Source of the DNA: Enterobacter sp. JUb54 | Lineage (GTDB): Bacteria > Pseudomonadota > Gammaproteobacteria > Enterobacterales > Enterobacteriaceae | Direction of reading: 5' to 3' | NCBI RefSeq assembly: GCF_014298075.1 | Contig: NZ_CP060418.1 | Location: 3,782,001-3,846,000 of the forward strand | Length of the DNA stretch: 64,000 nucleotides | Part shown: positions 1 through 64,000 of the stretch, in pieces | Position numbering within the stretch: the stretch's first letter is position 1 | Layout: each line of letters starts with the position of its first letter | Made by a program: the position numbers and the translations under genes | Notes under the pieces: model-generated | The model's database searches: none | The model's input: only the letters and a program-made list of their open reading frames with translations | What the model was told of the DNA's origin: nothing

Positions 1-381
1 GACGCCTTTCCAGGCATCGCCCTCCTGACCACGCACGAACTCAAAGGTGCTGTAGCGCGAATGATAGGTCGCGCCGCCGTCACGCCAGTAGTGTTTATGG
101 TCGGTAACCAGATGGCTGTGGATACCGTTTTTCTTCAGTATTTCCGGGACGGAATCATCAAACGGCTCCAGCGGCGACCAGCCACGGTGCAGAAAGTTAT
201 AGCGCCCGGTGTGCAGCTCCCGGCGGGCCGGCATGCAGGGCATACTCCCGACAAAAAAGTTGTCAAAACGTACCGTGCGCTCCCGCAGGCGCTGAAAATT
301 CGGCGTGATGGCGCGATCGCTGCCGTAAGCCGACAGCAATTGCTTATTCAGTGAATCGAACATCAACATTATGGCTTTCAT
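1..381 (-). CDS. Sulfatase family hydrolase, N-terminal part (cut by window edge)
   Basis: The reading frame is open from an ATG at 381 to the window edge, giving the first 127 residues. The protein opens directly with a beta strand and a metal-binding Asp9 (MFDS) and has no signal peptide, so a cytoplasmic location is inferred. Cys49 lies in C-M-P-A-R, matching the C-x-P-x-R sulfatase signature whose Cys is oxidised to formylglycine in Cys-type sulfatases. A good Shine-Dalgarno (AAGGAG) precedes the ATG. It starts 20 bp after the PTS permease gene stops, on the same strand, so the two probably form an operon. A likely role is removing sulfate from a sugar imported and phosphorylated by the PTS. 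The exact substrate cannot be read. Related alkaline-phosphatase-superfamily enzymes such as phosphonate monoester hydrolases cannot be excluded without the C-terminus. Confidence 0.85.
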   Translation of the reverse strand, partial: MKAIMLMFDSLNKQLLSAYGSDRAITPNFQRLRERTVRFDNFFVGSMPCMPARRELHTGRYNFLHRGWSPLEPFDDSVPEILKKNGIHSHLVTDHKHYWRDGGATYHSRYSTFEFVRGQEGDAWKGV

Positions 382-401
382 GCTTTACTCCTTTTCCTCT
401 C

Positions 402-1832
402 TCACGCCGTTTCTTTGTCGTAACCACGGATTTTGCCGACGATGTACGTCAACACAAAAGCGGCGGTACAACCGGTCAACCACGCCATGATGTACTGCAA
501 ATATTTGCCGTCGGCGATCAGCGGCAACGCCGACAGCCCGGCGGCGCCAATGCCGTTGGTCGTGACGCCCAGTAGCACCACCATCACGCCGCCAAATCCC
601 GCCCCGATAGAACCGGTGATAAAGGCAAAGCCGGCGGGAATGTTAACGCCGAAAATCGTTGGCTCGCCGACGGCCAGAATGGAGGTGGGAATGGCGCCTT
701 TGGCTATTTTCTTCATGACCGGATCGCGGGTCAGCATCAGTACCGCCGTCGCCGCCCCTACCATCCCGGCATTGGACATAATCTGGATCGCGAACAGCGG
801 CGCATGGCCGGTGGCGTTAATCATTTCGATATGCACCGGGAACAGGCCGTGATGCAGGCCCAACGAAATTAAGAACGGAAAGAGCGCCGAGAGCACAAAG
901 CCTGCGGCAATGCCGCCGCCGGCAAGCAGACCGTTCAGCCCGTGCAGAATGCCGTCGGAGATAATTCCGGCCACCGGCATAATGACGAACAGCAGCGCCG
1001 CCGCCATCACCACCACCACAATCGTCGGCGTCACCACCACATCGACAATATCCGGGACGATCCGCCGCACCCGTTTTTCCAGCAGGCACATCAGCCAGGC
1101 GCAAAAAATCACGCCAATCAGCCCGCCCTGGCCCGGCACCAGCCCAAAGGCAGTCAGCTGCGGCAGCATCGTCACGCCCCCTAACAGACCGCCCATGATC
1201 GCATTGCCGCCAAACTCTTTTGCCGCCGACATACCGGTATAAATTGCGAGGAAGCCAAATAGCGCTTTCGAGACAATATCGAGAAACTGACTGAGGCCAA
1301 GCAGATGCCGTTGATCGAGCACCACCTGGGTCGGCGAGAGATCGCCCAGCGCGACAACGTGATTCGCCAGGGCCCAGGAGGCCGCCGAATTCACAATGAC
1401 GTTATTGATGCCCATCAGAATACCGGCAGCGATCAGCGACGGCAGAATGGGAACGAAAATATTGGCAATGTGCTTAAGAATAATTTTGGTCCGGGTCTGC
1501 TTTTTGGCTTTTGCCCGCGCCAGCGTGCCCTTTTGCTCCACCGCGCTCAGCGTGGCCTCACCGGGCGGGGTTTCGCCGACGGGCTGCGCCTTCAACATGT
1601 CGTTAATCACATCCGCGACTTTTGTCGACTTGCCCGGCCCGACAATCACCTGCAAGGTGTCGTCTTCCACCACCCCCAGCACGCCGTCGATACTTTTCAG
1701 CGCCGCGATATCAACCTGCGACCGATCGCCGATAGTCATCCGTACCCGGGTCATACAGTTGGTGACATGTTGTAAATTCAACAGGCCACCACAGTGCTTC
1801 ACAATTGCGCTTCCTACCTGGTTGTAGTCCAT
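402..1832 (-). CDS. PTS sugar permease, fused EIIB-EIIC (glucose/sucrose superfamily, MurP-like)
   Basis: This 476-residue membrane permease takes up a sugar and phosphorylates it. The EIIB domain (about residues 1-85) carries the phosphorylated Cys26 in NCMTRVR, the hallmark of the glucose/beta-glucoside EIIB family. A charged linker (about 90-110) leads to an EIIC domain with around ten hydrophobic segments and the conserved GEPTIFG motif. There is no EIIA domain, so phosphate must come from a separate EIIA, as MurP and sucrose EIIBC use Crr. The start was set at MDYNQVG, where the EIIB fold begins and AAGGAAC sits about 8 bp upstream; the frame stays open further upstream but without similarity. 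It resembles MurP most in the EIIB part (VIVGPGK), but substrate specificity is unknown. The adjacent downstream sulfatase suggests a sulfated sugar or amino sugar. Confidence 0.85.
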   Translation of the reverse strand: MDYNQVGSAIVKHCGGLLNLQHVTNCMTRVRMTIGDRSQVDIAALKSIDGVLGVVEDDTLQVIVGPGKSTKVADVINDMLKAQPVGETPPGEATLSAVEQKGTLARAKAKKQTRTKIILKHIANIFVPILPSLIAAGILMGINNVIVNSAASWALANHVVALGDLSPTQVVLDQRHLLGLSQFLDIVSKALFGFLAIYTGMSAAKEFGGNAIMGGLLGGVTMLPQLTAFGLVPGQGGLIGVIFCAWLMCLLEKRVRRIVPDIVDVVVTPTIVVVVMAAALLFVIMPVAGIISDGILHGLNGLLAGGGIAAGFVLSALFPFLISLGLHHGLFPVHIEMINATGHAPLFAIQIMSNAGMVGAATAVLMLTRDPVMKKIAKGAIPTSILAVGEPTIFGVNIPAGFAFITGSIGAGFGGVMVVLLGVTTNGIGAAGLSALPLIADGKYLQYIMAWLTGCTAAFVLTYIVGKIRGYDKETA

Positions 1833-1862
1833 ACAGAAGTTCCTTTTATTATTTTGGCGGCA

Positions 1863-1879
1863 ATTGTTATAACAATATA
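1863..1879 (-). promoter_or_regulatory. Palindromic operator and -10 region of the PTS-sulfatase operon
   Basis: A perfect 14-bp palindrome, ATTGTTATAACAAT (1863-1876), lies 31 bp upstream of the PTS start codon. On the minus strand a TATATT hexamer at 1874-1879 could be the -10 box, so the palindrome would cover the transcription start. This is the usual layout for a substrate-responsive repressor. The regulator is not in the window; it may lie to the left. The function is inferred from symmetry and position only. Confidence 0.45.
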
Positions 1880-1969
1880 ATGATATCACATTTGTGAGTA
1901 AGCTCATAAAATGACCTGTCGTTTATCCGAATTTACGGAGGGGGTAAGCGCGGGGAAAATAAGAAAAAT

Positions 1970-2001
1970 GCAAAAAAAGAGGAGGCACGGGGCCTCCTCT
2001 G
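1970..2001 (-). terminator. Rho-independent terminator of metE
   Basis: A 9-bp stem (AGAGGAGGC at 1978-1986 with GCCTCCTCT at 1992-2000) has a 5-nt loop. On the minus strand it is followed by a run of seven T. It begins 22 bp after the metE stop codon. Confidence 0.85.
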
Positions 2002-2022
2002 GGGATGGATAAGCTGAGGTAA

Positions 2023-4284
2023 TTACGCCTGGCGCAGGTTCTGCGCGGCTTTTACCATGTTAGCCAGCGCCGCGCGGGTTTCCGGCCAGCCGCGGGTTTT
2101 CAGGCCGCAGTCCGGGTTGACCCACAGACGTTCAGCCGGGATACGCTGCGCCGCTTTCTCCAGCAACGCTTCGATCCACTCTACGCTGGGGACGTTCGGC
2201 GAGTGAATGTCATACACCCCCGGCCCGATTTCGTTCGGGTATTCGAACTCTTCAAACGATTCCAGCAGTTCCATATCGGAACGCGACGTCTCAATGGTGA
2301 TCACATCGGCATCCAGGGCGGCGATGGAATCCATGATGTCGTTGAACTCGCAGTAACACATGTGGGTGTGGATCTGAGTATCATCCTGCGCCACCGCGGC
2401 GTTGATGCGGAACGCCTCGACGCCCCACTGCAGATACGCATCCCAGTCGCTGCGTTTGAGCGGCAGACCTTCGCGCAGCGCCGGCTCATCAATCTGGATG
2501 ATGCCGATACCGGCGGCTTCCAGATCCGCCACTTCGTCACGCAGCGCCAGGGCAATCTGTTTGGCGATGGTTTCGCGGCTGACATCTTCACGCGGGAAGG
2601 ACCAGCACAGAATGGTCACCGGACCGGTCAGCATGCCCTTAACCGGCTTGTCGGTCAGCGACTGTGCATACTTCGCCCACTCCACGGTAATGGCTTCCGG
2701 GCGGCTGACATCGCCGATCACCACCGGCGGCTTCACGCAGCGGGAACCGTAGCTCTGTACCCAGCCGTTCTGGGTGAAGATAAAGCCGTCCAGGTGCTCA
2801 CCGAAGTACTCCACCATGTCATTGCGCTCGGCTTCGCCGTGCACCAGAACGTCCAGCCCCAGGCGCTCCTGCTCAACGATCGCTTGCTTAATATGTTCGG
2901 CAATCCCGGTGCGGTAGTTGCCAGCATCCAGATTACCTTTTTTGAAGTCCAGACGCAGGCCGCGGATCTCGGTCGTCTGCGGGAAAGAGCCGATGGTGGT
3001 GGTGGGCCACGCCGGCAGGTTGAAGCGGCTGCGCTGCGCCTCGGCACGTTCAGCGTACGGGCTGTTGCGCTGGCTGTCCTTAGCGGTAATGGCCGCCAGA
3101 CGTTTTTCTACCGCCGCGTTATGAACCCGGGTCGAGTGGCGACGGGCCTGAATCGGCGCGCTCCACGCCTCCAGCGCGGCCGTATCACCGCTGTTCAGGG
3201 CATCGCGCAGCAGGGATAGCTCCTCACATTTTTGCAGGGCGAAGGCAAACCAGCTTTTCACTTCCGCATCGAGGCGAGTTTCAACGCTCAGGTCGATCGG
3301 GCTGTGCAGCAGGGAGCAGGAAGAGGCAATCCACAGCGGGCGTTTGCCGACGATATCTTTGATCTGCGCATACTTCTCGGTCAGATCGGCGCGCCAGACG
3401 TTACGACCGTTGATCAAGCCCGCAGAGAGCAGCCAGTCGGCAGGCAGGCGTTGGTGCAACGCCGCTACCTCATCTTTACCGTGCACCAGGTCAACGTGCA
3501 GGCCCTGAACCGCCAGGTCAGCAATCGTCTCGAGGTTCGCGGTGATACCTTCAAAGTAGGTGGTCAGCAGCAGCTTAACCTGGCCTGAGAGCGCATCATA
3601 CGCTGGCTTGAACGCGTCCAGCCACGCCTGCGGCAGCTCCAGCACCAGCGCCGGCTCATCAATCTGTACCCACTCAATGCCGCGTTTTGCCAGTTCCGCC
3701 AGCACCTGCTGGTAAACCGGCAGAATGTCGTTCAGCAGGGTCAGGCGGTCAAACTGCTCGCCTTTCACTTTACCGAGCCACAGGTAGGTCACCGGGCCAA
3801 GCAATACTGGTTTCACCTTGTGACCGAGCGCCAGCGCTTCGTCCACCTCATCCAGTAGCTGCGTCCAGGTCAGCGCAAATTCCTGACCTTTGCTGAATTC
3901 CGGCACCATGTAGTGGTAGTTGGTGTTAAACCATTTGGTCATTTCCGCCGCTGCCGCCGGTTCACCGGTTGGCGCACGACCGCGGCCAATGCGGAACAGG
4001 GTGTCGATATCGACGGAACCGTCTTTGTTCTGATGACGAGCCGGTACGTTACCCAGCAGCAGGCTGGTGGTCAGAACATGGTCGTACCAGGCGAAATCCC
4101 CGACCGACAACAGGTCAATACCCGCCTGCTTCTGCTGATCCCAATGACGGGCGCGCAGTTCGCGCCCCACCGCCAGCAACGCTTCACGGGTCGAATTACC
4201 CGCCCAGTAGCTCTCTTGTGCTTTTTTCAGCTCGCGACGAAGGCCAACGCGAGGGAAACCGAGGGTATGATTAATAATTGTCAT
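2023..4284 (-). CDS. metE: Cobalamin-independent methionine synthase
   Basis: MetE transfers a methyl group from 5-methyltetrahydropteroyltri-glutamate to homocysteine, the last step of methionine synthesis without vitamin B12, in the cytoplasm. The protein is 753 residues, the same length as the E. coli enzyme, when started at [10 protein letters not shown]. The frame is open for 22 more codons upstream, but that extension only translates an ERIC repeat. Two homologous barrels are present. The zinc site is visible in the C-terminal one, with the H-x-C pair in THMCYC (about 641-643) and Cys726 in [11 protein letters not shown]. The Shine-Dalgarno GAGG is 8-11 bp upstream. It is divergent from metR, which encodes its activator, and three met boxes for MetJ lie upstream. 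Very high similarity throughout; no damage seen. Confidence 0.98.
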
Positions 4285-4305
4285 TTTTAAGACCTCAATA
4301 TTTTG

Positions 4306-4429
4306 AATCCGAAGGATTTCGGATTTAGGGAAGGCGGCAAACTTGCTCATTCCCCGGGAGCTTACTGAAGTAAGTGACCGGGGTGAGGAAGTGCAGCCAA
4401 CACACCCTAAATTCGAAAGACACAGGATT
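4306..4429. repeat. ERIC element in the metE leader
   Basis: This 124-bp element contains the ERIC2 primer core AGTAAGTGACCGGGGTGAG (4369-4387) and the mirror-image CCCCGGGAGCTTACT just before it, so the middle is a near-perfect inverted repeat. The ends are also inverted repeats: AATCC with ATTTAGGG on the left, CCCTAAAT with GGATT on the right. TA dinucleotides flank it (4299-4300, 4430-4431), as usual for ERIC insertion at TA. It lies between the MetJ operator and the metE ribosome-binding site, so it would be transcribed as a long hairpin in the metE 5' leader. Confidence 0.85.
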
Positions 4430-4430
4430 T

Positions 4431-4459
4431 AGACGTCCAGATGTTTACACATCTATAAT
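4431..4459 (+). promoter_or_regulatory. Three tandem met boxes (MetJ operator) and metR -10 box
   Basis: Three contiguous 8-mers match the met box consensus AGACGTCT: AGACGTCC (4431-4438), AGATGTTT (4439-4446) and ACACATCT (4447-4454). MetJ with S-adenosylmethionine binds such arrays cooperatively to repress met genes. A perfect TATAAT follows at 4454-4459 on the plus strand, with TAGACG at 4430-4435 as a possible -35 box (18-bp spacer). MetJ binding here would therefore block the metR promoter, and it would also lie in the early transcribed region of divergent metE. Confidence 0.8.
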
Positions 4460-4505
4460 TGAAGGTTACTGTATCTTCCTCAAGCGCAACATTTTCATGC
4501 CGAAG

Positions 4506-4518
4506 TGAAGGACTTTCA
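4506..4518. promoter_or_regulatory. MetR-type binding site
   Basis: TGAA-N5-TTCA (4506-4518) matches the palindromic MetR recognition sequence. It overlaps the metR Shine-Dalgarno and the first base of its start codon. On the minus strand it lies upstream of the putative metE promoter (TTGAGG with an AT-rich -10), as expected for an activator site of metE. A weaker copy (TGAAAATGTTGCG on the minus strand) is next to it. Confidence 0.6.
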
Positions 4519-5471
4519 TGATCGAAATTAAACACCTGAAAACGCTACAGGCGTTGCGGAACAGCGGGTCGCTGGCAGGCGCTGCGGCGGCCCTGCATCA
4601 AACCCAGTCCGCCCTGTCCCACCAGTTCAGCGATCTGGAACAACGCCTTGGCTTCCGCCTGTTTGTGCGTAAAAGTCAGCCCCTGCGCTTCACGCCGCAG
4701 GGGGAAATCCTGCTGCAGCTGGCAAACCAGGTGCTGCCGCAAATCACCCGCGCGCTGCAGGATTGCCACGAGCCGCTGCAAACGCGCCTGCGCATCGCCA
4801 TCGAGTGCCATAGCTGTATTCAGTGGCTCACCCCGGCGCTGGAGAATTTCCGCGCCCGCTGGCCGCAGGTCGAAGTGGATTTCCATTCTGGCGTCACCTT
4901 TGACCCGCAGCCGGCCCTCCAGCAAAGCGAGCTGGATCTGGTGATGACCTCAGATATCCTGCCGCGCAGCGGCCTGCACTATTCACCGATGTTTGATTAT
5001 GAAGTGCGCCTGGTCCTCGCGCCGGAGCATCCGCTGGCAGCGAAAACCCGCATTTCGCCAGAGGACCTGGCGACAGAGCTGTTACTGATTTATCCGGTTC
5101 AGCGTGGTCGCCTGGATATCTGGCGCCATTTCCTGCAACCGGCCGGGATCAGCCCGCAGCTGAAGAGCGTCGACAATACGTTGCTGTTGATTCAGATGGT
5201 TGCTGCACGCATGGGCATCGCCGCCCTGCCGCACTGGGTCGTAGAAAGTTTTGAGCGCCAGGGTCTGGTGGTCACCAAAACCCTGGGCGAAGGACTGTGG
5301 AGCCGACTGTACGCCGCGGTGCGCGACGGCGAGCAGCGTCAGCCGGTCACCGAAGCGTTTATTCGCTCAGCGCGGAACCACGCTTGCGATCATTTGCCGT
5401 TTGTCCGGAGTGCGGAGCGACCCAACGGCGATGGACCCACAGTGAGGCCAGGATCACCAGAGCCCCAATAA
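4518..5471 (+). CDS. metR: LysR-type regulator of methionine genes
   Basis: MetR activates metE and other met genes with homocysteine as co-effector. The 317-residue product equals the E. coli length. An N-terminal LysR winged helix-turn-helix (about 1-60; [24 protein letters not shown]) is followed by the periplasmic-binding-like effector domain. It is divergent from metE across a 233-bp control region that holds the met boxes and a MetR-type site touching its own start codon, so autoregulation is likely. Its last 113 bp overlap the 3' end of yigM on the opposite strand, and both C-termini look conserved. Confidence 0.97.
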
Positions 5472-6258
5472 TAAAGCTCGGCCAGTGAGGCTGCTCCTGC
5501 CAGATGGCGAGGTTAACCAGCAGCCCGGCCGGCACATGCACGTTGTTCATGATGCCCAACGTGCCGGCATCCACCTGCGTCGCCCCGTAGTTCCACATAA
5601 AGTAGCCGAGTCCCGACGCCACCACGCCCAACCACACCAGCACGCTCCACTGTAGCGTCGTGGTCGGCAGCCGTTGCGGATTGCCGAGCATCAGCCAGGC
5701 CGCCACCGCCACCAGCAAGGCCCCCATATAGAACCAGGCAAAGGCGTTATGCTGCGGCATCGGACGCAGCTCCATCAGCCGCTTATAGCCCACCATGCCG
5801 ATCGCAAAGCTGAGGTTCGACAGCTGAACCAGCAGCAGGCCGGTCCAGAAATGATCGCTCACTTTGTCATAGCGAATAATCGCCGCGCCCAGCACCGCCA
5901 GCCCGGCGCTCAGCAGGTATCCCCAGCGCAGCTTACGCCCGCTGATCAGATCATAAATCAGGGTGATATAGAGCGGCGTGAAGACGGTAAACAGCAGAAA
6001 TTCAGAGACCGTCAGGTACACATAGGCGCGGAAGGCCAGCAGATACATGATGCCCAGCTGCATCGCGCCGACCAGCATGTAGAGCACGATGGTCCGCGGC
6101 GATTGCCCACGGGTACGCAGAAACGGCAGGAACACCAGTGCCGCCAGCCCCACCCGCATCAGCACGGAGAAGTAGCTATCGACGCTACCCGCCAGGTATT
6201 CGCCGATCAGGCTAAAGGAAAAGGCCCACAGGTTAGTGGTGATAATCAGTAGCGCCAC
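5359..6258 (-). CDS. yigM: EamA-family transporter YigM (biotin uptake)
   Basis: This 299-residue inner-membrane protein has about ten hydrophobic segments forming two EamA/DMT repeats. The E. coli orthologue is reported as a high-affinity biotin transporter. The start [16 protein letters not shown] matches the family, and the C-terminus ([15 protein letters not shown]) ends in a short basic tail. It converges on metR with a 113-bp tail-to-tail coding overlap, so both reading frames constrain the same DNA. Confidence 0.93.
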
Positions 6259-6346
6259 AATGAATGTCTCTCAGGAAGAAGAGCACTCATTGTAGCGGAG
6301 AGTTCGGTTGACAACTGAACAATAGATGAACAGTCGTCAATCTTTA

Positions 6347-7147
6347 TCAGCCGAGGTAGAGATTGCGCAGGTAGTGCGGCACCGCGTCGTCGGCGTTGCT
6401 GCCGATCACTTCCAGCTCCGGATGCAGGTCTTTCAGCCGTTGGTGCGCGTTCAGCATGATGCAGCCTTTGCCAGCCATCGACAGCATTTCCGCATCGTTC
6501 ATGCCATCGCCAAAGGCGATGCAGTCTTTCAGATGGTAGCCGAGCATTTTGGCAACCGCTTCCAGCGCATGTCCCTTCGACACGCCGCCGGCCATCACTT
6601 CCAGGCAGGTCAGGGTCGAGAAGCTGACGTTGACGCGATCGCCCCAGCGCGCGTTGATCGCCTGCTCCAGCGGCAGCAGATGCTCGTGATCTTCGCAGGT
6701 GAAGAACACTTTGCTGATCCCCTGCGGATCGAGCTCGCCCGCTTCATACAGCTTGTAGTTGAAGACCGCTTCTTTGAAAAAGCGCATCTCTTCCGGACGA
6801 TGGCGGTTCATATACCACTCATCTTCACGGTAGACGTTGGTCACCACTTTCGGGTCGTTACGCATCATCTCAAACAGATCGGCCGCGATATCGCGGTCAA
6901 GGTTATGCGCAAAGATCTGCTGCCCGTCGCTATCGTGCACGCGCGCGCCGTTGGAGGTGATCATGTAGGATTTAATACCGAGATTATCGCGGATCTGCCC
7001 GACATCGATGTAATGGCGACCGGTTGCGAAGACAAAATTGATACCGCGCGCGGTCAACAGCTGCAGCGTCTCTTTTGCGTAGGGGGTTAAGTAGTGATCG
7101 GGAGAAAGCAGCGTGCCATCTAAGTCAGATGCAACAACCTGGTACAT
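6347..7147 (-). CDS. yigL: HAD-family sugar/pyridoxal phosphate phosphatase
   Basis: The 266-residue cytoplasmic HAD hydrolase has the nucleophile motif DLDGT (Asp8, Asp10), a Cof-type cap, and the GDGMNDAEML metal-binding motif near the C-terminus. In E. coli YigL dephosphorylates pyridoxal phosphate and sugar phosphates, and its mRNA is stabilised by the sRNA SgrS during glucose-phosphate stress. In enterobacteria that regulation depends on processing of the pldB-yigL transcript, and here pldB is also directly upstream (66-bp gap, same strand), so it probably applies. Confidence 0.93.
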   Translation of the reverse strand: MYQVVASDLDGTLLSPDHYLTPYAKETLQLLTARGINFVFATGRHYIDVGQIRDNLGIKSYMITSNGARVHDSDGQQIFAHNLDRDIAADLFEMMRNDPKVVTNVYREDEWYMNRHRPEEMRFFKEAVFNYKLYEAGELDPQGISKVFFTCEDHEHLLPLEQAINARWGDRVNVSFSTLTCLEVMAGGVSKGHALEAVAKMLGYHLKDCIAFGDGMNDAEMLSMAGKGCIMLNAHQRLKDLHPELEVIGSNADDAVPHYLRNLYLG

Positions 7148-7213
7148 AAAAATTTTAACCTCTAAGCAGGGCGACGAGCATTTCGCCGGATTAAGAGCCT
7201 GTCCTGGCAGACT

Positions 7214-8206
7214 CTAATTGTGTCGAGTGAAAAAATCGACGATGGCATTCAGCGCGACTGAGCGCATGGCGTCCTTTTCAAAAAGGATCTCATGGTATGC
7301 CCCTTCTATGACAAGCGGCTTATTACCCTCGCAGGGATGACCTGCTGCAGCACGACGTTCGCAATAGCGCTCGTGCATGCGGTTATCGACAACCCGTTCT
7401 TCTTCGGCCTGCAATAACAATGTCGGGGTGGTGTCTTTCTCAACGCCCGCCAGCGCTTCTTCGCCGGCAAGCACGCCCTCACGTACCCAGTGATAGGTTG
7501 GCCCGCCAACGCGCAGCTGCGGTTCATCGGCATAAAATCGCAGGTTACGCTGGTAGCGTTGACGGCTGTGCGTCAACACGTTGACCGAGAAGGGCAACGC
7601 CCGCCAGCGCCCGGTACCGAGCGCGTACTCTTCCCGAATGCGCTGATGGCCCTCAGCCCAGTCGAGAATATGCCGCACCATCCAGTCAGGGAAACGCATG
7701 ACAATGCCAAACATCGGCGCGCACAGCGCAATCGCATCACAATGCGGCTGATGACGCTGCAAAAATAACGTGGCGATCGCGCCCCCCATCGAATGGCCGA
7801 GTATAAACCGTTTTCGCCAGTGACCGGGAGCGACTTCCTGCTGCCAGAGCGCAGCCAGATCGTCGACATAATCGCTAAAGCGCACCACGTGACCGCGATG
7901 GCTGTCGTTGAGGATGCGTCCGGAACGTCCCTGGCCGCGATGATCGATAATCATCACGTCAAAGCCGCTGTGGAACAGGTCATAAGCCAGTTCGGCGTAT
8001 TTCACATAGCTTTCAATACGCCCCGGGCAAATCACCACCACCCGATCGTTATCTTTGACGCAAAAGCGCACGAAGCGAACCGGGACATCATCTACGCCCC
8101 TGAATTCCGCCTCTTCCCGCTGACGCCAGAAATCGGTAAGTGGCCCCATCGTAAAAGCCGCAAACGCGTTTTCTCGCGTGTCCCACTCCTTTTGCTGCTT
8201 GAACAT
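7214..8206 (-). CDS. pldB: Lysophospholipase L2
   Basis: PldB hydrolyses 2-acyl lysophospholipids and also transfers acyl groups to phosphatidylglycerol, at the inner membrane. The 330-residue alpha/beta-hydrolase shows the nucleophile elbow GHSMG (137-141, Ser139), an oxyanion-side DHRGQGRSG, and a C-terminal His in GAYHEILFE. The start was placed at MFKQQKEWDTRENAF by family comparison; the frame is open 8 codons further upstream. It lies upstream of yigL in the same direction and is divergent from rhtB. Confidence 0.94.
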   Translation of the reverse strand: MFKQQKEWDTRENAFAAFTMGPLTDFWRQREEAEFRGVDDVPVRFVRFCVKDNDRVVVICPGRIESYVKYAELAYDLFHSGFDVMIIDHRGQGRSGRILNDSHRGHVVRFSDYVDDLAALWQQEVAPGHWRKRFILGHSMGGAIATLFLQRHQPHCDAIALCAPMFGIVMRFPDWMVRHILDWAEGHQRIREEYALGTGRWRALPFSVNVLTHSRQRYQRNLRFYADEPQLRVGGPTYHWVREGVLAGEEALAGVEKDTTPTLLLQAEEERVVDNRMHERYCERRAAAGHPCEGNKPLVIEGAYHEILFEKDAMRSVALNAIVDFFTRHN

Positions 8207-8315
8207 CGGGTTTACACCCCTGTTAACCACTGAAAATCGTTTTTTTATCGCGCATCAGACAATGCTTACACAATAGCGTATTGTGGCATAAAAACAGACA
8301 ATCAGGGAGTTTCTC

Positions 8316-8936
8316 ATGACGTTCGAGTGGTGGTTCGCCTATCTGCTGACATCTATCATTCTCAGCCTGTCGCCGGGATCCGGGGCGATTAATACCATGA
8401 CGACCTCAATCAACCACGGCTACCGTGGCGCGGCCGCCTCTATTGCTGGTTTACAGGCCGGGCTGGCCATTCATATCGTACTCGTCGGGATTGGGCTGGG
8501 AACGCTGTTTTCCCGTTCTGTGCTGGCCTTCGAAGTGCTGAAATGGGCCGGGGCAGCCTATCTTATCTGGCTGGGTATTCAGCAGTGGCGGGCGGCGGGT
8601 TCCCTCAACCTCAACACCCTGGCGAAGGCACAAACGCGCGGGAAACTATTCCAGCGCGCGGTGTTCGTTAACCTCACCAACCCGAAGAGCATTGTCTTCC
8701 TGGCCGCGCTGTTCCCACAGTTCATCACGCCGGATCAGCCCCAGCTCATGCAGTATCTGGTGCTGGGCGTCACGACCGTCGTGGTGGATATCATCGTCAT
8801 GATTGGCTACGCAACGCTGGCGCAGCGGATTGCGGCATGGATTAAAGGTCCAAAGCAGATGAAGGCCTTGAACAAGGTGTTCGGATCGTTATTTATGCTG
8901 GTAGGGGCGTTGCTGGCTTCCGCACGCCATGCCTGA
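8316..8936 (+). CDS. rhtB: Homoserine/homoserine lactone exporter
   Basis: RhtB is an inner-membrane LysE/RhtB-superfamily exporter of homoserine and homoserine lactone. It has 206 residues, with the signature [12 protein letters not shown] at the end of the first membrane segment and five to six hydrophobic segments. LTNPKS marks the conserved central loop. It is preceded by CAGGGAG at a good distance from the ATG. It converges on rhtC, a paralogue of the same family, with a shared hairpin between them. Confidence 0.95.
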
Positions 8937-8943
8937 GAAGTGC

Positions 8944-8972
8944 GTCCCGGTTTACCTCAGGCGAACCGGGAC
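8944..8972. terminator. Hairpin between convergent rhtB and rhtC
   Basis: A perfect 9-bp stem (GTCCCGGTT at 8944-8952 with AACCGGGAC at 8964-8972) lies just after both stop codons. No long T run follows on either strand, so bidirectional terminator function is inferred from position. Confidence 0.5.
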
Positions 8973-8980
8973 ATATCTGC

Positions 8981-9601
8981 TTAGCGTGAAATAATCAGAT
9001 GAATACCGAAACCGGCAAACAGCGTACCGGCAATACCGTCGATCCATTTCGCCATGCGCTGATACCCGCGACGCATCGTCGGTAACGCAAACAGGCTGGC
9101 GACGACGGTGAACCAGGCCAGGGTTTCAAGGACGATCAGCAGGAAAATACCCCAGCGCTCGCCCGCGCCAACATCATCCCCGACAAACAGCGAGAACACG
9201 GAACCGAAGTAAATGATCGCCTTCGGGTTGGCGAGGTTTGTCAGCAGCCCTTTCAAAAAGCTGCGCCCGCTGCGGGCCAGTTCAACCTGCGGTTCCGCCG
9301 CCGTGACGTCGCTTTTCTTCAGCGCGCCGCGCAGCATCTGATACCCCATCCAGCACAGATACAGGCCGCCGCCGACCATAATAATGGTGTGCAGCCAGGC
9401 CATTTTTTCGATAATCAGGTGCAGGCCAAGCAGCGCCACGCCCGCCCAGACCATGACGCCAACGGTAATGCCCAGCACGCCCATCATCGCCTCTTTACGA
9501 GAGCGGCTGACGGCGGTCTGAGAAACAAAGAAAAAATCCGGGCCAGGACTCATCAGCGCAATGATATGCACCAGCGCGACGGTCAGGAAAAGCATCAGCA
9601 T
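8981..9601 (-). CDS. rhtC: Threonine exporter
   Basis: RhtC is an inner-membrane LysE/RhtB-superfamily protein that exports threonine. The 206-residue product has the family signature MSPGPDFFFVSQT in the first membrane segment and the LTNLANPKAIIYFGS loop in the middle. Its length and sequence fit the E. coli protein end to end. It lies between rhtB (convergent) and recQ (same strand, 84 bp upstream), the order seen in E. coli. Confidence 0.95.
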   Translation of the reverse strand: MLMLFLTVALVHIIALMSPGPDFFFVSQTAVSRSRKEAMMGVLGITVGVMVWAGVALLGLHLIIEKMAWLHTIIMVGGGLYLCWMGYQMLRGALKKSDVTAAEPQVELARSGRSFLKGLLTNLANPKAIIYFGSVFSLFVGDDVGAGERWGIFLLIVLETLAWFTVVASLFALPTMRRGYQRMAKWIDGIAGTLFAGFGIHLIISR

Positions 9602-9685
9602 GATTGAACCCTACTTAACAGGCTATTTTACTAGCAGGAATATAGTGAAGACCGAAACTATCCTGGCACTTTTTGGCCCGGCTGA

Positions 9686-11512
9686 CTACTCATCTTCACC
9701 ATCGACATGGGCGCGGATCAGCGCCATAAACTCTTTACCGAAGCGCTCCAGTTTCCGCGTGCCCACGCCGTTGACGCTCAGCATCTCACCGGCGGTGATC
9801 GGCGATTGCTCGGCCATTTCAATCAGCGTCGCGTCGTTAAAGACGACATACGGCGGGATATTCTCTTCGTCGGCAATAGCCTTGCGTAACTTGCGCAGCT
9901 TGGCGAACAGCTTGCGATCGTAGTTGCCGCCGAAGGTTTTTTGCATCGCCTTCGGTTTGAGCGCCACGATACGCGGCACGGCGAGCTGCAGCGGCACCTC
10001 GCCACGCAGTACCGGACGGGCGGCTTCGGTCAGCTGTAGCGCCGAATGCTGGGCAATATTTTGCGTCACCAGGCCGAGATGAATCAGCTGGCGAATCACG
10101 CTCACCCAGTGCTCGTGGCTCTGATCGCGACCTATGCCGTACACCGGCAGCTTGTCATGGGCCATCTCGCGAATGCGCTGATTATTGGCCCCGCGCAGCA
10201 CCTCAACCACATAGCCCATCCCGAAGCGCTGATTCACGCGGTAAATGGTCGACAGCGCCTTACGCGCGTCCATTAAGCCGTCGTACTGTTTTGGCGGGTC
10301 GAGGCAGATATCGCAGTTACCGCACGGCTCCTGACGCCCCTCGCCAAAATAGTTCAGCAACACCAGGCGGCGGCAGGTTTGCGCTTCGGCAAACGCGCCC
10401 ATCGCGTTGAGCTTATGGCGTTCAATATCCTGCAGCGGCCCGGCGGGTTTCTCCTCCAGACAGCGGCGTAACCACGCCATATCGGCCGGATCGTAAAACA
10501 GCATCGCTTCTGCCGGCAGGCCATCGCGCCCGGCGCGCCCGGTTTCCTGGTAATAGGATTCAATATTGCGGGGAATGTCGAAGTGCACCACGAAGCGGAC
10601 GTTGGGTTTGTTGATCCCCATGCCGAAGGCAACGGTCGCGACGACGATTTGCAGATCGTCGCGCTGAAATTTTTCCTGCACGTCCGCCCGGATGTCGTTT
10701 TCCAACCCGGCATGATAGGCCGCGGCGCTGATACCCCGGCTTTGCAGACGGGCGGCGGTATCTTCCACTTTCGAACGGCTGTTGCAGTAGATGATGCCCG
10801 ATTTGCCACGCTGGTCCTGCACGTAGCGCATCAGCTGATCGAGAGGTTTAAACTTCTCCATCAGCATATAGCGGATGTTGGGGCGATCGAAGCTGCTGAC
10901 CTGAATCAGCGGGTCGTTCAGCCCCAGCAGGCGCACAATATCGCGGCGGGTGGTGTCATCGGCGGTCGCCGTCAACGCCATAAACGGGATCTGCGGCATG
11001 CGCTGACGCAGCTGGCCCAGCGCGGCATACTCCGGACGGAAGTCATGCCCCCATTGGGAAATACAGTGGGCTTCATCCACCGCCAGCATCGCCAGGTTCC
11101 AGTGGCTGAGATGCTCGAGGAAGTTATCCAGCATCAATCGCTCAGGGGCGATATACAGCAGGCGGATCTGGCCGTTGCGACAGCCCGCCATCACGTCCTG
11201 CTGCTGTTCGCGGCTCTGCGTCGAGTTAAGACAGGCGGCGGCCACGCCGTTGGCCAGCAGTTGGTCGACCTGATCTTTCATCAGCGAGATCAGCGGCGAC
11301 ACGACGACGGTCAGGCCACCCAGTACCAGTGCCGGTACCTGATAGCACAGCGATTTACCGCCGCCGGTGGGCATGACAACCAGGCAGTCACGCCCGCCCA
11401 ACGCCGTGTCGATAATGGTTTCCTGGCCAGGGCGAAACTGCTGGTAGCCGAAGGTTTCCTGTAAAACCTGCTTTGCCAGCACTGTTTGATTCAATACTTC
11501 CGCCTGCGCCAC
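9686..11512 (-). CDS. recQ: ATP-dependent 3'-5' DNA helicase RecQ
   Basis: RecQ unwinds DNA in the RecF recombination pathway and suppresses illegitimate recombination. The 608-residue protein shows Walker A PTGGGKS (48-54), DEAH (146-149) with the RecQ-specific aromatic loop ISQWGHDFRPEY, helicase motif VI (ESYYQETGRAGRDG), and the zinc-binding cysteines in CRR...CGNCDIC. A winged-helix domain and a C-terminal HRDC domain (about 530-603; SVNGVGTRKLERFGKEF) complete it. It is downstream of pldA on the same strand, separated by a terminator hairpin. Confidence 0.98.
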   Translation of the reverse strand: MAQAEVLNQTVLAKQVLQETFGYQQFRPGQETIIDTALGGRDCLVVMPTGGGKSLCYQVPALVLGGLTVVVSPLISLMKDQVDQLLANGVAAACLNSTQSREQQQDVMAGCRNGQIRLLYIAPERLMLDNFLEHLSHWNLAMLAVDEAHCISQWGHDFRPEYAALGQLRQRMPQIPFMALTATADDTTRRDIVRLLGLNDPLIQVSSFDRPNIRYMLMEKFKPLDQLMRYVQDQRGKSGIIYCNSRSKVEDTAARLQSRGISAAAYHAGLENDIRADVQEKFQRDDLQIVVATVAFGMGINKPNVRFVVHFDIPRNIESYYQETGRAGRDGLPAEAMLFYDPADMAWLRRCLEEKPAGPLQDIERHKLNAMGAFAEAQTCRRLVLLNYFGEGRQEPCGNCDICLDPPKQYDGLMDARKALSTIYRVNQRFGMGYVVEVLRGANNQRIREMAHDKLPVYGIGRDQSHEHWVSVIRQLIHLGLVTQNIAQHSALQLTEAARPVLRGEVPLQLAVPRIVALKPKAMQKTFGGNYDRKLFAKLRKLRKAIADEENIPPYVVFNDATLIEMAEQSPITAGEMLSVNGVGTRKLERFGKEFMALIRAHVDGEDE

Positions 11513-11532
11513 GTTGACCCCACCTGCCTGAA

Positions 11533-11559
11533 AAGAAAACAGGCGCTATTTTCAGCGCC
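11533..11559 (-). terminator. Terminator of pldA
   Basis: The stem GGCGCT (11542-11547)/AGCGCC (11554-11559) has a 6-nt loop. On the minus strand it is followed by TGTTTTCTTTTC. It lies 20 bp after the pldA stop codon and upstream of recQ. Confidence 0.7.
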
Positions 11560-11579
11560 CGTGAGCCAGAGTGCAACGA

Positions 11580-12452
11580 TTAAAACAGATCGTTGAGCGT
11601 TACACCGACGCCAACACGCGTCTGGTTAAAATTATAGTCAATCAGCGATTCACCATAACCACTGTAGACCTGGGTGTAGAAACGCACGTGGCGGGTGATC
11701 GGATAGCTCACGCCCAGCTCGGCGCCACCGTAACCGGTGTTCCAGTTATATTGCCCCTGGGCGCTCAGAATTGCCTCACCGAGCTGATAGCCGACCTTCA
11801 GGCGGTAATAGCCCATATATTTGGTGATATCCGGGTTATCATCGGTGCTGCCGATAACGTACCAGGGCTTCACTTCCACCAGCCAGTTGCCGTTTTGCGC
11901 CATCAGGCGGGTATACAGGCGATTCCAGCTGCGGGAGGTGGGATCGGAGCGGCCGTTGGAGTCGTGATTATAGCCTACCTCAATATCGCGCAGCGTCCAG
12001 CCGGCAAGCCGATAATCCGTCGCAAAGCCGAGGAACAGCTGCGGCTCATAGTTCGTTTCGCGAAACGGCGCGGACTCCTTGCTGTTTGAGAGCTGCCACC
12101 AGGATTTCTGCGTATAGGAGGCACCGAGCAGCGAATTATCACCGAGGATCCCGCGCCACAGCGGGAAGGCCAGGCTGAGCTGGAATTTCACTTCATCTTT
12201 GCGGGCGTTCTCCGCCCAGTCATAGCTGGATATCGCTTCCTTGTTGATATCGCTGCTCCACGTATAGAGCAAGTAGTTGCTCTCATAGGGATAGAGCAGG
12301 AACGGATTATCATGATCCTGTAGCAGGTTAGCGATAATGCTGCCGCGCACCGCGGGAGTATCGTGGACCTGATGATTAATCGGCACGTCCTGCGCCAAAA
12401 CGCCGGCCGGGAGCGCAACCAGCGCCAGCAGCCAGGCCAAAGAGATACGCAT
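11580..12452 (-). CDS. pldA: Outer-membrane phospholipase A
   Basis: PldA is a calcium-dependent outer-membrane beta-barrel phospholipase that removes phospholipid from the outer leaflet. The 290-residue precursor has a Sec signal peptide with likely cleavage after residue 20 (GVLA-QDVP). The catalytic His and Ser are in YNHDSNGRSDP, with the family Asn following in RSWNRLY. The rest alternates as barrel strands and ends in the terminal aromatic residue (LNDLF) needed for barrel assembly. It is divergent from yigI. Confidence 0.96.
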   Translation of the reverse strand: MRISLAWLLALVALPAGVLAQDVPINHQVHDTPAVRGSIIANLLQDHDNPFLLYPYESNYLLYTWSSDINKEAISSYDWAENARKDEVKFQLSLAFPLWRGILGDNSLLGASYTQKSWWQLSNSKESAPFRETNYEPQLFLGFATDYRLAGWTLRDIEVGYNHDSNGRSDPTSRSWNRLYTRLMAQNGNWLVEVKPWYVIGSTDDNPDITKYMGYYRLKVGYQLGEAILSAQGQYNWNTGYGGAELGVSYPITRHVRFYTQVYSGYGESLIDYNFNQTRVGVGVTLNDLF

Positions 12453-12608
12453 TGCTGTTCTCCTGAATGAGTGATTTTTATTTCTGTTTTACCCCGGACC
12501 CATTCTACCTGTTTATAACCGCCCTGCCCGGTTATCCGTTCTGAAAGTGGTAATCACCGTTTTAGAAGCATAAAATCAACATCTCATTAACGAATGGATA
12601 TCATCGTC

Positions 12609-13073
12609 ATGTCTGAACTTACTGCCGAAGCCGCCCTTAAGCTGGTAGGCGAAATTTTTGTCGACCACATGCCTTTCAACCGCGCCTTAGGCCTGAAGTT
12701 AGAGCGTTACGAAAAAGAGTTCGCCCAGCTGAGCTTTAAAAACCAGCCTATGATGGTCGGCAACTGGGCGCAAAGCATTCTGCACGGCGGCGTGATCGCC
12801 TCGGCGCTGGACGTTGCCGCCGGCCTGGTGTGCGTCGGCAGTACGCTGACCCGCCATGAGACCATCAACGAAGAAGAGCTGCGCCAGCGCCTGTCGCGTA
12901 TGGGCACCATCGACCTGCGCGTCGACTACCTGCGGCCGGGCCGCGGAGAGCACTTCACCGCCACCAGCAGCCTGCTGCGCGCCGGGAATAAAGTGGCGGT
13001 CGCCCGCGTAGAATTACATAACGAAGAGCAGGTTTATATCGCCAGCGCCACGGCGACGTATATGGTGGGTTGA
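12609..13073 (+). CDS. yigI: Hot-dog fold thioesterase family protein YigI
   Basis: The 154-residue protein is of the PaaI/YbgC hot-dog thioesterase family, with the family core [17 protein letters not shown] and a second strand [15 protein letters not shown]. In E. coli YigI has been reported as a medium/long-chain acyl-CoA thioesterase. I chose the ATG at 12609 ([11 protein letters not shown]), which gives the family length. Another ATG five codons upstream (12594) is in frame, and neither has a strong Shine-Dalgarno. It is divergent from pldA and 49 bp upstream of rarD on the same strand. Confidence 0.88.
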
Positions 13074-13122
13074 TCGGCGTAAATCGAGTAACATCGCTGT
13101 TTTGGCGTAACGGATTTTACCG

Positions 13123-14016
13123 ATGGATGCAAAACAAACGCGGCTGGGGATTATTCTGGCTCTTGCCGCCTATTTTATCTGGGGCATCGCACCAGCCTAT
13201 TTCAAACTTATCTACTATGTTCCCGCCGATGAAATCCTGACCCATCGCGTGATCTGGTCGTTCTTTTTCATGCTGGCATTGATCAGCCTCAGCCACCAGT
13301 GGCCGCAGGTGAAGAAACTGCTGCATACGCCGCGGAAGGTGTTTCTGCTGGCGGTGTCGGCGGTGCTGATTGGCGGCAACTGGCTGCTTTTCATCTGGGC
13401 GGTGAATAACCACCATATGCTGGAAGCTAGCCTTGGCTACTTTATTAACCCGCTGGTGAATATTGTGCTGGGGATGATCTTCCTCGGCGAGCGCTTCCGC
13501 CGGATGCAGTGGCTGGCGGTACTGCTGGCGCTTTGCGGCGTGCTGGTACAGCTGTGGACCTTTGGTTCGCTGCCGATTATCGGCCTGGGGCTGGCCTTTA
13601 GCTTCGCCTTTTACGGGCTGCTGCGTAAAAAGATAGCCGTCGATGCGCAAACCGGCATGCTGGTGGAAACTCTGTGGCTGTTACCGGTGGCGGCGCTGTA
13701 TCTGTTCGCCATCGCCGATAGCCCGACCAGCCATATGGGGCAAAACCCGTGGTCGCTGAACCTGCTGCTGATGGCTGCCGGCGTCGTTACCACCATCCCG
13801 CTGCTGTGCTTTACCGGCGCGGCCACCCGCCTGCGACTCTCTACGCTGGGGTTCTTCCAGTATATTGGTCCAACGCTGATGTTCCTGCTGGCGGTGGTGT
13901 TTTACGGGGAAGTGCCGGGGGCCGATAAGATGGTGACCTTCGCCTTTATCTGGATTGCGCTGGCGGTGTTTATCGTCGATGCGCTGTACACCCAGCGCCG
14001 GCTGCGTCGGGCTTAG
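13123..14016 (+). CDS. rarD: EamA-family permease RarD
   Basis: This 297-residue inner-membrane protein has about ten hydrophobic helices and two DMT/EamA repeats. It is the orthologue of E. coli RarD, named for chloramphenicol resistance in Pseudomonas; the physiological substrate is unknown. The N-terminus MDAKQTRLGIILALAAYFIWG and its length fit the family. It follows yigI by 49 bp and ends before a strong terminator. Confidence 0.94.
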   Translation: MDAKQTRLGIILALAAYFIWGIAPAYFKLIYYVPADEILTHRVIWSFFFMLALISLSHQWPQVKKLLHTPRKVFLLAVSAVLIGGNWLLFIWAVNNHHMLEASLGYFINPLVNIVLGMIFLGERFRRMQWLAVLLALCGVLVQLWTFGSLPIIGLGLAFSFAFYGLLRKKIAVDAQTGMLVETLWLLPVAALYLFAIADSPTSHMGQNPWSLNLLLMAAGVVTTIPLLCFTGAATRLRLSTLGFFQYIGPTLMFLLAVVFYGEVPGADKMVTFAFIWIALAVFIVDALYTQRRLRRA

Positions 14017-14035
14017 CGCCGTCGCGTCCGCCTCA

Positions 14036-14076
14036 CGCGCCGGCCTCTCATCCGCAGAGGCCGGCGCGTTATTTTT
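14036..14076 (+). terminator. Rho-independent terminator of rarD
   Basis: A perfect 13-bp GC-rich stem (14036-14048 with 14056-14068) has a 7-nt loop and is followed by TTATTTTT. Its T tract runs into the last bases of the convergent gene at 14075-14977. Confidence 0.9.
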
Positions 14077-14977
14077 ACTGCTCGGTGAGCTCCAGCTCGG
14101 CAATCAGGGGTAAATGATCGCTGGCGGATGACCAGGCAAAGGCCGGCGAGTTATGCGGCACCTCGATTTTTTTCACATTCCATTTTTGCCCCTTGAAGGT
14201 AAAAATATGGTCAATATCTATTGCCGGGTTAACCGCGGGCCAGGTGCGGTAATCCGTCCCCTGCTTCACCACGGGGTTAAAGAAATAACCCACCTCTTTT
14301 AACGGCTGCTCATCGTGCGTGGAGTTAAAATCACCCGCGAGAATTTTGATCGATGAGGCGATATCTTTAAAGTCGGATGGGGCATCGCCGATGCTCACGT
14401 CCAGAAGATGGCGAACCTGCTCCACGCGCATCGTCGGATCCTTCTGCCAGTCGAGATGGGTCACCATCACCAGCACCGGGCTGTCAAAGCCGGGAACGGC
14501 GATTTGCGCCAATAGCGCGATTCGCTGCTCGGCATCCCCCGACGGCAGCTTAATCACCTGGGTGTGGTCGATTTTATATTTGGACAGAATACCGAGACCA
14601 TACTCACCGCCGTCGAAATCCAGCGCTTTGCCGAAGGCGTAGTGATAGCCGTTAGCGTCCGCGATGGTTTTTAGCTGATCGATTTTCTGGCTTCTGGCGG
14701 TTTTATTATCGACTTCCGGAACCGCAATAATATCGGCGCCGATGTTCTTAATCGCTAAATTGAGTGCAGTAAAATCCGCCACGTTATCGGACGCTTCATT
14801 CTTGCCGATGTTATAGGTCGCAATCTTCAGCTGAGGATAATTCTCGGCGTAGACTTTATCCGCAACGCCGCCTTTTTGAACCGCAAGAATTTCATTACCA
14901 GCAAGTTTTTCAACAGCTTGTGCATTAACGGAGAGGCAGGCAAGCGCCAGGAAGGGTAGTGTAAAGATACTTTTCAT
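14075..14977 (-). CDS. Secreted endonuclease/exonuclease/phosphatase (EEP) family protein
   Basis: The 300-residue protein has a clear Sec signal peptide with likely cleavage after Ala21 (NAQA-VEKL), so it acts in the periplasm or outside. All EEP catalytic blocks are present in order: ATYNIGKNE (Asn), AVPEVDN (metal-binding Glu), VTHLDW (His), LAGDFNS (D-x-N), IDIDHIF (Asp-His) and ASDHLPL (terminal Asp-His). The fold is shared by DNases, sphingomyelinases and inositol phosphatases, so the substrate is open. E. coli has yigF and yigG between rarD and corA; this gene takes their place here. A -10-like AT-rich stretch and a poor Shine-Dalgarno precede it, and it seems to be a single-gene unit. 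Confidence 0.85.
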   Translation of the reverse strand: MKSIFTLPFLALACLSVNAQAVEKLAGNEILAVQKGGVADKVYAENYPQLKIATYNIGKNEASDNVADFTALNLAIKNIGADIIAVPEVDNKTARSQKIDQLKTIADANGYHYAFGKALDFDGGEYGLGILSKYKIDHTQVIKLPSGDAEQRIALLAQIAVPGFDSPVLVMVTHLDWQKDPTMRVEQVRHLLDVSIGDAPSDFKDIASSIKILAGDFNSTHDEQPLKEVGYFFNPVVKQGTDYRTWPAVNPAIDIDHIFTFKGQKWNVKKIEVPHNSPAFAWSSASDHLPLIAELELTEQ

Positions 14978-15139
14978 TATAAAATTTCACTTTTTTTTAT
15001 CGGGAATATTGCGATGGTAACAATTATCCCTCAGCTTTTATGTGACTTATGGCCCACACTTCTGATGCGTAGAGAATTAAGTCACTCGCGATAATCAAAG
15101 CCTGTTTCCGTTCCCCGGCGCGGCGGCCGACATAAAGGC

Positions 15140-15173
15140 GAAAAAAAGCCGGCCACCTTATAAGGCGGCCGGT
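15140..15173 (-). terminator. Rho-independent terminator of corA
   Basis: A 12-bp stem (15149-15160 with 15161-15172, one G-U pair in the RNA, with a tight loop formed from the central TTATAA) is followed on the minus strand by seven T (15141-15147). It lies 20 bp after the corA stop. Confidence 0.9.
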
Positions 15174-15192
15174 TTTGATATAATTTATTGTT

Positions 15193-16143
15193 TTAAAGCC
15201 AGTTTTTACGCTTAAAGTAGAGATATGGCGCCAGGCCGGCCAGCATCATAAAGACGATCGCCCCCGGATAACCAAAGCTCCAGTGCAGCTCGGGCATAAA
15301 CTCAAAGTTCATCCCATAGCTTGACGCCACCAGGGTTGGCGGCAGGAAGACTACGGAGACCACCGAGAAGATCTTGATGATGCGGTTCTGCTCGATGTTG
15401 ATAAAGCCCATCGCCGCCTGCATCAGGAAGTTCACCTTCTGGAACAGCGATTCGTTATGCGGCAGCAGAGATTCGATATCGCGCAGGATCTCGCGCGCCT
15501 GCTCCAGCTGCCCCGCCGGCAAACGGGCCTTACGCACCAGGAAGTTCAGCGCTCGCTGGGTATCCATCAGACACAGGCGCACCTTCCAGCCGATATCCTC
15601 TTGTTCCGCCAGCGTTGACAGCGCGTCATCGTACTCGTCGCCCTGACGGCCTTCCATAATCACGCGGCTGAGTTTTTCCAGGTCGCTATAGATGTTTTCG
15701 ATTTCATCCGCCAGCTGTTCAATTTTGGTTTCGAACAGATCCAGCAGCAGCTCATAGGCGTTGCCATCAACCATTAGCTGGTTGCGCACGCGCATGCGAT
15801 AGAGACGAAACGCGGGCAGTTCGCGCTCGCGCAGGGTGAACAGGCGCCCTTCACGAATCGTAAACGCCACGGTGGAGTTACCGGCGTGGTCTTCGGCATC
15901 TTCAAAAAAGAAGAATGAGTGAATGTGCAAACCGTCTTCGTCTTCGAAGAAACGCGCCGATGCTTCGATGTCTTCCAGTTCCGGGCGGGTAGCCAGGTTC
16001 TGACCCAATTCCGTCTGTACGCGGCTTCGTTCATCGTCGTCTGGCTCCACCAGATCGACCCACACCGAACTGGCGAGATGTTTTATTTCATCCGCTTCCA
16101 GGCGTGTTAAACGATTATTTTCCAGTTGAAATGCGCTCAGCAT
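15193..16143 (-). CDS. corA: Magnesium/cobalt/nickel transporter CorA
   Basis: CorA is the main constitutive Mg2+ channel of the inner membrane, a homopentamer. The 316-residue protein has a long cytoplasmic acidic and helical N-terminal funnel and two C-terminal membrane helices, with the [11 protein letters not shown] selectivity signature between them and the basic KRKNWL end. The start [10 protein letters not shown] was chosen by family length; the open frame extends 16 codons upstream without similarity. The 5' region (16144-16409) carries a sigma70 promoter, a short leader ORF and a hairpin, described separately, which suggests control within the leader as known for Salmonella corA. Confidence 0.98.
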
Positions 16144-16263
16144 GACCGGGACTCCCAATGCAAAAAAATTATCGGACAGTTCGGTGGGCACACAGAAACA
16201 ATTTGGGTTTCAGACCATTAAGCCTGACTCAGAGCGACGGGAATGACGGGTCGCCGACAACCG

Positions 16264-16295
16264 CTAAGGCTATCAGCATAAGAGGATAGCCTTAG
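16264..16295 (-). promoter_or_regulatory. Perfect hairpin in the corA leader
   Basis: CTAAGGCTATC (16264-16274) and GATAGCCTTAG (16285-16295) form an 11-bp perfect stem with a 10-nt loop. No T run follows, so it is not a simple intrinsic terminator. On the minus strand its 5' arm overlaps the stop codon of the leader ORF (stop at 16292-16294), so a terminating ribosome would cover it. This arrangement fits translation-coupled control of the leader. Confidence 0.6.
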
Positions 16296-16348
16296 GAGTT
16301 GTTCCTGACGGACAGGAAGTTGAGCCAGCATCTACTGGGTGTGTCCAA
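16292..16348 (-). CDS. corL: Candidate corA leader peptide (CorL-like), 18 aa
   Basis: A TTG-initiated 18-codon frame (peptide MDTPSRCWLNFLSVRNNS with initiator Met) starts 9 nt after an AGAGGA Shine-Dalgarno and about 25 nt after the predicted transcription start. Its stop codon is inside the 5' arm of the perfect hairpin at 16264-16295. Salmonella corA has a leader ORF, corL, whose translation influences Rho-dependent termination in the leader. Position and arrangement match that model, but I cannot confirm sequence homology, and the TTG start is an assumption. Confidence 0.5.
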   Translation of the reverse strand: MDTPSRCWLNFLSVRNNS

Positions 16349-16380
16349 GGCGAATGTCCTCTTAGCGTAATCGTGCGCGC

Positions 16381-16409
16381 ATGTTACGCCAGCGCAAAAA
16401 CGGCGTCAA
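16381..16409 (-). promoter_or_regulatory. Sigma70 promoter of corA
   Basis: TTGACG (minus strand, 16404-16409) and TAACAT (16381-16386) are separated by exactly 17 bp, a near-consensus sigma70 promoter. Transcription would start near 16374, giving a leader of about 230 nt before corA. The rest of the 353-bp corA-uvrD gap (16410-16496) is AT-rich, with no other gene seen. Confidence 0.7.
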
Positions 16410-16496
16410 CACGCAACGGAACGCTAAAGAGCAAATCCTGCCCTTTAGCATATAAGGCTAGCAGATAATTATAAAAAAACGATATTTTTCTTAATG

Positions 16497-18659
16497 TTAC
16501 ACTGTTTCCAGCCGCGCATAAGCCGCCACCAGCCATTTGATACCTTGCCCCTGGAACGCCACTTGCAAGCGACTGTGTTCGCCGCTTCCTTCCAGATTGA
16601 CGATGGTACCTTCGCCGAACTTAGGATGGCGAACCCGCTGGCCCAGCTTGTAGCCGGTATCGTTTTCCGCCATCGGCGTTCCCATTCGCTGATGGCTGAC
16701 CGGACGGCTCACCGTCGCCCGCAGACGCACCTCTTCCACGCAGTCTTCCGGCAGCTCGCCGATAAAGCGCGACGGACGGTGGTAGACCTCTTTGCCGTAC
16801 AGCCGACGGGTTTCCGCATAGGTCAGGGTCAGCTTCTGCATCGCCCGCGTCACGCCAACGTAGGCCAGGCGACGCTCTTCTTCCAGACGGTCGCCTTCAT
16901 CCAGCGCCATCTGGCTCGGGAACATCCCCTCTTCCACGCCGACGATAAACACCTGCGGGAACTCCAGGCCTTTCGCCGAGTGCAGGGTCATCAGCTGTAC
17001 CGCGTCCTGCCAGGTATCCGCCTGCCCTTCGCCCGCTTCCAGCGCGGCGTGGGAGAGAAACGCCTGCAGCGGCATTAAATCTTCATCTTCGTCGTTGTAG
17101 CTGAACTGGCGCGTTGCCGTCACCAGTTCCTCTAAGTTTTCAATACGGGTCTGGCCCTTCTCGCCTTTCTCCTGCTCGTACATGATCCGCAGGCCGGAAT
17201 CCTTAATGACCCGGTCGGTCTGGACATGCAGCGGCATATCCACGGTTTCCTGCGCCAGGGCGTCTATCAGCTCCATAAAACGCTGTAACGCGCTGGCGGC
17301 ACGACCGGCCAGGGCTTTATCTTTCAGCAGTTCACGGCACGCCTGCCACAGCGTGAGCTGACGATCGCGCGAGGTCTGACGCACCACGTCGAGCGTGCGA
17401 TCGCCGATGCCGCGCGTCGGGGTATTCACCACGCGCTCAAAGGCCGCGTCGTCGTTGCGGTTGGCAATCAGGCGCAGATACGACAGCGCATCTTTAATTT
17501 CCTGGCGTTCGAAGAAGCGCATACCACCGTAGATCCGGTACGGCATGCTGGCCTGTAACAGCGCCTCTTCCAGCAAACGCGACTGGGCGTTGCTGCGATA
17601 CAAAATCGCGCACTGCTCCAGCGCCCCGCCGTTCTCCTGCCAGGTCTTAATACGGTTAACCACAAAGCGCGCTTCATCGAGATCGTTGAAGGCGCAATAG
17701 AGCGAGATCGGTTCGCCGTCGGCGCCATCGGTCCACAGTTTTTTTCCCAGACGCCCGCTGTTGTTTTCAATCAGGGCGTTCGCCGCGCTCAGGATGTTGC
17801 TGGTTGAACGGTAGTTCTGCTCCAGGCGGATGGTTTCTGCACCGGGGAAGTCGTTAAGGAAGCGCTGGATGTTCTCTACCTGGGCGCCGCGCCAGCCGTA
17901 GATCGACTGGTCGTCATCGCCGACAATCATTACCTTGCCGCTGTCGCCCGCCAGCAGGCGAATCCAGGCGTACTGGATGTTGTTGGTATCCTGAAACTCA
18001 TCGACGAGGATATTGGTGAAGCGCTCACGGTAGTGCTGGAGAATATGCGGCTTGTTGAGCCACAGCTCGTGCGCGCGCAGCAGCAGCTCGGCAAAATCCA
18101 CCAGACCGGCGCGATCGCAGGCTTCCTGATAGGCCTGATAGACCTGCTGCCAGGTTTGCTCAACCGGGTTACCGTAGCTTTGAATATGGTGCGGGCGTAG
18201 CCCTTCGTCTTTCTGGCTGTTGATGTACCACATTGCCTGACGCGGCGGCCACTGCTTCTCGTCGAGGTTCATGGCTTTAATCAGGCGTTTCAGCAGACGC
18301 AGCTGATCTTCGCTATCGAGGATCTGAAAATCCTGCGGCAGGTTAGCATCCAGATGGTGGGCCCGCAGCAGTCGGTGGGCCAGTCCGTGGAATGTGCCGA
18401 CCCACATGCCGCCCTGGCTGGTTCCCATCAGCTGGCTGATACGATGACGCATCTCTGCTGCCGCTTTGTTGGTAAAGGTCACCGCCATAATCGAATAGGG
18501 TGAGCAGTTTTCCACGCTCAGCAGCCAGGCGATACGATGCACCAGGACACGAGTCTTACCGCTGCCCGCTCCAGCCAGAACCAGCATATTGGTACGCGAA
18601 GCGGCAACGGCTTCGCGCTGTTTGTCATTAAGGCTGTCGAGCAGGTAAGAAACGTCCAT
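16497..18659 (-). CDS. uvrD: DNA helicase II UvrD
   Basis: UvrD is the 3'-5' superfamily 1A helicase that acts in nucleotide excision repair and mismatch repair and removes RecA filaments. The 720-residue protein has Walker A AGAGSGKT (29-36), the DEFQDTN motif [15 protein letters not shown] (motif III), motif VI VALTVTRA-like YVGVTRAMQKL, and the C-terminal Tudor-like RNA polymerase-binding domain (GQRVRHPKFGEGTIVNLEG). The start MDVSYLLDSLN is two codons inside the longest frame and fits the family. It is the last gene of the lptM-dapF-yigA-xerC-yigB-uvrD run and has its own SOS box upstream. Confidence 0.98.
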   Translation of the reverse strand: MDVSYLLDSLNDKQREAVAASRTNMLVLAGAGSGKTRVLVHRIAWLLSVENCSPYSIMAVTFTNKAAAEMRHRISQLMGTSQGGMWVGTFHGLAHRLLRAHHLDANLPQDFQILDSEDQLRLLKRLIKAMNLDEKQWPPRQAMWYINSQKDEGLRPHHIQSYGNPVEQTWQQVYQAYQEACDRAGLVDFAELLLRAHELWLNKPHILQHYRERFTNILVDEFQDTNNIQYAWIRLLAGDSGKVMIVGDDDQSIYGWRGAQVENIQRFLNDFPGAETIRLEQNYRSTSNILSAANALIENNSGRLGKKLWTDGADGEPISLYCAFNDLDEARFVVNRIKTWQENGGALEQCAILYRSNAQSRLLEEALLQASMPYRIYGGMRFFERQEIKDALSYLRLIANRNDDAAFERVVNTPTRGIGDRTLDVVRQTSRDRQLTLWQACRELLKDKALAGRAASALQRFMELIDALAQETVDMPLHVQTDRVIKDSGLRIMYEQEKGEKGQTRIENLEELVTATRQFSYNDEDEDLMPLQAFLSHAALEAGEGQADTWQDAVQLMTLHSAKGLEFPQVFIVGVEEGMFPSQMALDEGDRLEEERRLAYVGVTRAMQKLTLTYAETRRLYGKEVYHRPSRFIGELPEDCVEEVRLRATVSRPVSHQRMGTPMAENDTGYKLGQRVRHPKFGEGTIVNLEGSGEHSRLQVAFQGQGIKWLVAAYARLETV

Positions 18660-18709
18660 TGGCACCGCCGGAAAAGAGCTGCCCGGTCACGCAAGGTCTA
18701 CCGGGCATA

Positions 18710-18725
18710 CTGTTAATATATACAG
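18710..18725. promoter_or_regulatory. LexA (SOS) box upstream of uvrD
   Basis: CTGTTAATATATACAG matches the LexA consensus CTG-N10-CAG with the expected alternating TA core. It lies 50 bp before the uvrD start, in the yigB-uvrD gap, and indicates SOS induction of uvrD as known in E. coli. Confidence 0.9.
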
Positions 18726-18737
18726 AACTAGTGGTGA

Positions 18738-19454
18738 TTATATCAGCGAGGTCAGAGATGCCAACTGCGAAATTTCAATGTGCGGCAGCAGGCGGCTGTC
18801 GCTGGCGCGCATCAGGTCGGCCCCCTGCGGTTTGATCCAGCAGGCCTGCATGCCGCAGCGGATCGCCCCGGCGACATCGGTCGTCAGGTCATCCCCCACG
18901 TGCAGTATCTGGCCGAGCGGCAGTTCGAGGCGCTCGGCCGCCAGATGATACATATCGGCAAAGGGTTTCGAGCGTCCGTCCGGGCCGGCACGTAATACAA
19001 AACGGAAATAGTCATTCAGCCCAAAGCGTTCCGGCTGCGCGTTCCCGTTCGTCACCGCCACCAGCGGCCATTTTTTTGCCAGGGCGGCCAGCGTATCGTG
19101 GGTTTCCTGCGGGACATCGATCAGGCTGCGCCAGTGGGCAAAATTGGCCATTGCCGCCTCTGCGCCTTCGGCAGCCTGCCCGGCGGATAGCCCGGCATTC
19201 GTCATTCCCAGCACCAGCGCGCGGCGGCGCCATTCGGTCACGTCGTGGTAAATCTCCGGCTCCGTCTCCAGCAACGTTTCGCGTAGCTGGTGCAGCTCGT
19301 GAACGTCGAAGTGGCTCAGCGCCGGATGGTATTGCCGCACGAAGGCCAGCGATTCATGCAGCGTGCGGTCGATGACCGGGCGGTTGTCGTAAAGGGTATC
19401 GTCCAGGTCAAACGTCAAAGCAGAAATCTGGCCCAGAGGTCGGTAAAAGCGCAT
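18738..19454 (-). CDS. yigB: HAD-family FMN phosphatase YigB
   Basis: The 238-residue HAD phosphatase converts 5-amino-6-ribitylamino-uracil phosphate and FMN in riboflavin metabolism in E. coli. The nucleophile motif is DLDDT (Asp16, Asp18), motif II is AVTNGN, and the motif IV is [10 protein letters not shown]. Its ATG overlaps the xerC stop by one base (TAATG), so it is translationally coupled to xerC. The downstream neighbour is uvrD. Confidence 0.94.
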
Positions 19455-20356
19455 TATTTCCCCCGTTTGGCGCGCGGATGCGCCGCATCATACACCGAGG
19501 CAAGGTGTTGAAAATCAAGATGGGTATAGATTTGAGTGGTGGACAGATTGGCGTGGCCCAGCAGCTCCTGCACGCCACGCAGATCGCCGCTCGATTCGAG
19601 CATATGCGTCGCAAACGAGTGACGTAGTTTATGCGGATTCACGTGGCTGTTCAGCCCCTGCTTGATGCCCCATTCGGCAAAACGCTTCTGCACGTTTCGC
19701 GCGGAAATACGTTTCCCCAATTTGGATAAAAACAGCGCGTCGTCATCGGTGCCAAACAGCCCGCGGAGATCGAGCCAGTGCTCAATCCACGCCACCGCGC
19801 TGCGGCCAATCGGCAGGCGGCGCTCTTTGCTGCCTTTCCCCATCACCCACACCTCTCCGGATTCCAGATCGAGGTGTTTGATATCGAGATTGACCAGCTC
19901 GGAGAGGCGCAGGCCCGCACCGTACATCACTTCCAGCATCGCCCGGTCGCGCACCGCCAGCGGATCGTTGAGATCGATATCCAGCAGTCGGTTCACGTCA
20001 TCGACGTCGATATTTTTTGGTAAGTGACGCGGAATTTTCGGGGCGGAGATGCCTTTTGCCGGGTTCGCTGTCAGCTCGCCCTGCGCCACCAGCCAGTCAA
20101 AGAAGCTGCGCAACGCGGAAAGCCGCAGCGCAAGGCTGGCAGGCCCCAGGCCCTGCTTCCGGCTGCGCACCGCCAGGCCACGAACCTGAGCGGCATCGCA
20201 CTGCTGCCAGCTTTTCAGCCCTGCCGGTTCAGCCAGCGCCATCAGCGCCTCGAGCTGGCGCCGGTAGTTCAGCAGCGTAATCGGGCTGAGCTGACGCTCC
20301 ACGCCCAGATAGCGCAGAAAGCGTTCAACGGCGGTGAATAACGGGGAGTCGGTCAT
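19454..20356 (-). CDS. xerC: Site-specific tyrosine recombinase XerC
   Basis: XerC with XerD resolves chromosome dimers at dif and plasmid multimers at cer-like sites. The 300-residue protein has an N-terminal SAM-like DNA-binding domain (about 1-100) and the catalytic domain with Arg in [10 protein letters not shown], the H-x-x-R box [12 protein letters not shown], and the nucleophile Tyr in [10 protein letters not shown]. It is embedded in an operon: its start overlaps yigA by 4 bp and its stop overlaps yigB by 1 bp. Confidence 0.97.
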
Positions 20357-21060
20357 GCGCGTTCAACCCAGCGCTCCAACAGTCCCGGCAGCATTAATGC
20401 GATCTCCTGCAGCAGCTGCGTCCCCTGCCCGGGTTGATAATGCTGAGCGTCACGGCTGCTGAACAGCATCACGCCAGGCGCGTCATCGCCGCCGAGCAGC
20501 GACATCGCGACCGACCCGATGGCTTTCGCTTCAGGCAGCACCACCAGCAGTTCCGGCCCGTGTAGCGGCCCGAGATAGTGGCGTGCCTGGCCAAGACGCT
20601 GGATGCGAATGGGCTCAAACGCCTGTCGGCTCAGCGCCAGATGAGTGAATTTCGATGGCGCACCGAGCCGCCAGCTGTCGGGAAACAGACGCACCGTCGC
20701 CCCCGCCAGCCCGATCTCACGGGCCCAGCGGTGAAAGCGGTTCAGCATCTCATCGAGGCTTTCCGCCGACGCCAGCCGCGTTTGCAAATGCAGCAGGCGC
20801 TGGAACAGGCTTTCATTCGCCGTCGCCTGCTCCATCAGCAGCATCATGTTCTCTTCCAGCACGTTGATATGGTTACGTGCCCGCACCATATGCCATTCCA
20901 CCAGCGAAATGGTGCCACGCACCGGATGCGGTACGCGCATGTGCTCCACGAGGGCGGCATTGCGAATAAAGAATTCAGGATGTTGCAACAGATAGTCCAC
21001 CACCGCGCGATCGTCCAGCGCGCCAGTGATTTCCTGCTGTTCTTCCCCGACTTGTTTCAT
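20353..21060 (-). CDS. yigA: DUF484 family protein YigA
   Basis: The 235-residue protein has an N-terminal helical segment and a GAF-like domain, the DUF484 layout ([27 protein letters not shown] is typical; first 20 residues of it suffice to recognise). No catalytic residues are evident and its function is unknown. It overlaps dapF by 4 bp upstream and xerC by 4 bp downstream, a coupling conserved in enterobacteria and suggestive of coordinated expression only. Confidence 0.9.
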
Positions 21061-21881
21061 AAGTGAATAAATCCGTCGTAGACATGTGCCGCCGGGCCAG
21101 TCATAAACAACGGTTGGCCCGGGCCTTTCCAGGCGATATCAAGACGCCCGCCTGGCAATTCCACGCGTACTTCTTCGGCCAGCAATCCTTGTTGGATGCC
21201 CACCGCGACCGCCGCACAGGCGCCGCTGCCGCAGGCCTGGGTTTCACCCGCGCCGCGTTCATATACCCGCAGACGAATGCGATTTCGCTCGACGACCTGC
21301 ATAAAGCCGATGTTCGCGCGTTCCGGGAAGCGTTCGTGGCTTTCCATCACCGGGCCCAGCGTTTCTACCGCCGCGGTTTCCACATCATCGACCTGGATAA
21401 CACAGTGCGGATTGCCCATCGAGACGACGCCGCACAATACTGTCTGTTCCGCCGCGCGCATGATATAGGTCTTTTCCGCTTTGTTGGCGCGGAAAGGCAC
21501 CTGAGAGGGCTCGAAGTTCGGCTCGCCCATATTCACCCGCACCAGATCGTCTTCCGTTACGCTTAATACCATACGACCGTTCGCCGTGCTCACGCGGATG
21601 TCACGTTTATTGGTCAGGCCTTTCAGGCGCACGAAGCGGGCAAAGCAGCGCGCGCCGTTGCCGCACTGCGAGACTTCACTGCCGTCGGCGTTGAAGATGC
21701 GATAGTGGAAATCCAGATCAGGATCGTAAGGCGGTTCAACCACCAGCAGCTGATCGAAACCAACGCCCAGATGACGATCCGCCAGGCGGCGAATCAGCTC
21801 CGGTGAGAAAAAAACATTCTGCGTTACCGCGTCAACGACCATAAAGTCGTTGCCAAGGCCATGCATTTTAGAGAACTGCAT
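21057..21881 (-). CDS. dapF: Diaminopimelate epimerase
   Basis: DapF interconverts LL- and meso-diaminopimelate, the direct precursor of lysine and of peptidoglycan cross-links. The 274-residue enzyme has the two catalytic cysteines: Cys73 in [10 protein letters not shown] and the second in [12 protein letters not shown]. The start [14 protein letters not shown] was taken at the second of two adjacent ATG codons, which gives the E. coli length. It lies 35 bp downstream of lptM and overlaps yigA by 4 bp. Confidence 0.97.
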
Positions 21882-21916
21882 CATCTACTCCAGTTGCGCG
21901 GAACAGAACGTTATCG

Positions 21917-22120
21917 TTAATAGTTTATCTGGGTCGGGCCGCCGCTATCACCGCGATCGTTACGATCTGGCGTCGTGCTCTGGATCCCGCTATCGACCGG
22001 TTTGGTCGGCGGTGCAGCCGTCTTTTCTGCCGGAGGGAAGTACAACGGTCCCTTCAGACCACAGCCGGTCAGGCTAAAGACCGCCAATAAAACGGCAAGC
22101 GCTGGAAAAACGTTTTTCAT
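21917..22120 (-). CDS. lptM: Small outer-membrane lipoprotein LptM (YifL)
   Basis: The 67-residue lipoprotein has a 19-residue signal peptide and lipobox LTGC (Cys20), followed by GLKGPLYFPP, the conserved segment. In E. coli LptM binds the LptDE translocon and promotes its oxidative maturation. The start MKNVF was chosen because it begins a normal lipoprotein signal; the frame extends 7 codons upstream. It is the first gene of the dapF operon and divergent from cyaY. Confidence 0.93.
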   Translation of the reverse strand: MKNVFPALAVLLAVFSLTGCGLKGPLYFPPAEKTAAPPTKPVDSGIQSTTPDRNDRGDSGGPTQINY

Positions 22121-22258
22121 TGATAGTTGCCCGTGATTCACTCTTTCTGCTTTCTATCATCGCAGGAGAAGACGTAAAAGCAAGCGTTTAGCATCCGACT
22201 GCGCGCGCTTTTGTTTCGCGCTATACTGCCGGCATCTTCAAAAAAGCAGGGTAGAACG

Positions 22259-22579
22259 ATGAACGACAGTGAATTCCATCGCCTGGCTGACAGCCTGTGG
22301 ATGACCATCGAAGAGCGTCTGGACGACCGCGACGGCGATAGCGATATCGACTGTGAAATTAACGGCGGCGTACTGACCCTCAGTTTTGAAAACGGCAGCA
22401 AAATCATTATCAACCGTCAGGAGCCGCTGCATCAGGTGTGGCTTGCCACAAAACAGGGCGGCTATCATTTTGATTTAAAAGGTGATGAGTGGGTTTGCGA
22501 TCGCAGCGGGGAAACCTTCTGGGATCTGCTGGAACAGGCGGCCACGCAGCAGGCCGGCGAAGAGGTCAGCTTCCGCTAA
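22259..22579 (+). CDS. cyaY: Frataxin-like iron-binding protein CyaY
   Basis: CyaY is the bacterial frataxin, which binds iron and slows the IscS/IscU cluster assembly machine. The 106-residue protein shows the acidic first helix ([15 protein letters not shown]) and the frataxin beta sheet ([18 protein letters not shown]), ending in the [12 protein letters not shown] helix. The start MNDSEFH follows AGGGTAGAACG; the longer frame upstream is not conserved. It converges on cyaA with a REP hairpin between them. Confidence 0.96.
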
Positions 22580-22586
22580 GGATATG

Positions 22587-22618
22587 CCCGGATAGCGGCG
22601 CGTCGCGCGTTATCCGGG
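22587..22618. repeat. REP-like palindrome between cyaY and cyaA
   Basis: CCCGGATA (22587-22594) and TATCCGGG (22611-22618) flank GC-rich inner arms (GCGGCGCG, CGCGCGT), the usual REP/PU layout. It lies between two convergent stop codons and probably protects or ends both transcripts. Confidence 0.7.
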
Positions 22619-22641
22619 TTACCGGTACTCAGGAGACGTTC

Positions 22642-25194
22642 TCAGGAATAGTGCTGCTGCAGCATCGGCGAAACGGTCGTATCCTGGCTCACCGGCGTCG
22701 CGGTAGTGCCGATCGCCTGGCTACGGAAAGGAATCACCTGCGGTCGGCCGTCTACGTCAACAATCTGATAGAACTGCGGCAGGTTGAAGTTGATAAAGCT
22801 GGAGCCGTAGGTAAAGCGGTCATGGGATGACGAGTAGAAACGGCTCACGTCACGCACCAGTTCCTCTTTACTGCCTTCACAGTGGTGATACACCTCAGCG
22901 CGGTTGCTCTCGTCGAGGATATAAATGTTAAACCCGCTGTCGTTATCAGCATCTTCAAAGAAGAACTGAATAATCCCTTCACTGGCAAACCCGTCCACCA
23001 CCTGCGGCAGCTTAACGTGGTTGGTTTCCACCTGCACCGACAGGCCGTGCAGTTTGTTATGCGAGATAGCGCCGTAGAATTCGATCGCGTTTTCCAGCTT
23101 CTGCACCGAAACGTTCAGCCGTTCGAAGAACAGGCCCCAGGTCTGCCCGGACACCCGCAGCGCCTTAAAGCGGCCGGTATCCTGGCGGGTACTCGAAAGA
23201 CGCAGTTCAATACATTCGGAAACCATCTGCTGCACGCGGGTACGGATTAAGCCGCGCAGATGCTGGCTGTAGCAGAAGACTTCAACGCTGTCCGGCGGCG
23301 CCGCATCCTGGTGCATCTTGCCCAGAATGGTTTTCAGCGCCTCGATCATCGCCTGCTCGCCGTTAAAGTGCAGGGTTCGCACTTCGTTCCACGAGTTACG
23401 ATACAGCAGGTCGACGCTGCCAATTAAACACTTCTGCTCTTCACCGAAGCTAAAGACATCCAGCTTACGGAAGTCAAAATGCACTACCTGATTGCGGAAC
23501 GCCGCGGTCGGGTCATATTCGAGGTTAACGATAATGGCCAGGTGGCGAATTTCGCACGGGCTGTACAGCGCTTTTGGCGTTGGCGACGGCAGGCGCAGCG
23601 GGAAGTGGTGCGACACATCGGCCACCATCTCCTGCAGTTTCGCCAGATCGACGATACCGTTGCCCTTAATAAACAGGCGAGTACGTGACGTCAGCAGGCC
23701 ATTAAACCAGGCCCATGCCACCAGCTTATTAAGATAACGGTTATATTCCAGCGGCTGATGGCTGATGATCGATTCCATATCCGGCGCGCGGTTATAGACG
23801 TACCAGCCGGTGCGGTTGGCGCGGCCTGGCGGCACGTGGATAAAGGTCAGATTCGGCTCGGAGAGATCCGGTGAAATTTGCGGGTTCACCAGGGTCACTT
23901 TCCCCGGCAGCGCTTCAAACGCGGCATACAGCTTACGGGTCAGCACGCCGATATCCTGCGGGCTGGCGGAAACGCTCAGGTTATTGCGCCGCGCAAAGCG
24001 GATCAGGTTGCGATAGCTTTGCATCATCGCATCCAGCAGTTCGTTGTGCGCTTTGCGGACTTCGTCGATCTTCCAGTTCGCCCGGTTGTCCAGCATCATC
24101 AGACGCTTTTCATCCCAGCCCCACTCTTTGACCAGATGGCTAACGACTTCACGACGCCAGCCCACGCAGGCGCGCTCGCGGCTGAGTTTTTCGCAGACTT
24201 TCAGGTAGAAGCAACGGCGTACCAGATCGAGACGGGTGTCATCTTCGATCGCCTGCAGATAGGCGGTAACGCGCTCCAGCATCATGCAGTATGGGTCGAG
24301 ACCAAACGAAACGATCTCACCATCATGCAGGCGCTGTTTAATGTCTTTCGCCAGCAGACGGTTGTTCGGATATTCCCAGGAGTACGCTTCCAGCAGCAGG
24401 GTTTTCAGCACGGCCTTATAGGGCGAATCGATGCTTTTATACAGCTGCCACAGGCTGGCGCCGAAGTACTCTTCCGCCGACAGCGAGCTCAGGCCACCGA
24501 GATCCAGCCACTCGTTTGGCGTCAGTACGCCCTGGGCATACAGGCTCATGACGTAATCGTCGTAGTGATCTTCTTCTTCGCACGGCACCATATTCCACAG
24601 AATACGTTTCCCGGCGAGGCGCACCGCGGTGCGGTAGAACTCATCGAGCAGCAAAATATGCTGCGTGGAGCCGCAGTCTTCGCCGCCCAGGCTGCCGCTT
24701 TCATTGTGGCGGAAGCGGTTTTCGTCAATCAGGAAGAAGCTGACTTCAACGCCCAGCGATGCCGCCCAGCTTTCAAGCAGGCTGCATTTACGTTGTAACA
24801 GCTGGCGTTCTTCGGTATCGAGCCATGCCTGATGGCACACCCAGATATCGAGGTCGGAGGAACAGCTTTGCCCTACAGAGGAGGTACTGCCCATCGAGTA
24901 CAGGCCGGTAATCGGCAGCTCGCCTTTCGGCGGCTCCTGCGTCAGCAGGCCCCGGTGGAGTTCCAGCTCATCAAGGTAGTGGCGTTGGGTTTCATCAGGC
25001 GTGTAGAGGCAAATGCCACGGGGAACGTTACCGTCAAGGTAACCCGGCATCAACGGGTGATGATAATGTAATAATGTCGGCAGTAGACTGTAAACCTGCT
25101 GGAAAGCGGGTCCCATGGCAGCAAGCGCGCGATCTACGCGCAGTTGGTTAATGGCATCCAGTCTCTGTTTCAGTGTCTCAATATAGAGGTACAA
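22642..25194 (-). CDS. cyaA: Class I adenylate cyclase
   Basis: CyaA makes cAMP, the CRP co-activator, and is stimulated by phosphorylated EIIA-Glc. The 850-residue protein has an N-terminal catalytic half with the nucleotidyltransferase signature GS (102-103) and DLD (114-116), and a C-terminal glucose-sensing half. The start was set at the TTG at 25192-25194: the codons after it match the E. coli N-terminus ([15 protein letters not shown]), where a TTG start is known to limit expression. A longer ATG frame (to 25311) runs through unconserved leader. No good Shine-Dalgarno is seen, in keeping with weak translation. A CRP site lies upstream, so cAMP-CRP autorepression is likely. Confidence 0.96.
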
Positions 25195-25322
25195 GACATA
25201 TCGCCTGATGTTCAAAAAACCGTCGTACAATAGTACGGAGGATTTCAGTATTTCAACAAAAACCGTCACCATTCGTCGTCGGTGTGGTTGTGATGAACTG
25301 CTGACGGACAAATGGTTTAAAA

Positions 25323-25338
25323 CGTGATCAATCTAACA
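25323..25338 (-). promoter_or_regulatory. CRP site in the cyaA control region
   Basis: On the minus strand TGTTA-N6-TCACG matches the CRP consensus TGTGA-N6-TCACA at 8 of 10 positions, and it resembles the CRP site of the main E. coli cyaA promoter. The divergent cyaA-hemC gap (25195-25542, 348 bp) otherwise holds promoter-like AT-rich sequence for both genes and no further gene that I can support. Confidence 0.7.
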
Positions 25339-25542
25339 CCTTGCTGATTGACCGTAAAGAAAGATGCGCTACATACAAGTGTAGCACCGTTTACTGTGTG
25401 TAAATTCATCACTACGGTTGCGGCAACCGCGATGCGCATCAAACGTCAATAACCAAAGCGCCACGGCCCTATACCCACAAAACTAACATCCCTAAGGCAA
25501 CAATGTTAGGATAGTTTGTGGTCGACAATGACGGTAACAAGC

Positions 25543-26484
25543 ATGTTAGACAAAGTTTTGAGAATTGCCACACGGCAAAGCCCACTTGCGCTATGGCAGG
25601 CGCATTATGTGAAAGATCGCCTTGAGTCCTGCCATCCTGGCCTGGTCGTAGAACTGGTGCCAATGGTCACGCGCGGCGACGTACTCCTTGATACGCCGCT
25701 GGCAAAAGTGGGCGGTAAAGGTTTATTTGTCAAAGAATTAGAGCTGGCCATCATGGAAGGACGCGCGGATATCGCCGTGCACTCCATGAAAGATGTTCCC
25801 GTCGAGTTCCCTGAGGGGCTGGGACTGGTCACGATTTGCGAGCGCGAAGATCCGCGCGACGCTTTCGTCTCGAATAACTACGCCTCAATCGATGCGCTGC
25901 CGCACGGCAGCATCGTTGGCACATCAAGTTTACGCCGTCAGTGCCAGCTCGCCGCACGCCGTCCGGACCTGGTGATCCGCTCGCTGCGCGGCAACGTGGG
26001 TACGCGTCTCGGCAAACTCGATAGCGGCGAATATGACGCCATCATCCTCGCCGCCGCCGGGCTTAAGCGCCTGGGGCTGGAAGCGCGCATTCGCCAGCCG
26101 TTGACGCCGGAGCAGTCACTGCCTGCCGTCGGCCAGGGCGCCGTTGGAATTGAATGTCGCCTGGACGATAGCTGGACGCAGACGCTGCTGGCCCCGCTCA
26201 ATCACGACGAGACCGCCATTCGGGTCCGCGCCGAACGGGCGATGAACACCCGGCTGGAAGGTGGCTGTCAGGTGCCTATCGGCAGCTACGCCGAGCTTAT
26301 CGATGGTGAGCTGTGGCTGCGGGCGCTGGTTGGCGCACCTGACGGTTCGCAAATGGTCCAGGGCGAGCGACGCGGTCATCCGCAAGAGGCGGAACGTCTC
26401 GGTGTTTCCCTTGCTGAAGAACTGCTGGATAACGGCGCCCGCGATATTCTCGCCGCGGTGTATGCCGGAGAAGCGCCGCGATGA
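25543..26484 (+). CDS. hemC: Porphobilinogen deaminase (hydroxymethylbilane synthase)
   Basis: HemC joins four porphobilinogen units to hydroxymethylbilane in haem, sirohaem and B12 synthesis. The 313-residue protein has the substrate- and cofactor-binding arginines ([24 protein letters not shown]) and the Cys in [11 protein letters not shown] that carries the dipyrromethane cofactor. The start [19 protein letters not shown] was chosen by family comparison; nine more codons upstream are open. It overlaps hemD by 4 bp and is divergent from cyaA. Confidence 0.97.
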
Positions 26485-27221
26485 GCATCCTGGTCACCCG
26501 TCCGCTGCCGCAAGGCGAAGAGCTGGTCAGCCGCCTGCGCTTACAAGGACAGGAGGCCTGGAGCTTTCCGCTTATTGAATTTACCCCCGGTCGCCAACTG
26601 CACGCGTTAAGCGGTCAGCTGGCCGCCTTATCAGCCGGCGATCTCCTGTTCGCGCTGTCGCAGCACGCCGTCGAGTTTGCTCACGCGCGCCTGCAGCAGC
26701 TGGGCCAGCGCTGGCCGCAGACAGCGGACTATTTCGCAATCGGCCGCACCACCGCACTGGCGCTGCATACGGTCAGTGGTCAGAATATTCGCTACCCATT
26801 AGATCGGGAAATCAGCGAAGTCTTGCTACAATTACCTGAATTACAAAACATTGCGGGAAAGAAGGCGCTTCTTCTTCGCGGTAATGGTGGGCGGGAATTG
26901 TTAGGTGAAACGCTCCGTGAACGCGGTGCTGAAGTCACTTTTTGTGAATGTTATCAACGTAATACAAAGCATTATGATGGCGCAGAAGAAGCAATGCGCT
27001 GGCAGTCCCGCGGCATCAACACCCTGGTCATCACCAGCGGTGAGATGCTGCAACAGCTTTGGACACTGATGCCGCAGTGGTATCACGAGCGGTGGCTCCT
27101 ACGCTGTCGCATTGTCGTTGTCAGTGAACGCCTGGCCCGGCAGGCCCGTGATTTGGGCTGGCAGGATATCCAGGTTGCCGATGGTGCCGACAACGATGCA
27201 CTGCTACGCGCATTACAATAA
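26481..27221 (+). CDS. hemD: Uroporphyrinogen-III synthase
   Basis: HemD cyclises hydroxymethylbilane and inverts ring D, giving uroporphyrinogen III. The 246-residue protein is typically poorly conserved, but [19 protein letters not shown], the [11 protein letters not shown] segment and [12 protein letters not shown] mark the two-domain family fold. The ATGA overlap with hemC indicates translational coupling. It is the second gene of hemCDXY. Confidence 0.95.
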
Positions 27222-27242
27222 CTCTCAACATTGGAAGCCATA

Positions 27243-28451
27243 ATGACGGAACAACAAAACCAATCCGCCGTGGTTGAAGAGACCAGGGAGGCCGTGGACA
27301 AGACGCCACAGCCAGAGAATAGCGGAAAGAAAAACGGCGGTAATAAAACCAGCCTCGTCCTTAGCGCGGTGGCTATCGCCATTGCCCTCGCCGCTGGCGT
27401 GGGCCTGTTTAGTTTGAATAAACAGCAAGTCTCCCGGCAGAACGAAACCAGTACGGTGCTTGGCGACCAGGTCGCCGCGCTGCTTAAAGCGCAAGAGAGC
27501 CAGAAAAATGAATTCGACAGTCTGCTTAAACAGCAGGCTGACCAGCTCGCCGACGCGAAGCATCAGCAGGAAGCGCTGACGAAGCAGCTGGAAGAGGTGC
27601 AACAAAAAGTAGCGGTGATTTCCGGCAGCGATGCCAAAACCTGGCTGCTGGCACAGGCCGACTTCCTGGTGAAATCTGCCGGGCGTAAACTGTGGAGCGA
27701 TCAGGACGTCACCACCGCTGCCGCGCTGCTGAAAAGCGCCGACGCCAGCCTCGCCGATATGAACGATCCCAGCCTGATTAGCGCCCGCCGCGCCATCACC
27801 GACGATATTACCTCGTTGTCAGCGGTCAGCCAGGTGGACTACGACGGTATTATCCTCAAGGTCAACCAGCTCGCGAACCAGATTGATAACCTGCGTCTCG
27901 CCGACAACAACGACGACGACTCCCCGATGGATTCCGACAGCGAAGAGCTCTCCAGCTCCATTGGCGAATGGCGCGTCAATCTGCAGAAAAGCTGGCAGAA
28001 CTTTATGGACAGCTTTATTACCATTCGTCGTCGCGACGAAACGGCAGTGCCGCTGCTGGCGCCGAACCAGGACGTCTATCTGCGCGAAAATATTCGCTCT
28101 CGTCTGCTGGTTGCTGCCCAGGCGGTCCCGCGCCATCAGGAAGAAACCTACAAGCAGGCGCTGGATAACGTCTCGACGTGGGTGCGGGCGTATTACGATA
28201 CCGAAGATGCCACGACCAAGGCCTTCCTTGAGGATGTCGATAAGCTGAGTCAGCAAAGCATCACGATGAGCGTGCCGGATAATCTGCAGAGCCAGGCCAT
28301 CCTTGAGAAGCTGATGCAAACGCGGGTCCGCAGCCTGATGGCACAGCCTGCCGTCACCCAGAGCAGCGCACCGGCTCCAGCAGCCCCTGCCCCATCGGCA
28401 CCTGCGCCAGCATCTGAACCGGCACCTGCACACGCGGCACAAGGAGAGTAA
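27243..28451 (+). CDS. hemX: HemX, membrane-anchored protein of the hem operon
   Basis: This 402-residue protein was once annotated as uroporphyrin-III methyltransferase, but it has none of the SUMT motifs. It shows a charged N-terminus, one transmembrane helix (about 36-58), a coiled-coil stretch rich in Gln/Lys/Glu (about 75-125), a conserved domain ([18 protein letters not shown]), and a C-terminal Ala/Pro-rich tail. It probably faces the periplasm; its function is unknown. The start is the ATG at 27243 after the hemD stop (an ATG four codons earlier is also in frame). hemY follows by 3 bp. Confidence 0.93.
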
Positions 28452-28454
28452 CGC

Positions 28455-29651
28455 ATGTTGAAAATTCTCTTACTGTTCGCGCTGTTGATCGCCGGGATCG
28501 TGGTCGGTCCGATTATTTCCGGGCACCAGGGATACGTGCTGATCCAGACCGATAACTACAATATCGAAACCAGCGTCACCGGGCTGGTCATCATCATGAT
28601 CCTCACGATGGTGGTGTTGTTTGCTATCGAATGGCTGTTCCGCCGTATTTTCCGCACCGGCGCGCATACTCGCGGCTGGTTCGTTGGTCGTAAGCGCCGT
28701 CGCGCACGTAAACAAACCGAGCAGGCGCTGCTCAAACTGGCGGAAGGCGACTATCAGCAGGTTGAGAAGCTGATGGCGAAAAACGCCGATCATGCTGAGC
28801 AGCCGGTGGTGAACTACCTGATGGCGGCGGAAGCGGCGCAGCAGCGTGGCGATGATGCCCGGGCCAATCAGCATCTGGAACGCGCGACTGAGCTGGCCGG
28901 GGACGATCTCATCCCGGTTGAGATCGCTCGCGTGCGTCTGCAACTGGCCCGCAATGAGAATCTTGCGGCGCGCCACGGCATTGATAAATTGCTGGAAATT
29001 ACCCCCAGACATCCGGAAGTTCTACGTCTGGCTGAGCAAGCCTATACCCGCACCGGGGCGTGGAATTCCCTGCTGGATATCATCCCGTCCATGGCGAAAG
29101 CCAACGTCGGCGATGAAGAATACCGCGCTGCGCTGGAGCAGCAGGCCTGGGTTGGCCTGATGGGGCAAACACTGGCCGACCGCGGTAGCGATGGGCTGCG
29201 TGAATGGTGGAAGAGCCAGAATCGCAAAACCCGCAGCCAGGTAACGTTGCAGGTGGCGATGGCGAACCTGCTGATTGAGAGCGACGATCACGATACCGCA
29301 CAGCAGATTATTATCGACGGTCTGAAAAAGCAGTATGACGACCGCCTGGCGATGCTGATTCCGCGCCTGAAGACCAATAATCCTGAGCAGCTGGAAAAAG
29401 TCCTGCGTCAGCAGATCAAAACCGTCGGCGATCGTCCATTGCTGTGGAGCACCCTGGGGCAATCCCTGATGCGTCACGGCGAGTGGCAAGAAGCCAGCAT
29501 TGCGTTCCGTGCCGCGCTGAAACAGCGTCCTGATGCGTTCGATTATGCCTGGCTGGCCGATACGCTGGACCGGATGCATCAACCGGAAGAGGCAGCCTTA
29601 ATGCGCCGTGATGGCCTGCTGTTAACTCTGCAGAACAATCCGCAAGCGTAA
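28455..29651 (+). CDS. hemY: HemY, TPR-containing inner-membrane protein of the hem operon
   Basis: The 398-residue protein has two N-terminal membrane helices (about 3-22 and 40-61), then a basic patch, then tetratricopeptide-type helical repeats to the C-terminus. Despite its name it is not protoporphyrinogen oxidase. It is the last gene of hemCDXY and is conserved there in gammaproteobacteria. A role as scaffold for the haem enzymes is inference. A hairpin follows the stop codon. Confidence 0.94.
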   Translation: MLKILLLFALLIAGIVVGPIISGHQGYVLIQTDNYNIETSVTGLVIIMILTMVVLFAIEWLFRRIFRTGAHTRGWFVGRKRRRARKQTEQALLKLAEGDYQQVEKLMAKNADHAEQPVVNYLMAAEAAQQRGDDARANQHLERATELAGDDLIPVEIARVRLQLARNENLAARHGIDKLLEITPRHPEVLRLAEQAYTRTGAWNSLLDIIPSMAKANVGDEEYRAALEQQAWVGLMGQTLADRGSDGLREWWKSQNRKTRSQVTLQVAMANLLIESDDHDTAQQIIIDGLKKQYDDRLAMLIPRLKTNNPEQLEKVLRQQIKTVGDRPLLWSTLGQSLMRHGEWQEASIAFRAALKQRPDAFDYAWLADTLDRMHQPEEAALMRRDGLLLTLQNNPQA

Positions 29652-29661
29652 CCGCCCTTTT

Positions 29662-29688
29662 GCTATCGCCTCTTCTGGGGGCGATAGC
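29662..29688 (+). terminator. Hairpin after hemY
   Basis: GCTATCGCC (29662-29670) pairs with GGCGATAGC (29680-29688) as a perfect 9-bp stem, 10 bp after the hemY stop. Only a CT-rich tail follows, so termination may be weak or Rho-assisted. Confidence 0.55.
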
Positions 29689-29772
29689 GCTCTCCTCAGC
29701 ACCCGCTTTTACTCTCTCTTCCTTTCTCTTGCTTCATTCTTGCTTTTGCCATCGGCTGCCAACCCCTGAAAT

Positions 29773-30108
29773 AAAAAAACGCCTGCACTGAAATCAGGGC
29801 AGGCGTTAAAACAGGTCTGTTTGACAACAAATTGGGTGCTTCACTCAACGTTATGTCCATGGTGTTTGATGAGGCTATCTGCGTCATCCTTCACGCTGTC
29901 TCTTCGTTGGCGGCGCATGCTCACCCGAGTCACTTACCTTTGCAAGCGCCAGGGGATTCCCATACTGGCCATCTCGACACATCATGAATGATTTAGCATA
30001 TAAAATGCGACATCTGTCAGTGGACGATAAGCACCATTAAACGGCTCTGCATCATTCCTGAGTTTATGAGGCACTAAGGCGAACATAAGAGATGGAATGA
30101 GCATCTAC
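29773..30108 (-). ncRNA. glmZ: Small regulatory RNA GlmZ (enlarged by an internal ERIC element)
   Basis: GlmZ base-pairs with the glmS leader with the help of Hfq and activates glucosamine-6-phosphate synthase; RapZ and RNase E inactivate it. The 5' end GTAGATGCTCATTCCATC and the 3' part (CACCATGGACATAACG, GTTGAGTGAAGCACCCA, TTGTTGTCAAACAGACC) agree with E. coli GlmZ. The intrinsic terminator (stem AACGCCTGC/GCAGGCGTT at 29778-29807, then seven T) is also conserved, and so is the location beside hemY. A -10 box GATAAT is at 30115-30120. The E. coli RNA is about 207 nt; this one would be about 336 nt, because an ERIC-like repeat of about 120 bp sits in its centre. Identification is by recalled sequence. 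Confidence 0.9.
29878..29998 (-). repeat. ERIC element inside glmZ
   Basis: The minus strand reads GTAAGTGACTCGGGTGAGC (29919-29937), a close match to the ERIC2 primer core, with the partner arm GGGAATCCCC (29952-29961 region). The ends are imperfect inverted repeats (GCGTCATCCTTCA at 29881-29893; TGAATGATTTAGC near 29985-29997). TA dinucleotides flank it (29876-29877; about 29999-30001). Its size of about 121 bp matches the ERIC in front of gppA. Confidence 0.8.
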
Positions 30109-30147
30109 CCGGTTATTATCGCACAGGATCGGGGGAAAATGTATCTG

Positions 30148-30180
30148 TCCGGGCAATGAATTGAGACTATTCCGGGCAAT
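30148..30180 (-). promoter_or_regulatory. Direct repeat upstream of the glmZ promoter
   Basis: The 10-mer TCCGGGCAAT occurs twice (30148-30157 and 30171-30180), offset by 23 bp, about two helical turns. Counting from the glmZ start at 30108, the copies are at about -40 to -49 and -63 to -72, and the -35 region itself is poor. That fits an activator-binding site. I find no sigma54 element (GG-N10-GC) at the proper place. Confidence 0.4.
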
Positions 30181-30254
30181 AAGTCGCATCACGATGAGTG
30201 AAATATAAATAGCGATATCATGGGGATAGGTGATTTTTCTGCGAGCGCAGAAAA

Positions 30255-30280
30255 CAAAAAACCCCGCCGAAGCGGGGTTC
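30255..30280 (-). terminator. Terminator of the argX-hisR-leuT-proM operon
   Basis: CCCCGC (30262-30267) and GCGGGG (30272-30277) enclose a stable tetraloop (TTCG on the minus strand), and TTTTTTGTTTT follows on the minus strand. It begins a few bases after tRNA-Pro. Confidence 0.92.
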
Positions 30281-30285
30281 AAAAT

Positions 30286-30362
30286 TGGTCGGCGAGAGAG
30301 GATTCGAACCTCCGACCCACTGGTCCCAAACCAGTTGCGCTACCAAGCTGCGCTACTCGCCG
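30286..30362 (-). tRNA. proM: tRNA-Pro (anticodon TGG)
   Basis: A 77-nt cloverleaf starts CGGCGAGTAGCGCAGC, has anticodon loop TTTGGGA (TGG) and T-loop GGTTCGAATCC, and ends with encoded CCA. It is the last of four tRNAs in the operon. Confidence 0.97.
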
Positions 30363-30405
30363 ATGTACTGCTTTTTTGAATTTTTAGTTCAATTCTTTAA
30401 AGTCG

Positions 30406-30491
30406 TGGTGCGAGGGGGGGGACTCGAACCCCCACATCCTAAGGACACTAACACCTGAAGCTAGCGCGTCTACCAATTCCGCCACCTTCGC
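30406..30491 (-). tRNA. leuT: tRNA-Leu (anticodon CAG)
   Basis: This is an 86-nt class II tRNA with a long variable arm (TGTCCTAAGGATG), start GCGAAGGTGGCGGAATTGG, anticodon loop TTCAGGT (CAG), T-arm with eight consecutive C, and encoded CCA. Confidence 0.97.
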
Positions 30492-30513
30492 AATTCACAA
30501 CTCTATCAAATAA

Positions 30514-30590
30514 TGGGGTGGCTAATGGGATTCGAACCCACGACAACTGGAATCACAATCCAGGGCTCTACCAACTGAGCTATAGCCACC
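30514..30590 (-). tRNA. hisR: tRNA-His (anticodon GTG)
   Basis: A 77-nt tRNA starts GGTGGCTATAGCTCAG, has anticodon loop TTGTGAT (GTG), encoded CCA, and the extra 5' G paired as usual for tRNA-His. The sequence appears the same as E. coli hisR. Confidence 0.98.
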
Positions 30591-30653
30591 ACTACAAATC
30601 TTTTCACGCGGCCCTGTTGAAACAGTCCACCGCAGCTCAAGCACCGGGTTAAA

Positions 30654-30730
<77 letters not shown>

Positions 30731-30751
30731 TTAGCGCCGTTGCGGGGTCGG

Positions 30752-30780
30752 ATATTACGGACTTCCCCCCCCGCTGTCTA
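30752..30780 (-). promoter_or_regulatory. Promoter of the tRNA operon
   Basis: On the minus strand TAGACA (30775-30780) and TAATAT (30752-30757) are 17 bp apart. The discriminator just after the -10 box is GC-rich (CCGACCCCGC), which fits stringent control of stable RNA. The spacer includes a run of eight G (30765-30772). The promoter lies 103 bp or less from the end of yifK, which reads in the same direction. Confidence 0.7.
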
Positions 30781-30832
30781 GTGCCTTTTTAAATAAAATT
30801 ACTGTTTGGTCACGCTTTGTTCATTTTGGCGT

Positions 30833-32218
30833 TTATTCCGCCGTTTTCTCGGCATTCCCCTGCCTGGCGAAGCCAAATACCCGATAAATGAGCGTCACCA
30901 GGGCGAGAAAAAGAATACCGACGAACAGCGACATACGGGTATCGTCGTTAAAACCCATGCCGATCAGCACACAAATCAGAAACGCCATTGTCAGATAGTT
31001 CGCCCACGGGAACAGCAGCGAACGGAAAGGATGGCTGGCGATAGCCTCCTGATGGGTACGGCGGAAACGGATCTGGCTAATCAGGATCACGAACCACGGC
31101 ACCATCCCCGGCAGCACGCTGGCGCTGTAGACATAGACGAACACCCGCTGCGGGTTAGGGATAATATAGTTCAGGCAGGAGCCGACCAGCAGAATCAGAA
31201 TCGACAGCGCGACGCCCACGGCCGGTACACCATTGCGTGAGACTTTACCAATAGCCGCCGGCAGCTGACGGTTCTTCGCCAGCGCATAGAGCATCCGCCC
31301 GCAGCTGTACATACCGCTGTTACAGCCGGACAGCGCTGCCGTCAGCACCACAAAGTTGATAATCCCTGCGGCGGCCGTAATGCCGATTTTCGCGAAGGTC
31401 AGGACAAACGGACTACCGCCTGAACCAATCTGGTTCCACGGGAAAATAGTGACAATCACGAAAATGGCGCCCACATAAAAAATCAGGATCCGCCACAGGA
31501 CTTTCCCCACCGCGCTACGCAGCGTGACCTGCGGGTTCTTCGCCTCGCCTGCGGTGATACCAATCAGCTCAACGCCCTGATAGGACGCCACCACAATACA
31601 CAGTGCCGTCAGAAAGCCCTTCCAGCCGCCGGCGAAGAATCCGCCGTGCTCGCTGAGGTTCGAGAAACCAATAGCGTGACCGCCGTTACCGAAGCCAAAG
31701 AAGATCACCCCCAGCCCCACCACAATCATCACGATAATGGTGGTGACTTTGATCATCGCGAACCAGAATTCGATTTCACCGTACAGGCGCACCGCCGCCA
31801 GGTTCGCCAGCGCCACCAGCCCGACGGCTATCAACGCCGGTATCCATTGCGCCATCTCCGGGAACCAGAACTGCACATAGACCCCGATGGCCGTAATCTC
31901 CGAGATCCCCACCGCCATCCACATAAACCAGTACGACCAGGCGGTAAGGTAGCCGAAAAACGGGCTCATATAACGGTGCGCGTATACGGCGAATGAACCG
32001 GTCACCGGCTCAAGGAACAGCATCTCGCCCATCGAGCGCATGATAAAGAAGACAAATATACCGGCGATGATATACGCCAGCAGGACGGAAGGACCGGCCC
32101 ACTTCAGCGTACTTGCCGCTCCCATAAATAACCCTACGCCAATCGTCCCGCCAAGGGCGATCAGTTCAATATGCCTGGCCTCCAGCCCGCGCTGGAGTTC
32201 CACTTTTTTCTCTGTCAT
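30833..32218 (-). CDS. yifK: APC-family amino-acid permease YifK (ThrP)
   Basis: The 461-residue inner-membrane permease has about 12 helices and begins [21 protein letters not shown], the amino-acid permease signature. The E. coli protein has been reported as a proton-coupled threonine/serine transporter. The leader just before the start reads ACACAAGAGG, a C/A-rich stretch next to the Shine-Dalgarno. The sRNA GcvB is known to repress yifK through such a site in enterobacteria, so this is a likely target. It lies between the ECA cluster and the tRNA operon, the standard order. Confidence 0.95.
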
Positions 32219-32536
32219 ATAGCCTCTTGTGTTTGCCTTGCCTCCGGTTTTTATCCCTCATCCAGCGTGCTGGGTGGCGTCGCAGAAATGATCGACGCCA
32301 CCGGGGAGTGACGGGTTTGTCACCTTGATAGCTCCCCAATGGTGTGGTGCATATACCGGTTATTTTTATGAATGAGTGAAAGGAAATAGCCTTGCCGGCG
32401 CGATGGCACCGGGTGCCCGTCGCGCGTTAAGCCTGCGAATGGTTAATGAATTTTGAGGAAATGGCAAATAAAGTATCAGGCGAGTTAACTATTCACGCAG
32501 AATATGTACACAAACTCGCCGGACAGAGGTGGAATA
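32219..32536. other. yifK-wecG intergenic region
   Basis: This 318-bp gap has no supported gene. It contains the yifK leader, an AT-rich promoter-like stretch near 32340-32390, and a hairpin (GCGCGATGGCACC at 32398-32410 with GGTGCCCGTCGCGC at 32412-32425) that probably ends or protects the ECA transcript. No T run follows the hairpin. Confidence 0.5.
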
Positions 32537-33277
32537 TCAGAGTTGACCGGTGTAATACCAACGTAAATATCGCAGCAGGCGGATCTGTCGTTTAATTCTG
32601 CTCGGCTGGGATACCAGACGATAAAACCACTCCAGGCCAAGGTTCTGCCAGAACCGCGGCGCCCGCTGGACATGGCCGGTGAAGACGTCATAGGTGCCGC
32701 CTACGCCCATGTACAACGCCTCGGGATAAACTTCACGGCAGTCACGCATCAGGATCTCCTGGCGCGGTGAGCCCATCGCGACGGTGACGATTTTGGCTCC
32801 GCTGTCGCGGATCTGCTCAAACAGCGCCTGACGTCGATCGGCGGCGAAATAGCCATCCTGGCTGCCCACGATATTGACGTTCCAGCGTGCACGCAGCTGT
32901 GCTTCAGTCTGGGCCAGTATTTCCGGCTTGCCGCCCACCAGATAGACCGGTGTGCCCTGCGCGCCCGCGCGCTCCATCAGCGCTTCCCACAGGTCGGCCC
33001 CCGCCACGCGCGACACCTGCGCCTGGGGGTATTTTTTCCGCAACGAGCGTACTACGCTGATGCCGTCGGCGTATTTAAACTCCGCGGCCTCAATCAGCGC
33101 CCGGACCTCGGGATTATCCTCAACCGCCAGCATTTTCTCCGCATTGATCGCCACCAGCGTTCCCTGGCGAATCGTGCCGTCGGCGTAAAGATAATCCAGA
33201 GCGTGCTGCATATTACGCCAGCCGATAAGTTGTAAGCCTCTCAGCAGATACAACGGCGCCGAAATGGTCTCAGTCAT
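32537..33277 (-). CDS. wecG: UDP-ManNAcA transferase of ECA synthesis (lipid II formation)
   Basis: WecG (RffM) adds N-acetylmannosaminuronic acid to undecaprenyl-PP-GlcNAc, forming ECA lipid II at the cytoplasmic face. The 246-residue GT26-family protein has the conserved [38 protein letters not shown] and [10 protein letters not shown] blocks. The start is the second of two close ATG codons (33277), correctly spaced from AAGGA, which gives the E. coli length. It is the last gene of the ECA cluster, 8 bp after wzyE. Confidence 0.96.
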
Positions 33278-33285
33278 GTCCATCC

Positions 33286-34635
33286 TTATCTGACCTGAGG
33301 TTGTGAAAGCGGTTTGACCCGCCGATGAATCAACCCCGCACTATCCAGCAGCCAGTACAGCAGTTTCGCCGCCAGTAAACAGATGCCAAAGATCACGAGG
33401 AAAAACACCACGCGTGAGCCAAATGAATCCAGCCCTTCGCGCGCCAGCACTATCATGTTGAAGATAGCGCCAAAACAGAAGCTATGCAGAATGGCCGCTT
33501 TATAGCGGTTAGTCTCCCGGTTGCCCAGTTCATACAGCCAGTCGAACCATTTGATGATAAGCCCGACCGCCACTGCACCCAGCGGCACAAACCATACGCC
33601 GCCCATCACCACCAGCGAACCGATCAGCGTGGGGGAAATAGCCAGGCCAGAGTGGTTGTTCAGCACTTCCCAGGTAAAGTAGTTGGCGGTGTTGAGCACC
33701 ATCGATGGCCGGCCATGCCACATCCAGCTGGGAATAAAGACGTAGAAGTCGCGGATCATCGGCGCCAGCCCCTGGAACTCGATCTTATCGTAGTTCTGCA
33801 GCAGCAGCGCCAGGTTCTCCCACGGCGAGAAGGTATCGCGGGTCAGGTACAGGAAGGTATAAAACGCCTCGTCGCCGCTGACGTTCATGCCATAGCGTTT
33901 GAGCGCCAGCCAGAACATCCCCACAATGCCCAGGACGCCTGCCGCCGCCAGCATCCACAGGCTAATCCAGCCACGAATGATGCCGATAAACAAGAAGATA
34001 GCGAAAGCGATAATAATGTTGGCGCGGGTACCGCCGACAATTGCGTAGGTCAGCAGGCCAAACGCCACGGTGCTGATCAGGAAGAAGATCCACGCCTTAT
34101 AATCCTGACGCAGGAAGTAGACCACCAGCATCGCCGGGATAAAGAAATAGAAAAATCGCTTCAACGCAACGCCGGAGACTTCGCTGGAGAAGATCTGGCT
34201 GTAAGAGTTGAGTCGGAACAGCAGGAAGCCGTTATGGGCAAAGAAAATCCCAAGGCATAACAGGGCAATACCCAGCAGAATGCCCCAGGCCAGATGGGTT
34301 TCCACGCGGTTCATGGTAAACAGCGGGCGGCGCAGGCTATCGTCGGTGGCCGAGCGCAGACGGGTCTTATAGGTCACGTAGTAGACCGCGTAGAAGCACA
34401 CCGACACCAGCAGCGTTTGCAGCAGCACGTCCGGCGGGGCGACGCCCACATCAAAGCGGAACACCAGAATACTGGTCAGCGGGAAGCCAAAGAAGAACGT
34501 CAGCAAAAACAGCAGCGAGAAAAACACGTTGAAGTTAAAGCGCACGCGGCGAAACTCAAAGTAGGTCAGGGTGGCGATAAACAGCGTCGACAGCAGCCAG
34601 ACCACCAGCAGTCCGCAAAATGCCATTAATGTCAT
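33286..34635 (-). CDS. wzyE: ECA polymerase WzyE
   Basis: WzyE polymerises lipid-linked ECA trisaccharide repeat units on the periplasmic side. The 449-residue protein has about 11 membrane helices, with conserved [18 protein letters not shown] and the periplasmic [19 protein letters not shown] loop. It overlaps wecF by 4 bp (ATGA) and precedes wecG, forming a translationally coupled module with them. Confidence 0.97.
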
Positions 34636-35711
34636 GAGTTGACCCCCGCCGCAATCCGCAACGCCTGCTGCCAGCCCGCGAGATAGTTCGGCCGGAAGAA
34701 AGCAATCTGGTTCTTATCAACGCCAGCCAGCTGGCGCTGCGCCTCGCGTACGACGGCGACATCCAGCGTATCGCCGGTAAACAGTACCGGGATATTCTGC
34801 TCCGTCATATCCTGCCAGAACGGATTTTCCCGGTTCAGTACACAGGGGATACCCGCCTGAATCAACAAACATAACGTCCCGATACCTTGCTGGCGGGCAA
34901 ACAGGAAATAGCCCAGATCGCAGCGACGCAGCAGGTCCAGATAATCATGAAATTCTAGCTTTTCGCTCAGTATCTGCAGGTGCGCGGCGCAGAACAACGC
35001 CGCCCCTTCCGCCTGCACTTCACGAATATAGTCCGCATTGTTTTCCGGATACCCCATCGGCAGGATCACGTTCACCGTATCGCCAAACTGCTGATGAATA
35101 GCCCGCAACGCCGCAATATGCTCGTTGCTGCGATCGCCCGAGTTACCCACCAGAATGGTCAACGTCTGGGACTGCGGCGCGCTATCGGCCAGCGAATTAA
35201 GCGTCGGGTCCATACGCGTCGGGAAATAGAGCAGCTCGCCAGGCACGCGCGGGTGGCGGCGGGCAAACCAGCTCAGATCGCCCCGGGTGGCAAACACACG
35301 CCCGACTCTACCCTGCGCAAGGCGTCGCAGCGGGTAGAATAGACGGAACTTCAGGCTCGACGAATTCTCATACAGATCGGCGCCCCAGATATGCCAGTTA
35401 AACTGGGCGGGACGGATGCCTCCGCTCAGCAGAGCCAGCCATAGCCCGGTATTAAACTGACCGTGGAAGAAAAAACGCTGCTGACGATCGGCCTTTGCCT
35501 TAGCAATAACCGCCTGCGCCAGCGACTTTTTCCCGGAATAGCAGGTGATCGACAATGCCGGGTACGCCTCGCGCATTCCTGTTGCATCACCGACGACCAT
35601 AAACCGACGCGCCTGCTCGTCATGCGCGGCCAGCTCGTCGTTAAAAAACCGCAGAACGGTCTGGTTGTGGTGCGGGATATCCGATCCCAGTACATGTATC
35701 AGTGCTGTCAT
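34632..35711 (-). CDS. wecF: TDP-Fuc4NAc transferase of ECA synthesis
   Basis: WecF (RffT) transfers 4-acetamido-4,6-dideoxygalactose to ECA lipid II, giving lipid III, the complete trisaccharide. The 359-residue GT56-family protein shows [21 protein letters not shown] at the N-terminus (recognisable from the first 20 residues), [10 protein letters not shown], and [13 protein letters not shown]. Stop and start overlap by 4 bp with both wzyE downstream and wzxE upstream. Confidence 0.96.
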
Positions 35712-36958
35712 GCCCGTCTACGCCAGAGTAAAAACACGCCACTACAAAGGGCGAAATAAACAATATAAGTTGCCATATACGCCTGCGCCGCGCCAATTGC
35801 ACCATTTGCTGGGATCAGCCAGTGCGAGAAGGCGGTCAGCAACGTAAACTGGCTGATTTCCGTTAGTATATAAAAGCGCAGTGACGCTTTCGCAATCACC
35901 AGATAGCCATAAACATAGGCGCCCACCTTAAGCACATCGCCCACCAGTTGCCAGGCAAACAGGTCGCGCATCGCCGTAAAGCGGTCTGAAAATAGCAGCC
36001 AGATGGCAAAATCGCGTAGCAACCAGACGGTTAAGCTCGCCGCCGCCACTGCCGGGAGGACAAATTTTAAGGATTTGCCAATCTCGCGGGTAATCGCCGA
36101 TTTGTCCGTCAATCGCGAGAGCGTCGGCAGCAGGTAGACGCTAAACGATGCGGTAATAAACTGCAGATAGGCATCGGAAATGCTGCTGACCCCTTGCCAG
36201 ATCCCGACCGCTTCCCAGCCATAGCGCTCCGCCAGCAGATTACGCATCATCACGTAGGCCACCGGCAGCGTCACCGAGGTCATCAGCGCCATCAGGGTAA
36301 ATTTGGAAAGCTGCCCTGCCAGGCCGTTATCCCAGCGAGGCCGCAGCGCGCTGAGCGGAATGGTCCCACGCCGCCATAACACAATGGCCGCCGGCACCAC
36401 CACCAGCGCCGGTACCAGCGCCAGCCCAAGCAGCGCTCCCTGATAACCAGCAAAATGGTAGCAGCCATAGTAGGCCACGACGCCAATCAGGCTACCGGCG
36501 ATCAGCGACAGGGCATTCCCCGCCGCATCGCGAAAACCTTTCATCAACGCCAGCAGCAGGTTGGCCCACGCAATCCCCATCTGTACCAGCGCCACAAGGC
36601 GAACCAGCCCCTGGTATTGGGTGTGGCCAAACAGCCCCTGACTAATCGGTGCCGCCGCCAGCAAAAAGATGAGTGCCAGCAGCGTCGAGAAGCCGAGCAC
36701 CATCGCCGAGGCGGTGCCGACCACGTTATTGAGCTGCTGCCGATCGTCATGGTGTTGCGCGACCAGTTTGGTCACGCCATTGAAAATACCTGCCCCTGCC
36801 AGGACGCCAAGCACGGTGACCAGCTGGCGGAAGTTACCCGCCTGGCCGACCCCTGCTGGCCCATAGGAGACCGCCAGCAGTTTAACCACCAGCAGCCCGG
36901 CGCCAATTTTAACCAGCGTAGACGCGGCGGTCCACAGTGAAGCTTTAGCCAGCGACAT
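35708..36958 (-). CDS. wzxE: ECA lipid III flippase WzxE
   Basis: WzxE moves undecaprenyl-PP-trisaccharide across the inner membrane. The 416-residue protein has about 12 helices and the MATE-like/polysaccharide flippase fold, starting [20 protein letters not shown]. It is 1 bp downstream of wecE and overlaps wecF by 4 bp, so the whole block is tightly packed. Confidence 0.97.
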
Positions 36959-36959
36959 A

Positions 36960-38090
36960 TCAGGAGAAATAGCTCAGAAGCGAGTTAATCACCGTACGTT
37001 GGTTAGTCGACGTCAGGTTGTAGAACAGCGGCAGGCGCAGCAGACGCTCGCTTTCCTGAGTGGTATGGCGATCCTCACCGCGGAACTCGCCGAATTGCTC
37101 GCCCGCCGGGCAGCTATGCAGCGGAATGTAGTGGAACACCGCCAGGATTTCCGCCTCTTTCAGCCAGGCAATCAGGTTGCTGCGATCGTCGATATCGCGC
37201 AGCTTAATATAAAACATATGCGCGTTATGCCCGCAGTCAGTTGGAATGACGGGCAGGTCGATGCGACCGGACTGGGCCAGCGGCAGCAGCGCGTCGTAAT
37301 AGCGTTGCCATAACGTCAGGCGCTGCTGGTTAATCTGTTCAGCCGCCTCCAGCTGCGCCCACAGGTAGGCCGCCTGCAGGTCGGACATCAGGTAGCTGGA
37401 TCCGATATCGCGCCAGGTGTACTTATCCACCAGCCCACGGAAAAACTGGCTGCGGTTAGTGCCCTTCTCGCGGATAATTTCTGCGCGCTCGATCAGCTGA
37501 CGATCGTTGATCAGCGTTGCCCCGCCTTCACCGCCGGCGGTGTAGTTTTTGGTTTCATGGAAGCTGAAACAGCCGATATGGCCGATGGTGCCCAGCGCGC
37601 GACCTTTGTAGGTCGACATCACACCCTGCGCGGCATCTTCAACCACGAACAGGTTGTATTTGCTGGCAAGAGCCATGATGGTGTCCATCTCGCAGGCCAC
37701 GCCGGCATAGTGCACCGGCACAATCGCCCGGGTTTTCTCGCTAATCGCGGCTTCAATCTTCGTTTCGTCGATGTTCATGGTATCGCGGCGAATATCAACG
37801 AAGACGATTTTTGCCCCGCGCAGCACAAAGGCGTTGGCGGTCGAAACGAAGGTGTAGCTTGGCATAATCACTTCATCGCCCGGCTGGATATCCAGCAGCA
37901 GCGCCGCCATCTCCAGCGAAGCGGTGCAGGAAGGCGTCAGCAGCGCTTTTGCCGTCCCGAAACGCTGCTCCAGCCATTGCTGGCAGCGGCGGGTAAATCC
38001 GCCATCGCCACACAGCTTGCCGCTGCCCATTGCGGATTGCATATACTCAAGCTCGGTACCGACGACCGGCGGCGCGTTAAATGGGATCAT
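36960..38090 (-). CDS. wecE: TDP-4-keto-6-deoxyglucose aminotransferase
   Basis: WecE (RffA) is the PLP enzyme that makes TDP-4-amino-4,6-dideoxygalactose for ECA. The 376-residue DegT/AryC1-family protein has VVEDAAQGVMSTYKGRALG (PLP phosphate and ring contacts) and the Schiff-base Lys in FSFHETKNYTAGGEGG. The start MIPFNAPPVVG gives the E. coli length; the longer open frame upstream translates the wecD end. It starts 4 bp after wecD. Confidence 0.97.
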   Translation of the reverse strand: MIPFNAPPVVGTELEYMQSAMGSGKLCGDGGFTRRCQQWLEQRFGTAKALLTPSCTASLEMAALLLDIQPGDEVIMPSYTFVSTANAFVLRGAKIVFVDIRRDTMNIDETKIEAAISEKTRAIVPVHYAGVACEMDTIMALASKYNLFVVEDAAQGVMSTYKGRALGTIGHIGCFSFHETKNYTAGGEGGATLINDRQLIERAEIIREKGTNRSQFFRGLVDKYTWRDIGSSYLMSDLQAAYLWAQLEAAEQINQQRLTLWQRYYDALLPLAQSGRIDLPVIPTDCGHNAHMFYIKLRDIDDRSNLIAWLKEAEILAVFHYIPLHSCPAGEQFGEFRGEDRHTTQESERLLRLPLFYNLTSTNQRTVINSLLSYFS

Positions 38091-38094
38091 GTTG

Positions 38095-38769
38095 TCACCT
38101 GTATAACCAGTAGGCGGTGTTTTCCACATTCGCACCGCTGAGAATATAACGTTTAAGCGCGGCGGTATTGCCCATCTGGGTTGCCACCCGCAGTGTAGAG
38201 AGTTGACGATGTTCAGCCCAGCGCCGTGCGGCCTGCATCAGTTCCGCGCCGGCACCGCGACCGGCCAACAGGCCAATCCGGGCGTCCGTCTCGTTGAGCT
38301 GGCGCAGTGAAACAAAAGCGCGAATATCGCCATCGGCGGCGCGAAAAATCAGGCACTGGTTATCGAACGTGCCGCGTACCGCGTTTTCAATCCATTGTGC
38401 ATAGAACCGGCCGCTGGCGTCTGCCGCGTACCAGGGCGCGCGAAAGCGGCTTTGAGAAAATGCCTGGGCCGCCAGCTCACGCAACCGGGGAATATCCGCC
38501 ACGGTCGCCACATCACCGCATGCGCCGTCAGGGGAACCGACCGGCAGCGCCAGATCGACCTCGCCTTCCACCAGCTGGAAGCCCAGCTGCTGGAGCGCAT
38601 CCAGCTGTTCGCTGTTATCTGCCGCGATCTTTGCTTGCAGACGTGACCAACCCGCTAACGCTTGCGCGGTCAGCGGCGGGGCATCGTCACGGAAACGGAC
38701 TATCGCACTATGAATGCCAAAGAAGCGATTTTCCCATTCCAGGGGTTCAATACTGGCATGGAGAGACAT
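38095..38769 (-). CDS. wecD: TDP-Fuc4N N-acetyltransferase
   Basis: WecD (RffC) acetylates TDP-4-amino-4,6-dideoxygalactose, the last step to TDP-Fuc4NAc. The 224-residue protein has a variable N-terminal half and a GNAT domain; acetyl-CoA binding is marked by [13 protein letters not shown], and the C-terminus [10 protein letters not shown] is typical. In E. coli rffG and rffH lie between wecC and wecD; here wecD follows wecC after only 78 bp. Confidence 0.95.
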
Positions 38770-38847
38770 GAGAGGTATCCCGGACAGGGTGGTCAGGGCC
38801 AGCGCCCGAAAGACAACGCGGACTGCCGTCGCTGACCAGCATTGGAC

Positions 38848-40110
38848 TCACCGCCATACCCCTTTGGTATCGACAATATAGCTCTGCGTCACGCTGTCGC
38901 CGCTGATGGCTTTAAACTCATTATGGTCCACCAGCATCACCAGCACATCGGCACCGGCTAATGCATCCTCCAGCAAAGCGAGCGAGCACAGGCCATCCAG
39001 CTGCTTCGGCAGCTGGTGAATATTGGGTTCAACCACCCAGGTGTCACCGCTGTGCCAGTGGGCAATTTGCTTCGCGATAGCCATCGCCGGGCTTTCACGC
39101 AGATCGTCGATGTTGGGCTTAAACGCCAGGCCAAAGCAGGCGATTTTCAGTTCGCTGGCGCGCTTGTTGCTGGCTGCCAGGCAATCCGCGACCTGCGCTT
39201 TAACCTGGCTGATAACCCAGTCAGGTTTATGATCGTTGACTTCACGGGCGGTGCGGATGAGTCGCGCCTGCTGCGGGTTTTGCGCCACGATAAACCACGG
39301 GTCGACGGCGATACAGTGCCCGCCAACTCCCGGGCCCGGCTGCAGGATATTGACGCGCGGATGGCGGTTCGCCAGGCGAATCAGCTCCCAGACGTTAATC
39401 CCCTGATCGGCGCAGATCAGCGACAGTTCGTTGGCAAAGGCAATATTGACGTCGCGGAAGCTGTTTTCGGTCAGCTTACACATCTCGGCGGTGCGGGAGT
39501 TGGTCACCACGCATTCGCCTTCAAGGAAGATTTTATACAGTTCGCTGGCGCGCGCAGAACACACCGGTGACATACCGCCGATAACACGGTCGTTTTTGAT
39601 CAGCTCGACCATCACCTGCCCCGGCAGAACGCGCTCCGGGCAATAGGCAATGTTGACGTCTGCGGCTTCACCGGCCTGCTGCGGGAAACTCAGATCCGGG
39701 CGCATTTCAGCCAGCCAGGCGGCCATCTGTTCGGTGGCCCCTACCGGAGAGGTCGACTCCAGAATCACCAGCGCCCCTTTCCGCAGCACCGGCGCAATAG
39801 ATTTCGCCGCCGACTCCACAAAAACCATATCCGGCTCGTGCTGGTCTTTAAACGGCGTAGGAACTGCAATCAGGTAGGCATCCGCCGCAACCGGCGTGGT
39901 CGTGGCGCTTAAATAGCCTTGCTCGACCGCGGTTTTGACGACGCTCGCCAAATCCGGTTCAACGATATGAATCTCCCCACGGTTAATGGTCTCCACGGCA
40001 TGTTGATTAATATCAACGCCGACCACCCGCTTCTGCCGGGAGGCGAACGCGGCAGCGGTTGGCAAGCCAATGTACCCAAGGCCAATCACTGAAATGGTAG
40101 AAAAACTCAT
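38848..40110 (-). CDS. wecC: UDP-ManNAc dehydrogenase
   Basis: WecC (RffD) oxidises UDP-ManNAc twice to UDP-ManNAcA, the second ECA sugar donor. The 420-residue protein has the Rossmann motif [10 protein letters not shown] at the N-terminus, the catalytic Cys in [15 protein letters not shown], and the C-terminal UDP-binding domain. It overlaps wecB by 4 bp. The 78 bp after it contain a GGTCAG...CTGACC inverted repeat and no coding remnant that I can recognise. Confidence 0.97.
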
Positions 40111-41240
40111 AGCGTTACCTGATTATTATTTTTAAGTGCGGACAAAATTCGGTGACATGCCTGACCATCGCCATAAGGATTGTGCGCCCGGCTCATGGCC
40201 TGGTATGCGGCATCATCCTTGAGCAGATGCGTGACTTCAGCAACGATGCGCTGACGGTCGGTCCCCACCAGACGCACGGTGCCTGCGGCAACCGCCTCCG
40301 GGCGCTCCGTCATGTCGCGCATCACCAGCACCGGTTTCCCCAGAGAGGGTGCTTCTTCCTGAATACCGCCTGAGTCGGTGAGGATCAGCCAGGCGTTATC
40401 CATCAGCCAGACAAACGGCAGGTAATCCTGCGGTTCGATCAAAATCACGTTATCAACGTGGCCGAGAATACGGTTTACCGGCTCACTGACGTTCGGGTTC
40501 AGGTGCACTGGATAGACAATTTGTACTTCGGGATGGCTGGCGGCAATCTCGGCCAGCGCCTGGCAGATTTGTTCAAACCCGCGGCCGAAGCTCTCCCGAC
40601 GGTGGCCGGTGACCAGAATCATCTTCTTGCCATTCGCCAGGAAAGGATAACGCTGCATCAGCGTAGTACGCAGCGCTTCATCGCCCAGTGCCCGATCGCG
40701 AACCCAGAACAGCGCGTCGATCACCGTATTACCGGTTACCGTGATCTGGCCCGGCGCGATGTTTTCCTTCAGCAGGTTTTCCCGCGAAGTTTCCGTTGGC
40801 GCGAAGTGCCAGGTCGCCAGACGCCCGGTCAACGTACGGTTGCCCTCTTCTGGCCAGGGTGAGCTCAGATCGCCGGTACGCAGACCGGCTTCAACATGCC
40901 CGACCGGGATCTGCTGGTAAAAAGCGGCCAGGCTCGCGGCCATTGTCGTGGTGGTATCGCCATGCACCAGCACGACATCGGGTTTAAACGACTCCAGAAC
41001 CGGCTTCAGCCCCTCGAGGATGCGGCAGGTAATTTCAGTCAGGCCCTGGCCTGGCTGCATGATATTGAGGTCATAATCCGGAACAATAGAAAAAAGTTTT
41101 AGCACCTGATCGAGCATCTCGCGATGCTGCGCGGTGACGCACACTTTGGCCTCAAAGTGAGGATCCTTTGCCAGTGCGTGAACCAGAGGTGCCATTTTGA
41201 TGGCTTCGGGTCTTGTGCCAAATACCGTTAGTACTTTCAC
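40107..41240 (-). CDS. wecB: UDP-N-acetylglucosamine 2-epimerase (non-hydrolysing)
   Basis: WecB (RffE) turns UDP-GlcNAc into UDP-ManNAc for ECA. The 377-residue GT-B fold enzyme begins [20 protein letters not shown], and shows [27 protein letters not shown], the catalytic GHRRES region, and the UDP-binding [20 protein letters not shown] (allosteric/active site). It overlaps wecC by 4 bp and is 43 bp from wzzE. Confidence 0.97.
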
Positions 41241-41283
41241 ATCGATTCTCTTCGATTAGGTGATGAAGTCCATTTGCCCTTCA

Positions 41284-42330
41284 TCACTGGACCCGGCGAC
41301 GCGATAATGCAACGCCTGCACCAATGAGCGCCCCTACGATTCCCCACATCACCATGAGGAATACACGCCGCGGGCTATCACGTTTTACAGGTTCTTCCGG
41401 CGTTCGCAAATACCGGTAAGTCTGAAAACGTGGGTCTAAGGTCGGCCCAACGTTGAGCGTATTCAGCATGGCACGACTTTGGTCATAGTCGAGATCGTAT
41501 TCCGGACCAACCGCCTGCAAATTTTCCAGTCGTGCCTGCAGCATCGGCCTGCCGAGTAAAAACAGTTCGGAATCCGGCAGCTGGTCCGCCGGAATATCCG
41601 TTTCGCTACGGGAAATATTGTGCTGCTGTGCGACTTTCAACGCCTCTTCCACGCTGTGGGTGCGGCGGTTGAAAATTTCACGCGCCACTTCTTCCTGGCG
41701 TTTCACCTGCGCTTTCATCTGTACGGTACGAGCCGCCCAGGCGCCGCGCAGTTCATCGTTCAGATGCCCTGCGGCACGTTGGCTGGCGAACGCGACATAC
41801 TGACGCAGCAGATTATTGGCATCCGGCGCGGTTTCCGCCGTCAGCTTCACGCTGTCGTTGACGTTTTTCAACGGATCGCCGGGCATAAACTGAATGTTAT
41901 TGATCAGCTCATCCAGCAGTGCGGCATCGGCACGGGCATTGCCCGACTGACGCTGCTTGTAGTAATCCGTTTGCAGCCAGAAATCGCGGCGGGTATCCCA
42001 GGAGCCCTGCTGCATGATGAACTCTTTGTAGGCCTGATCCATCGCCGAAGGCTGGTCGACCGGTACAAGGTTGGCTTTAATATCCAGATTGCGTAAGAAC
42101 TGCTGCTGAGAATAGTAGCCACCCAGCATATTGACGGTCGGCCGATCGGTTATCGCCGTTGCGCTCCACTCCTGACGAGCAAAGAAGGCGTAAACCAGAA
42201 CGATCAGCGCAAATAGCACGGCCATGCCGACTATCCAGATTTTTCCTGCCCATAAGGCGCGAAACAGCCCGCGAATATCCAGCTCATTCTCAACGTTCAC
42301 TGCTTGTGCTCCCGGTAATGGTTGAGTCAT
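41284..42330 (-). CDS. wzzE: ECA chain-length regulator WzzE
   Basis: WzzE sets the chain length of ECA polysaccharide and the size of cyclic ECA. The 348-residue protein has an N-terminal membrane helix (about 31-51), a large helical periplasmic part with coiled-coil tendency, and a C-terminal helix preceded by the Pro-rich RTPEEPVKRDSPRR motif of PCP1 proteins. I chose the second of two adjacent ATG codons as start to fit the family. It lies 13 bp downstream of wecA. Confidence 0.95.
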   Translation of the reverse strand: MTQPLPGAQAVNVENELDIRGLFRALWAGKIWIVGMAVLFALIVLVYAFFARQEWSATAITDRPTVNMLGGYYSQQQFLRNLDIKANLVPVDQPSAMDQAYKEFIMQQGSWDTRRDFWLQTDYYKQRQSGNARADAALLDELINNIQFMPGDPLKNVNDSVKLTAETAPDANNLLRQYVAFASQRAAGHLNDELRGAWAARTVQMKAQVKRQEEVAREIFNRRTHSVEEALKVAQQHNISRSETDIPADQLPDSELFLLGRPMLQARLENLQAVGPEYDLDYDQSRAMLNTLNVGPTLDPRFQTYRYLRTPEEPVKRDSPRRVFLMVMWGIVGALIGAGVALSRRRVQ

Positions 42331-42343
42331 CACGTCCCCAGTT

Positions 42344-43447
42344 CTACTTGGTTAATTTTGGATTATTGCCGCTGTGCCGCCGAATTCTACGTCTGATGCG
42401 CTTAACCAGTCGCGCCACTTTCCATGCGCGTTTGATACAGTAGCCATAAAGGAAAAAGGCCAATAAAAAGAGGATTAACATCACCCATTCAGGAACGATG
42501 CGGGTGTATTCCGCCGCTACGCCCACCAGCGCCAGTATTGCCGCTGCCAGAGTAATCAGGACAAACGCCTGCCGGGAAGTAAACCCGGCACGCATGATCA
42601 GATGATGAATGTGCTGGCGGTCCGGAGAGAACGGACTCATGCCCTTACGCAGACGGCGATACATAATCGCCACCATATCCATGAGCGGAATCGCAATAAT
42701 CCACAGCGCGGTCACCGGGCTTATCGGGTGCGTTTTGCCCTGGGTTGTTTCCAGCAGAATCCAGATAATGGTGAAGCCAATCATGGTGCTGCCGGCATCA
42801 CCCATAAAGACTTTATAACGACGGCCAAGGGCGCCGAGGTTCAGTAAAATATAGGGCAAAATGGCGGCAATCATCGCAAAACACCACATTGCCAGACTGT
42901 ACTGACCGTCGAACCACAGAATAATACCGGTAGCGGCGAAGGAGACCGATGACAGACCACCGAGCAGGCCGTCGATGCCATCGACCATATTAAAGGCGTT
43001 GATCGCCGCCCAAACGGCGAAGAGGGTGAGGAAGAAACCAAACGGGCCAAGGACCAGCTCCCACGAGCCGAAGATAAAGCCCAGGCTACTCAGATGCAGA
43101 TTTCCTGCCATCATCATCACGACGGCAATGGCGGCCTGGATAACCGCACGAATTTTTACGCTGATATCAAACCGGTCATCCAGCGCCCCCACCAGCACAA
43201 GGATCCCGGCACACGCCAGGTATAAGGATGCATGGGGAATGTAATAATCGGCGATAGCAAAGGTAAAACAAATGCCTGCGTAAACTGAGATGCCACCCAC
43301 TAACGGAACCAAACCCTGGTGCCGTTTTCGATAGTTAGGTTTATCCACTAACCCGACTTTTTTTGCCGCTTTGCGAGCAACAAAAATAAAAAGGGTAGTG
43401 AATAAAAAAATACTGATTAATTCAGTAATAGCAGTGAGTAAATTCAC
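42344..43447 (-). CDS. wecA: UDP-GlcNAc:undecaprenyl-phosphate GlcNAc-1-phosphate transferase
   Basis: WecA (Rfe) starts ECA and many O antigens by making undecaprenyl-PP-GlcNAc. The 367-residue integral membrane protein has about 11 helices, with motifs ALDDRFDISVKIRA, NMVDGIDGLLGG, KVFMGDAGST and the cytoplasmic HIHHLIMRAG histidine motif. The start is a GTG (43445-43447) directly before AATTTACTC, matching the family N-terminus; the ATG frame upstream to 43501 is unconserved. It is the first gene of the ECA cluster, 240 bp from the rho stop codon. Confidence 0.97.
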   Translation of the reverse strand: MNLLTAITELISIFLFTTLFIFVARKAAKKVGLVDKPNYRKRHQGLVPLVGGISVYAGICFTFAIADYYIPHASLYLACAGILVLVGALDDRFDISVKIRAVIQAAIAVVMMMAGNLHLSSLGFIFGSWELVLGPFGFFLTLFAVWAAINAFNMVDGIDGLLGGLSSVSFAATGIILWFDGQYSLAMWCFAMIAAILPYILLNLGALGRRYKVFMGDAGSTMIGFTIIWILLETTQGKTHPISPVTALWIIAIPLMDMVAIMYRRLRKGMSPFSPDRQHIHHLIMRAGFTSRQAFVLITLAAAILALVGVAAEYTRIVPEWVMLILFLLAFFLYGYCIKRAWKVARLVKRIRRRIRRHSGNNPKLTK

Positions 43448-43639
43448 AACACATGTGCTCTCAGCATGGTTAATCCGGGAAGTATAACGACGATGTCTCA
43501 ACTCCTGAAGGGGTAAAGCAGAACATTACAAATTTATTGTATAGATTTTAGTCTGTTAAAGTTGTCTCTGCCTGGAGTGGTACGCTAATCATACGATAAT
43601 ACCAGTTTTATTTTCCCTTCCTGGATCATACAAATCCCA

Positions 43640-43677
43640 AAAACAAAACGCCACGCGGTTGCGTGGCGTTTTTTTGG
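43640..43677 (-). terminator. Rho-independent terminator of rho
   Basis: The perfect 10-bp stem AACGCCACGC (43647-43656)/GCGTGGCGTT (43661-43670) has a 4-nt loop. On the minus strand TTTTGTTTTTG follows. A+T runs on both sides might let it act on both strands. Confidence 0.85.
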
Positions 43678-43687
43678 CTTTGTTAAC

Positions 43688-44947
43688 TTACGAACGCTTC
43701 ATCATGTCGAAGAAGTCATCGTTAGTTTTGGTCATCGCCAGCTTATTGATGAGGAACTCCATCGCGTCGATTTCACCCATTGGATGGATGATTTTGCGCA
43801 GGATCCACATCTTCTGCAGCTCTTCCTGAGTGGTGAGCAGTTCTTCTTTACGGGTACCGGAACGGTTGTAGTCGATAGCCGGGAAGACGCGTTTTTCAGC
43901 AATCTTACGAGAGAGGTGCAGCTCCATGTTACCGGTGCCTTTAAACTCTTCGTAGATAACTTCGTCCATTTTGGAACCGGTATCGATCAGGGCCGTCGCG
44001 ATGATGGTCAGGCTACCGCCCTCTTCAACGTTACGTGCGGCGCCGAAGAAACGCTTCGGACGGTGCAGGGCGTTAGCGTCCACACCACCGGTCAGCACTT
44101 TACCTGATGCCGGGACCACGGTGTTGTACGCACGGGCCAGACGGGTAATGGAGTCGAGCAGAATGATTACGTCTTTCTTATGCTCAACCAGGCGTTTCGC
44201 CTTCTCGATAACCATCTCAGCAACCTGAACGTGGCGAGATGCTGGTTCGTCAAAGGTCGAAGCAACGACTTCACCTTTAACCAGACGCTGCATCTCGGTC
44301 ACTTCTTCCGGACGTTCGTCGATCAGCAGCACCATCAGCACACAGTCAGGGTGGTTGTACGCGATGCTCTGCGCGATGTTCTGCAGCAGCATGGTTTTAC
44401 CCGCTTTCGGCGGCGCGACAATCAGACCACGCTGGCCACGACCGATCGGCGAGGCCAGATCCAGTACGCGAGCGGTTAAGTCTTCAGTAGAACCGTTACC
44501 ACGTTCCATACGCAGGCGAGAGTTGGCATGCAGCGGCGTTAAGTTCTCGAACAGGATCTTATTGCGCGCATTTTCCGGCTTGTCGTAGTTAACTTCGTTA
44601 ACTTTCAACAGTGCAAAGTAACGCTCACCCTCTTTAGGAGGACGAATCTTACCGGAAATGGTGTCACCAGTGCGGAGGTTGAAACGGCGGATTTGGCTAG
44701 GGGATACGTAGATGTCGTCGGGACCGGCGAGGTAGGAGCTGTCTGCGGAGCGGAGGAAACCAAATCCATCCTGCAGTATCTCCAGTACGCCATCGCCAAA
44801 GATATCTTCGCCACTCTTCGAATGCTGCTTGAGGATGGCAAAAATAATATCCTGCTTACGCATACGGGCCAGGTTTTCCAGCCCCATATTTTCGCCGAGA
44901 GTAATCAGCTCAGAAACCGGCGTATTCTTTAATTCGGTAAGATTCAT
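43688..44947 (-). CDS. rho: Transcription termination factor Rho
   Basis: Rho is the hexameric RNA helicase that ends transcription at rut sites. The 419-residue protein has the N-terminal RNA-binding fold ([18 protein letters not shown]), Walker A PPKAGKT, Walker B in [15 protein letters not shown], and the Q/R loops of the RecA-type ATPase. The start MNLTELKN follows a 332-bp leader; the frame is open 24 codons further upstream without conservation. Autogenous Rho-dependent attenuation in the leader is known in E. coli and likely here. Confidence 0.99.
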
Positions 44948-45060
44948 AATGGTGTGGGTTCTTAAACTCGGGGTAGAACTCGAACTTAATGTTGTGAATG
45001 GTATGGCAGGAACTTCCATGCCTGTTAACGGCCTTCATCTCGTGCCTGTACGTTGCCTGG

Positions 45061-45135
45061 TCACAGGAAAGAACGCAGAGCTGGAACGACAAACGGAAAG
45101 AGTGATAAGCCCGGAATTTGTAGCTTCTCGCGCAT
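45061..45135 (-). CDS. rhoL: Candidate rho leader peptide (RhoL position), 24 aa
   Basis: In the rho leader, a 24-codon frame starts at the ATG that aligns with the E. coli rhoL start and ends with TGA at 45061-45063. The downstream nucleotides (TTCCTGTGACCAGGCAACGT) are nearly the same as in E. coli, but the reading frame there differs because of an indel, so the encoded peptide is not conserved. The Shine-Dalgarno is weak. The 332-bp rho-trxA gap also holds an imperfect hairpin after trxA (CCGGGCGTCC at 45223 with GGACGCCGG at 45258) and nothing else I can support. Confidence 0.35.
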   Translation of the reverse strand: MREKLQIPGLSLFPFVVPALRSFL

Positions 45136-45279
45136 TGCTGCGGGACGCTTTGGGTAAAACAAGATTCAAACAATAAAGGTATGTTTAAAACGAAGTCTGA
45201 AATTAACTTAGCACGACTCTAGCCGGGCGTCCAGAGTTCCGCTAAAAATAGGGCCCCGGACGCCGGAATGGCAAACCGC

Positions 45280-45609
45280 TTACGCCAGGTTGGCGTCGAG
45301 GAAATCTTTCAGTTGGCCTTTAGACAGTGCGCCAACCTTGGTTGCCGCGACTTCGCCGTTCTTAAACAGCAGCAGGGTTGGGATGCCGCGAATGCCATAT
45401 TTTGGCGCCGTACCCGGGTTCTGATCGATGTTCAGTTTAGCAATGGTCAGTTTGCCCTGATACTCTTCAGCGATCTCATCCAGAATCGGGGCGATCATTT
45501 TGCACGGACCGCACCACTCTGCCCAGAAATCGACGAGGGTTAGCCCGTCAGCCTTGAGTACGTCCGTGTCAAAACTGTCGTCAGTCAGGTGAATAATTTT
45601 ATCGCTCAT
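45280..45609 (-). CDS. trxA: Thioredoxin 1
   Basis: TrxA is the main cytoplasmic disulfide reductant, the hydrogen donor for ribonucleotide reductase and a subunit of phage T7 polymerase. The 109-residue protein shows [10 protein letters not shown] with the redox pair Cys33/Cys36 and the cis-proline loop GIPTLLLF. The start [13 protein letters not shown] was chosen by family; four more upstream codons are open. It lies upstream of rho on the same strand. Confidence 0.99.
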
Positions 45610-45952
45610 ATTTAACTCCACAGGAATAAGCCTGGTGTGTTGGTGTCGCAGACATCAACGACGTGCCGATGCTACGTTATACACGTTAATCTTCAGGATG
45701 CCTCTTTATACTGACATCTGTGCGACCCGGTCCCTCATGGACTTCGTCTCGCAGACGCCAAAACAAACCGTCATCAACCCGTTTCGGGTAGATTAATCCT
45801 CCTCGGCTCGCTGAGTAGTCTAAGCTTTCGAGGATTCATTCGGTTGCCGCAGATGCAGCCTAAGTCATTTCGCGTATAGCCAACGAAAGGTTGACGTTAT
45901 TTCAACGGATACGCTTTCTTAATGCAATAGTAAGCTGATATTCTACCACACT
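45610..45952. other. trxA-rhlB divergent control region
   Basis: This 343-bp gap between divergent trxA and rhlB has no supported gene. A possible trxA -10 box (TATAAC on the minus strand, 45676-45681) and AT-rich promoter-like sequence before rhlB (around 45890-45950, including TTGACG) are visible. Other repeats or riboswitches are not recognised. Confidence 0.5.
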
Positions 45953-47218
45953 ATGAGCAAAACACATTTAACAGAACAGAAGTTTTCCGACTTCGCCCTG
46001 CACCCGGCAGTGATTGAAGCCCTTGAAAAGAAAGGCTTTCATAATTGTACGCCCATTCAGGCTCTCGCGCTTCCACTGACACTGGAAGGTCGTGATGTCG
46101 CCGGGCAGGCGCAAACCGGTACCGGAAAAACAATGGCGTTCCTGACGTCAACGTTTCATTATCTTCTCACTCACCCGGCTAAAGAAGACCGCCAGGTCAA
46201 CCAACCGCGCGCGCTGATCATGGCACCGACGCGTGAGCTGGCGGTACAGATTCACGCTGACGCAGAACCTCTGGCGCAGGCGACAGGCCTGAAGCTGGGT
46301 CTGGCGTATGGCGGCGACGGCTACGATAAGCAGCTGAAAGTCCTGGAAAGCGGCGTCGACATTCTGATCGGCACGACCGGTCGTCTGATCGATTACGCAA
46401 AACAGAATCACATTAACCTTGGTGCGATTCAGGTCGTCGTACTGGATGAAGCCGATCGCATGTACGATCTCGGCTTTATTAAAGATATCCGTTGGTTGTT
46501 CCGTCGCATGCCGCCAACCAACCAGCGTCTGAACATGCTGTTCTCCGCTACCCTTTCTTACCGTGTCCGCGAACTGGCGTTCGAGCAGATGAACAACGCC
46601 GAGTATGTTGAAGTCGAGCCGGAACAGAAAACGGGTCACCGTATTAAAGAAGAGCTGTTCTATCCTTCCAACGAAGAAAAAATGCGTCTGCTGCAGACGT
46701 TGCTGGAAGAAGAGTGGCCGGACCGCGCGATTATTTTCGCTAACACCAAACATCGTTGCGAAGATATCTGGGGTCATCTGGCCGCGGACGGTCATCGCGT
46801 TGGCCTGTTAACCGGCGACGTCGCACAGAAAAAACGCCTGCGTATTCTTGAAGATTTTACACGTGGCGATATCGACATTCTGGTGGCGACAGACGTTGCT
46901 GCACGTGGTCTGCATATCCCGGCCGTTACGCACGTCTTTAACTTTGACCTGCCGGACGACTGCGAAGATTACGTTCACCGTATCGGCCGTACCGGTCGCG
47001 CGGGCGCCAGCGGTCACTCCATCAGCCTGGCCTGTGAAGAGTACGCGTTGAACCTACCGGCGATTGAGACCTACACCGGTCATTCCATTCCGGTCAGCAA
47101 GTACAACCCGGACGCACTCATGACCGACTTGCCTAAGCCGCTGCGCCTGTCGCGCCCACGCACAGGTAATGGCCCGCGTCGCAATGGTCCGCCTCGTAAC
47201 CGTCGTCGTTCAGGTTAA
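45953..47218 (+). CDS. rhlB: DEAD-box RNA helicase RhlB
   Basis: RhlB is the helicase of the RNase E degradosome. The 421-residue protein has the Q motif (TPIQALALP), Walker A AQTGTGKT (53-60), DEAD in [13 protein letters not shown] (LFSATLS), and motif [12 protein letters not shown]. The basic Arg-rich tail ([19 protein letters not shown]) fits RNA binding. It is upstream of gppA on the same strand; an ERIC element separates them. Confidence 0.98.
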
Positions 47219-47230
47219 AGATTTATGCCA

Positions 47231-47353
47231 TACACAAAATCCTTCAGGATGCATCAAGGCGGCAAGAGAGTGAATCCCGATGCGCTTACACCGGTAAGTG
47301 ATTCGGGCGCGAGAACGCCGTCAACACAGAGGCAACTTGAAGGATGAAGTGTA
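47231..47353 (+). repeat. ERIC element between rhlB and gppA
   Basis: A 123-bp element has terminal inverted repeats (TACACAAAATCCTTCA at 47231-47246; TGAAGGATGAAGTGTA at 47338-47353) and the core GGTAAGTGATTCGGGCGCGAG (first 20 bases from 47293), a variant of the ERIC2 core, with partner arm GTGAATCCCGATGCGCTTAC. The right end supplies GAAGGA as Shine-Dalgarno and its final A is the first base of the gppA start codon. Confidence 0.88.
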
Positions 47354-48834
47354 TGAGTTCCACCTCGCTTTATGCAGCTATCGATCTTGGTTCCAATAGC
47401 TTTCATATGTTGGTTGTACGCGAGGTGGCCGGGAGCATCCAGACGCTCAGCCGCATCAAGCGCAAAGTGCGTCTGGCCGCTGGCCTGAACAGTGATAATG
47501 CGCTCTCCGCAGACGCGATGGAGCGTGGATGGCAGTGCCTGCGACTGTTTGCCGAGCGCCTGCAGGATATCCCCCCGGTTCAAATTCGCGTGGTGGCAAC
47601 CGCCACGTTACGCCTGGCCGTCAACGCCGATGAATTTTTAGCAAAGGCGCGGGAAATCCTCGGCTGTCCGGTGCAGGTGATCAGCGGCGAAGAAGAAGCG
47701 CGTCTGATCTATCAAGGCGTGGCGCATACCACCGGCGGTGAAGATCGCCGACTGGTGGTCGATATCGGCGGTGCCAGTACCGAACTGGTGACCGGCACAG
47801 GCGCCCAGACCACGTCGCTCTTTAGCCTGTCGATGGGGTGCGTGACCTGGCTGGAACGCTACTTCGCCGATCGTAACCTGACGAAAGAAAACTTCGAACT
47901 CGCAGAAGATGCCGCACGCGAAGTTCTGCGCCCGATTACCGACACCCTGAACTACCACGGCTGGAAGGTGTGCGTTGGCGCATCCGGCACCGTGCAGGCG
48001 CTGCAGGAAATCATGATGGCGCAGGGAATGGATGAGCGCATCACCTTAGCCAAACTGCAGCAGCTCAAACAGCGGGCGATCCAGTGCGGACGTCTGGAAG
48101 AGCTGGAAATCGAAGGCTTAACCTTAGAGCGTGCGCTGGTTTTCCCAAGCGGCCTGGCCATTCTTATTGCCATCTTCAGCGAACTGAATATTCAGTGCAT
48201 GACCCTCGCGGGCGGCGCACTGCGTGAAGGGCTGGTCTACGGCATGCTGCATCTGTCCGTCGATCAGGATATCCGCAGCCGTACGCTGCGCAATATTCAG
48301 CGCCGCTTTATGATCGATACCGAGCAGGCGCAGCGAGTGAGCCATCTCGCGGCCCATCTGGTGAATCAACTGGACGACAGCTGGGAGCTGGAATCATTGA
48401 GCCGCGAGCTGCTGGCCAGCGCCTGCGCGCTACATGAAATCGGCCTGAGCGTGGATTTTAAACGCGCGCCGCAGCATGCCGCCTATCTGGTGAGCAACCT
48501 TGATCTGCCCGGCTTCACTCCGGCACAAAAAAAGCTGCTCGCCACGTTATTGCTCAATCAAACCAACGCCATCGACCTCTCTTCTCTCCACCAGCAGAAT
48601 GCGGTGAAGCCGCGAGTGGCAGAGCATTTATGCCGCTTGCTGCGTCTGGCGATCCTGTTTGCCAGCCGCCGTCGCGACGATCTTCTGCCCGCCATTGGGC
48701 TGACGGTCGACGGCGAGAAACTGATGCTGACGCTGCCGGACGAATGGCTGGAAAGCCATCCGCTGGGTCGGGAGATGGTGGAGCAAGAGTGCCAGTGGCA
48801 AAGCTATGTCCACTGGCCGCTGGAAGTAGCTTAA
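47353..48834 (+). CDS. gppA: Guanosine-5'-triphosphate,3'-diphosphate pyrophosphatase
   Basis: GppA converts pppGpp to ppGpp and is also an exopolyphosphatase. The 493-residue protein has the ASKHA ATPase fold: phosphate 1 motif [14 protein letters not shown], the phosphate 2 motif [12 protein letters not shown], and a C-terminal HD-like helical domain (LHEIGLSV). The start is set at the ATG 47353 ([13 protein letters not shown]); an ATG three codons earlier is also in frame. Its Shine-Dalgarno GAAGGA (47339-47344) lies within the right terminal repeat of an ERIC, so initiation would depend on the repeat being unfolded. Confidence 0.96.
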
Positions 48835-48873
48835 TTCCGCCCGCTCCTGAGGCGGCGGCAACGCTAAAATGTC

Positions 48874-48892
48874 CCCGGTGCGCGTCACCGGG
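48874..48892. terminator. Hairpin between convergent gppA and rep
   Basis: CCCGGTG (48874-48880) and CACCGGG (48886-48892) form a 7-bp stem with a 5-nt loop. It lies between the two convergent stop codons. There is no T run on either side. Confidence 0.45.
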
Positions 48893-48905
48893 AACGCCCT
48901 GCCGG

Positions 48906-50927
48906 TTACTTACCTTTCGCTTTTGCCAGCATGGCCCGAATATTGGCGACGTTGGCCTGTCCTTTATGCATCCGCTCTTCCGGGGTGATGACTTTGCGCT
49001 CCTGCTCCCAGATCAGATCATCCTGCGGTAGCTCCAGCAAAAAACGACTTGGCTCCGGGCGCACCAGCTCTCCGTACTGGCGACGCTCTTTGCACAGCGT
49101 AAACGTCAGTTCTTTCTGCGCGCGGGTGATCCCCACGTAGGCCAGCCGACGCTCTTCATCAACGTTATCTTCATCGATGCTGCTCTGATGGGGAAGCAAT
49201 CCCTCTTCCATGCCTACCAGGTATACATAGGGAAATTCCAGCCCCTTCGAGGCATGCAGGGTCATCAGCTGCACCTGATCCGACTCTTCATCTGACTCGC
49301 CGCGCTCCATCATATCGCGCAGCGTGAAGCGGGTGACCACCTGAGTGAGGGTCATTGGCTCGTCGATTTCGCTGCCTTCCAGCATCTCGGTCATCCAGCT
49401 AAACAGCTGGTTGACGTTTTTCATGCGCATCTCTGCGGCTTTCGGGCTCGGGGAGGTCTCATACAGCCAGGACTCATAATCCACCCCGCGGATCAGATCG
49501 CGCACCGCCACGATCGGCTCACTTTCTGCCAGACGCTGAATCTCGCCCAGCCACTGCGTAAAGCCGGTGAGCGCATCGTATCCGCGACCGGTGAGCGTCT
49601 GGGTGAGGCCCATGTCGAAACTGGCGGTGAACAAACTCTTATTGCGGGTCATCGCCCATTCGCCCAGTTTTTGCAGCGTTGCCGGGCCGATTTCGCGCTT
49701 CGGCGTGTTGACGATGCGCAGGAAGGCACTGTCATCATCAGGGTTGGTCAGCACCCGCAGATAGGCCAGCAGATCTTTGATCTCCGGTCGGGAGAAGAAC
49801 GACGTGCCGCCCGAGATTTTGTACGGGATGCGGTTCTGCATCAGCATCTTTTCAAAGACCCGCGCCTGATGGTTACCGCGGTAGAGGATTGCGTAATCCT
49901 TGTATTGCGTCTTATTGATAAAGTGATGGGCAATCAACTCCCCGGTCACCCGCTCCGCTTCATGCTCTTCATGGTTCGCCGAGAGGACTTTCAGCTCTGT
50001 GCCATACCCCAGTTCGGAAAACAGGCGCTTTTCGAAGACATGCGGGTTGTTGGCGATCAGGATGTTGGCCGCTTTCAGTATGCGCCCGGAAGAACGGTAG
50101 TTCTGTTCTAGCTTAATCACCTGCAGGGCCGGGAAGTCCTGACTCAGCAGCACCAGGTTCTGCGGCCGCGCGCCACGCCAGGAATAGATAGACTGGTCAT
50201 CATCGCCCACCACGGTAAACCGCGCGCGCTGCCCGACCAGCAGCTTCACCATCTCGTACTGGCTGGTGTTGGTATCCTGATACTCATCTACCAGCAGATA
50301 GCGGATCTTGTTCTGCCAGCGTTCGCGCACCTCTTCGTTACGCTGCAACAGTAAGGTCGGCAGCAGGATCAGATCGTCAAAATCCAGCACGTTGCAGGCT
50401 TTCATATGCGCGTGATACAGCCCGTAGCAGTGGGCAAAGATCCGATCCCGTTCGCCCTTCGCATTTGCGGCGGCCTGCGCCGGCGTTTGCAGATCGTTTT
50501 TCCAGTTCGAGATCGTCGAGATCAGCTGCTGCAGCACCACTTTATCGTCTTCGATCAGCCCCTCGGTCAGCTCTTTGAGCAGGGCGACCTGGTCGGTATC
50601 ATCGAACAGCGAAAAGTTAGATTTCATCCCCAGCGCGGCGTACTCACGCTTAATAATATCCAGCCCCAAGGTATGGAAGGTGGAGATCATCAAACCACGC
50701 GCTTCTTTGCGTCCCAGCGTTTGCCCGACACGCTCTTTCATTTCGCGTGCCGCTTTGTTCGTGAAGGTCACCGCCGCAATATGGCGTGCCTGATAGCCGC
50801 AGCCGCGGATCAGGTGCGCAATTTTATTGGTGATAACGCGGGTCTTACCGGAACCGGCGCCCGCCAGCACCAGGCACGGTCCAGTGACGAATTCGACGGC
50901 TTGTTGTTGGCCAGGGTTTAAACGCAT
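48906..50927 (-). CDS. rep: Replication-associated DNA helicase Rep
   Basis: Rep is a 3'-5' SF1A helicase that travels with the replisome through DnaB and removes protein blocks. The 673-residue protein has Walker [10 protein letters not shown] near the N-terminus, DEYQDTN (motif II), [17 protein letters not shown] (motif III) and [12 protein letters not shown] (motif VI), and a basic C-terminal tail. The start [13 protein letters not shown] gives the E. coli length; five codons more are open. It shares architecture with uvrD elsewhere in the window but is a distinct family member. Confidence 0.98.
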
Positions 50928-51039
50928 GGGAATCTTGCTCAATCTTCGAACGGGGTGTGGATTGTAGCAGAAAGCCGGGAGGAGATTTACCGGCTAATGG
51001 TAAAGTGGTCGCAACACCGATAATCCTGAGAGCAAAACG

Positions 51040-51321
51040 ATGGCAAAGAGCGCAGCAGCCCTGCATATCCTGGTAAAAGAAGAAAAGCTGGCCCAAGAGA
51101 TCCTCGCCAAACTGGAACGCGGCGTGAGCTTTGATCATCTGGCAAAACGCTATTCAAAATGTCCGTCAGGCCGCAATGGCGGCGATCTTGGTGAGTTTAA
51201 CCGGGGCGTTATGGTTGGCCCGTTTGACAGCGCCGTCTTCAGTTGCCCGCTGCTCAAACCCTTCGGACCGGTAAAAACTAAGTTCGGCTACCACATCATT
51301 AAGGTGCTGTATCGCCGCTAG
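51040..51321 (+). CDS. Second parvulin, PpiC paralogue
   Basis: The 93-residue peptidyl-prolyl isomerase has the same length as PpiC and about 63% identity (59 of 93 positions by my count) with the product 50 bp downstream. Parvulin residues are kept: HILVK, the [20 protein letters not shown] block with the active-site Cys, VFSCP, and [12 protein letters not shown]. Differences cluster at [19 protein letters not shown] and [12 protein letters not shown], so substrate preference may differ. E. coli K-12 has only one ppiC here. Its own Shine-Dalgarno precedes it, and it probably forms a two-gene unit with ppiC. It is intact, with normal base composition, so an old tandem duplication is likely. 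Confidence 0.9.
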
Positions 51322-51344
51322 CGCATGCTAATATTGCCGTCTGA

Positions 51345-51653
<309 letters not shown>

Positions 51654-51708
51654 TAACGACCGAACCACTCTGCCTGAGAGCGGTTCACGATGATTGATGC
51701 AAAAACAA

Positions 51709-51745
51709 AAAACCCGGCAGTGCTGACGCATGCCGGGTTTTCGTT
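51709..51745. terminator. Bidirectional terminator between ppiC and ilvC
   Basis: AACCCGGCA (51711-51719) pairs with TGCCGGGTT (51731-51739). On the plus strand TTTTCGTTTATT follows; on the minus strand a T run (TTTTTTGTTTTTG) follows. It serves both convergent genes. Confidence 0.9.
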
Positions 51746-51774
51746 TATTGACGTCTCGTATTCAGAGCAGAGCG

Positions 51775-53250
51775 TTAGCCCGCAACAGCAATACGTTTCA
51801 TGTCAGTCATGTAGCCGCGCAGTTTGTGGCCGACGGATTCGATCGGGTGGTTACGAATCGCGTCGTTCACGTCACGCAGCTGGGCGTTATCTACCGCGCC
51901 CTCCGCGATCGCTTTGCCGAGGTCACCGGTCTGCAGAGTGGTCATGAACTCTTTCAGCAGCGGTACGCAAGCGTAAGAGAACAGGTAGTTACCGTATTCT
52001 GCGGTGTCGGAGATAACCACGTTCATTTCATACAGACGCTTACGCGCGATGGTGTTGGCAATCAGCGGCAGCTCGTGCAGTGATTCGTAGTAAGCGGACT
52101 CTTCAATGATGCCGGAATCAACCATGGTTTCGAACGCCAGCTCAACGCCCGCTTTCACCATAGCGATCATCAGAACGCCTTTATCGAAGTACTCCTGCTC
52201 GCCGATTTTACCTTCGAACTGTGGAGCGGTTTCGAACGCGGTTGCACCGGTCTCTTCACGCCAGGTCAGCAGTTTCTTATCGTCGTTAGCCCAGTCAGCC
52301 ATCATGCCGGAAGAGAATTCACCGGAGATGATGTCATCCATGTGTTTCTGGAACAGCGGCGCCATGATCTCTTTCAGCTGCTCGGACAGCGCATAAGCAC
52401 GCAGTTTCGCCGGGTTGGACAGGCGATCCATCATCAGGGTGATACCGCCCTGCTTCAGCGCTTCGGTGATGGTTTCCCAGCCGAACTGAATCAGTTTTTC
52501 TGCGTAAGCCGGGTCGGTGCCTTCAGCCACCAGCTTGTCGAAGCACAGCAGAGAACCGGCCTGCAGCATACCGCACAGGATAGTCTGCTCGCCCATCAGG
52601 TCAGATTTTACTTCCGCAACGAAGGAGGACTCCAGTACGCCGGCACGGTGACCACCGGTCGCCGCAGCCCAGGCTTTAGCGATAGCCATGCCTTCGCCTT
52701 TCGGGTCGTTTTCCGGGTGAACAGCGATCAGCGTCGGTACACCGAAACCGCGTTTGTACTCTTCACGCACTTCGGTACCCGGGCACTTCGGCGCGACCAT
52801 CACGACGGTGATGTCTTTACGGATCTGCTCGCCCACTTCCACGATGTTGAAACCGTGAGAGTAGCCCAGCGCAGCGCCATCTTTCATCAGCGGCTGTACA
52901 GAACGCACAACGTCAGAGTGCTGTTTGTCCGGCGTCAGGTTAACAACCAGATCAGCCTGCGGGATCAGGTCTTCATAAGTCCCGACGGTAAAACCGTTTT
53001 CGGTCGCTTTGCGCCAGGAAGCACGTTTTTCAGCGATGGCTTCTTTACGCAGTGCGTAGGAGATATCCAGGCCAGAGTCACGCATGTTCAGACCCTGGTT
53101 CAGACCCTGGGCGCCGCAGCCGACGATGACCACTTTTTTACCCTGAAGGTAGCTGGCGCCATCGGCGAATTCGTCGCGAGCCATAAAACGACATTTACCC
53201 AGCTGTGCCAGCTGCTGGCGCAGGTTCAGTGTATTAAAGTAGTTAGCCAT
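51775..53250 (-). CDS. ilvC: Ketol-acid reductoisomerase (class II)
   Basis: IlvC converts acetohydroxy acids to dihydroxy acids in isoleucine and valine synthesis, using NADPH and Mg2+. The 491-residue protein is the long class II form: an NADPH Rossmann domain ([14 protein letters not shown]) and two knotted helical domains with Mg-binding acidic residues ([16 protein letters not shown]). The start [14 protein letters not shown] agrees with E. coli; 25 upstream codons are open but unconserved. It is divergent from ilvY, which activates it with acetohydroxy acids as inducer. Confidence 0.98.
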
Positions 53251-53340
53251 GGTGATACTCCGTGATGTTGTACGTCTTATTGTTCGGTTCGCTTGCCGTA
53301 TTGTGGCAATTGAGAATGAACCCACTATATGACAGGAAAT

Positions 53341-53392
53341 TCATTGCGGAAATTGATATATTCACAACGTCACATTGCAATATCTGCAATGT
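53341..53392. promoter_or_regulatory. IlvY operators in the ilvC-ilvY gap
   Basis: A perfect inverted repeat CATTGCA-N5-TGCAATG (53373-53391) lies 21 bp upstream of ilvY. A related half-site CATTGCGGAAATTG (from 53342) lies about 31 bp further toward ilvC. Tandem operators of this type bind IlvY in E. coli; one represses ilvY and both activate ilvC. Confidence 0.75.
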
Positions 53393-53412
53393 AAAATCGT
53401 GGAGTGCGGCCA

Positions 53413-54303
53413 GTGGATTTACGCGATCTGAAAACCTTCCTGCATCTGGCGGAAAGCCGCCATTTTGGCCGCAGCGCGCGGGCGATGCACGTCAGTCCCT
53501 CGACCCTGTCCCGGCAAATCCAGCGCCTGGAAGAAGACCTTGGCCAGGCGCTGTTTGTCCGCGATAACCGCACGGTCACGCTCACCGAAGCGGGCGAAGA
53601 GCTGAGAACGTTTGCCCAGCAAACGCTGTTGCAGTATCAACAATTGCGCCACACCATCGATCAGCAGGGGCCGTCGCTGTCCGGCGAGCTGCATATTTTC
53701 TGCTCCGTCACCGCCGCCTACAGCCATCTACCGCCGATTCTCGACCGCTTTCGCGCCGAGCACCCTTCGGTAGAAATTAAGCTCACCACCGGCGATGCCG
53801 CCGACGCCATGGAAAAAGTGGAGACGGGCGAAGCTGACCTCGCGATCGCCGGTAAGCCGGAGACGTTGCCGGGCGCAGTGGCGTTTTCAATGCTGGAGAA
53901 TCTGGCGGTGGTGCTGATAGCCCCGGCCTTGCCTTGCCCGGTACGTAGCCAGATTTCGGTGGAGAACCCCGACTGGTCAACGGTGCCATTTATCATGGCC
54001 GATCAGGGCCCGGTGCGTCGGCGTATCGAACTGTGGTTCCGGCGGCAAAAAATCAGCAACCCGTCAATTTATGCCACCGTGGGTGGCCATGAGGCGATGG
54101 TCTCGATGGTCGCACTCGGCTGCGGCGTAGCCCTGATTCCCGAAGTGGTGCTGGAGAACAGCCCGGAACCGGTACGCAATCGCGTAATGATTTTAGAGCG
54201 CAGCGATGAAAAAACGCCATTTGAGCTGGGCGTGTGCGCACAAAAAAAGCGGCTGTATGAGCCGCTTATTGATGCTTTCTGGTCTTTGTTGCCTAACCAC
54301 TAA
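53413..54303 (+). CDS. ilvY: LysR-type activator of ilvC
   Basis: IlvY activates ilvC when acetolactate or acetohydroxybutyrate binds and represses itself. The 296-residue protein has the N-terminal helix-turn-helix (ESRHFGRSARAMHVSPSTLS) and the effector-binding domain. The start is the GTG at 53413 (VDLRDLKTFL), which has GGAG 8 bp upstream and fits the family; another GTG lies three codons earlier. It converges on ilvA, overlapping its stop by 3 bp. Confidence 0.95.
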   Translation: MDLRDLKTFLHLAESRHFGRSARAMHVSPSTLSRQIQRLEEDLGQALFVRDNRTVTLTEAGEELRTFAQQTLLQYQQLRHTIDQQGPSLSGELHIFCSVTAAYSHLPPILDRFRAEHPSVEIKLTTGDAADAMEKVETGEADLAIAGKPETLPGAVAFSMLENLAVVLIAPALPCPVRSQISVENPDWSTVPFIMADQGPVRRRIELWFRRQKISNPSIYATVGGHEAMVSMVALGCGVALIPEVVLENSPEPVRNRVMILERSDEKTPFELGVCAQKKRLYEPLIDAFWSLLPNH

Positions 54304-55844
54304 CCCGCAAGAAAGAAGCGAAATGCCGGGTTATGCGTTTCATCGTGGCAGTCATAGCCCAGCTCATGCAGTCGGGTTTCAAAATCTGGCTCATGATCGC
54401 CAAGCTCAAAACCGGCCAGCACGCGACCATAGTCGGTCCCATGGCTGCGGTAGTGGAACAGAGAGATGTTCCAGTGGGTGCCTAACGTATGCAGGAACTT
54501 AAGCAGCGCCCCTGGCGACTCAGGGAATTCGAAGCTAAACAGCCGCTCCTGCAGCGGTTTTGACGGCCGCCCGCCGACCATGTAGCGCACATGCAGCTTC
54601 GCCATTTCGTCATCGGAAAGATCGACCACGCTATAGCCGCCTTCCCGCAGCAGATCCAGAATCTCTTTGCGCTCTTCCAGGCCTCGGCTCAAACGGACAC
54701 CGACGAAGATACAGGCGTCCTGAGCATCAGCGAAACGGTAGTTGAACTCGGTGACTGAACGCCCGCCCAGCAGCTGGCAAAACTTCAGGAAGCTGCCTTT
54801 CTCTTCCGGGATGGTGACCGCCAGCAGCGCTTCGCGTTGTTCACCCAGCTCGCAGCGTTCGGAAACGTAGCGCAGGCCGTGGAAGTTAACGTTAGCGCCG
54901 GACAGCACGTGTGCCAGCCGTTCGCCGCGAATATCATGCTGAGCGATATATTTCTTCATCCCCGCCAGCGCCAGCGCGCCAGAAGGTTCTGCTACCGCAC
55001 GGACATCTTCGAACAAGTCTTTCATCGCCGCGCAAATCGCATCGCTGTCGACGGTGATGATATCGTCGAGATACTCCTGACAAACCCGGAAGGTCTCGTC
55101 ACCGATGCGTTTCACCGCCACCCCTTCGGCAAACAGCCCGACGCGCGGCAGGTCCACCGGATGTCCGGCTTCCAGCGCGGCTTTCAGGCAGGCAGAGTCT
55201 TCCGCTTCTACCGCAATCACCTTGATCTGCGGCATCAGCTGCTTGATCAGAACCGCAACGCCCGCGGCAAGACCGCCGCCGCCGACCGGAACAAAAACGC
55301 GGTCCAGATGGGCATCCTGCTGCAGCAGTTCCAGCGCCATCGTGCCCTGTCCGGCAATCACCATCGGATGGTCAAAGGGCGGCACCCAGGTGAAGTTCTG
55401 CTGTTGCGCCAGCTCAATGGCTTTTGCTTTCGCTTCGTCAAAATTGGCACCGTGTAGCAGGACTTCGCCACCAAAGTTACGCACCGCGTCGACTTTGATA
55501 TCCGCCGTCGCAACCGGCATCACGATCAGCGCCTTCACGCCAAGGCGCGAGGCGGAGAAAGCCACGCCCTGAGCGTGGTTACCTGCGGAAGCGGTGATCA
55601 CGCCCTGCGCTTTCTGCGCTTCCGTCAGCCCCGCCATCATCGCGTAGGCCCCGCGCAGCTTGAAGCTATGCACCGGCTGGCGATCTTCTCGCTTCACCAG
55701 GATCACGTTATCAAGACGCGAAGAGAGCTTTTCCATTTTCTGCAGCGGCGTAATCTGCGCCGCTTCATAGACCGGTGCCCGTAGCACCGCCCTGAGATAT
55801 TCCGCCCCCTCAGGGGCGGCAGACAGGGGTTGTGACTCGGCCAT
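54300..55844 (-). CDS. ilvA: Threonine deaminase (biosynthetic)
   Basis: IlvA dehydrates threonine to 2-ketobutyrate, the committing step of isoleucine synthesis, and is inhibited by isoleucine. The 514-residue protein has a PLP domain with the Schiff-base Lys62 in SFKLRGAYAMM and the glycine-rich phosphate loop VGGGGLAAGV. Two C-terminal ACT-like regulatory domains follow (about 335-410 and 425-514). It is the last gene of ilvLGMEDA, 2 bp after ilvD. Confidence 0.98.
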   Translation of the reverse strand: MAESQPLSAAPEGAEYLRAVLRAPVYEAAQITPLQKMEKLSSRLDNVILVKREDRQPVHSFKLRGAYAMMAGLTEAQKAQGVITASAGNHAQGVAFSASRLGVKALIVMPVATADIKVDAVRNFGGEVLLHGANFDEAKAKAIELAQQQNFTWVPPFDHPMVIAGQGTMALELLQQDAHLDRVFVPVGGGGLAAGVAVLIKQLMPQIKVIAVEAEDSACLKAALEAGHPVDLPRVGLFAEGVAVKRIGDETFRVCQEYLDDIITVDSDAICAAMKDLFEDVRAVAEPSGALALAGMKKYIAQHDIRGERLAHVLSGANVNFHGLRYVSERCELGEQREALLAVTIPEEKGSFLKFCQLLGGRSVTEFNYRFADAQDACIFVGVRLSRGLEERKEILDLLREGGYSVVDLSDDEMAKLHVRYMVGGRPSKPLQERLFSFEFPESPGALLKFLHTLGTHWNISLFHYRSHGTDYGRVLAGFELGDHEPDFETRLHELGYDCHDETHNPAFRFFLAG

Positions 55845-55846
55845 GA

Positions 55847-57697
55847 TTAACCCCCAAGTTTGGATTTATCGCGTACCGCGCCCTTATCGGCGCTGGTTGC
55901 CAGGCTGGCATAGGCGCGGAGTGCAAAAGAGACCTGACGTTCACGGGATTTCGGCGTCCACGCCCGATCGCCACGAGCCTCTTGCGCTTCGCGACGTGCG
56001 GCAATCTCGGCATCGCTCAACTGCAGTTGAATCCCACGGTTCGGAATATCAATGGCAATCATATCGCCATCTTCGATAATCGCGATATTGCCGCCGCTGG
56101 CCGCTTCCGGTGAAACGTGACCAATCGACAGGCCTGATGTGCCGCCTGAGAAACGTCCGTCGGTGATCAGCGCACAGGCTTTGCCCAGCCCCATGGATTT
56201 CAGGAAGGTTGTCGGGTAGAGCATCTCTTGCATCCCCGGACCACCCTTCGGCCCTTCGTAGCGAATAACCACGACGTCGCCCGCCACCACTTTGCCACCG
56301 AGGATCGCCTCAACGGCATCGTCCTGGCTTTCGTAGACTTTGGCAGGCCCGGTGAATTTCAGGATGCTGTCATCCACGCCGGCCGTTTTCACGATACAGC
56401 CATTTTCTGCAAAGTTGCCGTACAGTACCGCCAGGCCGCCATCTTTGCTGTAAGCATGTTCCAGCGAGCGGATGCAGCCTTCAGCGCGATCGTCATCCAG
56501 GGTATCCCAGCGACAATCCTGCGAGAACGCCTGGGTCGTACGAATACCTGCCGGGCCAGCGCGGAACATTTTTTTCACCGCGTCATCTTTGGTCAGCATG
56601 ACATCGTATTGATCGAGCGTTTGCGGCAGGGTCAGGCCTAAAACGTTTTTCACGTCGCGGTTCAACAGTCCGGCGCGATCCAGTTCGCCGAGGATCCCCA
56701 GCACGCCGCCCGCACGGTGAACGTCTTCCATATGGTATTTCTGCGTGCTCGGCGCCACTTTACACAGCTGCGGTACCTTGCGTGAAAGCTTGTCGATATC
56801 ACTCATCGTGAAGTCGATTTCCGCTTCCTGCGCGGCTGCCAGCAGGTGCAGTACGGTATTGGTGGAACCGCCCATGGCGATATCCAGCGTCATGGCATTT
56901 TCAAACGCCGCTTTACAGGCGACATTACGCGGCAGCGCGGATGCGTCATCCTGCTCGTAGTAGCGTTTGGTCAGCTCAACGATACGTTGCCCCGCGTTAA
57001 GGAACAGTTGCTTGCGGTCGGCGTGCGTTGCCAGCAAGGAGCCGTTACCCGGCTGCGACAGACCCAGTGCTTCGGTCAGGCAGTTCATCGAGTTGGCGGT
57101 GAACATCCCGGAGCAGGAGCCGCAAGTCGGACAGGCAGAACGTTCAACCTGTTCACTCTGTTCGTCGGAAACTTTCGGGTCAGCTCCCTGAATCATTGCA
57201 TCAACCAGATCGAGCTTGATGATCTTGTCAGACAGCTTGGTTTTCCCGGCTTCCATTGGGCCGCCGGAGACGAAAATAACCGGAATATTGAGGCGCAGGG
57301 AAGCCATCAGCATCCCCGGGGTGATTTTGTCGCAGTTGGAGATACAGACCATGGCATCAGCACAGTGCGCGTTGACCATGTACTCAACCGAGTCGGCAAT
57401 CAGTTCACGGGATGGCAGTGAATAAAGCATACCTCCATGGCCCATGGCGATCCCATCATCCACTGCGATGGTGTTGAATTCTTTCGCAACGCCGCCTGAG
57501 GCTTCAATCTGCTCTGCAACCAGCTTACCCAGATCGCGCAGGTGTACGTGACCCGGAACAAACTGGGTAAAGGAGTTAACGACGGCGATAATCGGCTTAC
57601 CGAAATCGGCGTCAGTCATCCCGGTTGCGCGCCACAGCGCGCGGGCACCCGCCATATTACGGCCATGAGTGGTGGTGGCGGAACGGTACTTAGGCAT
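55847..57697 (-). CDS. ilvD: Dihydroxy-acid dehydratase
   Basis: IlvD dehydrates dihydroxy acids to keto acids in isoleucine/valine synthesis using an oxygen-sensitive iron-sulfur cluster. The 616-residue protein keeps the cluster cysteines in [11 protein letters not shown] and [38 protein letters not shown] near the C-terminus is diagnostic. It lies 61 bp after ilvE and 2 bp before ilvA. Confidence 0.98.
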
Positions 57698-57758
57698 GCT
57701 TTAGTTACTCCCAGTTTCTGTGAAATGGGGCGCTGCGTGTCGCCCCATCTTTTAATGC

Positions 57759-58688
57759 TTAGTGGTTAACCTGATCCAACCAGCCCCATTTATCCTCGGT
57801 TTCACCGGTGAAGAGGCCAAAGAATGCTTGCTGAATACGTTTGGTCACCGGGCCGCAGCGGCCTTCGCCAACCTGGATACCATCAACGCTACGCACCGGC
57901 GTAATTTCTGCCGCCGTGCCCGACATGAAGACTTCATCCGCCAGATACAGCGATTCGCGGGACAGCACCTGCTCGCGGACTTCGATATCCAGGTCTTTCG
58001 CCAGTTTGATAATAGCGTCACGGGTAATGCCCGGCAGTGCGGAAGAGGTGAACGGAGGCGTGAACAGAATGCCGTCTTTCACTTCAAACAGGTTTTCACC
58101 CGCGCCTTCGGAGATATAGCCGTTCACATCGAGGGCGATCCCTTCCTGATAGCCATGACGACGGGCTTCACTGCCAACCAGCAGCGAGGACAAATAGTTA
58201 CCGCCGGCTTTCGCGGCAGTAGGGATGGTGTTCGGCGCGACACGGTTCCAGGAAGAAACCATCGCATCGATCCCCTGATCCAGCGCTTCAGCGCCAAGAT
58301 AAGCTCCCCACGGGAACGCCGCGATGATCACGTCAGTGCTGTATCCCGCCGGCGGGTTCACGCCCATGCCCACATCGCCAACAAAGATCAGCGGGCGGAT
58401 GTAAGCGCTGGTCAGGCCGTTTTTACGGATCACTTCACGGCAGGCTTCCATCAGCTCATCAACGCTTTGAGAGACCGGGAAACGGTAAATTTTGGCTGAA
58501 TCATGCAGACGCTGCATATGTTCGCGATGGCGGAACACCACTGGCCCTTTGTGCGAGTCGTAGCAACGGATGCCTTCGAATACAGAAGTACCGTAGTGAA
58601 GCGCATGGGACATCACATGAACCTTGGCTTCGCCCCACGGAACCATCTCGCCATTGAACCAAATGTAATCAGCTTTTTTCGTCGTCAT
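57759..58688 (-). CDS. ilvE: Branched-chain amino-acid aminotransferase
   Basis: IlvE is the class IV PLP aminotransferase that makes isoleucine, valine and leucine from their keto acids. The 309-residue protein has the Schiff-base Lys160 in AAKAGGNYLSSL, the class IV signature around SEGAGENLFEVKDG, and the GTAAEITPVRS phosphate loop. The start MTTKKADYIWFNGEM fits E. coli; twenty upstream codons are open but are the ilvM-ilvE spacer. It is third in the operon, 16 bp after ilvM. Confidence 0.98.
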   Translation of the reverse strand: MTTKKADYIWFNGEMVPWGEAKVHVMSHALHYGTSVFEGIRCYDSHKGPVVFRHREHMQRLHDSAKIYRFPVSQSVDELMEACREVIRKNGLTSAYIRPLIFVGDVGMGVNPPAGYSTDVIIAAFPWGAYLGAEALDQGIDAMVSSWNRVAPNTIPTAAKAGGNYLSSLLVGSEARRHGYQEGIALDVNGYISEGAGENLFEVKDGILFTPPFTSSALPGITRDAIIKLAKDLDIEVREQVLSRESLYLADEVFMSGTAAEITPVRSVDGIQVGEGRCGPVTKRIQQAFFGLFTGETEDKWGWLDQVNH

Positions 58689-58704
58689 TTTTCTTCCCTT
58701 GCGC

Positions 58705-58962
58705 TTAGGCGCGGATTTGTTGTGATGTTGGTTGCTGGATCTCGACACAGGCGACGTCGACCAGCTTACTTAATTGACTAAACAGTAATTCGACGGGACG
58801 CTGGCTGGCAACGGTCAATTCGATATTTATGTTGCTGGCGTCTGCGGCGGTTTCCATATTCATGGAGCAAACCTGAAAACCGCGGTGGCGTACCACGCGC
58901 AGCACGCGTTCTAAGGTTTCCGGGTTAAAGCGAGCCTGTAAAGCGACCTGATGTTGCATCAT
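58705..58962 (-). CDS. ilvM: Acetolactate synthase II small subunit
   Basis: IlvM is the 85-residue regulatory subunit that gives full activity to IlvG. It is one ACT domain ([20 protein letters not shown], then [17 protein letters not shown]). The start overlaps the ilvG stop by 4 bp, so they are translationally coupled. Its sequence agrees well with E. coli over the whole length. Confidence 0.96.
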
Positions 58963-60605
58963 GATAATTTCTCCAGCATTTCTGCATTACTGGCACCGGG
59001 CGGTACCAACGGCCAGACATTCTCAAGTTCATCAATTGAGACATGAAGCAGGTATGGCCCCTGGCTCGAAAGCATGGTGTCGAGAGCCGCTTCAACCTGG
59101 TCTTTACGGGTGATGTGCTGGCCTGGAATGCCAAAGGCGCTGGCCAGCGTGACGAAATCGGGGTTATCGGTCAGAGTCGTTTCGCTATAGCGCTCTTCGA
59201 AGAACAGCTGCTGCCACTGGCGAACCATCCCTAAGCGCTGGTTATCCAGCAACAGAATTTTCAACGGCAGCTGTTTGCGCTTCACGGTGCCCAGCTCCTG
59301 AACGTTCATCATGAAGGAGCCGTCACCAGAGACGCAGATAACCGTATCGTTCGGCCGCGCAACCTGTGCCCCTACCGCAGCCGGCAGGCCGAAGCCCATC
59401 GTGCCTAAGCCACTGGAGGTGATAAAGTTCTCCGGGCGGGTGTAGGTCATGTGCTGCGCTGACCACATCTGATGCTGACCGACGTCGGTGGTTACCACGC
59501 TGTCGGCCGGTTTGCGATCGGACAGCTGCTTGAGCAGCAGCGGCGCGTAAATACCGTCGCCAGGATGATCGTAGCGCCATGCGTGTTCGGCACACAGGTC
59601 CTGGTTGTACTGACGCCAGGCATCAATCGCCAACGGCCGTTGTAACGCCGGCAGCAGCGTATTCAGATCGCCCGTTACGGCGACATGAGCCTGACGCAGC
59701 TTGTTCAGTTCCGCCGGATCGATATCCAGATGGATAACTTTCGCATGCGGCGCGAAGGTGTTCAGCTTCCCGGTCACGCGATCGTCAAACCGCGCCCCGA
59801 CGGCGATGAGCAGGTCGCACTCCTGTACCGCCAGATTGGCCGCTTTAGTCCCGTGCATCCCCAGCATTCCCAGGTAGTACGGATACTCCGCATCAACGGC
59901 GCCCAGGCCTTTCAGCGTGCAGGTTACCGGCAGTTGCGTGACGCCGATAAAGTCGCGCAGAGCGGGAACCGCCTGTGCCATACCGACGCCGCCGCCGACG
60001 TACAGCATCGGTTTTTGCGCGGTTGCCAGCATTTGCAGAGCCTGTTCGACTTCGGCATGAGGGAAGGCGATATCATCATCGACGGTGGAGAACCACGGGT
60101 CGAGTTCGCCTTTTGCCAGCTGGATATCTTTTGGGATATCAACCAGAACCGGGCCAGGACGGCCTGAGTTGGCGACCTGGAAAGCCTCGGCGATCACTCG
60201 CGGCAGCTCCTCCAGAGACTGCACCAGGAAACTATGTTTGGTACAGGCCAGTGACAGTCCCAGAACATCCACTTCCTGGAAAGCGTCCGTGCCGATAAAC
60301 GGCGCGGCGACCTGGCCGGTGATGGCAACAACGGGGATAGAGTCCAGCAACGCGTCCGCCAGACCGGTAATCAGGTTCGTCGCACCCGGACCTGAAGTTG
60401 CAATGCAGACGCCGGTTTTACCGGTGGCACGGGCATAACCAATCGCCGCCATGGCTGCGCCTTGTTCATGCCGGCACAACAGGTGTTCCACGCCGCCGTC
60501 ATACAATGCATCGTAAACCGGCATAATTGCGCCACCTGGATAGCCAAAAACTGTGTCGACTCCCTGTGTTCGCAAAGCATGTACTACCCACTGTGCCCCG
60601 TTCAT
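58959..60605 (-). CDS. ilvG: Acetolactate synthase II large subunit, intact
   Basis: IlvG forms acetolactate and acetohydroxybutyrate from pyruvate, the first common step of the branched-chain pathway. The 548-residue ThDP enzyme has the catalytic Glu47 ([11 protein letters not shown]), the FAD-binding middle domain, and the ThDP motif [19 protein letters not shown]. Unlike E. coli K-12, where a frameshift inactivates ilvG, the frame here is unbroken, so a valine-resistant acetolactate synthase should be made. It is the first structural gene, downstream of the ilvL attenuator. Confidence 0.98.
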
Positions 60606-60690
60606 AGTTAGTTCCCCGTCATAGATCGGGAGAAACAGAATTTTATGCTGTTAGTCATTGTCTGCTCCTCACTCATCATTTTTAAGTTAT

Positions 60691-60724
60691 AAAAAAACCC
60701 CCGGACCTTTCGGTGCGGGGGTCT
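60691..60724 (-). terminator. Attenuator of the ilvGMEDA operon
   Basis: CCCCCGGACC (60698-60707) and GGTGCGGGGG (60712-60721) form a near-perfect stem with a 4-nt loop. On the minus strand seven T follow (60691-60697). It lies between ilvL and ilvG, where ribosome stalling in ilvL decides whether it forms. Confidence 0.93.
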
Positions 60725-60745
60725 TAGTTCGTTAAGGCTTGATTA

Positions 60746-60844
60746 CTAAGCCTTTCCTCGTCCAAGTGCAGCCCCGCACGGTGGGATAATAATCACCACC
60801 ACGCTAATCACGACCAGGCTAATCACTCGTAGAAGGGCTGTCAT
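60746..60844 (-). CDS. ilvL: ilvGMEDA operon leader peptide
   Basis: The 32-residue leader (ATG at 60842-60844, TAG at 60746-60748) begins MTALLRVISLVVIS and ends GAALGRGKA. It appears identical to E. coli IlvL. Fifteen of 32 residues are Ile, Val or Leu (5 I, 6 V, 4 L), so scarcity of any of the three charged tRNAs stalls the ribosome and prevents the attenuator hairpin. Confidence 0.97.
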   Translation of the reverse strand: MTALLRVISLVVISVVVIIIPPCGAALGRGKA

Positions 60845-60887
60845 TTTCTGTTCTTTCTGGCTTCTTGTTCGAAGGAATACCTAAAGA

Positions 60888-60915
60888 GTTATCACAGTCA
60901 TCGCATCAAACACAA
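60888..60915 (-). promoter_or_regulatory. Promoter of ilvLGMEDA
   Basis: On the minus strand TTGTGT (60910-60915) and GATAAC (60888-60893) are 16 bp apart and agree with the E. coli main ilv promoter region. Upstream (60916-61030) the sequence is strongly A+T-rich, fitting the UP element and IHF site known there. The rest of the gap to yifB (61031-61208) holds the yifB leader and no further supported gene. Confidence 0.65.
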
Positions 60916-61208
60916 GATTTTTTTATATCTCACTTTCTGATCATGCTAACAATTTTAGGTAAAACAATTGTTTTTAATAAGAAAAGTATAAAGTGAAAAA
61001 AATTCAATTTATTGCCATTTTTTATGACGACGCGATGATTCCTCTCTGAAGAGTCCACCACCATGATGTTCGACCGCGAAGCGCATTCCATATTGAATGA
61101 AATGTAACGATATCTGGCAAATTCGCTGGAATACGTCGCCTAAAACACGCTTATTGCAGGTTACCAACGCTTTTTCACCCGACATAATACCGGCACTCAG
61201 GAGGCATT

Positions 61209-62729
61209 ATGTCACTCGCGATCGTTTACACACGGGCTGCTTTCGGTATCAGCGCCCCGCTTATTACTATCGAAATACATATCAGTAATGGGCTTCCCGG
61301 GTTGACCATGGTGGGTCTTCCTGAAACCACGGTGAAAGAGGCGCGGGACCGGGTACGCAGCGCGATCATTAACAGTGGCTATACGTTCCCGGCCAAAAAG
61401 GTCACCATTAACCTGGCTCCGGCCGATCTGCCAAAAGAAGGTGGTCGGTACGATCTGCCTATCGCTCTCGCGCTTCTGGTGGCATCGGAGCAGCTTAATA
61501 CTACCAGGCTGAATCAATACGAGTTTATCGGTGAACTCGCGCTTACAGGGGCGCTACGTGGCGTTCCTGGCGCTATCTCCAGCGCAATGGAGGCGATAAA
61601 GGCTGGACGGCAGATTATCGTCGCCGAGGACAACGCTACTGAGGTGGGGCTCATTGAAGGTGGCGAATGCCTTGTCGCCAGGCATCTACAGGAGGTATGC
61701 GCTTTCCTGGAAGGCCAGCACACGTTGTCCTGCCCTCTCCCTGAGGCAGAACGCCCTCCACAGGGCCTTCCTGACCTGAGTGATGTCATTGGGCAACAGC
61801 AGGGGAAACGCGCGCTGGAAATTGTCGCCGCGGGTGGGCATAACCTGCTGTTGATCGGTCCTCCGGGAACAGGAAAAACTATGCTCGCCGGCCGGCTGCC
61901 GGGTATCCTGCCACCATTAAGCAATCAGGAGGCATTAGAAAGCGCCGCGATCCTGAGCCTGTTCAGCTCTCAACGCGCGACGAAACAGTGGCGCCAACGG
62001 CCGTTTCGCAGCCCGCATCATAGTGCCTCACTCACGGCAATGGTGGGAGGCGGCTCAATCCCCATTCCAGGTGAGATCTCTCTGGCCCATAATGGGGTGT
62101 TATTTCTGGATGAACTCCCGGAGTTTGAACGTAGAGTACTCGATGCGCTGCGCGAGCCGATTGAGTCAGGAAAGATACATATTTCACGGACCCGGGCGAA
62201 AATTGACTATCCGGCGCATTTCCAGCTTATTGCCGCGATGAACCCCAGCCCCACCGGGCACTATCAGGGCCACCATAATCGGGCTTCTCCCGAACAAACC
62301 TTACGTTATCTGGGGCGTCTGTCAGGACCGTTCCTGGACCGCTTCGATCTGTCGCTGGAAATCCCTCTGCCACCACCCGGCGTACTCAGCCAGGAAGGTG
62401 CTGTGTCAGAAGATAGCGCCAGCGTGCGCAAGCGAGTGCTGGCGGCACGTGAAAAGCAGCTCTCCCGGCAGGAGAAACTGAATGCCGATCTGGAAAATAG
62501 CGAAATGAAAATCTGGTGCCCACTCCACCACCAGGACGCAATATGGCTGGAGCAGGTATTAACACAGCTGGGACTCTCTATCCGCGCCTGGCAGCGCTTA
62601 CTTAAAGTTGCCCGGACAATCGCCGACACCGGTGATGAACCTCGTATCGAGCGCTGTCATCTTCAGGAGGCCCTTAGCTATCGGGCAATAGAACGGATGC
62701 TGACTCATTTGCAGAAACTGATGACATAA
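61209..62729 (+). CDS. yifB: ComM/YifB-family AAA+ ATPase (Mg-chelatase-like)
   Basis: The 506-residue protein belongs to the ComM family, whose Vibrio and Haemophilus members are branch-migration helicases in natural transformation. It has an N-terminal Lon-protease-like ChlI domain (about 1-130), Walker A GPPGTGKTML, Walker B VLFLDELPEF, arginine finger region GPFLDRFDLSLE, and a C-terminal winged domain (SIRAWQRLLKVARTIAD). A strong AGGAGG Shine-Dalgarno precedes the ATG. It converges on maoP and shares a bidirectional terminator with it. Confidence 0.95.
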   Translation: MSLAIVYTRAAFGISAPLITIEIHISNGLPGLTMVGLPETTVKEARDRVRSAIINSGYTFPAKKVTINLAPADLPKEGGRYDLPIALALLVASEQLNTTRLNQYEFIGELALTGALRGVPGAISSAMEAIKAGRQIIVAEDNATEVGLIEGGECLVARHLQEVCAFLEGQHTLSCPLPEAERPPQGLPDLSDVIGQQQGKRALEIVAAGGHNLLLIGPPGTGKTMLAGRLPGILPPLSNQEALESAAILSLFSSQRATKQWRQRPFRSPHHSASLTAMVGGGSIPIPGEISLAHNGVLFLDELPEFERRVLDALREPIESGKIHISRTRAKIDYPAHFQLIAAMNPSPTGHYQGHHNRASPEQTLRYLGRLSGPFLDRFDLSLEIPLPPPGVLSQEGAVSEDSASVRKRVLAAREKQLSRQEKLNADLENSEMKIWCPLHHQDAIWLEQVLTQLGLSIRAWQRLLKVARTIADTGDEPRIERCHLQEALSYRAIERMLTHLQKLMT

Positions 62730-62752
62730 AAAAAGGGCTTTCGCCCTTTTTT
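62728..62752. terminator. Bidirectional terminator between yifB and maoP
   Basis: AAAAAAAGGGC (62728-62738) and GCCCTTTTTT (62743-62752) pair around a TTTC loop. The A and T tracts give U-runs on both strands. It lies directly between the stop codons of the convergent genes. Confidence 0.92.
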
Positions 62753-62753
62753 C

Positions 62754-63092
62754 TTAATCGTCGCTTTCGGTGTAATCTTCAGCGCCTTCAACCTGCGGCT
62801 TACCGCCGGACAGGGTATGGAAACGCTTAGGCCGCTTAATGCGTGCCATATACTTAATCCAGACGCGCTCCATTTCCGTTACTGGCTCACGCTCACCTCG
62901 GCATACCGAAACAAACTGTTTTTCATCTTCGGTGACAGGTTCGCGTTTACCCAGTTCCAGTTCGTTAAGAGCATAACCATGCTGTTCCAGCAGTTGTGCC
63001 TCTTTGATGGTGAAATCACCATGACGGGAGAACCCGCGCGGATAATGTTTATTATCGAAAAAACGATTAGTCGTCATAAAGCTTTCCGCCAT
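62754..63092 (-). CDS. maoP: Macrodomain Ori organisation protein MaoP (YifE)
   Basis: The 112-residue protein is highly similar to E. coli MaoP, which with the nearby maoS site organises the Ori macrodomain of the chromosome. It is rich in charged residues with the repeated motif ([20 protein letters not shown]) and ends with the acidic ESDD. It has no known enzymatic domain. In E. coli maoS lies close to maoP; I cannot identify it here. It is divergent from hdfR. Confidence 0.94.
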
Positions 63093-63210
63093 CCTACACG
63101 CTCCTGATTCTTTGGCCGAGCTATTTATGGCGCGGAGTATTAGTTACGCTTGACAGAGTGTAAAACAAAAGATTTAAATCATTACGACAAATAATTTTGC
63201 GGAGAAGAGT

Positions 63211-64000
63211 GTGGATACGGAATTGCTCAAAACTTTCCTTGAGGTGAGTAGAACTCGCCACTTTGGGCGAGCAGCGGAGGCGCTTTATCTGACGCAGTCA
63301 GCGGTCAGCTTTCGTATTCGCCAGCTGGAAAACCAGCTTGGCGTTAACCTTTTTACCCGTCATCGCAACAACATCCGTCTGACGTCTGCCGGAGAAAAAC
63401 TGCTTCCTTACGCCGAAACACTGATGAATACCTGGCAGGCGGCGCGAAAAGAGGTTGCGAACGCTTCCCGGCATAATGAATTCTCGATTGGCGGTAGCGC
63501 ATCCTTATGGGAATGCATGCTTAACGGATGGCTGGGGAAACTCTACAAAGAGCCCCATAACCTGCAGTTTGAGGCGCGGATTGCGCAGCGGCAATCGCTG
63601 GTTAAACAATTACATGAACGGCAACTTGATCTGCTGATCACGACAGAATCGCCGAAAATGGACGAATTAAGCAGCCAGTTGCTCGGTAATTTTACCCTGG
63701 CACTCTACTGCGCCTCGCCGTTTAAAAATAAGAGTGAATTGAATTATTTGCGCCTGGAATGGGGTCCGGACTTTCAACAAAATGAGGTCGGACTGATTGG
63801 TAGCGATGACGTTCCGCTGCTGACCACCAGTTCCGCCGAGTTGGCCTATCAGCAACTGGCGACGCTAAATGGTTGTACATGGTTACCTACGCGCTGGGTG
63901 AAGGATAAAAGCGGGCTACATACGGTGACGGATAGCACAACGCTGTCGCGTCCTCTGTACGCTATCTGGTTACAGAATAGCGATAAGCAGGCGCAGATCC
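63211..64000 (+). CDS. hdfR: LysR-type regulator HdfR (3' end beyond window)
   Basis: HdfR is a LysR-type regulator that represses flhDC in E. coli and has been tied to other target genes. The first 263 residues are seen; the E. coli protein has 279, so about 16 residues are outside the window. The start is GTG (63211-63213), preceded by GGAGAAGA, and the product begins [20 protein letters not shown]. The helix-turn-helix [20 protein letters not shown] and the effector-binding domain are intact. It is divergent from maoP. Confidence 0.94.

Follow-up and report, generated by a model that had tools for sequence, protein, structure and literature searches.

The glmZ locus and the anatomy of its insert

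We analysed a window of 64,000 nucleotides (C1:3782001-3846000; positions below count from its first letter) of the 5.30-Mb, single-contig genome of Enterobacter sp. JUb54, a bacterium of the Klebsiella group referred to here as G000. The window carries glmZ, the gene of the much-studied small RNA GlmZ, as a stretch of 336 nt on the minus strand (29773..30108). This gene matches the whole Rfam model RF00083 (model positions 1-214 of 214, E 8.9e-51, 194.7 bits against a gathering cut-off of 60), and both its identity and its exact limits are as the first-pass annotation of this DNA had given them. In the RF00083 alignment, the GAUG and CAUC arms of the central stem-loop (SLII) are separated by 129 nt where the model has 4 positions. 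The sole other match to this model in the G000 genome is GlmY-sized (186 nt).

The gene hemY (28455..29651, plus strand), an ORF named by synteny with E. coli K-12, is convergent with glmZ and lies on the same side of it as in K-12. Upstream of glmZ we identified a tRNA cluster (30289..30730, minus strand; four RF00005 matches) and a -10-like hexamer, GATAAT (30115..30120, minus strand), inside a block, GTGCGATAAT, that is kept in 20/20 genomes of the genus. The terminator stem-loop (SLIII) and its U run occupy 29773..29808 (minus strand), as placed by the RF00083 match, by folding and by the letters themselves, and the glmS-pairing 3' part of GlmZ is conserved in the alignment with genus relatives. 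A consensus scan of 29600-30300, which picked up neither the glmZ promoter nor the glmZ terminator, returned no sigma-70-type promoter and one terminator, at 30259-30280 between the tRNAs and glmZ.

The centre of the gene is occupied by an ERIC element, as had been proposed from the letters alone. With both TA target copies the insert spans 29876..30002 (minus strand; GlmZ nt 107-233, 127 nt), as delimited by alignment with 10 insert-free genomes, by the ERIC boundaries and by other copies; the element itself lies at 29878-30000, between TA copies at 30001..30002 (5' side, nt 107-108) and 29876..29877 (3' side, nt 232-233). For the earlier estimate of about 120 bp the exact figure is 125-127, and the ERIC length given in PMC3049150 is likewise 127 bp. 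We found 25 ERIC matches at E<=0.001 in the G000 genome, the glmZ copy and 24 others, and a profile could be built from the copies. The ends of the insert resemble the full-length form TA-TACCC...GGGTA-TA that is common to 54 copies in three genomes. The inverted end pair TATATGC/GCAGATA has one mismatch in G000 and none in the other five carriers described below, and the hairpin folds better than shuffled sequences (z -3.2 in G000, z -8.3 in K. michiganensis). The insert therefore shares its length, TA copies, inverted ends and central core with the ERIC MITEs of Enterobacteriaceae, but differs from them in lying inside an sRNA gene and, in G000, in the partial decay of its pairing. The core pattern GTAAGTGACTNGGGTGAG, with at most 2 mismatches, occurs twice in the window against 0 occurrences in 100 shuffles. 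The second occurrence, GTAAGTGACCGGGGTGAG at 4370, has one mismatch (region 4330-4430).

The insert falls within SLII. The lower arms GUCCA (nt 84-88; 30021..30025) and UGGAC (nt 250-254; 29855..29859) are identical in E. coli and in 20/20 genus genomes, and further up the minus-strand transcript come the upper arms GAUG (nt 95-98; 30011..30014) and CAUC (nt 238-241; 29868..29871), placed by comparison with E. coli and the genus and from the letters, and the two GC sides of the tip hairpin (nt 101-102, 30007..30008, and nt 234-235, 29874..29875), placed by folding, comparison and letters. When the flanks GTCGCATTTTA and GCCTCATC are joined at one TA, they read UC, GC, loop AUUUUA, GC, CU, a standard SLII tip; that of E. 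coli is UC-GC-UUAU-GC-CU. This empty site was computed from the K. oxytoca locus, whose insert-adjacent flanks are identical in G000, and has a hairpin-loop score of 1.0. Since a normal tip remains once the ERIC is removed, we place the element in the SLII terminal loop, and the position at the apex of the central stem, proposed earlier by analogy with E. coli, holds. An SLII apex of 12-21 nt with a small self-complementary tip was found in each of the 10 insert-free genomes and in E. coli. The JUb54 gene thus resembles E. coli glmZ in its whole-model match, SLII arms, terminator and place beside hemY, but its apex measures 139 nt through the full ERIC, against 12 nt there.

A cryo-EM structure exists for the E. 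coli GlmZ-RapZ/RNase E complex, in which, as described in PMC9841335, the two proteins grip SLI and SLII and make contact with the latter at A125, at A127 and at its lateral bulge. RNase E cleavage is placed by PMC9841335 and PMC6602413 in the single strand after SLII in E. coli. In E. coli numbering the insert site corresponds to loop nt 102-105, toward the opposite end of the stem from the contacts named, and we infer that the SLII tip would be free in the complex.

Distribution and mosaic history of the insert

We investigated the distribution of the insert in 20 genomes of the genus. A GlmZ of 335-336 nt with the full ERIC is present in 6/20, namely G000, K. oxytoca (G009), K. michiganensis (G007), K. 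spallanzanii (G017), G005 and G010. Four further genomes, R. ornithinolytica (G008), R. planticola (G011), Raoultella sp. BIGb0138 (G015) and G003, have a GlmZ of 259-260 nt with a 52-nt hairpin whose ends are ERIC-like, and the other ten have a GlmZ of 208-218 nt with neither insert, among them K. pneumoniae (G012), K. grimontii (G004), R. terrigena (G018), K. indica (G006) and 'Enterobacter sp. 10-1' (G014). Lengths of glmZ were concordant in 11 named records, with the ERIC present in those of K. oxytoca, K. michiganensis and K. spallanzanii. GlmY showed no such insert (186-193 nt in 20/20 genus genomes). In a family-level search of 295 genomes, 187 of them with a match, lengths outside the genus were at most 234 nt among the matches listed, and an order-level search gave a match in 7/59 genomes, none long except that of G000.

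In the four Raoultella-type genomes (loci L013-L016), a near palindrome of 52 nt occupies the same SLII loop. Aligned to the ERIC in opposite orientation, it was matched by 0/1000 shuffles in 11/12 comparisons and by 2/1000 in one, and in the same orientation similarity was weak or none (3 to 553 of 1000 shuffles); an ERIC origin is indicated here by one alignment test, whose shuffles destroy palindromes. The insert is single-copy in its four genomes, and the G000 genome holds a mere 15-nt match (E 0.995). It may be either an ERIC that has lost its middle by internal deletion and become symmetrical, or the product of a second ERIC insertion at the same loop.

The G000 locus has different affinities along its length. 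By hemY, part of thrP and rpoB, G000 groups with the Raoultella-type genomes, and nt 236-336 of its GlmZ are identical to R. ornithinolytica at 101/101 positions, against 97/101 for K. oxytoca. The upstream spacer (-220..-41), in contrast, is closer to K. spallanzanii (156/180) than to R. ornithinolytica (136/180), and a spacer tree places G000 beside K. oxytoca-like genomes (support 88/81); the -40..-1 stretch fails to separate the two parents (34/40 vs 35/40 for G015). Over 28455-30300 the region reads as a mosaic, with a K. oxytoca-like promoter spacer and ERIC, and a Raoultella-like glmZ 3' part and hemY.

The sister genomes G005, with the ERIC, and G016, without it, agree at 176/180 spacer positions and are identical over nt 1-98 (97/97), and the ERIC is absent in K. 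grimontii and present in its relatives K. oxytoca and K. michiganensis. This patchy and mosaic occurrence is consistent with exchange of the SLII tip by recombination through the conserved arms. Ancestral presence of the ERIC followed by repeated loss would fit less simply.

ERICs within other RNAs of the genus

Of the 74 other ERIC matches in three genomes, we compared 73 with Rfam (G000 24/24, G009 20/20, G007 29/30), and identified an ERIC inside an RNA match at 3/73 loci: tp2, a cobalamin riboswitch and MicL. GlmZ is thus not the sole RNA of the genus to contain an ERIC and, with an ERIC-bearing GlmZ in 6/20 genomes, the description of the JUb54 locus as an unusual case finds no support.

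In tp2 (RF02030; K. oxytoca, L118 1441-1674) the ERIC lies in a hairpin loop. The flanking ORFs we take to be pdhR-like and aceE-like, with tp2 presumably in the aceE leader. Across the 20 genus genomes (L172-L191) tp2 measures 112 nt in 3, 130-133 nt in 5, 185 nt in G000 and 233-240 nt in 11, the long forms being putative ERIC carriers and the K. indica tp2 being divergent. By eye, the 130-133 nt forms resemble deletion remnants of the insert ends.

The cobalamin riboswitch of K. michiganensis (L138 1419-1709) contains an ERIC, as do those of K. spallanzanii and G016 (L192-L194), whereas K. oxytoca, G010 and K. grimontii (L197-L199) have the site empty; the ORF that follows is presumably cobyrinate-synthase-like. 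The Rfam alignment had suggested a terminal-loop position for this ERIC, which we rejected, as the genome alignment puts the junction in an internal stretch (CCCATA...). Longer inserts with ERIC-like ends were observed in the cobalamin riboswitch of G006 and G014. Finally, the MicL match of K. michiganensis (L151 1409-1843) has an ERIC inside it, preceded by the stop of an ORF that we take to be cutC-like.

A general preference of ERICs for hairpin loops was considered and rejected. From 76 loci in three genomes, 54 of them full-length, 45 remained after 9 orthologues were dropped, including the window's own glmZ copy, which is represented by that of K. oxytoca. The junction fell in a loop (score >= 0.5) at 15/45 insertions against 116/357 control TA sites (p 0.52), and a rank test of insertion against control TA sites gave p 0.27. 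Because ERICs show no general hairpin-loop preference, their position inside tp2, the cobalamin riboswitch and MicL is probably an outcome of survival and not of targeting.

Folding, divergence and the fate of the insert

We folded the whole GlmZ RNA of both carriers and insert-free relatives. In five full-ERIC alleles (G005, G007, G009, G010 and G017, hereafter the five) the lower-stem pairs of SLII have probabilities of 0.86-0.95 and the GAUG/CAUC pairs of 0.98-1.0; the two of the ten insert-free genomes that were folded, K. pneumoniae and K. grimontii, gave 0.85-0.95 and 0.99-1.0. For the G000 allele, canonical SLII has a probability of 0.07-0.08 and the minimum-energy fold differs from it. 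The short-hairpin alleles (n=4) range from 0.03 to 0.75 in the lower stem and from 0.04 to 1.0 in GAUG/CAUC, and in R. ornithinolytica and R. planticola the lowest-energy fold lacks canonical SLII. The penalty for imposing that structure is 1.4 kcal/mol for G000, 0.4 for G008 and 2.3 for G011, differences that we take as within the error of such folding models. The possibility of a long hairpin extension that spares the outer stem thus agrees with the predicted folds of the five, the G000 allele being the weakest evidence for an unbroken outer stem.

Divergence among the five is unevenly distributed, with means of 2.6% in the ERIC, 1.2% in the 5' part of GlmZ, 0.0% in its 3' part, 21% in the upstream spacer and 9.1% in hemY; the ERIC values range over 1.6-3.2%, against 11-28% for the spacer. 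Each deviation of these ERICs from the consensus is limited to one species, and the G000 ERIC departs from it at 12/125 sites. The lower divergence of the ERIC than of spacer and hemY could reflect constraint instead of recent spread. This pattern is an argument for a domesticated module, in which the ERIC hairpin would alter handling by RapZ and RNase E (through protection, extra cleavage or altered affinity) and be kept for that effect. In the same direction, just one of the 11 orthologous ERIC pairs shared by K. oxytoca and K. michiganensis is less diverged than the pair in glmZ (3/128), and a precedent comes from Yersinia, where, according to the review PMC10969869, ERICs at gene 3' ends can unmask an RNase E site. 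Both cases, as that review presents the Yersinia one, would concern a transcribed ERIC in an RNA handled by RNase E, but the Yersinia elements lie at mRNA ends and the present one in the binding stem of an sRNA.

We consider domestication unlikely, however, on several grounds. Slow evolution of the glmZ ERIC is not supported by the comparison of 3/128 with 44/832 in the ten other pairs (p 0.19), nor by that within nine of the 11 pairs, glmZ included and L116/L143 (0/122) and L127/L156 (5/51) left aside, where 3/128 compares with 39/659 (p 0.13), and the L116/L143 pair has no difference at all. Compensatory pair changes relative to the K. michiganensis fold number 0 in G000, 0 in K. oxytoca and 0 in K. 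spallanzanii. Taken as a whole, the G000 RNA has lost 6 pairs of that fold, 4 of which belong to the ERIC, and keeps 4 others by one-sided change; the broken ERIC pair 158-182 is likewise unpaired in K. oxytoca and K. spallanzanii. The stability of the G000 ERIC (-43.9 kcal/mol) equals that of a random-substitution null (-44.1, sd 5.6; 1019/2000 at least as stable), and in each of the five the ERIC falls short of the mean stability of its own null. The close relatives K. grimontii and G016, moreover, do without the element. Selection on the ERIC hairpin thus receives no support, and the suggestion that the repeat had been domesticated is left without positive evidence, the hairpin decaying as under random mutation. 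Without structural selection, the low ERIC divergence would be best explained by recent spread, with sequence constraint as a possible contributor.

A second alternative, which we regard as distinctly improbable, is that the ERIC disrupted GlmZ and left its carriers with a pseudogene in slow decay. The low SLII probability and the broken pairs of G000 would be expected of such a gene. Outside the ERIC, however, the five differ among themselves at 0-2 positions per about 200 nt, and G000 differs from them at 6-7 and from the ten insert-free genomes at 6-12; the -10 block and the terminator are kept, and the canonical fold of G000 lies at most 1.4 kcal/mol from its optimum. An alignment or assembly artefact, or a lineage-specific loop that merely resembles an ERIC, can be set aside, as the same insert occurs in six assemblies, two of them single-contig, with TA copies and ERIC ends, and is refuted by the 336-nt, ERIC-bearing glmZ in the K. 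oxytoca, K. michiganensis and K. spallanzanii records.

We therefore favour, with reasonable confidence, the reading that a self-folding ERIC MITE is tolerated as an extension of the SLII tip of a working GlmZ, and that the allele has spread by recombination. The anatomy shows insertion at the TA within the terminal loop AUUUUA, with duplication of TA. Being self-folding and placed at the outermost end of the stem, the ERIC would have left the terminator, the stretch that pairs with glmS and both arms of SLII undisturbed. GlmZ is conserved outside the insert and the RNA is therefore probably functional, so that the 336-nt form would remain a working GlmZ. The mosaic alleles suggest that homologous recombination, acting through the conserved arms of glmZ, carried the allele from one Klebsiella-group species to another. 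The ERIC would itself probably be a passenger, tolerated while its pairing slowly decays.

A comparable case is the pneumococcal trp leader, where, as reported in PMC3049150, a BOX element between two T-box riboswitches is co-transcribed with them, the regulatory RNA seemingly still being able to work. The likeness, on that account, would be of a small repeat co-transcribed with a structured regulatory RNA, but the BOX lies between riboswitches and not in the loop of one, and belongs to another repeat family and another phylum. The literature surveyed on GlmZ and on ERICs, as far as it was covered, holds no description of an ERIC insertion in GlmZ, and an earlier mention is possible.

Thus, a regulatory RNA can grow by more than half through a mobile repeat while the rest of its sequence remains visibly as conserved as before. 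A broader and tentative reading, which we hold to be possible and no better than doubtful as a whole, is that ERICs of the Klebsiella group become inserted in structured regulatory RNAs time and again, as at the SLII tip of GlmZ, in the tp2 hairpin of the aceE leader, in a peripheral internal loop of a cobalamin riboswitch and in MicL, and are retained as interchangeable hairpin extensions, passed between species by recombination and shortened by deletion. MITEs would then continually supply new RNA stems, and the GlmZ extension may tune RapZ-dependent decay. The three forms that occur naturally at one loop, without insert, with the short hairpin and with the 127-bp ERIC, offer a ready-made test of what portion of SLII is read by the machinery. 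The SLII tip also varies among the 10 insert-free genomes, its pairing being kept by differing letters (GC/GC, GCA/UGC, GCAU/AUGC, GCG/CGC and GCCA/UGGU).
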